Positions 1 to 42,284 of a DNA stretch of 42,284 nt are shown here, in pieces. Source of the DNA: Candidatus Gottesmanbacteria bacterium (GTDB lineage: Bacteria; Patescibacteriota; Microgenomatia; UBA10105). Both the position numbers and the translations under genes were made by a program. The DNA is taken from positions 1 to 42,284 of the forward strand of contig JAHFKJ010000012.1 in NCBI GenBank assembly GCA_023245415.1. Direction: 5' to 3'. How positions within the stretch are numbered: the first letter of the stretch is position 1; the number at the start of each line of letters is the position of its first letter. The notes below the pieces were generated by a model. It was not told where the DNA came from, did no database searches, and saw only the letters and a list, made by a program, of their open reading frames with translations.

Positions 1-33
1 AACACTGACAATTATAAACTAATAAACCTCAAT

Positions 34-888
34 TTACAACAGGCTCGAACTTTTGTATATTTTTGGCTTCAGCCAGTCAGGCGGAGGAGGAAGGGATGAA
101 TCGGGAGTATTCTTCATCAAATACTCACGAACAGGAGCTTCTTCCTGCTGTTTTGGCGGACTATTTTTACGTGCACCTTGATGCAGCAAATAAGCTGCCA
201 TTTCAAAAGTTTCAGCCGAAACTTGAGGTGATACAAAATTGCGGCTCCCAAAAATCAACCCATCGTACAAGTTACTGGCGATGTCAGCATCAATGGGAAA
301 TTGTGCAGATTTAATTACACCGGCTACAATTTCCGCAACAGCTGCAGATTGTGTGACAAAATTTATTTTTCCAAATCGGGTATTTTCAGCTTTATTATCA
401 ATAACGACCACACTTTTTTCGTTAAATATGGCCGGATTTTCACTAAAATATTTACCCAAAGCATCTTTAGACATAGCCCCAACTGCAAAAATCATATCGG
501 TCATAAATCCGCTGTAGTTGTAGGATACATTTTTTTCATCAAATGTCGCAGTTTCTCCTCGCGGCTCTATAACTAAATTGAATTTGTTACCGGCTATATT
601 GTAACTCACTTTCTCTATAGATCCTTCGATATAATCGAGCGAAATAACAAAATTTTTACTGCCTAATTTTTGTTTGAGCTTATTTACTCCAACGAGGTGA
701 CTCCAACCTACAATTGCCTGTTTAGGATAATAGATAGTTACTTCCTTTTGCAGCTGCTGCAATGACAAGTACAACCCCAAAGCAGAAGCAAGGGCATCGC
801 GAGTCGCAGTTTCCGGCAAAAGTATCGTAACTGCTGTAACTGTAGTTAATAGACTGGTTAACGCCTGAATATTTTGTTGGTCGTCCAT
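34..888 (-). CDS. Degenerate DHH-family phosphoesterase (NrnA-like)
   Basis: This 284-aa protein has the fold signature of NrnA/RecJ-like DHH phosphoesterases, which degrade nanoRNA and 3'-phosphoadenosine phosphate. The N-terminal stretch TRDALASALGLYLSLQQLQK matches the usual DGDALGS..L motif, but the first acidic residue is replaced. At about residues 162-175, IDNKAENTRFGKIN aligns with the family motif IDHHxxNxxFGxxN, so the eponymous DHH has become DNK. The C-terminal DHHA1 region is short and ends in a proline-rich tail (SSLPPPPDWLKP). It lies 12 nt downstream of infB, the common nusA-infB-nrnA neighbourhood; rbfA is absent between them. The family call is fairly secure, but loss of metal ligands argues against normal catalysis. 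It could be a pseudoenzyme or an RNA-binding relic. Confidence 0.7.
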   Translation of the reverse strand: MDDQQNIQALTSLLTTVTAVTILLPETATRDALASALGLYLSLQQLQKEVTIYYPKQAIVGWSHLVGVNKLKQKLGSKNFVISLDYIEGSIEKVSYNIAGNKFNLVIEPRGETATFDEKNVSYNYSGFMTDMIFAVGAMSKDALGKYFSENPAIFNEKSVVVIDNKAENTRFGKINFVTQSAAVAEIVAGVIKSAQFPIDADIASNLYDGLIFGSRNFVSPQVSAETFEMAAYLLHQGARKNSPPKQQEEAPVREYLMKNTPDSSLPPPPDWLKPKIYKSSSLL

Positions 889-900
889 AATCGGCCTAAG

Positions 901-2349
901 TTAGGCTAGTAAATCATGAATCTTATAGGATATTATAAGATCTCCAGTTTTAAAGTCAAGCTGTTTATCAAATAATATACCGCACACCGTTCCAGCCTCT
1001 GCTTTGGGAATATCTTCTTTTTTAAATTTAAGGGATTTAATTTTAGTCCGTCCTAACTCCAACTGTTTTCGCATCAACATAATTAGGTCACCCCGAACAA
1101 TCCGACCGCTTTTCACTTTACAGCCGGCGATTTTGATATCTCCCGATTGAAATTCGGCTAAAATCTCTGCTTCGCCTAAAACGTCTTCGCGTGATGTGGG
1201 GCTATTTAGAAGCTCTGTCACTTCTCTAATCTCATCAAGAAGTGTATAGATTATTGTGTATGTTTTAACTTTTACGTGCTCGATTTGTATAAGTTTCTTA
1301 ACTCCATTACTGACTTTGACATTAAAACCTATAATTAGCGCCCCCACCGATTTAGCAGTTAAAACATCAGATTCACTTACCGCACCAGTTTCTGCGAGCA
1401 CTAAATCAACTGTTTCTGCCAATTTTTCTATTATCGCGCCCAGAGATCCCGCTACATCGGCTTTGAGAATGACTTTTAATTTTTTTTGTGCGGTAATCGG
1501 AATCAACCCGATCTGTTTCTCTTCAATATGCTCTATTGCAGAATTTATTTTCGCATCTTGCGAATAAACGGTAGAACCTATCGCAGGCAACTTATCCCAT
1601 CCCATGATTTCTACAGGCTGTCCGGCGACAACGGATTGTACATGTTTTCCCAAATCACTAATCATCGCGCGGATTTTGGCCTGACTCTGATACGTATATA
1701 GGTTTTGACCAATCATTAACTTAGGAGCAGTGCAAATCACAGTTGCCAGTATCCCAATGTGTTTGTCTAACCGTGCTTCAATCACCACGCCTAACTCTTG
1801 AGGTTCATTTTTACGTAAGCCCTTAAGCTCTGTGACTAACAGTATCATCTCCAAAAGTTGGGCAATCCCTTTACCAGTTTTTGCAGATACTGGGAGCAAA
1901 ACAATATCTCCACCGAACCCTTCTACTAAAACTTCATGTTTTGCTAGCTGTTGCTTTATTGTCTCGGGATCTGCATTCGGCAGATCTATTTTATTCATTA
2001 CGACTATAAATGGAATCCCGGCCTTTTTAATCAGGTTAATTGACTCAATGGTTTGCGGCATAACTCCATCTACTGCTGAAACAACCAGAAGCGCAATATC
2101 GGCAACTTCAGATCCGAGTGATCGCATTTTGGCAAAGATTTCATGACCTGGAGTATCTATAAATGTAATTTTTGCGCCCTCTGGAGATGTAATCTGATAT
2201 GCACCGATATGCTGGGTAATTCCGCCGTGTTCTGTTAAAGCTGTCTGAGATTTGCGTATCGAATCTAAAAGTGTAGTCTTACCATGATCCACGTGCCCTA
2301 GTACTGCTACAATGGGTGGCCGTATAAGTGTTGTGTTTAACTTGATCAT
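901..2349 (-). CDS. infB: Translation initiation factor IF-2, short form
   Basis: IF-2 is the GTPase that places initiator fMet-tRNA on the 30S subunit and promotes subunit joining. The G domain begins almost at the N-terminus: P-loop GHVDHGKT at residues 18-25, then DTPGHE (G3), NKID (G4) and SAKTGKG (G5). Domains II, III and the C-terminal fMet-tRNA-binding domain follow. At 482 aa it is much shorter than typical bacterial IF-2 (700-900 aa) because the long, variable N-terminal region is missing, as often seen in reduced genomes. It starts 38 nt after the nusA stop and ends 12 nt before the DHH gene, so it is probably the second gene of the nusA operon. All catalytic G motifs are intact. 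Confidence 0.97.
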   Translation of the reverse strand: MIKLNTTLIRPPIVAVLGHVDHGKTTLLDSIRKSQTALTEHGGITQHIGAYQITSPEGAKITFIDTPGHEIFAKMRSLGSEVADIALLVVSAVDGVMPQTIESINLIKKAGIPFIVVMNKIDLPNADPETIKQQLAKHEVLVEGFGGDIVLLPVSAKTGKGIAQLLEMILLVTELKGLRKNEPQELGVVIEARLDKHIGILATVICTAPKLMIGQNLYTYQSQAKIRAMISDLGKHVQSVVAGQPVEIMGWDKLPAIGSTVYSQDAKINSAIEHIEEKQIGLIPITAQKKLKVILKADVAGSLGAIIEKLAETVDLVLAETGAVSESDVLTAKSVGALIIGFNVKVSNGVKKLIQIEHVKVKTYTIIYTLLDEIREVTELLNSPTSREDVLGEAEILAEFQSGDIKIAGCKVKSGRIVRGDLIMLMRKQLELGRTKIKSLKFKKEDIPKAEAGTVCGILFDKQLDFKTGDLIISYKIHDLLA

Positions 2350-2387
2350 ACGATAATCGTGAAATAATCCAACGTCCTTTCATACAA

Positions 2388-3167
2388 TCACTTCGGATTT
2401 GGTATATTTTCTGGATGAACTATATCACTTGCAAGCGGAGTGTCTGCATGATCTGTTTGAGGTGGAGATATAGGCGTCGAAGAAATATCAGTCTCGGTGA
2501 TTTTTGGAACTTCACTCGATGCATTTGTATCCACATCTTTTGGGGAAGTTGTGATTACAGCTTTTGATGAATTTAACTCAGTTATTTGTGGCTTACCCTT
2601 ACTTTTCAGATCCAGTTTCCATCCCGTTAGTCGGGCGGCTAAACGCACATTTTGGCCCTCACGACCAATCGCGAGTGACAGTTGATCATCCGGAACAAGC
2701 ACCTCTGCTGAGTGCGTCTTATCATTGAGTGTGACTTGTAAGTCTTTAGCAGGTGATAATGCAGCAATAATAAACGTTTTAGCATCATCACTCCATTGTA
2801 TGATATCTATCCGTTCCTCGCCTCCAAGTTCTGATATCACAGCTTGAACCCGTACACCCTTCTGACCTACACACGATCCAACCGGATCAACCCCTGCTTG
2901 CGTCGAAAAGACGGCGACTTTTGAACGGCTTCCAGGTTCACGGGCGACATCTTTAATTTCGACTGCCTGTTGCGATACTTCAGGCACTTCTCTTTTAAAT
3001 AGTCCTGAAACTAAATTTTTGTGTGCCCGAGAAACAATAATTTCATTTCCCCGATAAGTTTCTCGTACTCCTTCTATATAAAATGAGAGGCGCTGATTGA
3101 GCCGATACCGTTCATTAGGAACTTGTTCGTTGGGCGGCATCACCGCTTGTGCTGCCAATATCCACAA
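2388..3167 (-). CDS. nusA: NusA, C-terminal part (S1 remainder, KH1, KH2) after a frameshift
   Basis: This frame encodes the rest of NusA. The second half of the S1 domain (AVMPPNEQVPNERYRLNQRL) is followed by KH1 (DPVGSCVGQKGVRVQAV) and KH2 (LSLAIGREGQNVRLAARLTG), then a Ser/Pro/Thr-rich acidic tail. NusA binds RNA polymerase and nascent RNA and controls pausing, intrinsic termination and antitermination. The listed TTG start at 3167 is not a real start: it lies inside the S1 domain, where homologues read VDLGxxEAVLPP. Frame 0 supplies VDIG and this frame supplies AAQAVMPP, so the two ORFs overlap by 53 nt and together make one gene. Sequence on both sides is well conserved, which points to a very recent lesion, an assembly error or a programmed shift. 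Confidence 0.9.
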   Translation of the reverse strand: MWILAAQAVMPPNEQVPNERYRLNQRLSFYIEGVRETYRGNEIIVSRAHKNLVSGLFKREVPEVSQQAVEIKDVAREPGSRSKVAVFSTQAGVDPVGSCVGQKGVRVQAVISELGGEERIDIIQWSDDAKTFIIAALSPAKDLQVTLNDKTHSAEVLVPDDQLSLAIGREGQNVRLAARLTGWKLDLKSKGKPQITELNSSKAVITTSPKDVDTNASSEVPKITETDISSTPISPPQTDHADTPLASDIVHPENIPNPK

Positions 3168-3540
3168 TTATATTAGCCCCATCAAACCGCAAAATCATTC
3201 CTGAAACAATCGAACCTATCTTGGCTGAATAATCTGATAAAATTGCTTGTTTTTCAGCTTCACGAATGCGCTGCAATATAACCTGTTTAGCGGTTTGCGC
3301 AGCGATTCTTCCAAATCCCGGCGGGGTCACATCTTTGTCATCCTGAAAGATTTTAGCTTCACCGTTATCCGAGTTAAGTTGAACTTCCAGCTTTTCTAAA
3401 TCCGTAGTTCCGTAATCTTTACGGTAGGCAGCCATAATTGCGGCTTTGATAGTCTCCAAAACAACTTGGGGGTCAATACCCCGTTCCGTGGCTACTTGAT
3501 TTAAGGCTAGAGCAAATTCACTTCTGACAATTGCCGGCAT
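3115..3540 (-). CDS. nusA: NusA, N-terminal part (RNAP-binding domain and start of S1)
   Basis: This ORF starts MPAIVRSEFALALNQVATERG and covers the NusA N-terminal RNA-polymerase-binding domain (about residues 1-100), including an AIMAAYRKDYG segment typical of the family. It enters the S1 domain at IGSIVSGMILRFDGANIIVDIG, then runs out of frame into a non-homologous tail (STSGDAAQRTSS) and stops. The continuation is in the other minus frame at 2388-3167; the junction is near position 3156. As drawn, a ribosome that did not shift would make only a 141-aa fragment without KH domains. The start codon is ATG at 3540, 37 nt after the predicted transcription start, in a leader holding a terminator-like hairpin. 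Confidence 0.9.
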   Translation of the reverse strand: MPAIVRSEFALALNQVATERGIDPQVVLETIKAAIMAAYRKDYGTTDLEKLEVQLNSDNGEAKIFQDDKDVTPPGFGRIAAQTAKQVILQRIREAEKQAILSDYSAKIGSIVSGMILRFDGANIIVDIGSTSGDAAQRTSS

Positions 3541-3544
3541 AATT

Positions 3545-3571
3545 TAATAAAAAAGGCGGGATTTTCCCACC
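3545..3571 (-). terminator. Intrinsic-terminator-like hairpin in the nusA leader
   Basis: On the minus strand GGTGGGA / TCCCGCC forms a 7-bp stem (one G-U pair) with a 3-nt AAA loop, immediately followed by TTTTTTATT. That is the textbook shape of a rho-independent terminator. It sits between the predicted nusA promoter and the nusA ATG, so it cannot end an upstream gene transcribed on this strand and is better placed as an attenuator. NusA stimulates hairpin-dependent termination, so autogenous control is plausible. The hairpin begins only ~6 nt after the predicted start site, which is unusually early. Confidence 0.6.
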
Positions 3572-3583
3572 TCTTATTTTCTT

Positions 3584-3611
3584 ATTATACCACTAAAACG
3601 ACTACCGTCAA
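3584..3611 (-). promoter_or_regulatory. Promoter of the nusA-infB operon
   Basis: On the minus strand TTGACG (3611-3606) and TATAAT (3589-3584) are separated by 16 nt, a near-consensus sigma-70-type pair. The predicted transcription start is near 3577, giving a leader of about 37 nt before the nusA ATG at 3540. It lies in the divergent gap between nusA and the HtrA-like gene. Confidence 0.75.
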
Positions 3612-3632
3612 TCTAGTGAACCTCTTTCTTTA

Positions 3633-3662
3633 TTGACTTCGCTTTTTTTTATATGTCATACT
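3633..3662 (+). promoter_or_regulatory. Possible promoter of the HtrA-like protease gene
   Basis: TTGACT (3633-3638) and CATACT (3657-3662) are spaced by 18 nt. The -10 matches the consensus at four of six positions. A start about seven bases after it would leave a leader of only a few nucleotides before the ATG at 3674. This is weaker than the opposing nusA promoter. Confidence 0.4.
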
Positions 3663-3673
3663 GAAATAATTAC

Positions 3674-5869
3674 ATGGAAACGACTGTTCAACCGCAATAT
3701 GTAATGAAGAAGAAAAGTCCCCCGATATTGGTGATAGTAATATTACTATTGCTGTTTTTGTTGGGCGTTGGGGGGATAGCGTATACGTACTTTATAACGC
3801 CTGAACGGATATCATCAAAAAATATTTCTCATATTTCTGAATTTAATCCGGATGACCCGTTTTTTCAGCAGGCAGCACTTGCTGATTCAAATTCAATAGA
3901 ACAACATTATGTGTCTAATAAACTTAATATCGCATTCGACTATAACGGAGCCAAGTGGCAATTATCTCAATTGCCTCTCAACATAACACTGATCAACAAA
4001 TCAAAACAGGTGAACGCAACCGGTTTGGCTTATGAAACTATCGTTGTATCACGATTTACACCAAAAAATTTTGAATCCTCAGATCTTATTGCTGCCCAAA
4101 AATACTATGAGACCAATATTAAAATTGAAATTCAAAATCATAAACAAATCAAATTTATTAAAACATATACCACGCATATTGGAGGAAAAGATGTTTTTGT
4201 GAGTGATTACTCATATACAGATTATGCAGGAAATTTTGTGTATACAAAGGATTATTTTTGGATTTACCTTGGACAAGGCATTCGCCTACTCTATTCAATA
4301 CCCGGTAATATATCAACATCAAACGAGGAAATAGAAAGAATACTTGCGTCAATTATTTCTGCCGATTCAATTCCTGTCGTTCCACCAAAAGTAAAAGGCG
4401 TATCGACTTCACAGGATGAGGGTGAGCGCATGGTGATTGAGAACAAATCAGCAGTAGTTAGAATATTCAAACGCGTCTGCGGAGAGCTGAGCAACATCAA
4501 ACTTCCATTTCCAAGCATGAATGGTAAAAAATACAAATATTGTTCTGCCGGATGGGGTAGCGGATTTTTTGTAAATCACGAAGGATATATTGCTACAAAT
4601 GGCCATGTCGCCATAATCACCAAGGAAGATGCTGTATTTGACTCAATTTATAGCGGATTTTCATACGATTTTTTGAAAGATTTACTGCGTGATACATTGC
4701 GTGTGAAATTAACTCAGGAATTGGGATCATCGGCAAAGAATATTCCCGACTCCACATTGGATCAATTTATTGATGAGTTTGTCAAAGATAAAGTAATTTC
4801 AAATCCTGATGCTTTAACTACAATCGCAGCCGGAGCAGTCGAGGACATCAAAGCGGGTAGTTTATCTGCCCAAAATCTCTCTGACGAGACTTTTATTCAA
4901 AATTCCCAAGATCCTATTCTTATAAACGATAAAGATTGGAGTGTCAAAAATCCAGAGCGCTTTCTCAAAGCCGAACTCGTAGGTTTTGACTACGAATCAA
5001 GGTTAACAGCAAAAAATGTTGATAAATTTAGTACATCAGACGTCGCGCTTCTAAAAGTTAAAGCAAGTGAATATCCATCGGTAACTCTGGGTGAATCAAC
5101 AAATTTAGAGCTGGGAACACCCATTTATGTCATAGGCTATCCCGGAGTAAGTACCGATATTTCACTTCTTGATGATTCTTCAAAAGTACAACAGACCATC
5201 ACAAAAGGAATCGTAAGTGCTTTCAAAGAAGCAGCAGGAGATAAGAAAAAATTAATTCAAATTGACGCTTCAATTGCAGGCGGCAATAGCGGCGGCCCGG
5301 CTTTTACCAAAGAAGGTAAAGTTATCGGTATTGCTACGTATAAAGTTTTAACGGAGTCAGCTGACTTCAATTTTTTACGCGATATAGCAGACCTTAAAAC
5401 ACTTATGCAAAAGTATACAGTAACTAATACTGCTGGTCCAGTAACCTTATTCTGGAAAGAAGGTTTGGATAATTTTGCCAAAAAATATTATAAACGCGCC
5501 ATCGTTAATTTTAAAGAAGTTCAAAAGTTATATGCAGTACACCCTGATGTAAGTAAATTTATTGAACAGTCAAATACTAAAATAGCTCAGGGTGAAGATG
5601 TTACACCAATCTTTACGCTTCTTAACCATGATTATGGTAAATTTGAAGCTACTGTGATGGAAGTTTCCATTGGCATGATGTTTATTTCCGGTGTTTTACT
5701 CGTTTTAGTTATTATTCGCTCAAAAAGAAAACACAATCTCTGGGGTCCAGGATCTACGTATACCAATCCTTCTCCAAATATACCTATTCCAACTTCATAT
5801 ATTCCTCCCGTTCCACCGATTAACCCACCAATAAATGAGTCTAACTTACCTTCACCGCAACCGTTATAA
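3674..5869 (+). CDS. Membrane-anchored HtrA-like trypsin-type serine protease
   Basis: The 731-aa protein has an N-terminal membrane segment (about residues 15-37), a ~200-residue extracytoplasmic region, and an S1C-type protease domain. The catalytic triad is His311 in ATNGHVAII, Asp456 in TSDVALLKV and Ser539 in GGNSGGPAF. About 145 residues separate His and Asp, far more than in DegP/HtrA, so a large insertion sits in the protease fold. A TPR-like helical stretch (FWKEGLDNFAKKYYKRAIVNF) follows instead of a recognisable PDZ domain. A second membrane segment near residue 670 and a proline-rich C-terminal tail end the protein. It probably degrades or senses misfolded exported proteins. It is divergent from nusA and convergent with the dnaK/dnaJ heat-shock operon. 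Confidence 0.85.
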   Translation: METTVQPQYVMKKKSPPILVIVILLLLFLLGVGGIAYTYFITPERISSKNISHISEFNPDDPFFQQAALADSNSIEQHYVSNKLNIAFDYNGAKWQLSQLPLNITLINKSKQVNATGLAYETIVVSRFTPKNFESSDLIAAQKYYETNIKIEIQNHKQIKFIKTYTTHIGGKDVFVSDYSYTDYAGNFVYTKDYFWIYLGQGIRLLYSIPGNISTSNEEIERILASIISADSIPVVPPKVKGVSTSQDEGERMVIENKSAVVRIFKRVCGELSNIKLPFPSMNGKKYKYCSAGWGSGFFVNHEGYIATNGHVAIITKEDAVFDSIYSGFSYDFLKDLLRDTLRVKLTQELGSSAKNIPDSTLDQFIDEFVKDKVISNPDALTTIAAGAVEDIKAGSLSAQNLSDETFIQNSQDPILINDKDWSVKNPERFLKAELVGFDYESRLTAKNVDKFSTSDVALLKVKASEYPSVTLGESTNLELGTPIYVIGYPGVSTDISLLDDSSKVQQTITKGIVSAFKEAAGDKKKLIQIDASIAGGNSGGPAFTKEGKVIGIATYKVLTESADFNFLRDIADLKTLMQKYTVTNTAGPVTLFWKEGLDNFAKKYYKRAIVNFKEVQKLYAVHPDVSKFIEQSNTKIAQGEDVTPIFTLLNHDYGKFEATVMEVSIGMMFISGVLLVLVIIRSKRKHNLWGPGSTYTNPSPNIPIPTSYIPPVPPINPPINESNLPSPQPL

Positions 5870-5917
5870 ACTGGGCATATTCCAATTAAAATTGATGGAG
5901 AAAAAATCGAAAGTTGT

Positions 5918-6772
5918 CTAACTCACTCTTCTAAGTTCTTCTAATAATTCTTTTTGCTGTCTATTAAGATGAGTCGGTACAGCGATCAGTATGCGCACAT
6001 ATTGATCTCCTCGGCCGCTACCTCTCACATGAGGAATACCTTGACCGCTAAGCCGCATGAGAGTTCCCGGCTGAACTCCGGATTTAATGCGTAATTTAAT
6101 GTTACCATCGATTGTAGGTATGTCTGCCACGGTACCAAGCGCCGCGTCCGCAAATGAAATATGTGTATCAATATATATATCGTCAGCTTCACGACGAAAT
6201 TGTTTGTCATGTTTAACTGAAATCACCAGATCAAATTCATCAAAGCGGATTCGCGTACCTTCATCTACTCCGGCGGGAATCTTGATTGTTTTTCTTTTGC
6301 CATCAATATCGACATCTTTTGAAACACCTTTAACCGCATCCATAAAGTCTATTTGCAAAGAATAAACTTGTTTACGTGCCTGTTTCCTGCCAAACGGAGA
6401 CCCGCCGAAAAACTGCTCAAAAATATCGAACGGGTCAGAAACCCCAAAATCTGAAAAATCAAACCCTTGCCCTCCACTTGAGTAAGAGTAACTAAACGGT
6501 CCCTGACCAGATGCGCCTCCTGCAAACGGTCCCTGACCGGCACCTTGCTGGAATGCAGAGTGACCGTATTGGTCATACGCAACTTTTTTTTGGGGATTGG
6601 ACAAAATTTCGTATGCTTCATTGACTTCTTTGAATTTACTTTCTGCCTCCTTGGTCTTATTCCGATCTGGATGCCATTGCAAAGCCATTTTTCGATAAGC
6701 CTGCTTCAACTCAGTCTCAGAAGCTGATTTGGATACACCTAAAATTTCGTAATAATCACGACTTGTCACCAT
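5918..6772 (-). CDS. dnaJ: DnaJ-family co-chaperone without zinc finger (CbpA type)
   Basis: DnaJ-type proteins deliver substrates to DnaK and stimulate its ATPase. The J domain occupies residues 5-70 with HPD at 34-36 ([10 protein letters not shown]). A Gly/Phe-rich linker follows ([20 protein letters not shown]). There is no CXXCXGXG zinc-finger block, so this is a class II J protein like CbpA. The two beta-rich client-binding domains follow, and the protein ends within the usual C-terminal region ([16 protein letters not shown]). At 284 aa it matches CbpA length. It is the last gene of the hrcA-grpE-dnaK operon, 5 nt after the small membrane protein. As the only J protein here, it likely serves as the general DnaK partner. 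Confidence 0.95.
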
Positions 6773-6777
6773 AATGG

Positions 6778-7062
6778 TTATCTATACTTATTAAAATAGT
6801 CATCATTCATTCTCAGGGATTTAGAAGCGTTTTGTTGAGGTAGGAATTGCCAATATAAATAAATTCCTCCTATAATTACTAAAATAAAGATAATTAATAT
6901 TAAAAAATTTCGTATACTCGACTTGGAAAATTCTTTATTATTGTAAAAAATTTCTTTTCCTTGTTTACCCCGAGCCAAATTATACAAAACAAAAATTACA
7001 ATAATCGGTCCGAAACCAAAAATGATTCCCTTTAATATTTCGATCGTGCGAGCGATAAACAT
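6778..7062 (-). CDS. Small two-helix membrane protein in the dnaK-dnaJ interval
   Basis: This is a 94-aa protein of unknown function. Two hydrophobic segments are evident: [18 protein letters not shown] near the N-terminus and [19 protein letters not shown] in the middle. They are separated by a short Lys-rich loop ([18 protein letters not shown]), and a short polar tail with [10 protein letters not shown] follows. It lies between dnaK and dnaJ on the same strand, 5 nt before dnaJ, so it must be co-transcribed at least with dnaJ. I recognise no family. Its position suggests stress-induced expression, but a role in chaperoning or membrane stress is only inference. Confidence 0.7.
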
Positions 7063-7090
7063 ATTTAGTTTCGGGATTGAATTTATAAAT

Positions 7091-7113
7091 CAGGCGCGCA
7101 AAAAGCGCGCCTG
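7091..7113. terminator. Perfect 9-bp GC-rich hairpin downstream of dnaK
   Basis: CAGGCGCGC and GCGCGCCTG pair perfectly around a 5-nt homopolymer loop (A on plus, T on minus). It sits 25 nt after the dnaK stop on the minus strand, before the small membrane gene. No U-run follows on that strand (ATTTATAAATT), so it may be a partial terminator, an RNA-processing site or a 3'-end stabiliser that keeps dnaK message above the downstream genes. Confidence 0.6.
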
Positions 7114-7138
7114 TAATTATTCACTACATTTTATTTTA

Positions 7139-9073
7139 TTAACTGACCACTTCCCCTTCTTCAGCTTTTTTGTTTTCTTTCTTCTGGTCTTTTTTCTCAC
7201 CATTCGTCTTTTCTGTATCTGAAGCTGGTTGACCAGCTGCTGGTGACTGTTGACCTGATTGCCCATCTTGTGGTGAGCCTGCCGAACCATACATCGCTTC
7301 CCCAACTTTGGATAAAGCGTCAGATAAATCTTTGGTCAGCCGCTCCATTTCTTCTTTGTCAGCGCTTTCCAACTTATCCTTTAACGCCTTAATTTTTTCT
7401 TCAACATCCTTTTTCACTTCCGGCTTAACTTTGTCACCCGCATCTTTGAGCGATTTTTCCGCAGTATATACCATGCTGTCTGCCTGATTTTTCACTTCAA
7501 TTTTTTCCTTGGCAAGTGTATCTTCCTGGGCATGCACTTCGGCCTCTTTCTGCATTCGGTCTATTTCTTCCTTAGATAATCCCGTGGAACCGGTGATGCG
7601 GATACTTTGCGATTTTCCAGTGGCTTTATCTTTAGCACCAACGTTCAGAATTCCATTCGCGTCAATATCGTACGTCACCTCTATTTGAGGTACGCCCCGG
7701 GGAGCAGTTGGAATACCATCCAGATGAAATTGCCCCAATGATTTATTGTCTTTTGCCATTGGCCGCTCGCCTTGTAAAATATTAATCTCAACAGAAGTCT
7801 GGTTATCAGCTGCTGTTGAAAAAATCTGAGATTTACTGGTTGGAATAGTTGAGTTTCTGGTAATAAGCGGCGTTGCTACTCCTCCCAAAGTTTCAACTCC
7901 AAGTGTTAACGGTGTCACATCAAGAAGCAGAATATCTTTAACGTCTCCGGCCAATACTCCACCTTGAACCGCAGCTCCAACTGCGACAACTTCATCCGGA
8001 TTGACTGATTTATTCGGTTCTTTACCAAAGAAATTCTTAACCGTTTCGATTACTTTAGGCATCCGGGTCATTCCACCGACTAAGACTATTTCATTAATAT
8101 TTTTCGCTTCTATTCCGGCATCTTTAAGGCATGCTTTCACCGGCGCGATAGTTTTTTGGACTAATTCATCAACGATGGATTCAAATTTTGCCCGCGTTAA
8201 TTTCATCACCAAGTGTAAGGGACCATCTTTTCCCTGAGTAATAAAGGGTAAATTGACCTCTGCTTCCATAGAACTTGAGAGTTCAATCTTGGCTTTTTCC
8301 GCAGCATCCCGCAGCCGCTGCAGGGCTTGCGGGTCTTTGGTCAAATCGACCGAATTTTCTTTTTTAAATTCCTCCGCAAAAAAGTGCAGAATTAACTGGT
8401 CAAAATCGTCGCCGCCAAGGTGGGTATCGCCATTCGTGGCTTTGACTTCAAATACACCTTCACCCAGCTCTAATACGGTAATATCAAATGTACCTCCACC
8501 AAGATCATAAACAGCTACGGTGTGAGCATTTTTTTTGTCCAGTCCATACGCCAGTGCTGCTGCTGTGGGCTCATTGATTATCCGCATTACCTCAAGTCCG
8601 GCAATCTCTCCGGCTTGTTTGGTAGCTTGACGCTGGGCATCATCAAAATAAGCGGGCACAGTAATCACTGCCTGTTTAACTTCCGATCCCAAATAACTTT
8701 CAGCGTCTTTTTTTATTTTGGCAAGAATCATTGAAGATATTTCTTGCGGGGTATATGACTTTCCTTCGACTTCAACGATAGCCATACCATCTCGTCCGGA
8801 TTTGATCATATATGGCAACCACTTCATATCACGCTGTACTGACGGATCATTAAGTTTTCTTCCCATGAGACGTTTGACTGAAAAAATAGTGTTCTTCGGA
8901 TGCATGACTATTTGACGTTTTGCCACATCTCCAACAATACGTTTCGCCGGATCAACAACTGAAGGAATCACATTTCTGCCTTCTGCTGAGTGAATGACTT
9001 TGGGAGAACCTCCCTCCATGACTGCTACACAGGAATTAGTGGTACCTAGATCGATCCCGATAATTTTTGACAT
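7139..9073 (-). CDS. dnaK: Molecular chaperone DnaK (Hsp70)
   Basis: DnaK is the ATP-driven Hsp70 chaperone that binds exposed hydrophobic segments of unfolded proteins. The N-terminal ATPase starts with [18 protein letters not shown] and contains the phosphate-2 signature [16 protein letters not shown] and the [14 protein letters not shown] segment. The linker and substrate domain begin near [20 protein letters not shown] helical lid follows, then a Gln/Ser/Pro-rich, finally Lys/Glu-rich tail ([19 protein letters not shown]). Length (644 aa) is standard. It is in the operon order hrcA-grpE-dnaK. Its ATG at 9073 is preceded by one of the few strong Shine-Dalgarno sequences in the window, so translation is probably high. 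Confidence 0.99.
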
Positions 9074-9077
9074 ATAT

Positions 9078-9084
9078 CCTCCTT
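9078..9084 (-). promoter_or_regulatory. Strong Shine-Dalgarno sequence of dnaK
   Basis: AAGGAGG on the minus strand ends 4 nt before the dnaK ATG. It stands out because most genes in this window have no recognisable ribosome-binding site, and it fixes the dnaK start. Confidence 0.85.
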
Positions 9085-9091
9085 AATTAAT

Positions 9092-9119
9092 GTGACAAGT
9101 GACAGGTGAGAAGTAAATT
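9092..9119. repeat. Degenerate 7-bp tandem repeat in the grpE-dnaK gap
   Basis: The plus strand reads GTGACAA, GTGACAG, GTGAGAA, GTAAATT in consecutive 7-mers. In addition GACAAGTGA (9094-9102) is exactly complementary to TCACTTGTC (9144-9152), which includes the grpE stop codon, so the grpE-dnaK intercistronic RNA could fold into a long-loop hairpin just upstream of the dnaK ribosome-binding site. Confidence 0.6.
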
Positions 9120-9143
9120 ATTACGTTCTTGTCTCTTATTTTT

Positions 9144-9668
9144 TCACTTGTCGCTTTTTTTACTTACTTTTACTTGGGCAGCTCTAAGAACTGAGCCGTA
9201 CATCGTATATCCGGCCCGATATTCTTCTAATACTTTATTATCTTCTTTTCCGTCTTCTGCACTTAACGCTTCCATGCTGACAACATCATATGTTTTTCCA
9301 ACCGCTTCTATACGCTTGACGCCCTCATTTTCAAGAATTGTCGCCAGTTTTTTAAGAGCTAAACTAAGTCCCTGGTCTTTAATATGCACAGCAGCTTTCT
9401 CCAAGTCGTCAATCACCGGTAAAAATTTTTCGATTAAGTTTTTACTTAAAAACTTTATATATTCAGTTTTTTCGATTAACATTCGCTTTTCTTGATTTTG
9501 ATAGTCTGCGATCGCCCGCTTCCAGCGATTTGTCATCTCTTCCAGTTGTTCTTTTAATTCAGCAATTTCTTTTTCTTTCATCTTACTGTCAATGACAGAG
9601 TCTTCCTGCACCTGTTCAGCTTTTGGTTTTGGATCTTGTTTTATAGATGTATCGGCTGATTTTTGCAT
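9144..9668 (-). CDS. grpE: Nucleotide exchange factor GrpE
   Basis: GrpE dimers release ADP from DnaK. After an acidic/Lys-rich N-terminal extension, the long helix is visible (KEIAELKEQLEEMTNRWKRA, then NQEKRM). The conserved segments IEKFLPVIDDLEKA and GYTMYGSVLRAAQVKVSKK follow; the last is the C-terminal beta domain that enters the DnaK cleft. The ORF track extends the frame to 9818, into hrcA, but those residues are unrelated. The ATG at 9668 (MQKSADTSIKQD), 5 nt after the hrcA stop, is the sensible start and gives 174 aa. It ends in TGA, showing that TGA is a stop here. Confidence 0.95.
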   Translation of the reverse strand: MQKSADTSIKQDPKPKAEQVQEDSVIDSKMKEKEIAELKEQLEEMTNRWKRAIADYQNQEKRMLIEKTEYIKFLSKNLIEKFLPVIDDLEKAAVHIKDQGLSLALKKLATILENEGVKRIEAVGKTYDVVSMEALSAEDGKEDNKVLEEYRAGYTMYGSVLRAAQVKVSKKSDK

Positions 9669-9673
9669 AGAAT

Positions 9674-10399
9674 TTATGGATTGGTAATTTCGCCCAGTAA
9701 CTGACCCACATAGGAAACTACCGGTATTATATGCGCAAATCGCAACCGAATTGGCCCAATCACTCCAATGGTACAGTTGAGACGCGGAGTCGATACCGCA
9801 GAATACACCATACCGCAATCAACTAAATACTGCTGTTTTAAATCTTCTCCAAAAATTACATGAAAGGGAGCCTCTTCTACGCTTTTTCCGAATAAATTAT
9901 CCCAAAAATCATACCTATCAAGTCCAGCCAAGAGCTGTTTTGTAAGAATCATATCATAAAACTCTACCGCGTCGAGTAAATAGGACGCCCCGGCATAAAA
10001 TATATCGCCATCATTTGACGTCGCAATCGCTAAAGTATGGGTTTTTTCGGCTAAGGCTCGGGTTGCTTCACGTAAGAGTTGATTATTGCGCTGGCGAAAA
10101 TCCCAGATTTTTTGCTTCACGAACACTTCATCGGTGACGGACATTTGCTCCTGCTGCATCAGGTTTTGAATATAAAACTTGAGTGCAACCGGTGTGGGAA
10201 CTCGTCCGGCGGAAGCATGAGGCTGTTTCAAAAACCCGTCTTTTGTCAGCTTCACCATTTCATTGCGGATAGTTGCTGGAGAAACTCCAAGGTTGAATTT
10301 TTTGTCCAAGGTTTCAGAGCCAACCGGCTCTGCTGTATCTATGTATTCTTCAATAATAGCCTTGAGGAGTTTAATTTGACGGTCTGTAAGTTCGTACAT
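9674..10399 (-). CDS. hrcA: Heat-inducible transcription repressor HrcA, compact form
   Basis: HrcA binds CIRCE operators and represses chaperone operons. The N-terminal winged helix is clear: LTDRQIKLLKAIIEEYIDTA, then PATIRNEMVKLTKDGFLKQPHASAGRVPT. The C-terminus retains the typical ending GVIGPIRLRFAHIIPVVSYV. At about 241 aa it is roughly 100 residues shorter than B. subtilis-type HrcA; the shortening is in the middle GAF-like/dimerisation part. The track start at 10423 is a GTG lying inside the CIRCE-like operator and upstream of the predicted transcription start, so ATG at 10399 is the better start. It is the first gene of the hrcA-grpE-dnaK-dnaJ operon and probably represses itself. 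Confidence 0.93.
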   Translation of the reverse strand: MYELTDRQIKLLKAIIEEYIDTAEPVGSETLDKKFNLGVSPATIRNEMVKLTKDGFLKQPHASAGRVPTPVALKFYIQNLMQQEQMSVTDEVFVKQKIWDFRQRNNQLLREATRALAEKTHTLAIATSNDGDIFYAGASYLLDAVEFYDMILTKQLLAGLDRYDFWDNLFGKSVEEAPFHVIFGEDLKQQYLVDCGMVYSAVSTPRLNCTIGVIGPIRLRFAHIIPVVSYVGQLLGEITNP

Positions 10400-10416
10400 A
10401 AATCGCAATTTTTGAT

Positions 10417-10443
10417 TTAGCACTATTTAATCATGACTGCTAA
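10417..10443 (-). promoter_or_regulatory. CIRCE-like HrcA operator
   Basis: TTAGCACTA, nine bases, then GACTGCTAA gives the exact 9-9-9 geometry of CIRCE (TTAGCACTC-N9-GAGTGCTAA), with two deviations from consensus in total. It overlaps the spacer and -10 of the hrcA promoter, so bound HrcA would block RNA polymerase. No second copy was found in the window. Confidence 0.88.
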
Positions 10444-10453
10444 TTTTTGTCAA
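10425..10453 (-). promoter_or_regulatory. Promoter of the hrcA-grpE-dnaK-dnaJ operon
   Basis: On the minus strand a perfect TTGACA (10453-10448) is followed after exactly 17 nt by TTAAAT (10430-10425), preceded by TGA (extended -10). The predicted start is near 10418, leaving about 19 nt of leader before the hrcA ATG at 10399. The CIRCE-like palindrome covers the -10. Confidence 0.75.
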
Positions 10454-10677
10454 CAGGGGATTGTGAGTTTATTTTTAGAATGATATGAAGCAACAGATTC
10501 GCCGGATGTTTGGCTTACAAAAAATTAAATCCAGAGCTATTTTCAAAATAACGACTATTTTCCTGTAATAAAAGTTCTATTTAATGACTTTCGAGTCGTT
10601 TGGGTAGAAATTCCCTATGAATATCCATCGAAGCTATTCCTTTATTTTATACCAACTCCTTAGTATGATGAGTATAT

Positions 10678-12114
10678 ATGAAGGATAGAAAAAATTTCAC
10701 CCGCAAAGTCGTATTATTTTTATGTCTTCTTGTTGGTCTCTTTTTTTTAATTCTCGCGTTTCGAAAAGCACAACAACTCCTCATTAAAGCTACCGGCACC
10801 ACAGCCGATATTGTGATTGATTTTAATTTACAGCAGGAGCCGCTTAAACCTGTCTGGAAATCATTTTCTCAAGGCGGAGAAGAATCAGTCGACATGATAG
10901 CCCCGACTGTTCCAGTAATCAAAAGTTTACAGCCTCGCTATATCCGGATTGATCATATATACGATCATTTCAACCTCGTTTCAAGGAATTCTCAAGGACA
11001 ATTGATATATAACTTCAGTCAACTTGATCAAATGGTTTCCAGCATTCGCCAAACAGGAGCTCTACCATTTTTCTCACTTTCATATATGCCACAGGTTATC
11101 GCTGAAAACGGTGACATCGTGGGCAAACCAAAAAATTGGAATGAGTGGTCACAAGTAGTCAAACGTACAGTCGAACATTACAGCAGCAAGTCTGAAATGA
11201 ATTTAACAAATATATATTATGAAGTCTGGAATGAACCGGATCTTTTCGGCAATTGGAAAAATTACGGTGATAAAAATTACTTGACGCTGTATCTTTATTC
11301 TGTTCAAGGAGCTGTTGCTGCCCAAAATACCAACTCTTTCAAAATCGGCGGTCCAGCAACGACGCAACTGTATAATTCATGGATCAAATCATTTGCCGAA
11401 TATGTAACTAAAAATAACCTGCGTCTCGACTTTTTCTCCTGGCATCGGTACGATGTCGATCCTGCTAAATTCTATCATGATGTTGCAGATGTAACGTCAT
11501 TGCTATTTCACTATCCCGAACTCGTCTCTCTTCCCCGCGTTGTCAGCGAGTGGGGATTTGATCCAGCAATTAATAACGGCTATGACGGTAATTTCGCGGC
11601 AGCTCACACAGTAGCAACGATTAGACAAACACTATCAGGTTATGACCAAATGATGGCATTTGAAGTGGTTGATGGACCAAGTCCCGAAAATAAAACCTAT
11701 TGGGGTAGATGGGGAATACTGACGCATCCCAAATTCGGGCTAAGTAAAAAACCCCGATACCAAGCTTTTGAATTACTCAACCAACTTCAAGGATCGCGCT
11801 TATATCTTAAAGGGGAAGGTACCTGGGTCAGCGGTATAGCTGTTTTTGACAAGACTAATGAAACGTTATCAACGATACTCGTTAATTTCGATCCCCAAAG
11901 TGTACATGTCGAACAAACTCCGCTGGAAATAAGAAACTTGCCGAACGGTATTTATCGCGTGAAGAAAACTCGACTCGGACAAACACCAACAGAACAAACG
12001 GTCGAAATTTCCAACCATATTTACCAAACAGAGTCAATTCTCCCAATCAATTCAATTATTTTGATTCAACTGGAAACAATCGTTAATCAAAATCTTCGTC
12101 CTCCACTATTATGA
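10678..12114 (+). CDS. Membrane-anchored GH39-like glycoside hydrolase
   Basis: A 478-aa protein with one N-terminal membrane segment (VVLFLCLLVGLFFLILAF) and an outward-facing (beta/alpha)8-type glycosidase domain. The retaining clan-A active-site pair is visible: acid/base Glu186 in YYEVWNEPDLFG and nucleophile Glu291 in VVSEWGF. The segment between has a conserved HRYD that may be substrate-binding. This fits GH39 (beta-xylosidase, alpha-L-iduronidase) and its relatives, acting on extracellular or host/neighbour glycans; the substrate cannot be read from sequence. A C-terminal beta-sandwich follows the barrel (about residue 380 on). A TATGAT box ends 8 nt before the ATG, suggesting a leaderless message. 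Convergent with murJ. Confidence 0.82.
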   Translation: MKDRKNFTRKVVLFLCLLVGLFFLILAFRKAQQLLIKATGTTADIVIDFNLQQEPLKPVWKSFSQGGEESVDMIAPTVPVIKSLQPRYIRIDHIYDHFNLVSRNSQGQLIYNFSQLDQMVSSIRQTGALPFFSLSYMPQVIAENGDIVGKPKNWNEWSQVVKRTVEHYSSKSEMNLTNIYYEVWNEPDLFGNWKNYGDKNYLTLYLYSVQGAVAAQNTNSFKIGGPATTQLYNSWIKSFAEYVTKNNLRLDFFSWHRYDVDPAKFYHDVADVTSLLFHYPELVSLPRVVSEWGFDPAINNGYDGNFAAAHTVATIRQTLSGYDQMMAFEVVDGPSPENKTYWGRWGILTHPKFGLSKKPRYQAFELLNQLQGSRLYLKGEGTWVSGIAVFDKTNETLSTILVNFDPQSVHVEQTPLEIRNLPNGIYRVKKTRLGQTPTEQTVEISNHIYQTESILPINSIILIQLETIVNQNLRPPLL

Positions 12115-12115
12115 A

Positions 12116-12240
12116 GCTCCCACGGGCTTACGCCCGGGGTATCTTCTCCAGGTAGCTTCGTCGGGAGCGAAATCCCTCCGAAGCGAAAATTCTTCGCTTT
12201 CATCTTCGAGCTTACGCTCGCGGTTTTTCGCGAAGGGGGA
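12116..12240. repeat. Nested hairpin cluster between convergent genes
   Basis: About 125 nt of GC-rich, highly palindromic sequence lies between the glycosidase and murJ 3' ends. Stems visible: GCTCCC (12116-12121) with GGGAGC (12163-12168), enclosing CGGGC-TTAC-GCCCG (12123-12136); AAGCGAA-AATTC-TTCGCTT (12181-12199); CGAGC-TTAC-GCTCG (12207-12220); and CGCG (12219-12222) with CGCG (12229-12232). Two stems share the same TTAC loop. It could be a bidirectional terminator or a REP-like palindromic repeat. Its base composition is unlike the surrounding sequence. Confidence 0.6.
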
Positions 12241-12282
12241 TAATCCAGTTTAAACATTATCATAATCGCGAGATCACAAAGT

Positions 12283-13944
12283 CTATGAAATAGAATTTCC
12301 ACCATTAACAATTTGAGTCAGTTGATCAAAAAACATCCGCGGCATGCGTTTCACTCGATGAATGAGTTTAAAAAATGTCGTAACTTCTTCAATATCAAAA
12401 AACCACGCCAAAAAAATGTAAACTGACACCCCCGATGCTGAAGCGATACTTGTAAGTAGAATCAAGTCAAATACGCGGGTAGTATCATAAACCAGCTGAT
12501 CCAAAAGTTTAAGCGGCACATACAAAAAAATCCCGCTGGTAATTGAAGCAATAATCATCTTAAAAGGCGGTATACATAAACTGCCCATATCAAAACCATT
12601 GACTTTGCGATACAAAAACAGCAGCAGCAGCATTACATGAACCAGACTGGCTATCGATGTCGAAAGTGCTAAACCCCAAATTGGAAATTGAAATCCCCAC
12701 ACAAAGGCGATGCTAAGTACAGTATTCGTAAAAATCGAAATTCCCGCAAGAATTACCGGTGTTTTAGTGTCATGAAGTGCGTAAAAAGCTCGCGCAAAAA
12801 CCTGGACTAGACTTTGTGCAAATATTGAAATGGCAAACAAAGATAATGTTTTACCTGTCAAAACAGTAGCCGGCCAATCAAATTTAACTGATCCGTACAC
12901 CAGGCGTACTATCGGTGTGCGTAAAACTGCTAAAAATACAGATGCCGGCATGACCCAGAATAAAATTTGATGCATTGATGCTAATATTAATTTTTTAAAT
13001 GCTGCATAATCTTTTTTGGCGGCTTCAAGTGAAAATACCGGTAAAGCTGCTTGTGCGAAAGTAGCCCCAAATAGATTTATTGGCTGATTCTGCAGTTGTT
13101 GTGCCAGATAAAAAATTCGAATATTACGTGTACCTAAATAAGAAGCTAAGATCAAATCTATCGTTGTGTCGAGCTGCGACACAGCTAACCCTAATGTTCT
13201 GGGTAACATGAGTGAAAATACGCGCCTGACTCCTTGATCTTTTACATCCAGCTTGAAACTATGACGATAACCCAAATGCCAAATTAAAGGAATTTGAATA
13301 ATTAAGAAAAACATTGCTCCAATAACTACTCCCCAAACTGCCCCATACAAACCGAAGTGTCCGGCAAACAACCAAACACCCAAAATTATACCCAAGTTAT
13401 AAGCGATAGGAGCCAGGGCCGGTAATATAAAATGCTGCATTGACTGCAGCATACCAACAATATAATTTCCGATTATCAGAGGCAAGAGCTGCCCAATAAG
13501 CATTACACGAGTAAACAACACCATCAGATCTCTTTCCCTATCATTAAAACCTGGTACAATCAAATTCGAAACTGGCCGGGCAAAAATAAAGAGTATAACC
13601 GACACACACCCCACAATGAGAATACTGATATTCATTACTTTTGCAGCTAACGCAAAAGCGTAATTCCTATTTTCTTGTACCAGTATATTGGTAAACACGG
13701 GAATAAATGCCGTTGATAATGCACCCAAAATCGTTAGTTCAAAAAGTAAATTTGGCAAACGAAATGCTGCAGTATATATTCCCAACTCGTCGGGTTTGAA
13801 ATAAGCGTTCAAAAGGCGCTCGCGAACCAAACCAAGAATTCCTGATATCAAAGTTGCAGCCATGATGACCGCAGCTGCTGACAAAATGCTTCCCTGTTTT
13901 TTATTGATTAGCCAAGTTATGTGGCGAAATATTGAGTTGATCAC
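12283..13944 (-). CDS. murJ: Lipid II flippase MurJ
   Basis: MurJ, a MOP-superfamily polytopic membrane protein, flips the lipid-linked peptidoglycan precursor to the outer face of the membrane. The N-terminus has the family hallmark ISGILGLVRERLLNAYF followed by FRLPNLLFELTILGALSTAF, and the rest is about 14 hydrophobic helices (553 aa; typical 500-550). The start is GTG at 13944, since no closer ATG keeps the conserved N-terminus. A TATAAT on the minus strand (13962-13957) lies 12 nt upstream of that start. Together with the FemAB-like and LCP proteins, it shows that this cell makes and decorates peptidoglycan. Confidence 0.95.
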   Translation of the reverse strand: MINSIFRHITWLINKKQGSILSAAAVIMAATLISGILGLVRERLLNAYFKPDELGIYTAAFRLPNLLFELTILGALSTAFIPVFTNILVQENRNYAFALAAKVMNISILIVGCVSVILFIFARPVSNLIVPGFNDRERDLMVLFTRVMLIGQLLPLIIGNYIVGMLQSMQHFILPALAPIAYNLGIILGVWLFAGHFGLYGAVWGVVIGAMFFLIIQIPLIWHLGYRHSFKLDVKDQGVRRVFSLMLPRTLGLAVSQLDTTIDLILASYLGTRNIRIFYLAQQLQNQPINLFGATFAQAALPVFSLEAAKKDYAAFKKLILASMHQILFWVMPASVFLAVLRTPIVRLVYGSVKFDWPATVLTGKTLSLFAISIFAQSLVQVFARAFYALHDTKTPVILAGISIFTNTVLSIAFVWGFQFPIWGLALSTSIASLVHVMLLLLFLYRKVNGFDMGSLCIPPFKMIIASITSGIFLYVPLKLLDQLVYDTTRVFDLILLTSIASASGVSVYIFLAWFFDIEEVTTFFKLIHRVKRMPRMFFDQLTQIVNGGNSIS

Positions 13945-14006
13945 GCTTTTACCAGTATTATAACGTTAAACACGAACCTGGCAAAGACCGAAAAAATAGA
14001 GCGAAT

Positions 14007-14035
14007 TTGCTAAAACCTCCATTTTACCGTATAAT
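14007..14035 (+). promoter_or_regulatory. Promoter of rpsT
   Basis: TTGCTA (14007-14012) and a perfect TATAAT (14030-14035) are separated by 17 nt. Predicted start near 14042, 25 nt before the rpsT ATG. Confidence 0.7.
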
Positions 14036-14066
14036 TTATTACTTATTGATTTTAAAAATATAAAGT

Positions 14067-14324
14067 ATGCCTATTATTCACTCTGCAATCAAAAAATTAC
14101 GCCAGGACGAGAAACACTATGAACAAAATAAATTAGTCAAATTGATGTTGCGTAAAACAATTCGCGAATTTAAAAAAGCTCCTTCCTCTGAAAAAATGAG
14201 TAAAGTTTATAAAAAACTTGATATGGCGGCAAAAAAACTCATTATTCACCAAAATAAAGCCGCACGACTTAAATCACATCTTTCCCGACACCTCAATCAC
14301 CCGAAAAGTGGATTGACCTCTTAA
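14067..14324 (+). CDS. rpsT: 30S ribosomal protein S20
   Basis: This 85-aa, strongly basic, helical protein matches S20, which binds 16S rRNA early in 30S assembly. It starts MPIIHSAIKKLRQDEKHYEQ, has the central KKLDMAAKKLIIHQNKAARL and ends in KSHLSRHLN. In most S20 proteins these correspond to the SAxKRxRQ, the IxKAAxKGxIHKNxAARKxSRL segment and the C-terminal helix. Length is typical. It has its own sigma-70-like promoter and lies directly upstream of the pil-like genes, on the same strand. Confidence 0.93.
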   Translation: MPIIHSAIKKLRQDEKHYEQNKLVKLMLRKTIREFKKAPSSEKMSKVYKKLDMAAKKLIIHQNKAARLKSHLSRHLNHPKSGLTS

Positions 14325-14388
14325 CAAAATTCGACTACACTTAGATCACATTAAGTCTAAAATTATCAATCTCTCTAAAATCTTGTTA

Positions 14389-14402
14389 GTGCTAAAAAGC
14401 AC
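14389..14402 (+). repeat. Small hairpin between rpsT and pilN-like gene
   Basis: GTGCT-AAAA-AGCAC can form a 5-bp stem, 65 nt after the rpsT stop. No T-run follows directly, so termination is doubtful. Further downstream GCATTTAGT occurs twice, 12 bp apart (14450-14458 and 14462-14470), just before the pilN-like start. Confidence 0.4.
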
Positions 14403-14492
14403 ATACCGAATATCGCACAAAATTTAGTTTGGGAGAATTATTTTAAAGTGCATTTAGTGAAGCATTTAGTATAAAAAAAAATGTGATTGAAA

Positions 14493-15062
14493 ATGCCTGC
14501 CAAAACAATCAATTTATTACCGCGAAAAGATTTTGATAAAACTACGTTGGGAAAGTTTTTACGCTGGTCTCTAACGTACGGACGCTATATTATAATCTGT
14601 ACAGAAATCATCGTACTGCTTGCATTTATTTACCGGTTTAGCCTCGATCGACAAATAACAGATTTAGGCGATGAAATTGACCAAAAATCGGCAATTATTT
14701 CTGCCAACCAGGTATTTGAACTACAGTTTCGCAACCTTCAATCCCGTACAAACCATATCGGTGAATTGTTTACCAATCAAGATTTAGTATTAAAAATTAT
14801 TCATAAACTCGAAACCATAACTCCCGCCGGTATCAAGTATACTAATTTTTCTTACTCTGGAAGAGTTGTTAATATAGTTGCCTCTACTCAAACCAATATT
14901 CAACTTGCACAATTTTTGAATAATTTAAATGCTACCCCGCAGTTTACTAAAATCAATATTGAAAGTATCAGTAAAACTAAGGGAGCAAATGGTACGATCA
15001 CATTTCAATTCTCAACAACAGTCTTGGATAATTTTGACAATCAACAGGCGTTTAATTTATGA
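14493..15062 (+). CDS. pilN: PilN-like type IV pilus assembly protein
   Basis: PilN is a bitopic inner-membrane protein linking the cytoplasmic PilM ring to PilO in type IV pilus machines. The protein starts MPAKTINLLPRKDF, matching the INLLP motif that docks PilM, followed by one membrane helix (YIIICTEIIVLLAFIYRF). A coiled coil and a compact ferredoxin-like periplasmic domain follow. At 189 aa it is standard. The track's TTG at 14487 is two codons upstream; ATG at 14493 is preferred because PilN proteins start just before INLLP. Its stop overlaps the next start (ATGA), so translation is coupled with the pilO-like gene. pilM is not in the window. Confidence 0.82.
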   Translation: MPAKTINLLPRKDFDKTTLGKFLRWSLTYGRYIIICTEIIVLLAFIYRFSLDRQITDLGDEIDQKSAIISANQVFELQFRNLQSRTNHIGELFTNQDLVLKIIHKLETITPAGIKYTNFSYSGRVVNIVASTQTNIQLAQFLNNLNATPQFTKINIESISKTKGANGTITFQFSTTVLDNFDNQQAFNL

Positions 15063-15769
15063 ATGATTTAACTCCAACTCATCATTATCGCCGATTTTAC
15101 AAAAATTATGCTCAACTATTTAAAAGTACTGAGGTGCAGGCATATACAATGGTAGCTCTTTCTCTGTTTACTATAAGTTTTTTTGGCGCGTTTGCCATCC
15201 GTCCAACACTCAAAACAATTTCTTTACTCAAACGACAAATTACTGACCGGATAGAGGTTAATCAAAAACTTGAAGAAAAAATCAATGCGCTCATCTTGGC
15301 ACAAGAAGAATATCAACGTATTGATAAAGATCTTTCTTCAATTTATAGTTTATTACCGGAAAAGACTGAATTTCCGGTGTTTCTTCGTAAACTGGAAGCG
15401 ATGACGCTGGGCAATGGCGCAACGATCTCTAGTATTCAATTTGACCCCATAGTTTTGTACGCTCAGTCTCAAACACCTCCCTCGGCAACTACCAAACCAA
15501 ACGCCACAATTCCGGGACAAAATTCCCCAAAAGTTGTTCCTTTACTACCTCTACCAAATACAGATATCGGAACTACCCCTATTTTCTTTTCCCTAACACT
15601 CCAGGGCCCATATCAAAACTTAATCAACTTACTTGACCAGTTGACCAGACTCGATCGCCTGACTACTATATCTAAAGTAGACTTAACCGGAGATTCTACC
15701 AGTAAAGGAGCTGCAACACTTAATATCAGTATCCAATCACAAGCGTATTATTTTCCTGAAGTGAAATGA
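15059..15769 (+). CDS. pilO: PilO-like type IV pilus assembly protein
   Basis: This 236-aa protein has a short cytoplasmic N-terminus and one membrane segment (TMVALSLFTISFFGAFAI). A coiled coil follows (LLKRQITDRIEVNQKLEEKI), then a PilO-type periplasmic domain with LLPEKTEFPVFLRKLEAM and a later FFSLTLQGPYQNLINLLDQL strand-helix pattern. A Pro/Thr/Asn-rich loop (about residues 140-180) interrupts the domain. PilO dimerises with PilN to align the pilus motor. The start overlaps pilN's stop by 4 nt, and its own stop overlaps the next start by 4 nt (ATGA again). Confidence 0.8.
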   Translation: MNDLTPTHHYRRFYKNYAQLFKSTEVQAYTMVALSLFTISFFGAFAIRPTLKTISLLKRQITDRIEVNQKLEEKINALILAQEEYQRIDKDLSSIYSLLPEKTEFPVFLRKLEAMTLGNGATISSIQFDPIVLYAQSQTPPSATTKPNATIPGQNSPKVVPLLPLPNTDIGTTPIFFSLTLQGPYQNLINLLDQLTRLDRLTTISKVDLTGDSTSKGAATLNISIQSQAYYFPEVK

Positions 15770-15957
15770 ATAATAAGGATTGGCTTACATTATCCATATT
15801 TACTCTTATCACAGTCACTGCCTGGATTGCATTTGATGTGTATCATGCGGCTGTAACAAGAACTATAACCGAAGTACAACAACGTCTAATAGCTCCATTA
15901 AGTCCTAAACTAAATCCCGAAGTAATAGCCCAAATTCGAGCCCGAGAAAATAAGTAA
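15766..15957 (+). CDS. Small single-helix membrane protein coupled to pilO
   Basis: A 63-aa protein with one hydrophobic helix (WLTLSIFTLITVTAWIAFDVY), then a helical tail ending LIAPLSPKLNPEVIAQIRAR. It overlaps the pilO-like stop in an ATGA junction, so it is translationally coupled to the pilus genes. Its size and membrane topology suggest a small subunit of the PilN/PilO platform, perhaps standing in for PilP, but no PilP domain is visible. Function unknown. Confidence 0.7.
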   Translation: MNNKDWLTLSIFTLITVTAWIAFDVYHAAVTRTITEVQQRLIAPLSPKLNPEVIAQIRARENK

Positions 15958-15973
15958 ATGCGACTTCCAGTCA

Positions 15974-16003
15974 TTGACGTAACTATTTTTTTTCATGTAG
16001 TAT
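15974..16003 (+). promoter_or_regulatory. Possible promoter of the surface-protein cluster
   Basis: TTGACG (15974-15979) and TAGTAT (15998-16003) are separated by 18 nt. Only 8 nt separate the -10 from the ATG at 16012, so transcription would begin at or next to the start codon. Confidence 0.5.
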
Positions 16004-16011
16004 AGAATTAT

Positions 16012-17286
16012 ATGCAAAATGAACCGCATGTTCCAACCCTTGTGGGTATATTAATACTCTTGATTGGACTCGGGGCAACAATATTTTTAGTTGAAAACAG
16101 TACTAAATTTTTGTCATACGCCGCACCAGAAGATAAACCTCAACAAGTAACAATTGCCAATATTACTGATACTTCATTCGTTGTTTCCTGGGTCACGCAA
16201 AACCGTACGAATGGCTTTATTAAATATAAAGAAAAAAATCCCGTGAGTTTTTTAAAAATTGGTTATGACAATCGCGACAACATGATAAAAACATCAAACC
16301 GCTATACGCATTACGTCAATATCTCAAGTTTAAAATCAAATACCGGTTATGAAGTAGTAATTGTCAGCAATCAACATGAATACAATGATAATAAACTCGC
16401 TCTCAAAACTGGTTCATTGCTACCTGCACCTGCCCAGATTATTGATCCGGCGTTTGGAACTTTAATAGATGAGCGTAATCACCCTATATCTGAAGCTCTA
16501 GCTTATGTTTCTTTTGAAGGAAGCCAAATCATTTCTTCCTTAGTTAACACAGATGGCAGTTGGGTGTTGCCTTTAGGGGAAATGCGTTCACAGGAAGGTA
16601 ACCGCTATTTTGTACCATCTAACAAAGATCAGGAGCGCTTATTTTTTATCGGCCGCGAGGCACAGTCAACAGTTGTTGCCCGTATTGACAACGACGCACC
16701 ATTGCCCCCTATACGGCTTGGCGAGAACTATAACTTTACTAAACTTCAAGCATCTCGTTCTAAAGTTATATTCGCCCAGGAACAAATTGGTGGAACGCTG
16801 GTAGGTACAGCCGGAAGCAGTCTACATATAGATTTACCCGAAGCAAACGCAAACATCCCTTCAGGTAAACCCGCGTTTAAAGGGACTGCGACTGCGGATA
16901 AAAAAGTTATTATCACATTAAGCGGCGCCGCGTCAATCGTTGAAAAAATCACCAGTTCATCAAATGGCAACTGGAACTGGACACCAAAAGATATATTGAT
17001 TCCCGGCAAATATGTTGTTACGGTTGCTTCTTTTAACACAAATAATGCGCCGGTTAGCCAGGCAACTGCGTTTACAATTCTCAAAAGTGGGACATCAGTA
17101 CTTGGAGACGCGACACCATCCGCATCACTTGCACCTTCTCCCACACCATTACCGTCTTTTTCTCCATCACCGTCTGCCAGCGTCACTCCAACGACAGGTA
17201 ACTGGGAACCAACAGTTCTGGTTTTAGCAGTAGGATTTCTACTTTTGACGTTTGGATCTTTGACTTTTGTTCGAAAATTATATTAA
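16012..17286 (+). CDS. Surface protein 1: fibronectin-III and Ig-like domains, C-terminal anchor
   Basis: This 424-aa protein has an N-terminal membrane segment (LVGILILLIGLGATIFLVE). A fibronectin type III domain follows, at about residues 42-130 (ITDTSFVVSWVTQNRTNGF, then YTHYVNISSLKSNTGYEV). A carboxypeptidase-regulatory-like beta domain (LIDERNHPISEALAYVSFEG) and a bacterial Ig-like domain (KPAFKGTATADKKVIITLSG) come next. The end is a Ser/Pro-rich linker, then TPTTGNWEPT, a hydrophobic helix and the basic tail RKLY. That tail resembles a cell-wall sorting signal. No enzyme motif is visible, so an adhesive or structural surface role is likely. First of five consecutive surface proteins after the pil genes. 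Confidence 0.75.
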   Translation: MQNEPHVPTLVGILILLIGLGATIFLVENSTKFLSYAAPEDKPQQVTIANITDTSFVVSWVTQNRTNGFIKYKEKNPVSFLKIGYDNRDNMIKTSNRYTHYVNISSLKSNTGYEVVIVSNQHEYNDNKLALKTGSLLPAPAQIIDPAFGTLIDERNHPISEALAYVSFEGSQIISSLVNTDGSWVLPLGEMRSQEGNRYFVPSNKDQERLFFIGREAQSTVVARIDNDAPLPPIRLGENYNFTKLQASRSKVIFAQEQIGGTLVGTAGSSLHIDLPEANANIPSGKPAFKGTATADKKVIITLSGAASIVEKITSSSNGNWNWTPKDILIPGKYVVTVASFNTNNAPVSQATAFTILKSGTSVLGDATPSASLAPSPTPLPSFSPSPSASVTPTTGNWEPTVLVLAVGFLLLTFGSLTFVRKLY

Positions 17287-17335
17287 TTATAAGCATGTCA
17301 ATAAATATTTGCGTACTAGAAAATAGACTATAAAT

Positions 17336-18709
17336 ATGGATACAAATCCTCCTGATAATACAACTACACAGCAATTTAAACCAGTGCCTGAATCGACAGT
17401 GCAAGTTGAAAATATTCCGGTTCAACCAAAAATTCGCGCAAATAAATTTTTTTCCAAACTCTCACCAAAATCGCTTACGCTAATAGCCATCACTCTTTTT
17501 ATAGCTATTACCATACCGGTCGCGGTATTTTTGGCACAACAGAAGCAGGATATCCGCCAACTGGCAGCCAAGATTATTATTGGTTCCAACTACCGCGGTC
17601 CTTATAATACCAATGGACAATATGAGAATCTCTGCGGATCCGGTCCAAGAAGCATAGGTGGAGCTGATTTTTATGATTGTCCGGCTAATTGTGATCCAAC
17701 TACAGGAAATTGTACACAAGGCAATCAACCAAACTGTCAGGGAAATACGTGTGTCATAAGATGGGTTTGCGATGGAAACATGGAACAGTGTAAATCCGGT
17801 GAAACTTGGGGAACTTCTTTTAACGTTCAAGATTCTCAAAATGCAACAATGTGCGATAAAACAGTGCAAGTCGATGTGTTTGACCGGCATTGCCGTCTGG
17901 CAAACGGAAGTTGGGATACTGCATGTGACCAACCAGGAGCTTTGCAGGGATATATGGTCTGGTACTCAGGCACCGACGCTTGTACAACACAACCTCCACC
18001 CCCGCCTCCACCAGCAGGTTGTAATGGTTCAACTACAGCTGAAGTTAGCATAAATAATAGTACATCATGGATAAGTAATAATGTATCGGTTCACCGCGGT
18101 GATGTTTTTTATGGAAGAGCCAACCCTGTTTCGGGTAGAACTGTACTTATCAACCTTAATAATTTATCTCAAGCTCAATGTTCATCAGATACCTCAGCCG
18201 GCACTTGTCCTGCTTCATTGATGGTGGGGGCTGCGACTGCGATTGGTACAACATATGTAATTAATGCTTTTGAATATGGAAATGCCTGGTATATTCCAAA
18301 ACCTGGTTGCAGTGATACATTAAATGTCACCGTCGCTGCAGATCTATTGCCGACTCCAACTCCTACCCCAACACCGTCTCCTTCACCAAGTGCCACTCCA
18401 AGTCCCAGTCCAACTCCATCCCCGAGTCCGATAGCCAATCAATGTCAACAACTGGTAATTTTACGCAACAACACGCCCATTCGAGCCCAAGACGTCAATG
18501 TTGGGGATACGCTGGTATTTCGCGGTTTTGCCATCGGCAGTAATATAAGTCAAATCAGATTTATAGTAACACGCAACGCAGTTGCTGATGTACCGGTCAA
18601 TTTAACCGCTGTCTCTGATGGAAACAATACTTACCATGCAGATTTTCAATTTACTATAGCGAGCATTATGGACTATTCAATACGTACAGAACCGCTAATC
18701 GGACCATAA
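17336..18709 (+). CDS. Surface protein 2: Cys-rich module A, Ig-like, Pro-Thr linker, module B
   Basis: A 457-aa protein with a Pro/Gln-rich cytoplasmic N-terminus (about 45 residues). Its membrane segment [20 protein letters not shown] is almost identical to one in surface protein 5. Outside comes a Cys-rich module A ([38 protein letters not shown]), then a beta-rich Ig-like region and a Pro-Thr/Ser linker. It ends with module B, starting [10 protein letters not shown], without a C-terminal membrane helix. Module A and the membrane segment recur in the gene at 20930, and module B recurs in the next gene. One nucleotide separates its stop from the next start. No known enzyme fold is recognisable. 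Confidence 0.75.
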
Positions 18710-18710
18710 T

Positions 18711-20081
18711 ATGTCAAAAATACGCACGGTACAATTGCTTATAATTTCGGTAATTCTTGCAGTGGCGATAATCGTCACCTCACTTTTACTCTGGAAACGC
18801 CAAACTGTCGGTCCGCTCAAAAGTAAGGCTGCAACTACTAGATCAATCACAGATGACTTCAACGGTACAACAATAAATAATAATGTCTGGACAATTGTTA
18901 ATTCTGCCTGCAATCCTACCATAACTCAAAATAATGGAGTTGCCCAAATTAGTATGCCGGCCGCTACTTTTGATTGTGGAGCAGGACTGCAAATGACGAA
19001 TATGCTAAGTGGTGATTTTTCAGTTGAAATTGATGTGCCAACGATAAGTTCGAATAATTTAGATGAGGGCCAGTTGCGTTTATATTTTGACTCCAGTCAG
19101 GGTGACGGGACATTGATTGTTACCCGCATCATCACTCAACAGGGTCAGCAGATTTTGGGCAGCTATGGTAATTCACCCACGGTGTCTTTTCAAAAATTTA
19201 TTTCTTTGAATAACCCGACATCAATACGCTTAAAACTGGTGCGCATCGGCAATGTGGGACAATTATTATATAACGACGGAAGTGGATTTGTACTTATTGG
19301 TACAGTAAACGGAATTACAACTGCTGACGGTAGACTGAATATTTTTCTTTTCCGTATGGGCGCTCACCCCGCTGTATCAGCAACTCTCGATAACTTTGCC
19401 GGTCAAATGAATTTGGTCACAGCTTCGCCTTCTCCACTTAGCAGTGAAGCTTGTGTAGTGAATTTAAACTTTTTAACCCTTGCATTTCCTCCACCTACAC
19501 CCACTCCAACACCCACTCCAACCCCAACGCCTTCGGGTACACCAACGCCTACTCCATCTGCAACTCCCACACCAACTGCTACGCCAACGCCAACCCCAAC
19601 AAGAAGTCCGAGTCCCACACCGACACCAACAAGCTCTCCGACTCCGACACCAACTCCCACTCGAAGCCCGAGTCCCACACCCACTCCGACCCCATCACCA
19701 ACACCATCGGCAACACCGACGCCGACTCCTTCACCGCTTGCTCAATGCCAAAATATCAAAATCTATAAAGTAACGGGAGATATTAATAATATTGGATCCT
19801 GGTCAGCACCTTTGATATACGCAGATTTGGGCAAATTACTGCCTGGTGAAACAATCTATATTGCTACACTCGGTTCAGTCACTAACGGAGTATTTGATCG
19901 GGCGCGTATCAGAGTAAACAGTACTGTCTGGACAACCCAAAACGAAACAACAGCAGTGAAGCCAAAATCTAACGTATTGGATCCAAATGAATTTTATGTT
20001 GCCTATACTATACCTAGCTCAGTTATTAATTTTACAATCGGCGCTGAGATTCATGAAGTAGTCGGCGACCGGTGGTATTAA
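18711..20081 (+). CDS. Surface protein 3: LamG-like beta-sandwich, long Pro-Thr linker, module B
   Basis: A 456-aa protein with an N-terminal membrane segment ([20 protein letters not shown]). A concanavalin/LamG-like beta-sandwich follows, starting [20 protein letters not shown] and ending [10 protein letters not shown]. That pattern (DDFNG...W....N...L.....) is typical of DUF1349-like or carbohydrate-binding jelly rolls. A ~80-residue linker of Thr-Pro repeats and then module B ([31 protein letters not shown]) end the protein. Part of the linker DNA is identical over 119 bp to the next gene. It is packed 1 nt after the previous gene and 3 nt before the next. Glycan binding is possible but unproven. 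Confidence 0.75.
19497..19615 (+). repeat. 119-bp perfect direct repeat, copy 1 (Pro-Thr linker)
   Basis: Positions 19497-19615 match 20289-20407 base for base, inside the Pro-Thr linkers of surface proteins 3 and 4 and in the same reading frame. Because the linker could be encoded by many synonymous codons, exact identity points to recent duplication or gene conversion. Confidence 0.9.
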
Positions 20082-20084
20082 ACT

Positions 20085-20825
20085 ATGAATACTTTAAAAC
20101 GCAATTGGCCATTTATCGCAATCGGACTAGTCAGTGTGTTGTTAGGTACATTAGCGATAGTGACTGCATATAGGTTGCGGTCAGAAAAACCACTGGCACC
20201 GACTGCACCAGAGTCAAAACCAAAAGCATTGGAAGGTAATCCGGTCACTGAATGCACGCTGCAGTTTAGTCTCAATGTACCCACTCCAACACCCACTCCA
20301 ACACCCACTCCAACCCCAACGCCTTCGGGTACACCAACGCCTACTCCATCTGCAACTCCCACACCAACTGCTACGCCAACGCCAACCCCAACAAGAAGTC
20401 CGAGTCCGACGCCAACGCCAACTCCAACCAGATCACCTTCTCCAACTCCCTCTGGTCCAGTACCTACTCCCACACCTACACCTACTGCATCTGGGACACC
20501 ATCACCCACATCTACTCCTTCGCCGACTCCTTCAAATATTGGCGGGCCGGTCTGCGGATCAATTTGCAGTGGAGCTGCCGGAAACTCCCAATGCCCCACC
20601 AGCATGATCTGCTACATAACTTCCGGTCAAACCATCGGTCTATGTAGAAATCCAGCCTGTCAGACAGATTCTGATTGTTCCTGTGATATCGCACAAGTGA
20701 ATCCAACGCCGACATCTACTCCTCCAGTTATTCCTGGAGTACCGCTCGCCGGCAATTCTCTTCCGACACTTATCTTAATCGGTACTGGAGTGACATTGTT
20801 AATCATCGGACTTGTGGTACTGTAA
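20085..20825 (+). CDS. Surface protein 4: Pro-Thr linker, CRNP Cys-rich module, C-terminal anchor
   Basis: A 246-aa minimal member of the cluster. An N-terminal membrane segment ([20 protein letters not shown]) is followed by a short stalk, then directly by a Pro-Thr linker. Next is a Cys-rich module C with [20 protein letters not shown] and [12 protein letters not shown], carrying about eight cysteines. The tail [10 protein letters not shown] plus a hydrophobic helix ends the protein without a basic patch. Module C is nearly the same as at the end of surface protein 5. The lack of a globular N-terminal domain makes it look like an acceptor stalk or a product of deletion between linkers. It starts 3 nt after the previous stop. 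Confidence 0.75.
20289..20407 (+). repeat. 119-bp perfect direct repeat, copy 2 (Pro-Thr linker)
   Basis: This is the second copy of the 19497-19615 repeat. Immediately upstream lies one extra 12-bp CCCACTCCAACA unit relative to copy 1, a typical slippage or unequal crossing-over difference. A similar but diverged stretch occurs in the linker of surface protein 5. Confidence 0.9.
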
Positions 20826-20847
20826 AGAAATTTTACAAATCGATCTC

Positions 20848-20876
20848 TTGACACATTTTTTAGATTTCTCTACGAT
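20848..20876 (+). promoter_or_regulatory. Promoter of surface protein 5, with overlapping inverted repeat
   Basis: A perfect TTGACA (20848-20853), 17 nt, then TACGAT (20871-20876). TTCTCT (20866-20871) and AGAGAA (20883-20888) form an inverted repeat covering the -10 and start-site region, a plausible operator. The leader to the ATG at 20930 would be about 45 nt. This gives the last surface gene independent control. Confidence 0.7.
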
Positions 20877-20929
20877 AAATAGAGAGAAGACATTTGTATA
20901 TGTTGCTCGCTTACTAAAAAGAAAAATAT

Positions 20930-22330
20930 ATGGATCAAACTCCGTCAATAGTTCCATCTGATAATTCTATTTTAGATAGTAATACTCAAACTGTTTCACA
21001 ACCAACATCAGTGCCACCTATTTCACCGCCGCCTGCTTTTCCAAAAGTTTCTAACGTACAAAGTACACCACCGAAACCTTCATCTCCATTACCGGTTAAA
21101 TCTATGCTACTGATTGCAATCGCCTTATTTATCGCCATTACCATTCCCGTTGCTGTATTTCTAACACAACAGAGACAGGAAATCAGACAACGGGCTAATT
21201 ACAATCCTCCTTTTGGAGGAACGTACACGAACCTTTGTGGATCTGGAATTGGCGGATCAACGTATAGTTGTGCGGCAGATTGCAATAAAGATTCAGGTAC
21301 TTGCAATGGTAGTTATGTAGTTAAATGGGTCTGCAACGACTCTCAAACCCAATGCGGTGGAAGCGGCGCTGGACCAATCTCGGAAAACTGGTCTACTTCA
21401 CAGTCAGTCACCGGTATAGGTTGCAATCAAACAGCTCAAATTGACGTTTTTGACAAAGACTGCCGTCAAGGAGGCTGGTCATGTAATGATAGCAACCTAC
21501 AAGGCTATATGACGTGGTTTTCTGGAACCTGTACGACAACTAACCCCACTCCCACACCTAATACAGCATGTGCCGTAATCGGACAACCGCAAATCAGCGT
21601 AGCATCAGGTGCATACACATCGCAAAATATAACTGTAAGTTCTGGTACCTCTTTATCACTACGCGCGGCTCCTTTGGGCCAGGCAGAATGGTATCTATCC
21701 AATGTTAATGCAACTGATACCCCGGTCGGCCCCAATGATGCAAATGGCTCATCAACCCAGTTTACTGCAGGTCAGGGATTTTTTGCTCCTCCAGCAGGTG
21801 GAGCAGCAAGTTATTTCTATACTATGTATGCGTATCCCAGAAGCGGATTGGCAGGAGCAGGCAACGATGTCTGTCGCGGAACATTACGTATCACAATCAA
21901 TACTGTAGCCATACAACCTACTCCGACACCCATTCCCACACCAACTCCTATAGCTACTCCAACGCCTACTCCGTCTGCAACTCCCATCCCAACCCCAACT
22001 TCAACACCAAGTCCAACTCCCACAGCCACTCCAACACCTTCAAATATTGGCGGTCCGCAGTGTGGTAGCACATGTTTTACAAATCCTGATTGTCCGACCG
22101 GAATGTTGTGTTATATCAGTGCAGGTCAGACTTCTGGAGTATGCCGAAATCCAGCCTGTCAAACTGACACAGACTGCAGCTGCGACATTGTTACTGTCAA
22201 CCCCACTCCAACACCAGTTCCAACTCCAACAATTATACCCGTAGTACCTACCGCAGGAACAACTTGGCCAACTGTTATGCTTATTGGTGCCGGTGGACTA
22301 CTATTTATATTAGGACTGGCAGTTTTGTAA
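20930..22330 (+). CDS. Surface protein 5: module A, Ig-like, Pro-Thr linker, CRNP module, anchor
   Basis: The 466-aa protein combines modules of its neighbours. It has a Pro-rich cytoplasmic N-terminus, the membrane segment [20 protein letters not shown], and Cys-rich module A (NLCGSG, CAADC, VVKWVCND, IDVFDKDCR, LQGYMTWFSG). An Ig-like region, a Pro-Thr linker and module C ([32 protein letters not shown]) follow. It ends in VPTAGTTWPT plus a hydrophobic helix. N-terminally it is a paralogue of surface protein 2; C-terminally of surface protein 4. It has its own strong promoter. No catalytic motif is visible; a cell-surface adhesive or interaction role is likely. Confidence 0.75.
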   Translation: MDQTPSIVPSDNSILDSNTQTVSQPTSVPPISPPPAFPKVSNVQSTPPKPSSPLPVKSMLLIAIALFIAITIPVAVFLTQQRQEIRQRANYNPPFGGTYTNLCGSGIGGSTYSCAADCNKDSGTCNGSYVVKWVCNDSQTQCGGSGAGPISENWSTSQSVTGIGCNQTAQIDVFDKDCRQGGWSCNDSNLQGYMTWFSGTCTTTNPTPTPNTACAVIGQPQISVASGAYTSQNITVSSGTSLSLRAAPLGQAEWYLSNVNATDTPVGPNDANGSSTQFTAGQGFFAPPAGGAASYFYTMYAYPRSGLAGAGNDVCRGTLRITINTVAIQPTPTPIPTPTPIATPTPTPSATPIPTPTSTPSPTPTATPTPSNIGGPQCGSTCFTNPDCPTGMLCYISAGQTSGVCRNPACQTDTDCSCDIVTVNPTPTPVPTPTIIPVVPTAGTTWPTVMLIGAGGLLFILGLAVL

Positions 22331-22413
22331 TCTTCTAATTCCAGCAACCAAAAATTCAAGTAATGTAACTCTAAGTTAACGTTTCTATAAATCTTGGGAA
22401 ATATTGATTTAGG

Positions 22414-23496
22414 TCAATTAACAAGCGATTCACAATAGAGAGAATTTTTTACCACACATTCAACATACGCTTTAATTTTATCGAAGTTATCATCCTGTTT
22501 AGGAATCAAAACCCATCGACCGTCATATTTCCACTGTGGCGGGTTTATAAGTAAGCCTTTTTTGTTTTTCTGCGGTTCATCCTGCGTAATACCAACAGAT
22601 CGAATAACAATATCCTTTCCTGAAGTTCGTGCCACCAGCAATGCTTCACCAAGAAACATATCGGTGGTAGTTGCATCATCTATCGCTTTATACAGCAATT
22701 TCACTTTATTTAAATCAGTCCATGTTTGTTTTTCCAGTATTTTTTTCTTTAGCGATACCAACACTGCTTGTTGGCGCTTACCCCGGGAAAAATCTGTACC
22801 GTTTTCATCTTTAGCATACCGACTTCGCACATACTTTAATGCTTGTTCACCATTCATATGCTCAATACCTTTCGTAAAGGTAACTGTTTCATACCGGCAT
22901 TTAAATTCCAAATCGCCTGCGCATTCATCATTTTCTTTTCCGGCAATTGGATATGACTCATCAGTAAAAGTATCCTGCACCTCAACATCTATTCCACCAA
23001 CTACATCAATAATCTCTTTAAAACCTGAAAAGTCGATAAGCGCCACATAATGGATCGGAATACCTACGACTTCTTCAACGCTTGATTTGGCCAGTATCAA
23101 ACCTCCACCTTTTGCTTTCTCTTCTCCATAATGATAAGCAGAATTAATCTTATCCTTAAGCGTTGGTATCCAGACATCCCGAGGTACGGAAATAAGTGCA
23201 ATATCATGAGATTTAAGTCCGACACTTACCACCATAATTGTATCAGTCAAATCTCCACCTTCATGATTTGCACCTCCTATGCCGAGTATGACGATATTGG
23301 TTCGACCCTGATATTGTTTGAGCAAACTGGTATCATCACGCGCAATACTCCAAAGCCATTTTGGGGAAAGTTTATATTGGCCACTCAATTTATATAAGTA
23401 AACAATACCTACAATGAGGGCAACCAACATTATTCCTAGTAAGATTTTTAGACACCAGGCAAAGATCGGTAAAATTTGACGTTTACGTATGGGCAT
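22414..23496 (-). CDS. LytR-CpsA-Psr (LCP) family cell-wall glycopolymer transferase
   Basis: LCP proteins attach polyprenyl-phosphate-linked glycopolymers to peptidoglycan on the outer membrane face. An N-terminal membrane helix (ILLGIMLVALIVGIVYLYKL) precedes the LCP domain. That domain contains ILGIGGANHEGGDLTDTIMV, the substrate-phosphate Arg in LISVPRDVW, VDVVGGIDVEV, and the late signature EQALKYVRSRYAKDENGTDF with RGKRQQ. It is 360 aa, standard length. The start overlaps the end of tpiA by 14 nt. It ends convergently with the surface-protein cluster. Together with the glycoprotein-like genes nearby it may build the cell envelope. Confidence 0.92.
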   Translation of the reverse strand: MPIRKRQILPIFAWCLKILLGIMLVALIVGIVYLYKLSGQYKLSPKWLWSIARDDTSLLKQYQGRTNIVILGIGGANHEGGDLTDTIMVVSVGLKSHDIALISVPRDVWIPTLKDKINSAYHYGEEKAKGGGLILAKSSVEEVVGIPIHYVALIDFSGFKEIIDVVGGIDVEVQDTFTDESYPIAGKENDECAGDLEFKCRYETVTFTKGIEHMNGEQALKYVRSRYAKDENGTDFSRGKRQQAVLVSLKKKILEKQTWTDLNKVKLLYKAIDDATTTDMFLGEALLVARTSGKDIVIRSVGITQDEPQKNKKGLLINPPQWKYDGRWVLIPKQDDNFDKIKAYVECVVKNSLYCESLVN

Positions 23497-24160
23497 TTAT
23501 TAAGAGGCGATAAAAACTATCTGGTTTGAGACTTGCCCCTCCCGGCAATACTCCATCAATATCAGGCTGCTTTGAATACTCTGCAACATTTTGATCGGTC
23601 ACACTTCCGCCATAAATAACTTTTATTTGATGTTGCGCACGGGATTTTAACACTTTTGCGGTCCTGTTTGCATTTTCCGCAGGTTCTGGTTTACCCGTTC
23701 CAATGGCCCACACCGGTTCATACGCGATAAATTGACAAGCAGGCGAGAATGACTGATTTTCGTCCTGAACACAATATATAGGTTGTATATCATTCTCGAT
23801 AAGCTGCTTCGCTTTTTTCTCAAGGCTGGTATCTGATTCGGCGAAATATTTTCTCCGCTCCGAATGACCTACTAAACAATATGACACTACTCCTTTTACT
23901 TGAGATGCACTAATCTCGCCAGTATATGCCCCGACTGAGTAGGAAGATATATTCTGTAACCCCAAAGTTATCGGAAGTGAAGTCGAATCAAGTAATTTTT
24001 TAAGGAGAAAAAGATGAATTGCCGAAGGACAAAGAATAATATTTGTATGGGAGTTTCTTTCCTGCCAAAGTTTTTTAAATTCATGTACCCAGGATTTTAC
24101 TTCAGCCAATGTTTTATTACTTTTCCAATTCCCGATAACATAAAAAGCTTTTTTTCCCAT
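23483..24160 (-). CDS. tpiA: Triosephosphate isomerase
   Basis: TPI interconverts dihydroxyacetone phosphate and glyceraldehyde 3-phosphate. Active-site elements are present: N11 and K13 in VIGNWKSNKT, the His in LVGHSERRKYF, the catalytic Glu in YEPVWAIGTGKP, and the phosphate-binding YGGSV and DGVLPGGASL. It is 225 aa, slightly shorter than usual (about 250). The track start (TTG at 24190) adds ten unrelated residues; ATG at 24160 places the conserved strand at the N-terminus. It is fourth in a minus-strand run acpS-GDPD-hydrolase-tpiA-LCP, not next to other glycolytic genes. Confidence 0.95.
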   Translation of the reverse strand: MGKKAFYVIGNWKSNKTLAEVKSWVHEFKKLWQERNSHTNIILCPSAIHLFLLKKLLDSTSLPITLGLQNISSYSVGAYTGEISASQVKGVVSYCLVGHSERRKYFAESDTSLEKKAKQLIENDIQPIYCVQDENQSFSPACQFIAYEPVWAIGTGKPEPAENANRTAKVLKSRAQHQIKVIYGGSVTDQNVAEYSKQPDIDGVLPGGASLKPDSFYRLLINAHT

Positions 24161-24214
24161 GCAAGTTACTATTGTAACAAGTACGATCAACCAACACCAG
24201 TCCTTATTGAAAAC

Positions 24215-25042
24215 TCAAGGCTGTTTTATAAATTTTGTGATCTCGGAAATAATACGAGTGGAACATTTGGAATCTCCAAAGTAAAAATTACCAAAGACTG
24301 CTGAGTGAGATAAGGGGGTGGTAATCTTTCGGCCATATTCAAGTCCTATAGCAGACTTAAGTGCAACAGCCCCGTCATTCATACCATATCTTCTGTTTAC
24401 CAACCAATTAAAAACTTTGCCTACCGGACTTTGAGGCTTCGTTCCACCTATAAGAAGGTAATTAATTGACCGGCTCTGATGATACTTTTGGTTAAACTCT
24501 TGATAAAAATTACGATCAGTCAATTCCCAAAAAGCCTGGTGGGTATCACGTCTTCCAAACAATTTGAGAAAGTTTACAAAAAAGTCTGCGCCCAATCCGA
24601 GATTTGGCGTACCCACTAGAATTAGTTTATCAATAAAGTCCGTTCTAAAACGGCTACAATCGATACTATATAGTTCAGATTCCAAATAAGCTCTAACCAC
24701 TAACCCTCCCAAACAATATGCAACTACACAAAGCTGCATGTCTTGATGCTGTGAATGAATGGAAATAATTTGTTCCCGTATGGAGTTAGAACAGGATTCA
24801 ATAGTAGGACAACTGAGCGTGCCACAGGGATAGCTTGAAAAAAACACCTCGACATGATTTCTGGATAAGAAACCTGGCAAACTTTCAAAATCATTCAGAA
24901 TCGCTTGTGGCACAAAATGAGTTCCATATTTGTATTCAAAACTTTTGTCCGCCACTCCCAAACGCTGATCTCTTCTCAAAATACTTGCCGATTTCAAACC
25001 ATGAACTAAAATAGCTCCATAAGACTTTTTTTTCATATACAC
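24215..25042 (-). CDS. Alpha/beta-hydrolase (lipase-like) with Cys at the nucleophile position
   Basis: This 275-aa protein has the lipase/PGAP1-like alpha/beta-hydrolase layout: the HG oxyanion motif in AILVHGLKSAS, then the nucleophile elbow and LVVRAYLE. The elbow reads AYCLGG where family members have GHSxGG, so Cys110 (codon TGT) replaces Ser. Later, Asp in YGMNDGAVALKS and His in PLSHSAVF could complete the triad. No signal peptide or membrane segment is seen, so it should be cytoplasmic. It overlaps the GDPD stop by 10 nt, indicating coupled translation. It may deacylate lipids or act as a thiol-type esterase; the substrate is unknown. Confidence 0.75.
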   Translation of the reverse strand: MYMKKKSYGAILVHGLKSASILRRDQRLGVADKSFEYKYGTHFVPQAILNDFESLPGFLSRNHVEVFFSSYPCGTLSCPTIESCSNSIREQIISIHSQHQDMQLCVVAYCLGGLVVRAYLESELYSIDCSRFRTDFIDKLILVGTPNLGLGADFFVNFLKLFGRRDTHQAFWELTDRNFYQEFNQKYHQSRSINYLLIGGTKPQSPVGKVFNWLVNRRYGMNDGAVALKSAIGLEYGRKITTPLSHSAVFGNFYFGDSKCSTRIISEITKFIKQP

Positions 25043-25866
25043 ACATCTTTAATGATATGTGGATAGTCAGACTTAATAATTGACACGCCACGTTTCATAA
25101 ATATCTTCATTAGATTAATGATCTCAATATCATTGAAATTTGTATTTGGTAAGCGAATAAAAACAGCACATGCCATCCTATCAGCCTCGTTTATCGTTTG
25201 GATACAAGAATCATCTATAACTCGATGATAAAGACTTATAATCTGTGCATTTGAATTATTCATCATGTTTGTTACCGTCCTTTGAATCCGTAATCTCATA
25301 AGCATTATGACAATTTCTACAAATGGCTTCGTCCATGATTGTTGAGCTAAATCTTTCCCTCGATCTCTCGGATACCCAAACATACGCACTTGATTTGCAT
25401 CTACGGCTTCGATTTCTTTATCAATATTAGGATATATCGTTGAAAAAATAGTTTGTTCATATAACCCTTTGTGACTACTTAACTCAACTATTCTGCTACA
25501 AATTCCTGGGGATTTCAGTTCTATATCGAGCAAACACGGCCCATTCCACATATCAAGTACATTTTCAAGCTCTGGCGCTGTTTCTTTTGATAATGTTTTT
25601 CTTATTTCCTTTAAAGTTAAATCTTTTACCCATAGATTCCCTACTTCTGTCGTTACCGATAAATTATGTCTGAGTATAAGTTTTTTATCCTTGGTTTCCT
25701 GTACATCGAACTCAACACCATCAATATAAGACTGAGACAAGGCCGAAAGTATGGCTTGTATGCTATTATCAGAATAACTACTACTAAATCCCCGATGAGC
25801 AATATTAACTACTTGACCTAATTGTTTACGTCTCTCAACAAGACGATTAAAGTTTTTTATATTCAT
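25033..25866 (-). CDS. Glycerophosphodiester phosphodiesterase (GDPD family)
   Basis: GDPDs split glycerophosphodiesters into glycerol 3-phosphate and an alcohol. The motifs are in order: HRG in VVNIAHRGFSSSYSDNS, the metal-binding GVEFDVQ, the general-acid His in LILRHN, the third acidic cluster in CLLDIELKS, and the C-terminal SIIKSDYPHII. The length, near 278 aa, is normal for soluble UgpQ-type enzymes, and no signal peptide is seen. The track start is GTG at 25875; ATG at 25866 (MNIKNFNRL) is as likely. It sits between acpS and the lipase-like hydrolase, suggesting phospholipid turnover or salvage. Confidence 0.9.
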   Translation of the reverse strand: MNIKNFNRLVERRKQLGQVVNIAHRGFSSSYSDNSIQAILSALSQSYIDGVEFDVQETKDKKLILRHNLSVTTEVGNLWVKDLTLKEIRKTLSKETAPELENVLDMWNGPCLLDIELKSPGICSRIVELSSHKGLYEQTIFSTIYPNIDKEIEAVDANQVRMFGYPRDRGKDLAQQSWTKPFVEIVIMLMRLRIQRTVTNMMNNSNAQIISLYHRVIDDSCIQTINEADRMACAVFIRLPNTNFNDIEIINLMKIFMKRGVSIIKSDYPHIIKDVCI

Positions 25867-25934
25867 AATGTGCACGCAGCAGGTATTTCTGTAAATATAA
25901 AAAAGATACTACATCTGAGACAATGGAAAAAGTA

Positions 25935-26276
25935 TTAAATATTTTCATGTTCATATATGACTACAGCTGCAGCAACAGACGCAATATGCGTGATAGATAT
26001 ATCTATATTTTTCATGATTATTCCCAGTCTATTTCGAACTACCGGTTTACCTGAATCAAGTGTATCTATGAAAACATCCAGCCATTGACCGGGTTTAATT
26101 ACCCCTGCTTTAACAAGCGCCTCTTTAGCAGCGTATTTTCCCCCAATACTTTGAACATTCAACTTCTTTATCTCTTCTTTGTGAAAAACTTTATCCAGAA
26201 ATGTAGGGGTATCTTCTAGAATTTTCGAGAAACGATCTAACTCAACTAAATCAATTCCTACATTCATTTTAAACAT
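25935..26276 (-). CDS. acpS: Holo-[acyl-carrier-protein] synthase
   Basis: AcpS transfers 4'-phosphopantetheine from CoA to a serine of acyl carrier protein. Motifs: VGIDLVELDRF (metal-binding Asp), KVFHKEEI, GGKYAAKEALVKAG (catalytic Glu) and the C-terminal ISITH. It is 113 aa, typical of the bacterial group I enzyme. ATGs at 26276 and 26267 are both possible. Many CPR bacteria lack fatty acid synthesis, so an AcpS beside GDPD and a lipase-like hydrolase is noteworthy; its carrier protein is not in this window. Confidence 0.9.
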   Translation of the reverse strand: MFKMNVGIDLVELDRFSKILEDTPTFLDKVFHKEEIKKLNVQSIGGKYAAKEALVKAGVIKPGQWLDVFIDTLDSGKPVVRNRLGIIMKNIDISITHIASVAAAVVIYEHENI

Positions 26277-26366
26277 AATTGCTATTGCCTACTTTATCAT
26301 GTATGAAATACAAAACACAGATCTTTTATCAGAGGCGTCGATTAGCATATGATATGATGAGGTTTC

Positions 26367-28178
26367 ATGAAAGATAATCGTTTTACTTATATTGACAAAC
26401 TCAATCCCGATCAAATCGCCGCAGTCCTCCACAGTGAAGGTCCAGCATTAATCTTAGCTGGAGCCGGTTCAGGAAAAACGCGGGTATTGACATATAAAGT
26501 CGTTCATCTCATTCAATCTCAACATATTGCTCCAGCACAAATTCTCATGGTGACATTTACCAATAAAGCTGCCAAAGAAATGAAGGAACGCATCCGAACA
26601 CTTTTGGTAGATACGGATCCGTTGCATGAAGCTAAATCCGAACTGCCTTTCGCCGGCACTTTTCATGCGTTGTGTGTACGGCTCCTACACCGTTTTGGAA
26701 GCCTTATCGGAATTTCTGATAATTTTGTGATTTACGACACCACGGATCAAAAAGAGGTAATTAAAGAAGTCATGGATGCTCTAGACATCTCGCAGAAACA
26801 GTATCACCCCGGAAGCATCTTAAGCAGTATTTCTCAAGCCAAAAATGAACTCTTGACGCCCCAGGAATATCTTAATTTTGCCCGCGGCCATTTCCAGCAG
26901 ATAGCCGGAAAAGTCTATATCCAATACCAGAAACTCTTAATGAAAAATCAAGCGCTCGATTTTGACGATTTACTCATGCAAACAGTTAAATTACTCCAAA
27001 ATCAAAAACAAGTTCTTGATACGCTCCACTCTCAATATCAATATATTTTAGTTGATGAGTATCAGGATACTAACACCGCCCAATATACGCTGACGAAACT
27101 ATTGGCAAAAAGATGGAAAAACATTTGTGTCGTCGGAGATGCCAGCCAATCAATTTACAGCTGGCGGGGAGCCAACTTTACTAATATTTTAGAGTTTAAA
27201 AAAGATTACCTTGGAGTAAAAGAATTTCACCTGGAACAAAACTATCGCTCTACCCAAACTATTCTTGATAGTGCCAATGCCGTCATCGCCCGAAATCGTA
27301 CCCACCCGATTCTTAAGTTATGGACAAAAAACACCAAAGGCACCCCCGTCAAACTTTATTCAGCTGATAATGAACGGGATGAAGCGGTTTTTATTATTTC
27401 ACAAATCTACGCCAAAAAAATTGATTATTCTGACGCGGCAATTCTGTATAGAACCAACGCCCAATCTCGTGTTATAGAAGAAGCACTTCTGCATGAAGGT
27501 ATTGCTTATACCTTAATTGGCGGTGTTCGGTTCTATGAGCGTAAAGAAATTAAAGACCTCATGGCATATTTGCGCATGATCGTAAATAGTGAGGATAGCA
27601 TAGCCAGGAAACGCGTTGAAAAAATTGGGAAAACCAAAGCTAAAATTTTTTATGAATATCTGCCAAAAATTTCTTCTTTATTGACAACACTCGAATTTTT
27701 GGAAAAAGTATTAGCAGTGACAAGTTACGAACATCTCTACGATCCTAAAAATGAAGAAGAATTGGCACGATTGGAAAATATCAAAGAGTTAAAAAGTGTG
27801 GCTACCAGTTTTCCACGTTTGTCCGATTTTTTAGAAAATGCTGCTCTCGTTGAAGCTGAATATAAGCCGATTGAGCCCTTCTCCAATAAGGAAAATCGGG
27901 TGACACTTATGACATTGCATGCTGCAAAAGGCCTGGAATTTCCGGCGGTATTTATGATTGGTATGGAAGAAGGGCTGTTTCCCCACAGTCGGAGTCTTAT
28001 GGATCCTCAAGAACTCGAAGAAGAACGTCGCCTGTGTTATGTAGGCATGACCCGAGCTAAGGAATATTTATTTCTGACCCACGCCCGTAGACGTCTTTAT
28101 TTCGGGACGCAATCATACAATGTCGTTTCCCGATTTATCGCTGATATACCCCAACATCTGATTGAATATAAAAATTAG
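26367..28178 (+). CDS. UvrD/PcrA-type superfamily 1 DNA helicase
   Basis: This is a 3'-5' SF1A helicase of repair and replication. The motifs are: Q-motif LNPDQIAAVLH; Walker A GAGSGKT (residues 32-38); Ia MVTFTNKAAKEMKERI; II VDEYQDTN; III VVGDASQSIYSWRGA; IV LEQNYRST; V TLHAAKGLEFPAVFM; VI ERRLCYVGMTRAKEYL. At 603 aa it is about 100 residues shorter than PcrA/UvrD: part of domain 2B is reduced and the C-terminal RNAP/UvrB-binding tail is missing. GAGG lies 5 nt upstream of the ATG as a probable Shine-Dalgarno. Whether it is the UvrD, PcrA or Rep equivalent cannot be decided. Confidence 0.95.
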   Translation: MKDNRFTYIDKLNPDQIAAVLHSEGPALILAGAGSGKTRVLTYKVVHLIQSQHIAPAQILMVTFTNKAAKEMKERIRTLLVDTDPLHEAKSELPFAGTFHALCVRLLHRFGSLIGISDNFVIYDTTDQKEVIKEVMDALDISQKQYHPGSILSSISQAKNELLTPQEYLNFARGHFQQIAGKVYIQYQKLLMKNQALDFDDLLMQTVKLLQNQKQVLDTLHSQYQYILVDEYQDTNTAQYTLTKLLAKRWKNICVVGDASQSIYSWRGANFTNILEFKKDYLGVKEFHLEQNYRSTQTILDSANAVIARNRTHPILKLWTKNTKGTPVKLYSADNERDEAVFIISQIYAKKIDYSDAAILYRTNAQSRVIEEALLHEGIAYTLIGGVRFYERKEIKDLMAYLRMIVNSEDSIARKRVEKIGKTKAKIFYEYLPKISSLLTTLEFLEKVLAVTSYEHLYDPKNEEELARLENIKELKSVATSFPRLSDFLENAALVEAEYKPIEPFSNKENRVTLMTLHAAKGLEFPAVFMIGMEEGLFPHSRSLMDPQELEEERRLCYVGMTRAKEYLFLTHARRRLYFGTQSYNVVSRFIADIPQHLIEYKN

Positions 28179-28180
28179 TT

Positions 28181-28414
28181 TTAACGGTAGGGAGTAGCTA
28201 TAGGCGCTTGAGTTGAGGTGGCATTGACTCCAGAGGGATTTGAAGCGGTTCGGGGCAACAGAGTTAAAATAAGCGTGCCTACGACAGCCAAAACTGCAAA
28301 TAACATTTCAATAAACAGAGCTGCCCGCACCCAAAAACTTTTAGGATATTTAAACGATAAAATATCGGGAACAAGGCGCTCATCAACCGGCAGCCACGGA
28401 TATTTTCTGTTCAT
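28181..28414 (-). CDS. Small membrane protein, unknown
   Basis: A 77-aa protein with one hydrophobic stretch (ALFIEMLFAVLAVVGTLILTLL), a Pro/Tyr-rich N-terminus (RKYPWLPVDERLVPDIL) and a short Ser/Thr/Pro-rich tail. It ends 2 nt from the helicase stop on the opposite strand. ATG start; the frame looks real, but an overlapping 76-aa plus-strand ORF cannot be formally excluded. No family recognised. Confidence 0.55.
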   Translation of the reverse strand: MNRKYPWLPVDERLVPDILSFKYPKSFWVRAALFIEMLFAVLAVVGTLILTLLPRTASNPSGVNATSTQAPIATPYR

Positions 28415-28469
28415 AAATTCAATCGCTTTATGTTATTATTTACTTTAACATACTTTAGCAAATTTAAAA

Positions 28470-28883
28470 ATGACAAAACTCCCATCTTTTAATAAATACG
28501 ATAATAGCAGCTTCAAAGACATCAATAAATTATTAGACGCTGCTAAATATTTAGTGACATTTGATACAAGCTTAACGAATCTTCAAAAGGCAATAGATAC
28601 TGTCAGTCAAAAAGTTAATCAGCATATTAAAGATTTAGAAACAGCACATCAAGATATACCATTTGACCAGTCGTTGAGTAAATTCAAAGATGAAGCTGAA
28701 AAAGAACTTAAAGAATTATATATAGTTAAAGCTCTAGATGATTTAAAAAAACTGCACTCAGTACGACTAATGTTTATGCTTATCGGGGATTGGAAACTCT
28801 TGACTCAAGAGTCACAAACCGCTACGATTAAATCAGAAATTGATAGACAATTTAAAGAGTTGGGAATTCAGTTACCAAAATAG
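28470..28883 (+). CDS. Helical protein of unknown function
   Basis: A 137-aa Lys/Asp-rich protein, predicted largely alpha-helical, with heptad-like patterns (KAIDTVSQKVNQHIKDLETA, then EAEKELKELYIVKALDDLKK). No membrane segment, signal or known motif is visible. It ends 2 nt before a small membrane protein and probably shares a transcript with it, so the two may form a complex. Confidence 0.6.
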   Translation: MTKLPSFNKYDNSSFKDINKLLDAAKYLVTFDTSLTNLQKAIDTVSQKVNQHIKDLETAHQDIPFDQSLSKFKDEAEKELKELYIVKALDDLKKLHSVRLMFMLIGDWKLLTQESQTATIKSEIDRQFKELGIQLPK

Positions 28884-28885
28884 AT

Positions 28886-29167
28886 ATGTTTCAGATCATA
28901 ACTTTATTATTAGGATTAGTTGCAGTTATCGCGTTCGTATGGTTTATCGCTGGAAGCATTCCAGGAATTATTTTACTCGTTATGATGTTAAAGACAAAAG
29001 ACAAACAGAAGAAAAAACAATATTTCAAATGGGTAAAAATCTGTCTTGGTGGTTTAGTGTTACTGATTTTAGTAGGTATAATCTATGCAATTTTTATTAC
29101 TGTTAGCTCCATGTTAGGATACTCTCCCAAACTTCCCTCTAACTTACCCATTTTGCCCTCACAATAA
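28886..29167 (+). CDS. Small two-helix membrane protein, unknown
   Basis: A 93-aa protein with two hydrophobic helices (LLLGLVAVIAFVWFIAGSIP and GGLVLLILVGIIYAIFITVS). They are joined by a Lys-rich cytoplasmic-like loop (KTKDKQKKKQYFKW), with a short Pro-rich C-terminus. It is 2 nt after the helical protein and precedes the FemAB-like gene. Confidence 0.6.
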   Translation: MFQIITLLLGLVAVIAFVWFIAGSIPGIILLVMMLKTKDKQKKKQYFKWVKICLGGLVLLILVGIIYAIFITVSSMLGYSPKLPSNLPILPSQ

Positions 29168-29197
29168 TACTTTCACTTTTTGATCTATAATAGATGC

Positions 29198-30253
29198 ATG
29201 ATACGTATCTTGAGTGACAGTGATAAACAAGACTATACAAAATTTGCCGTTCACCCTCTCCAATCGTGGGAATGGGGGGAATTTCGCCGTGGTACGGGGA
29301 TTAAAGTCATCAGAATTGGCCTGTACGATAATAATAAGTTAACTTCTGCCCTCCAGCTCACCATTCATAAACTTCCCTTTTTACCTTTTTCGGTTGGCTA
29401 TTTCCCCAAAGGAGCGTTGCCTGACACACAACTGCTCGAAGCACTGACCCAAGTTGGACGGGAAAATAAGTGTATATTTATAAAACTTGAACCAAATGTG
29501 ACTACAGAAGATATTAAGATTAAAAAATATTCTTCTTCTCAATATTTCAATAGCTTAATATCTCAATATCCTGCCCTTCATTTTTCACCAAAACCCCTTT
29601 TTACCAAGTTTACCTTTTATATTGATTTGAACCAATCCGAAGAAGAACTACTTAAAAAAATGACGGGTAAAACCCGCTACAATATCCGCGTTGCCCAAAA
29701 ACATGGCGTCACAATTCAAGAAGAAAACACTGATGAAGCATTTGCGGCTTATTTAAAGCTAACTCAAGAAACAACCAAACGCCAGGGATTTTATGCCCAC
29801 AATGAAATGTACCATCGCGCCATGTGGCAGATTCTTAACCAACAACCCACAACTAACAACCTTACACCTATCGCCCGCCTGTTAACTGCTCGGTATCAAA
29901 ACAAAATTCTGGTGACCTGGATCGTATTTTTATTTAAAGATATCCTCTATTATCCTTACGGAGCATCTTCAAGTGAGTTTAAACAAACTATGGCTTCAAA
30001 TTTAATAATGTGGGAAGCAATACGCTGGGGAAAAAATCACGGCGCCAATATTTTTGACCTTTGGGGTACGCCGGGATCTGAACCAACGCCGACTGATCCT
30101 TACTACGGTTTTCATAAATTTAAGCTCGGCTATGGACCAAAATTAGTGGAGTTTGTGGGTACATATGACCTAGTGATTTATCCTGTTTATTATTGGTTAT
30201 TCAATCTTGCAAATCGAGTTCGCTGGGGAATTTTGCGATTAATCAGTCATTAA
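29198..30253 (+). CDS. FemAB-family (FemX-like) peptidoglycan bridge aminoacyltransferase
   Basis: Fem transferases use aminoacyl-tRNA to add amino acids to the lipid II side chain. The twin-GNAT signature is present: an N-terminal domain with WEWGEFRRGTG and LPFSVGYFPKGALP, then KTRYNIRVAQKHGV. The C-terminal domain contains YPYGASSSEF and MWEAIRWGKNHGANIFDLWG. It is 351 aa, standard. The track's TTG at 29180 is replaced by ATG at 29198, which lies 6 nt after a perfect TATAAT (29186-29191), pointing to a leaderless transcript. A 7-bp repeat patch encodes QQPTTNN in a loop. It complements MurJ and LCP in wall building. Confidence 0.9.
   Translation: MIRILSDSDKQDYTKFAVHPLQSWEWGEFRRGTGIKVIRIGLYDNNKLTSALQLTIHKLPFLPFSVGYFPKGALPDTQLLEALTQVGRENKCIFIKLEPNVTTEDIKIKKYSSSQYFNSLISQYPALHFSPKPLFTKFTFYIDLNQSEEELLKKMTGKTRYNIRVAQKHGVTIQEENTDEAFAAYLKLTQETTKRQGFYAHNEMYHRAMWQILNQQPTTNNLTPIARLLTARYQNKILVTWIVFLFKDILYYPYGASSSEFKQTMASNLIMWEAIRWGKNHGANIFDLWGTPGSEPTPTDPYYGFHKFKLGYGPKLVEFVGTYDLVIYPVYYWLFNLANRVRWGILRLISH
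29837..29864 (+). repeat. Degenerate 7-bp tandem repeat inside the FemAB-like gene
   Basis: The sequence divides into AACCAAC, AACCCAC, AACTAAC, AACCTTA. It encodes an Asn/Gln/Thr-rich loop (NQQPTTNNL) interrupting the otherwise conserved domain. Same 7-bp period as at 9092 and 32741. Confidence 0.6.
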
Positions 30254-30898
30254 CTACATTAAGCTCACTGAAAAATTCCATAATGTATGAGCAAGTGTAG
30301 ACGCGTAGACACTACGCGTCCGATCATAAATAAACCCGTTTGCAAAACCTAATACAAATACCAAAAATAAATAGCTTATAAGTTGAATACCCTGATAATG
30401 CAGTTTAAATAGACTTACACTCAAGTGTCCCAAACTAAAAAGCAGAGCACAATAAGAGTTAGCCAACCACCCCCGTTGAATACTTTTTTGCAACTGCCCC
30501 AAAATAAAACCCCGGTATAATACTTCTTCAGAAAAAGCTGTAGCAATTGAAACTCCCAGTACCAAAAGTAAAGAATTTGGTTGCAATAAATCGAATCGAA
30601 ATTGCTGATGTCGAATAAGCGATACGATCAGGTTTTCCAAAACTAAGAACCCGCCAAATCCGCCCCCCCACACCACAATTAGTTTTTTATCCTTTGCTTC
30701 TAAGCCTAATGTACGTGTGTTTAGGCTATTGCGAAAGTATTGATATATTATAACCGGCAGAATAAACAGGAGCGGTTTAATCACTAATTCATCCAACCAC
30801 TCCGGTTGAATTAAAAAATACCGATACATTGACCAGGCTATATTTATACCCAACCAGAAGAGCAGTAATTGCGAAATACTTAGTTGCTTAGATTTCAC
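30254..30898 (-). CDS. CPBP-family intramembrane metalloprotease
   Basis: CPBP (Abi/CAAX-like) proteases are polytopic glutamyl-type membrane enzymes. The motifs are: EEVLYRGF (EExxxR) in FSEEVLYRGFILGQL, the His in LLFSLGHLSV, and the second His in YASTLAHTLWNF. Several hydrophobic helices surround them. The track start at 30988 lies in helicase sequence in another frame; GTG at 30898, just before VKSKQLSISQLLLFWLG, fits better and gives ~214 aa with an 11-nt overlap. It is probably translated with the upstream helicase-nuclease. Substrates unknown; relatives process peptides or provide bacteriocin immunity. Confidence 0.85.
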   Translation of the reverse strand: MKSKQLSISQLLLFWLGINIAWSMYRYFLIQPEWLDELVIKPLLFILPVIIYQYFRNSLNTRTLGLEAKDKKLIVVWGGGFGGFLVLENLIVSLIRHQQFRFDLLQPNSLLLVLGVSIATAFSEEVLYRGFILGQLQKSIQRGWLANSYCALLFSLGHLSVSLFKLHYQGIQLISYLFLVFVLGFANGFIYDRTRSVYASTLAHTLWNFSVSLM

Positions 30899-33800
30899 GT
30901 TGTTCACAAAACATTTGATATTCACATGATACACAAAGCCGGCTTCCGCTGCAGTTAAAGTGCGACCGCTCGATTTCAGAGGCAGCACTTAGTATTGATT
31001 CCCGTGCCTGATGAAGTTGCGCTTGAGATTTTTTCAGTGTAATTTTTTCCAAAGTTTCAAAATAATACAAACTTAAGTGAATTTGATTAACCGTTTTTTG
31101 AAAGGGCGGATAGGGAATAAGTGTTGCGGCAAGAGCATATATCGAAAGCTGTAAATTAGCGTCCAATTCACGTCTGGTGGGCATACGTCCCGTCTTATAA
31201 TCGATTATTTCAATATTTCCATTTCCTAAATCGTCTACCCGATCGATTTTTCCGCCGATTTTTAACATTCTACCATTACCTGTTATAGGTACTGAAAAAG
31301 ATTGTTCCAGCTGTAGAATTTGAGTTTGTGGACTAAATTCCTTTTTAATATAATCGTGCAGATACTTCTCTGCGCGAAGCTGCATTTGCCGTTCGTATTC
31401 TTTGTTCTGATAGCCTTCGCGAATCCAATTCTGATGTAAAAAACGAATCGCGTCTTGTTCTGTTACCGATTTTTTTTGTTGAACTAATTCATATACATTT
31501 TTAAGTGTAGCATGCATCGTTGAACCAAAGGCTAAAGCAGGGGAGGGGGGCGTAGCAATATTTAGAATGTACCTTAATTTATAATGAAGTGGACAAGTTC
31601 GAAACATTTCAATCTGCGAATATGACAAATAAGTAACAGCTATATGAGGATGGGTTCCCTCGGTGGGAGATACCTCGGGATTTCGCTGAGAGTCAACTTT
31701 TTTCCAATCCAGTAAAGACAACTGACTATCAACAAGATGAGGTGTAATCGCCTGCACTTTTTCACCCAAAGCCTCATAAACAAATGGGGAAACTTTTTTC
31801 TCACGTTTACCCTCTCCATAAAAGCGTGCGCTCGTCATAATAAGCAGATCTTTGGCCCGGGTCATTCCGACATAAAACAACCGGCGCTCCTCCTCTTCAT
31901 GATAGTCACCTTGGGGCAATTCTTCTTTTATAAGATCAACCGGAATAGGAATTTGTTCACTTCTTTGTGTTGAAGGAAAACGCAAACTCACTAAATTAAC
32001 TAAAAATACGATTCCGAACTCCAGTCCTTTAGCACTGTGTACGGTTAAAATGTTTACGGCATCGTTATCAGTCCAATCAGTATCTGAGGCTAAAGGCGAC
32101 TCTCCCAGCTCCATAGCAATCGAAATCCAATCTAATACTTTTGCCACTGTCGCGTCTTCATGTCCGGCTTCATATGTTTTCAATTTATTAAAAAACTTCG
32201 TGATATTAAGAGCCTTTTTTTCATCAATGGGAAACTGGTATTTAAGAATTTTCGGCAGCATACCGCTGTCTTCAAGAAAATAAAAAAGTAATTGACCAGC
32301 GCTTTCTCTGCGCACAAGTTTTAAATGGCACTCAATCATTCCAATAATTTGTGAAAGGATAGTTTTTGTATCGTTGCCTACAGCGGGTACTTTAATATTA
32401 ACGGTGGGACGCGTGCCTATGATGTGCTCACTCGCTTCATACAAAGTCAATCCGTATCGCTTAGACATATTCGTCATCAAAGTTAAATCCTTAGCTGATA
32501 GAGCAAAATACTCCATCATGAGTAGTTTTAAAAAAGCAACATTGTCTTCGAAATTATTAAGCACTTGTAAGTAAGCTATGAGTTCTTTTATTTCCGGTTG
32601 TTTGAATAAATGACCGGGACCTAAAAATTGGTAGGGTACACCAAGACGTTCAAAACTGCGGATAAAACTTTCGGCGTGAGAATTTGCTCGTACCAAAACC
32701 GCAAAATCCTTCCAAGAATATAAATTTTCACCCTGCTCATTTTTGACTTTTGACTTTTGACTTTTGATTTCCCGTACTACTGCCTCAGCTTCATTTTCTT
32801 GCCTGTCTAACTGCAAAAAAACCGGCTTCACTCCGCTATCTGTTCGCATACTGTGTAATTTTTTATTAACTTTTTCCTTCACTTCCAATCGATCCGGATT
32901 ATTATGTTGGATTAAAGCGTAGGAAACATCCAATATGCTTTGGGTCGATCGGTAGTTTTCAGTTAGGACGATAACTTTGGCTTTGGGAAAATGCTTTCTA
33001 AATGCGACTATATTCGAAATAGCTGCTCCGCGAAATTTATAAACTGATTGATCATCATCCCCTACTACCGTTAAATTTTGTCTCTTTCCCGCTAGTAATT
33101 TCACAAGTTCATTTTGAGCTATATTTGTATCCTGAAATTCATCGACCAAAATAAATTTAAACAGGTCCTGGTATTTATTTAGAATATTTTCGCGCGTTCG
33201 AAAGAGGAGAAGGGTGTTACTGATCAAATCGGAAAAATCCATATAACCCTCTTTGATTTTCAAAATTTCATAAAACTCGTAAAGTCTTGCCATTTCGGTA
33301 TATTTTTTTAGATCTAAAAATTCTGATGCAGAATTTTTATCCTGAGACAAGGAAGGCACCATCTGGTTCTTCCCGAAGTCGATGGATTTTCCGGTTTGTT
33401 CTTTCACCCAATTCGTATATTGCGCGGGTGTAACATCTTCATCTTTTAGTCTCGAAAAGTGGTTTAACATGCCGCTTATAAATTTGTTGGGATTACCCAA
33501 GGGGCGAAAATATTCCAAGTCTAGGGTAAAAACACGCTGGCGAAACATCATAGTTGACTCAGCTTCAGAAATTAATTTGAATCCGGGATTTAATCCAATT
33601 TGGATCGCCTCAGCTTTGAGTATTCGATCGCAAAATGCATGAAAAGTAGAAATCCACATACTCGTAAATCCATAGGGCATAATCTCATCGACTCGAGATT
33701 CCATTTCTCGAGCAGCTTTTTCCGTAAACGTGAGCGCAAGAATTTCTTCAGGTCTGGCTAAGTTTTTGGCAACAATATGTTTAATTCTTTCGGTAACTAC

Positions 33801-33911
33801 AGTAGTTTTACCGGTACCAGCTCCAGCTATAATAAGCAGCGGTCCTGTTTCAAATTCCACCGCTTTCTTTTGTTGTTCATTTAACTTTTTTTCGCTGTTA
33901 GAAGAAGTCAT
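30888..33911 (-). CDS. UvrD-type helicase fused to a PD-(D/E)XK nuclease (AddA/RecB-like)
   Basis: A 1007-aa helicase-nuclease. SF1 motifs: Walker A GAGTGKT (30-36), VDEFQDTN, VVGDDDQSVYKFRGA, LTENYRST, TVHSAKGLEFGIVFL and ERRLFYVGMTRAKDLL. After about residue 740 comes a RecB/AddB-type nuclease: FRTCPLHYKLRYIL, GKIDRVDD, IIDYKTGRMP and QLSIYALA. The end is CSGSRLCVSCEYQMFCEQ. The first Cys plus the C-terminal cluster would ligate a 4Fe-4S iron staple as in AddB. It likely resects double-strand breaks. Strong, single-gene replacement for AddAB or RecBCD. A 7-bp repeat encodes KSQKSKVKN in a linker. TATAAT lies 10 nt before the ATG. Confidence 0.93.
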   Translation of the reverse strand: MTSSNSEKKLNEQQKKAVEFETGPLLIIAGAGTGKTTVVTERIKHIVAKNLARPEEILALTFTEKAAREMESRVDEIMPYGFTSMWISTFHAFCDRILKAEAIQIGLNPGFKLISEAESTMMFRQRVFTLDLEYFRPLGNPNKFISGMLNHFSRLKDEDVTPAQYTNWVKEQTGKSIDFGKNQMVPSLSQDKNSASEFLDLKKYTEMARLYEFYEILKIKEGYMDFSDLISNTLLLFRTRENILNKYQDLFKFILVDEFQDTNIAQNELVKLLAGKRQNLTVVGDDDQSVYKFRGAAISNIVAFRKHFPKAKVIVLTENYRSTQSILDVSYALIQHNNPDRLEVKEKVNKKLHSMRTDSGVKPVFLQLDRQENEAEAVVREIKSQKSKVKNEQGENLYSWKDFAVLVRANSHAESFIRSFERLGVPYQFLGPGHLFKQPEIKELIAYLQVLNNFEDNVAFLKLLMMEYFALSAKDLTLMTNMSKRYGLTLYEASEHIIGTRPTVNIKVPAVGNDTKTILSQIIGMIECHLKLVRRESAGQLLFYFLEDSGMLPKILKYQFPIDEKKALNITKFFNKLKTYEAGHEDATVAKVLDWISIAMELGESPLASDTDWTDNDAVNILTVHSAKGLEFGIVFLVNLVSLRFPSTQRSEQIPIPVDLIKEELPQGDYHEEEERRLFYVGMTRAKDLLIMTSARFYGEGKREKKVSPFVYEALGEKVQAITPHLVDSQLSLLDWKKVDSQRNPEVSPTEGTHPHIAVTYLSYSQIEMFRTCPLHYKLRYILNIATPPSPALAFGSTMHATLKNVYELVQQKKSVTEQDAIRFLHQNWIREGYQNKEYERQMQLRAEKYLHDYIKKEFSPQTQILQLEQSFSVPITGNGRMLKIGGKIDRVDDLGNGNIEIIDYKTGRMPTRRELDANLQLSIYALAATLIPYPPFQKTVNQIHLSLYYFETLEKITLKKSQAQLHQARESILSAASEIERSHFNCSGSRLCVSCEYQMFCEQREI
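32741..32768. repeat. Four 7-bp tandem repeats in the helicase-nuclease gene
   Basis: TTTTGAC three times plus TTTTGAT on the plus strand, four exact-period heptamers. Read on the minus strand it encodes IKSQKSKVKN. Because 7 is not a multiple of 3, gain or loss of one unit would shift the reading frame. Confidence 0.85.
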
Positions 33912-33984
33912 GATGAAGTTGATTATACCTTACTCAAGAAGTGTGTTTAGAAAATCTGGAAATTGTTTGTATGATTGAATTAAT

Positions 33985-35223
33985 TTATGGCTCTTCGGGA
34001 AGGTTGGGAATTTGGAAGTTCGGCACAGTCATTTTGTTGGTCGGACTTTTGGGCATCATTAAAGGACTTGGAGCTTGCGGCATACCCATCATTTGACCCA
34101 GGTATGGCATAACGAGAGGCAACACTTCAACTTTGGCATTTGCCAAAATATCATCAAACTCAACAACGCTTGTAGGAATTACGGCAACAGGCGCGCTGTT
34201 AAAATTGGAAAGTTCAATTGATCCTACTTTAGTCAGCTGTCCCGGAACTTTTGGTTTGAATAAACTCTCAATTTTATCAGTCGAATTTTTAAATATTGTA
34301 TTAATTGACGGGTCATCCTTGGCTGATTCAGCCAGTCCATCTTTGAGGGCTTCAGCTGGAATTTCCGGAAGCGATAAAGTGATCACTGCAATATACCCAT
34401 CTTTGACATAAAACTCTACAAGATCACTGTCCCAATTGTTCACGGCGTTAACTACCTTTATGAGTCCATTAATCTGAGAAACCTTCACATCAATATCCAT
34501 ATTTTTGAGTGATTCCAAAGCTGCGATTAATTTAACTTTGTCCAAACCAATCGTGACCCGTTGATAATTTTTGTCTTTATATGCAGTACTGCGGTCAAAT
34601 TTGCGTATGATGACAGATTCCTGCAATTTCTTACCAAATTCTTCAAATTGTTTTTTAGTTTTTTCTATTCCTGCTGCGGGACTTTCCTTGGTAGATTTAG
34701 TCTTATCCTTAGTGTCAGGAATCAAAATATGAACTGATTTCTGCCCTTTGAGTACCGGATAGACCAGTTGGTAAGTTTTCATGTACGACAGTGTCGAGAG
34801 TTCGCCAATAACTTTATCAATATTGGAGTATGACATATCTACATACATATCCGTCTTGTTGACTTTCAGTCCGAGGGTAATATCCTCATCGGGTTTATTA
34901 TCAATGTCATTAATGGCAACTTTTAACTGGGATAATTTTTTCTCATCATCATGTAAATCTCCCGATAAAACAAACTTACCGTTGTCTGAACGTGCCTCCA
35001 GTGAAGCGGACTTGGCTTCTGAGGTTTTTTTGATCGCATCCGTCAGTAGTTTTTTGGGATCGACCAGCAAGTATTTGGCTGATACTGCCCCAACTGCGGC
35101 AAGAATCAAAATTATCACAATCATCCCAATCAGCTTGCTGTTTGGCTTCGAAGCTTTTGTAGAAGTACCGGTTGCGGGTATAGATTCTTTTGATGTCTCC
35201 GAACTAGCTGTATCAGTTTTCAT
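33985..35223 (-). CDS. Single-pass membrane protein with large exported domain, unknown
   Basis: A 412-aa protein. The Ser/Thr/Lys-rich cytoplasmic N-terminus (about 33 residues) precedes one membrane helix (LIGMIVIILILAAVGAVSAK). A ~330-residue exported region follows, with repeated strand-like segments, e.g. LEARSDNGKFVLSGDLHD and VDMSYSNIDKVIGELS. That arrangement recalls LppX/LolA-like or DUF-type lipid-binding beta-sheets, but no diagnostic motif is seen. The C-terminus is Met/Pro-rich (MMGMPQAPSPLMMP). It has a very strong predicted promoter, so the product may be abundant at the surface. Confidence 0.65.
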   Translation of the reverse strand: MKTDTASSETSKESIPATGTSTKASKPNSKLIGMIVIILILAAVGAVSAKYLLVDPKKLLTDAIKKTSEAKSASLEARSDNGKFVLSGDLHDDEKKLSQLKVAINDIDNKPDEDITLGLKVNKTDMYVDMSYSNIDKVIGELSTLSYMKTYQLVYPVLKGQKSVHILIPDTKDKTKSTKESPAAGIEKTKKQFEEFGKKLQESVIIRKFDRSTAYKDKNYQRVTIGLDKVKLIAALESLKNMDIDVKVSQINGLIKVVNAVNNWDSDLVEFYVKDGYIAVITLSLPEIPAEALKDGLAESAKDDPSINTIFKNSTDKIESLFKPKVPGQLTKVGSIELSNFNSAPVAVIPTSVVEFDDILANAKVEVLPLVMPYLGQMMGMPQAPSPLMMPKSPTNKMTVPNFQIPNLPEEP

Positions 35224-35244
35224 AATGAATTAATCGTAAATTTT

Positions 35245-35273
35245 ATCATACGTGTCAAATTATAGCGTGTCAA
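35245..35273 (-). promoter_or_regulatory. Near-consensus promoter of the exported protein gene
   Basis: On the minus strand TTGACA (35273-35268), 17 nt, TATGAT (35250-35245). The octamer TTGACACG occurs twice here, 16 bp apart, once at the -35 and once just before the -10; the second copy may be an operator half-site. The predicted start is near 35238. The -35 lies beside the end of the upstream gene. Confidence 0.75.
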
Positions 35274-35277
35274 GGTA

Positions 35278-36498
35278 TCATATCAGCATATTTCCCTGCA
35301 GCTGTACATGGGATGCAGGTACGGAAAACGGGACGCACTTGGGTAAATAATTTGGCGGAATATTTATAGAATCATCCATATAGATCGCATTTTTTTTGCC
35401 CACATCTTCTGCGAGTTTTGAGGCAATATTGACCGGACTTCCGGCAATTTCTTTGATAGACTTAGAGATCGGAAATAAAAACACTTCTCCCCCCGACATG
35501 CCAAACGTTGCCGAAAAGTCGGTATCTTCAAGTTTTGCTTTCAAACTCATGGCAAATTCAATTAAGTTTTTAATTTCGTTACATATAAATATTCCCAAAC
35601 TTCCGTTTGATTTGATTTTAGTGATATTTTCATTTTGCAGCTGTTTATTGATGAGTGAGTTGGCGATAACCCAATCAGTCAGCTGATCTAAAAGTAACTT
35701 ACGGCGTCGGTGCCGAATTTTGAAAAGTAGCACATTAGTTTGAACTGAGTAGTTTTTTTTAATTTCTGCTACAACCGCGGGATCTGCGAGAGGCGATCGT
35801 GTCAGATAATCAAAAAAATTTTGGTCAAATGGATGAGGATAACGCGTATCCGAATCTTTTACACCGGAAATATTTAAATGTTCGTAATTTACCCGATATA
35901 CAGGTATTTTAAAACGCAAATCTGCCCGAAGCGACAGGGCAGAAGCATGTGACAAATGAAGTTTTTCCTTAAGCGGCAGACTTACTACAACTTCTCCGCC
36001 TTCAGTATAATTTTCTGCGACGTCTTCAATGAAATCTGCTTCATCGCCAAACAATCCGCCACCGATATCAATATATTCTCCGGTATGTATCCCTAACCCC
36101 ACTTTGACTGATAAGTGATTGATTTCCTGCTGTGCCGAAAGCATCTGTTCCAATACACTTTGCGGTGAAATACCTGACCCATAAAACATTTCCGTATTGT
36201 CTGCAATCCACATCCCAATTGCTCTACCGCCAATTTTTTTCCCATAGGCAAATATAATTTCCTTCGGCTGACTCACCAGCTGCAGTACTTCCAAAAGCGT
36301 TTTCTCAAGGGACAGTCGGCTTAAACCAGCTGAATCCGAACTGACCGCAGTTCCATATATCGTATAAGGCTTAAGAAGCTTACGGTGCATTTCACGACTT
36401 CTCTGGCCAGTCGCCCAGCGTAAAATAAGGTCTACCGGAATAGTACCGGCAATGTCTTGAGATAAATCTGCAAGAGCGGGCAAGATGCGTTTAGCCAT
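35278..36498 (-). CDS. Protein with two tandem class III cyclase-homology domains, probably degenerate
   Basis: This 406-aa protein seems to hold two nucleotidyl-cyclase-homology units. The first (about residues 40-190) has YGTAVSSDSAGLSRL in place of the FADIxGFT strand, then VGLGIHTGEYIDIGG and GDEADFIEDVAENYTEGGEV, resembling GIHTGxxxxGxxG and the NxAxR helix. The second (about residues 250-390) has TFGMSGGEVFLFPISKSIKE and GSPVNIASKLAEDVGKKNAI. The usual second metal Asp (GD) is not obvious, and the second unit lacks the first metal Asp too (LLFKIRH). The N-terminal 35 residues are a separate helical stretch. It may bind nucleotide without catalysis. The family assignment is by motif only. 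Confidence 0.55.
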   Translation of the reverse strand: MAKRILPALADLSQDIAGTIPVDLILRWATGQRSREMHRKLLKPYTIYGTAVSSDSAGLSRLSLEKTLLEVLQLVSQPKEIIFAYGKKIGGRAIGMWIADNTEMFYGSGISPQSVLEQMLSAQQEINHLSVKVGLGIHTGEYIDIGGGLFGDEADFIEDVAENYTEGGEVVVSLPLKEKLHLSHASALSLRADLRFKIPVYRVNYEHLNISGVKDSDTRYPHPFDQNFFDYLTRSPLADPAVVAEIKKNYSVQTNVLLFKIRHRRRKLLLDQLTDWVIANSLINKQLQNENITKIKSNGSLGIFICNEIKNLIEFAMSLKAKLEDTDFSATFGMSGGEVFLFPISKSIKEIAGSPVNIASKLAEDVGKKNAIYMDDSINIPPNYLPKCVPFSVPASHVQLQGNMLI

Positions 36499-36503
36499 AA
36501 ATT

Positions 36504-36746
36504 TTACGACTTTTTCTTGGGTAAAACTCGTGGAGTAGAAAAAAATAAAAGGTACATTATCTCTAATATCCCGACCGTTTGTAAAATTAAAAATGCAATA
36601 AACCAGGATTTTTGCTCATTACGAGCAGCGCGGTATAAGACTAAACCTTTCCAGATCATCGACCACCCTACAAGTACCGTAAGAGTCGGGAAAAATTGAA
36701 TGGGTAATTGACGAGAAAAATTATAAGTGTGAAAAAACCACGGCAT
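36504..36746 (-). CDS. Small membrane protein (DUF5652-like)
   Basis: The track ORF (36869) begins inside rmuC in another frame. The ATG at 36746 (MPWFFHTYNFSRQLPIQFF) gives 80 aa with two membrane helices (TLTVLVGWSMIWKGLVLYRA and WFIAFLILQTVGILEIMYLL). The pattern WKGLxLxxAARNxQKxWFIA...GILEIxYL recalls a small uncharacterised family common in CPR genomes (DUF5652, from memory). It begins 7 nt after the rmuC stop. Function unknown. Confidence 0.65.
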   Translation of the reverse strand: MPWFFHTYNFSRQLPIQFFPTLTVLVGWSMIWKGLVLYRAARNEQKSWFIAFLILQTVGILEIMYLLFFSTPRVLPKKKS

Positions 36747-36753
36747 ATGTTTG

Positions 36754-37743
36754 TTACTGATTTGATAATACTCCAACAGTGGCAGATTCATCAAGCGACT
36801 GGGTTGATTTGAGTTTTTGTCCAAAAATGGTAAAACTTTGGGTAACCTGATGAAGTTGATTAAACGCATTAATCAAATGTTTCCCTAACAATCCTAAATT
36901 TCCATCTACTTTTTCATAATCTATAATCATGGCTCTGAGTATTTGAAATACTTCGCGCGATTTTTGTTCCACTTGTTTCCCGGCAAACGATAATAAAATT
37001 ATCTGTAAATGCGCATACAGTGTAGTAGGGGACACAGGGTAGACACGGCATTTTTTGGCAAAACTTGTCACTTGGGGCAGTTGGATCACTTCGTAAAATA
37101 CGGCTTCACTGGGAACGTACATCAGGGCAAAATCCAGTGTCTTTTCCTGAGGCAGTATATATTTCTGCGCGATCGATTGGATATGGTTTTTGACATCGCG
37201 AATAAGCTCTTTGGTAATTTGCTCTTTTAAATCTTTAGTCTCGGCATTGACAAGCTTGAGATAATTTTCCAAGGGAAATTTCGCATCAATCGGTAAAATA
37301 CCTGCTTCAGTTTTTATAGCCACATCGACTCTCACCCCTGATTTGAAGGCATATTGCAGTTGATAGGAATTTTTGGGAAACATTTGTCCGATTAAATCTG
37401 TCAAAACTTCCTCACCGATATTGCCACGGAGTTTGGGACTTTTTAAGAAATCCTGCAGGTCACGCATATTACGACCAATTTCCGAAAATTCACCAATATT
37501 TTTCTGAACTTGTCCAATGATCCGAGCTGCATTGTCTAATCGCTCGTTAAGTGTTCTGGTTTGTTCGCGAATTTCATTTGTTTGGGCAATCGATCGGGAA
37601 TCAAAAGACTTAAGAAATGTAGAAATGACTTCATCCGGTTTAGTTAACTCTTGAGACTGTTTGATCCATTGACGAATAAGAAGGCCTAATATCAGAAATC
37701 CGCCTATAAGACTTATTAAGATAATCCAAAATTCATTTGGCAT
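36754..37743 (-). CDS. rmuC: DNA recombination protein RmuC
   Basis: RmuC family proteins limit DNA inversion and recombination and have a PD-(D/E)XK-like nuclease fold. An N-terminal membrane helix (IILISLIGGFLILGLLI) and a coiled coil (SRSIAQTNEIREQTRTLNER) precede the core. The conserved core shows LKSPKLRGNIGEEVLTDLIG, the active-site region VDVAIKTEAGILPIDAKFP, and later FALMYVPSEAVFYEVIQ and YPVSPTTLYAHLQIIL. At 329 aa it is shorter than E. coli RmuC (475). It heads a run rmuC-small membrane protein-cyclase-like gene on the minus strand and is divergent from a membrane gene and metG. Confidence 0.93.
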   Translation of the reverse strand: MPNEFWIILISLIGGFLILGLLIRQWIKQSQELTKPDEVISTFLKSFDSRSIAQTNEIREQTRTLNERLDNAARIIGQVQKNIGEFSEIGRNMRDLQDFLKSPKLRGNIGEEVLTDLIGQMFPKNSYQLQYAFKSGVRVDVAIKTEAGILPIDAKFPLENYLKLVNAETKDLKEQITKELIRDVKNHIQSIAQKYILPQEKTLDFALMYVPSEAVFYEVIQLPQVTSFAKKCRVYPVSPTTLYAHLQIILLSFAGKQVEQKSREVFQILRAMIIDYEKVDGNLGLLGKHLINAFNQLHQVTQSFTIFGQKLKSTQSLDESATVGVLSNQ

Positions 37744-37809
37744 GAAGAGTTTTACTTTATTGTAACACTGGACCTATTTTCTTACAATTAAAATATAGTT
37801 ATACCCTCC

Positions 37810-37870
37810 GCATTTTAAAATGCTCCGGGCATAACGCATTCTATATTGATCCCGATTTAATCGGGATCAA
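37810..37870. repeat. Two perfect palindromes in a divergent intergenic region
   Basis: GCATTTTAAAATGC (37810-37823) is a 14-bp perfect palindrome. TTGATCCCGAT-TTA-ATCGGGATCAA (37846-37870) is an 11-bp stem with a 3-nt loop. They lie 22 bp apart in the 143-bp gap between rmuC (minus) and the next plus-strand gene. They could be operators for the divergent promoters, or a small mobile palindromic element. Confidence 0.7.
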
Positions 37871-37886
37871 GTAAGAATAGTATATT

Positions 37887-38216
37887 ATGACTCAAATTCG
37901 TTATCGATCCGACAACTCAATTTTTTTAATAGTAGGATTACTTTTTTTTGGCTTGTTAATTGCCTTAATAATTTTTGTTCCTCCCAAGTCTCTCGTTTCA
38001 AAAATCTGTTTTTTAAGTTTTGTGCTTGCCACTATTTTTTGTTTGGTCAGCTATATTGGACGCATGTATCTTCGAAGTATACTATTGGGTTTAAGTGTGA
38101 TGGCGTATGCACTACTTAGAATAGTAGGTTTTAAACACTGGCTCATAGGTATCGCCTTATTTTCTTTAGGGTTAACTATAGAAATTTTTTTGCGTAAACG
38201 CCGCCGGTATCATTGA
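37887..38216 (+). CDS. Small polytopic membrane protein, unknown
   Basis: A 109-aa, almost wholly hydrophobic protein with about three to four helices: IFLIVGLLFFGLLIALIIFV, then ICFLSFVLATIFCLVSYI, LLGLSVMAYALLRIVGF and HWLIGIALFSLGLTIEIFL. It ends in a basic RKRRRYH. Positive-inside rule puts the C-terminus in the cytoplasm. It is 17 nt upstream of metG. No family recognised. Confidence 0.65.
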   Translation: MTQIRYRSDNSIFLIVGLLFFGLLIALIIFVPPKSLVSKICFLSFVLATIFCLVSYIGRMYLRSILLGLSVMAYALLRIVGFKHWLIGIALFSLGLTIEIFLRKRRRYH

Positions 38217-38233
38217 TATAGTAGAATAGACAC

Positions 38234-39664
38234 ATGTCGAAGCAAAAATTTTATATTACCAGTGCCATTCCTTATGTCAACGCCGCACCGCACATTGGTC
38301 ATGCTCAAGAATTTGTGTATGCCGATACTTACCGCCGGTATCAAAAACTTTTGGGGAAAAATGTACTTTATTTATGCGGAGCGGATGAAAACGCGTTGAA
38401 AATTTTCCAGGCTGCGCAAATTGCTAAACAAAAGCCCAAAGAGTTTACAGATATCCATAATCATGAATTTTTGGAGTTAGCCAAACAGCTCAACGTTCAA
38501 TTTGATGTCTGGCAAAGAGGCACAGACCCAATCCATCACCTGCCAGCTTCCCAAAAACTGTGGGAGCTGTGCGCAAATAATGGTGATATTTATAAAAAAT
38601 CCTACACGGGACTGTATTGTGTGGGGTGTGAAATGTTTTATACACAAGACGAATTAAACGAAAAAGGGGAGTGCTTCGAACATCCGGGAAAAAAGCTTGA
38701 CGTAGTCTCTGAAGAAAATTATTTTTTTCGTCTTTCAAAGTACCAATCATTCTTAGAAAATTTAATCACCATTGACAAACTTAAGATCACTCCTGCCGTC
38801 CGGAAGAATGAAGTTCTTGCTTTTATCAAACGCGGTCTTGAAGACTTCTCTATCTCGCGAAGCAAAGAGCGGGCGCGCGGATGGGGCATACCAGTCCCAG
38901 GTGATGCCAATCAAATCATGTACGTCTGGTTTGACGCTTTAAATATTTATCAGAGCGGTATTGGATTCGGGTGGGATGAAGAAAAATATGCAAACTGGTC
39001 GCCGCAAGATCTTATGGTAATTGGTAAAGGTATCACCCGCTTCCATGCCATATACTGGCCTGCCATCCTCCAATCAGCCGGACTTAATATACCGAAACAA
39101 CTGTTTGTCCATGGTTATTTAACAGTTGACGGACAAAAAATGTCCAAAACACTAGGTAACGTCGTTGATCCAATTTCCGTAGTTAAGAAATTTGGCACTG
39201 ATGCCACCCGCTACTATTTACTGCGCGAAATTCCCAGTACCAGTGATGGAGATTTTTCACAGCGTCGGTTCAAAGAAGTTTACAACGCTGATTTAGCAAA
39301 TGGATTAGGCAACTTAGTATCACGTGTAGCAAAACTATGCGAAAATATTTCTATATCACCGGCTAAAAAAATAGAGTTGGCACACGAATATGTTAAAGAA
39401 GTCGAATCCTTCCATTTTGACTGGGTACTTACATTTTTGTGGGATCGAATTAAAATTGTCGATAAATATATTAACGATCAAGAGCCCTGGAAAATCACAG
39501 ATCAGGCAAAATTAACTGTTGTCTTAAATCATGCCTCAGCGGAAATTAGAGAGATTGTTTACCATCTGCAACCTTTTTTACCCGAAACCGCGGAAAAAAT
39601 TCTCTCCCAATTTTCCGCTATACACATCACACCACAAAAACCGCTCTTCCCCCGACTTATGTAA
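38234..39664 (+). CDS. metG: Methionyl-tRNA synthetase
   Basis: MetRS charges tRNA-Met for initiation and elongation. Class I features: HIGH at residues 20-23 in NAAPHIGHAQEFVYAD; LCGADENALK; the CP insertion with a zinc-type CVGCEMFYTQDEL and GECFEHPGKKL; YVWFDALNIY; the KMSKS loop as KMSKTLGNVVDP; and a helical anticodon-binding domain (WDRIKIVDKYINDQEPWKIT). At 476 aa there is no C-terminal tRNA-binding EMAP domain. TAGAAT (38222-38227) ends 6 nt before the ATG, so the mRNA is probably leaderless. TatD follows 19 nt later. Confidence 0.98.
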   Translation: MSKQKFYITSAIPYVNAAPHIGHAQEFVYADTYRRYQKLLGKNVLYLCGADENALKIFQAAQIAKQKPKEFTDIHNHEFLELAKQLNVQFDVWQRGTDPIHHLPASQKLWELCANNGDIYKKSYTGLYCVGCEMFYTQDELNEKGECFEHPGKKLDVVSEENYFFRLSKYQSFLENLITIDKLKITPAVRKNEVLAFIKRGLEDFSISRSKERARGWGIPVPGDANQIMYVWFDALNIYQSGIGFGWDEEKYANWSPQDLMVIGKGITRFHAIYWPAILQSAGLNIPKQLFVHGYLTVDGQKMSKTLGNVVDPISVVKKFGTDATRYYLLREIPSTSDGDFSQRRFKEVYNADLANGLGNLVSRVAKLCENISISPAKKIELAHEYVKEVESFHFDWVLTFLWDRIKIVDKYINDQEPWKITDQAKLTVVLNHASAEIREIVYHLQPFLPETAEKILSQFSAIHITPQKPLFPRLM

Positions 39665-39683
39665 AATATAATAGGGGAGACTT

Positions 39684-40496
39684 ATGTATTTAATTGACAC
39701 ACATTGCCATCTCAATTTCCAGGCCTTTGACAATCAAGTTCCTGATATTGTGCGACGCGCTAAAAGGACCAATGTTGGAAAAATTATTATTCCCGGAACT
39801 GATATCGAGTCAAGTAAAAAAGCTGTCAAAATAGCTCAAACCTATGATAATTGCTGGGCAGCGGTTGGCATACATCCGCATCATGCACAAGATCCGAATC
39901 TGGTCATAAATAACGAACTGCGACATCAACTAGAAGAATTGCTGTCCCAAAATAGGGTAGTGGCTATAGGGGAGATCGGTTTGGATAATTATCTTTATAC
40001 CAAAACTAAGTATAACGACAGTAATAATTCTCAGGAAACTAAGCTCAAACAGAAAGAACTTCTTAAGATGCAGCTCGATCTGGCAGTTATCCACAATGTG
40101 CCGGCAATACTACATTGTCGCGAGGCTTATGATGAGATGACACAAACTATATCAAATAATTCCCGCATCCGTGAAAACCTACACGGAGTCTTCCACTGCT
40201 TCACCGGTAGCACCCGAAACCTGCAAGTGATAATTGCTATGGGATATTATGTGGGATTTGACGGCAACATCACCTATTCTCGCTCCTACTCTACCCTAGT
40301 CAGTTGTGCCCCGTTAGACCGAATACTTTTGGAAACGGATTCACCCTATTTAACACCCCATCCATTTCGGGGCCAGCGTAACGAACCAAAACATCTAAAT
40401 ATAGTGGCCGAAACCATAGCTAAATATCGTACCACTTCCTCGTCTGAAATTGCTGCTGCAACGACCAAAAACGCGGAAAAACTGTTTAATATTTGA
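39684..40496 (+). CDS. tatD: TatD-family metal-dependent deoxyribonuclease
   Basis: TatD enzymes are TIM-barrel metal hydrolases with 3'-exonuclease activity used in DNA repair and degradation. Metal and active-site motifs: DTHCHLNFQAFD, VAIGEIGLDNY, AILHCREAYDEM, VFHCFTGSTRN and LLETDSPYLTPHPFRGQRNEP. 270 aa, typical. It lies 19 nt after metG, the usual metG-tatD pairing, with TATAAT at 39667-39672 and GGGGAG 3 nt before the ATG, so it may also be expressed on its own. Confidence 0.96.
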   Translation: MYLIDTHCHLNFQAFDNQVPDIVRRAKRTNVGKIIIPGTDIESSKKAVKIAQTYDNCWAAVGIHPHHAQDPNLVINNELRHQLEELLSQNRVVAIGEIGLDNYLYTKTKYNDSNNSQETKLKQKELLKMQLDLAVIHNVPAILHCREAYDEMTQTISNNSRIRENLHGVFHCFTGSTRNLQVIIAMGYYVGFDGNITYSRSYSTLVSCAPLDRILLETDSPYLTPHPFRGQRNEPKHLNIVAETIAKYRTTSSSEIAAATTKNAEKLFNI

Positions 40497-40514
40497 GTTT
40501 CTCTCAAACTGACT

Positions 40515-40543
40515 TTGACTTAGTTTTTGTTCACTGGTACACT
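40515..40543 (+). promoter_or_regulatory. Promoter of the MntA/HepT pair (leaderless)
   Basis: TTGACT (40515-40520), 17 nt, then TACACT (40538-40543) preceded by TGG (extended -10). The ATG at 40550 is 6 nt after the -10, so the transcript would begin at the start codon. Confidence 0.65.
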
Positions 40544-40549
40544 TAAATT

Positions 40550-40975
40550 ATGTTGGATGCGACCCAAATCACCGCTTTACAGCAATATTTTAAGACACAA
40601 GAAAAAATCATCGCCGTCTATTTATACGGATCATTTGCTCGTGGAACAAACAATGCTCTAAGCGATATCGATCTGGCAGTAATGCTAAGATCTATTGATG
40701 CTACCACTTCCCAATTTCATTTGAATGTAATTGGCGAAATAAATCAAATTCTACAAACTGATGCAATAGATGTACAAATTCTTTCTCCTCAATCCCCACC
40801 TGTATTGACATTATCCATGTTAAAAGGACAGTTAATTTACTGCAGTAATCCAATCATCAGAGTTAGCATTGAGTCACAAATTTTATCTCGGTATCAAGAT
40901 TACCAACCATTTTTAAATGTTCAACTTGAAGCGATGAAAAATCGTTTCCGGAAAGGTACCTATGCCGGTGGATAA
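40550..40975 (+). CDS. mntA: MntA-type nucleotidyltransferase antitoxin
   Basis: This 141-aa protein has the minimal nucleotidyltransferase signature. GSFARGTNNALSDIDLAV gives GS at residues 27-28 and the DxD pair at Asp39/Asp41 (GSX10DXD). In type VII toxin-antitoxin systems, MntA AMPylates the HEPN toxin HepT to silence it. It overlaps the hepT gene by 14 nt, which fits the family's antitoxin-first, coupled arrangement. The predicted leaderless promoter lies immediately upstream. Function is assigned by motif and by its partner. Confidence 0.88.
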   Translation: MLDATQITALQQYFKTQEKIIAVYLYGSFARGTNNALSDIDLAVMLRSIDATTSQFHLNVIGEINQILQTDAIDVQILSPQSPPVLTLSMLKGQLIYCSNPIIRVSIESQILSRYQDYQPFLNVQLEAMKNRFRKGTYAGG

Positions 40976-41396
40976 TTCGACTTTGCAGTCAAAACTGCAG
41001 CAATTAGAAGAATACTTATCGGATGTAAAGAAACTGCGCAGTCGCGGTGAAGCTGAATTTGTTGAACGCTCTGATACTGAAGTATTGGCCGAACGGCATA
41101 TAGAAAAAGCTTGTCAAGCGGTACTTGATATCGCAAATCATATAATTGCTGAACAGGGACTCGGGCAACCGACTATGTATCGGGACTTAGGCTATATATT
41201 GGCTAAGGCCAATATAATAACCAATGAACTAGCTGCGAAATTAGAAAAAATCGCTAAATTCAGAAATCGCCTGGTCCATGAATACGCGCATCTTGATGCC
41301 AAAATTATATATCAAATAGTCCATAACGACATTGAAGATCTCGTTGAATTTGCTACTCAAATACACAAATATTTCTCAGATACGAATGAAGTATAA
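40962..41396 (+). CDS. hepT: HepT-type HEPN ribonuclease toxin
   Basis: This 144-aa helical protein matches HepT (DUF86). The catalytic RX4HXY motif is intact: FRNRLVHEY with Arg101, His106 and Tyr108. Upstream, HIEKACQAVLDIANHIIAEQ is the conserved HEPN helix. HepT cleaves RNA, or tRNA ends in some systems, and is silenced by oligo-AMPylation on the tyrosine by MntA. Overlap with mntA indicates coupled translation. All key residues of both partners are present, so the pair looks functional. Confidence 0.9.
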   Translation: MPVDNSTLQSKLQQLEEYLSDVKKLRSRGEAEFVERSDTEVLAERHIEKACQAVLDIANHIIAEQGLGQPTMYRDLGYILAKANIITNELAAKLEKIAKFRNRLVHEYAHLDAKIIYQIVHNDIEDLVEFATQIHKYFSDTNEV

Positions 41397-41487
41397 ATTT
41401 CAGAATGTTTTCTTTATTGTACGTTTTTACCCAGATACTTCCGCGTGAGGTATTATTTGGTGAGTAATGTCCTTTTCCTGGATTCTT

Positions 41488-41505
41488 AAACACTTTTTGG
41501 TGTTT
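41488..41505. terminator. Hairpin between hepT and the right-edge gene
   Basis: AAACAC and GTGTTT (41488-41493 and 41500-41505) pair around a TTTTTG loop, and CTTAA/TTAAG flanks may lengthen it. It lies between convergent genes, so a weak bidirectional terminator is likely. No strong T-run follows. Confidence 0.4.
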
Positions 41506-41531
41506 CAGTATCTTAAGCTAATGTAAAAAAA

Positions 41532-42284
41532 TTATTTTTTCTTAATAAGTCGCGGGTATATTTGTTCCACGGAATTTTTTGCCTCTGCTATAACAGCATC
41601 TGCTTTAGTCATCAAATCACTAGCTTGATCCCTGAGGTCTTTAGCCTTTCGTCTCAATAAATCTGCACTATTACTGCTTTCCTGATAACTTTTCATCATC
41701 TCAAGTTCATCCGGAGTAAATTTCATTACCTCAAGGGCTTTTTTGAGCATAAGTTGCTCCCGACTACATTTAAGGTCCGGAGTTTTAACAGTAATAATAA
41801 TTTCATAAATATCTGCTATATTGGGAGCATAATTAAATTCACCCTGCCGACCTTCTCCACGTAAATTTCCAACTTCACTCATAAGTCGAACAATATACTC
41901 TCCTGTAAATCCTTCGAAACCAAGAGACTCAATATCACCATCCCGATATGCGTTGTGTCCATTTAATCCATGTCCTTCTTTTTTATGATGGACAATAGTA
42001 TAAATCATACTCCCAGTTTCTACACCCTCGACGCTTTGGGCGTATTTTTGGGTTCGTATAAATAGCGCTGCTTCAACAGGAAAATAACTTAAAACTTCCG
42101 CCAGTTCAGAACTGATGCCCGGGACAGCATCCTTTATCTGGATAATCAGACTGTTTCGCGGATCTTCAGATTGATTTGGCTCTTGGGGTACCGGACTCCA
42201 ATCATCACTGTTTTCCAAGAATTCATAAGCCGACTCGGCACTAACATAGTTACCCCCCCAGGCTGTACCACTTAGCTTACCTTT
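41532..42284 (-). CDS. Partial protein of unknown function, runs off the right edge
   Basis: The ORF track starts it at a TTG (42218), but the frame stays open to the end of the window (residues ...GGNYVSAESAYEFLENSDD), so the true start lies outside. The visible ~250 residues hold a mixed alpha/beta region (GISSELAEVLSYFPVEAALF, TGSMIYTIVHH, HNAYRDGDIESLGFEGFTGE). A C-terminal helix likely to form a coiled coil (ADLLRRKAKDLRDQASDLMT) follows, then a basic end. No family is recognised. The region resembles a phospho-esterase or lyase neither clearly nor at all; I leave it unassigned. Confidence 0.7.
   Translation of the reverse strand, partial: KGKLSGTAWGGNYVSAESAYEFLENSDDWSPVPQEPNQSEDPRNSLIIQIKDAVPGISSELAEVLSYFPVEAALFIRTQKYAQSVEGVETGSMIYTIVHHKKEGHGLNGHNAYRDGDIESLGFEGFTGEYIVRLMSEVGNLRGEGRQGEFNYAPNIADIYEIIITVKTPDLKCSREQLMLKKALEVMKFTPDELEMMKSYQESSNSADLLRRKAKDLRDQASDLMTKADAVIAEAKNSVEQIYPRLIKKK

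Follow-up and report, generated by a model that had tools for sequence, protein, structure and literature searches.

A compact terminator hairpin of the rimP-leader kind ahead of nusA in Patescibacteria, a probable NusA feedback attenuator where RimP was not found

Background

What could a terminator-like hairpin do directly downstream of a promoter and just ahead of nusA, when no gene precedes it on the same strand? This question is raised by a contig of 42,284 nt from a Candidatus Gottesmanbacteria genome (GCA_023245415.1), the whole of which was analysed and is called the window here. The host genome is a 1.55-Mb Patescibacteria assembly, 96% complete; the window belongs to the Microgenomates, and its nearest named relatives are the Gottesmanbacteria.

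An attenuator ahead of this operon has been described in other bacteria. Naville and Gautheret (2010) reported the rimP-leader, a terminator with a highly conserved GGGc..gCCC that is present in no other terminator. They termed it the most ubiquitous attenuator and proposed NusA, perhaps RimP, as the regulator; in their view the conserved GGG/CCC points to specific recognition (PMC2965389). Old genetics cited in the same paper indicate that E. coli NusA represses its own operon. In B. subtilis, NusA stimulates termination in the nusA leader and so regulates its own gene, as stated in PMC12288461 with reference to earlier work. The B. subtilis leader is reported to measure about 180 nt and to lie ahead of ylxS/rimP (PMC2965389).

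Results

In the window, nusA is the first gene of its operon on the minus strand, with no rimP ahead of it. Its N-terminal part (3115..3540) carries NusA_N (Pfam PF08529), and its C-terminal part (2388..3167) lies in another frame and carries KH_5 and a weak KH_NusA_C in the domain search. The same search identified infB (IF-2) as the second gene of the operon (901..2349, minus strand). The two nusA frames overlap at 3115-3167, and the window is 2 bases short of its nearest relative near codon 129. The frameshift is probably an assembly error, because no second good nusA was found in the genome, where only a 23% partial match was present. No gene lies upstream on the minus strand; the neighbour, a trypsin-like peptidase gene identified by domain search (3674..5869, plus strand), is divergent, and therefore there is no gene for the leader hairpin to terminate.

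The promoter consists of a -35 hexamer TTGACG (3606..3611, minus strand) and, after a spacer of 16 nt, an extended -10 element (3584..3592), in which TG (3592-3591) stands one base before TATAAT (3589..3584). With 11/12 matches it is the best site within 5 kb in the promoter scan. From the -10 spacing, transcription is predicted to start at about 3577, which leaves a 5-nt 5' end (3573..3577) ahead of the core stem. The hairpin itself, AGGTGGGA-AAA-TCCCGCCT (3554..3572, minus strand), has its arms at 3572..3565 and 3561..3554. Its stem comprises 8 pairs including one U-G, and G-U and A-U pairs can lengthen it (3573..3553). A T-run, TTTTTT (3554..3549), follows as the U-tract, and the nusA ATG (3540..3538) begins 13 nt behind the terminator. 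The predicted RNA from the start site to the end of the T-run is thus about 29 nt long, and the start site lies about 40 nt from the ATG.

The fold of the leader RNA has -15.2 kcal/mol and z = -4.53, and none of 200 shuffles was equally stable. This shows that the leader hairpin is real and not a chance structure. It scored 43.4 bits (E 6.8e-8) against a covariance model whose training set included this hairpin. The U-G of the stem is a standard pair on the minus strand only, and the plus-strand reading of the hairpin is weaker. A generic terminator scan did not report the nusA leader hairpin, probably because its stem runs into the T-run. These results bear out an earlier note on this DNA, which had described a near-consensus TTGACG-N16-TATAAT promoter, a terminator-like hairpin with a T-run between it and nusA, a 7-bp stem, an RNA of about 30 nt and no same-strand gene upstream.

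The note had also proposed conservation in related genomes as a check. In 151 nusA leaders, mostly from the Microgenomates class but partly from elsewhere in the phylum, a hairpin+T detector was positive in 98; the opposite strand gave 21 and shuffled sequences 10. Typically the hairpin follows the promoter after about 25 nt (quartiles 21-30), and the T-run and the ATG come next; the distance from hairpin to ATG is mostly 8-46 nt, with longer exceptions up to 153 nt. The common stem in the class is GGTGGG/CCC[A/G]CC, and 69 of the 70 leaders with the GGTGGG stem keep the T-run behind it (5-8 T among the next 8 bases). Paired positions change together: the base preceding GG pairs as A-U, U-A or C-G, and the U of GGU has A or G as its partner, with C-G in place of this pair in some lineages. 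Compensatory changes filled 29 double-change cells, versus 9.6 in shuffles and no more than 9 with slid partners. Across families the stem varies little in sequence and strength. Wholly different stems occupy the same place in family f8, and other stems occur in f22, f31, f10 and f15. In Paceibacteria-like genomes, which belong to another class, 16 of 20 leaders have a hairpin with a different stem, in four of them more than 130 nt away.

Of the open frames upstream of the leaders, 48 share the strand of nusA and 43 are on the opposite one. The hairpin is present in both settings, so the element is independent of the upstream gene. In the spacer between start site and hairpin no conserved motif or antiterminator was found, only weak enrichments.

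Some relatives have additional features between hairpin and ATG. In families f1 and f2 (L085, L089-L092, L095, L098) the interval holds about 100 nt of additional structured sequence. This consists of an ACCCGCC..GGCGGGT hairpin, which resembles a dispersed palindromic repeat, and a covarying hairpin AGAGRCC..GGAYACTA, which abuts the ATG. The stretch had no good Rfam match and is absent from the window. Short word repeats (e. g. ACTTAATAC, GCTATACGCTA) occupy the same interval in L142, L146, L159, L173 and L214, from several families.

The element is specific to nusA. The pattern GGTGGG-N3-10-CCCRCC-T5 occurred in 31 of 40 class genomes (about 44 Mb), in one place each, which the nusA coordinates of the same genomes identified as the nusA leader in every case. 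As the 40 genomes were hand-picked, the share 31/40 is biased as a frequency, which does not affect the specificity. A reversed control pattern had no match in these 40 genomes. In the covariance-model search of the phylum, the non-nusA matches in other classes all stayed below 30 bits; they are probably chance terminators.

The hairpin also stands out within its own genome. Among 64 divergent leaders examined in 326 kb, with genes taken from crude open-frame calls, three had a hairpin with a T-run: the nusA hairpin, its opposite-strand palindrome and a further palindrome that is AT-rich. The nusA hairpin was the third strongest of 27 hairpin+T sites in these 326 kb, which hold few strong intrinsic terminators, gene ends included. 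The sole other GGTGGG..CCCRCC match in the genome (L087, G000 C28:13624-13646) fails the pattern that requires a T-run; judged by eye, it lies near a REP-associated transposase-like gene. The RNA-binding domain of Rho was not found in the genome of the window and is present in 47 of 59 class genomes.

Several families lack the hairpin, namely f7 (0/13), f17 (1/18), f38 and f42, and it was also missing from the named Roizmanbacteria and Levybacteria nusA loci. In hairpin-less families nusA looks mostly leaderless, with the whole leader gone, because in most cases only a few bases separate the end of a TATAAT-like box from the ATG. At f7 and f17 nusA starts such as L151, L172, L129 and L137, this distance is about 5-11 nt.

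Outside the phylum (Firmicutes, Chloroflexi, Omnitrophota, Planctomycetes and others), 37 of 55 nusA loci had a terminator hairpin before rimP or nusA, in a sample (L020-L081) that is biased, as the loci were found by NusA similarity. The hairpin is usually (A)GTGGG..CCCAC(T). Of 32 of these other-phyla genomes, 22 contained AGTGGG..CCCACT followed by T, and 20 of these had nusA beside a motif locus.

RimP_N was not found in any of 76 class genomes or 96 phylum genomes, and control genomes were positive. This argues that RimP is probably not the regulator and favours NusA, because the element persists in a phylum where RimP was not found.

Discussion

Position, U-tract, covariation, specificity for nusA and depth of conservation strongly support a putative attenuator in the nusA leader, and the hairpin is very probably a functional terminator. 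The following sequence of events can be proposed. RNA polymerase would start near 3577 and make an RNA of about 29 nt, which would fold as the GGUGGG/CCCGCC hairpin. At the U-run, the polymerase would either release the RNA or read through into nusA-infB. NusA, by aiding hairpin folding and pausing, would tip the balance towards release when abundant, and the nusA-infB operon would thereby be under negative feedback. Use of the promoter and termination in the cell are both presumed in this scheme.

For feedback by NusA through the leader terminator we estimate a probability of about 0.7. NusA as the sensor is suggested by the B. subtilis case as given in PMC12288461, by the E. coli genetics cited in PMC2965389 and by the persistence of the element without RimP. 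The conditional behaviour is argued from the NusA analogy, because the search of the leaders turned up neither a conserved antiterminator nor an upstream motif. Thus, of the autoregulatory attenuator that the earlier note had envisaged, the leader attenuator stands on the features of the leader and its relatives, and NusA sensing is the best reading by analogy; its statement that B. subtilis nusA is under NusA-dependent leader termination agrees with PMC12288461. Some observations count against NusA feedback. NusA-dependent sites tend to be suboptimal, and the terminator of the window, with -13 kcal/mol and an unbroken U6, is not obviously weak. Furthermore, f7 and f17 appear to live without the hairpin, and nusA is frameshifted in the assembly.

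The hairpin could instead be a fixed partial terminator that keeps nusA-infB transcription constantly low and senses nothing. The similar stem sequence and strength across families and the lack of an antiterminator or second conserved motif would fit this. Yet a weaker promoter would achieve the same, and the conservation before nusA across phyla, together with the NusA control reported for B. subtilis in PMC12288461, points to feedback, so that we consider a fixed terminator unlikely. It is improbable that the hairpin senses another factor, such as RimP, NusG, a ribosomal protein or IF2. IF2 is encoded in the operon, and the GGG/CCC conservation has been taken to suggest specific recognition (PMC2965389); however, free replacement of the stem in f8 and in the Paceibacteria-like genomes disfavours a sequence-specific reader, and RimP in particular was not found in the 76 class and 96 phylum genomes searched, yet the element is kept. 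Its place right at the start of the predicted mRNA would also suit a stabilising hairpin or a processing signal, but mRNA stability needs no T-run, and the near-invariant T-run behind the GGTGGG stem makes this very improbable. An ordinary end-of-gene terminator or insulator that stands before nusA by happenstance, for which the same-strand open frames upstream in 48 relatives could speak, is rejected on specificity and position, as no second copy of the motif was found in any of the 31 positive class genomes. Moreover, the predicted nusA promoter precedes the hairpin, which is kept where the neighbour is divergent, as in the window.

With NusA feedback as the preferred reading, the leader bears on the choice between RimP and NusA as the reader, which Naville and Gautheret left open: a single-copy element kept without RimP argues for NusA. 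From gene content, a RimP-sensing model would be hard to keep in this phylum, and NusA sensing fits. Possibly, though we give this somewhat less than even odds, the terminator hairpin of the nusA operon is an ancient control element, present once per genome in nearly all bacteria, that senses NusA, with the Patescibacteria as a natural rimP knock-out that reveals this and the leaderless f7 and f17 as lineages that lost the feedback altogether. The retention of the element suggests that NusA feedback control is kept even in strongly reduced genomes; the earlier note had spoken of a minimal genome, and at 1.55 Mb the assembly is reduced rather than minimal. With about 40 nt from start site to ATG, the leader offers a compact natural NusA attenuator for in vitro work.

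Judged by its sequence features, the element is an attenuator of the rimP-leader kind, which has already been described (PMC2965389), standing before nusA without rimP. The novelty that the earlier note had expected does not extend to the kind, but the rimP-less, very compact form in Patescibacteria is new as far as the literature searched shows; an extension of the rimP-leader to Patescibacteria without rimP was not found there. Rfam had no match for the window or for related leaders. The gammaproteobacterial rimP leader, RF01770, matched neither the window nor its relatives above the gathering score, and the E. coli control matched with 102 bits. RF01770 resembles the element of the window in its 3' hairpin, a GGGC/GCCC terminator, and differs in its tandem structure, in which a further terminator lies upstream.

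The rimP-leader is located in the 5' UTR of rimP-nusA-infB, and the element of the window lies in the leader of nusA-infB in a genome where RimP_N was not found. Unlike the rimP-leader, it stands directly before nusA, its leader is very short, with the core hairpin about 5 nt past the predicted start, and the stem of its group is GGTGGG/CCC[A/G]CC instead of the published GGGc/gCCC. It shares the general form given in PMC2965389, a short hairpin with GGG in the 5' arm, CCC in the 3' arm and a T-stretch. In both cases there is no larger conserved element, and the motif is specific to the leader of the nusA/infB operon. In the published cases, 4-130 nt separate the terminator from the operon's first gene, and the distance of 13 nt in the window falls within this range. 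In B. subtilis NusA dependence was measured, according to PMC12288461, whereas in the window we infer it. Both leaders have in common an intrinsic terminator in the 5' leader and NusA autoregulation as the proposed logic.
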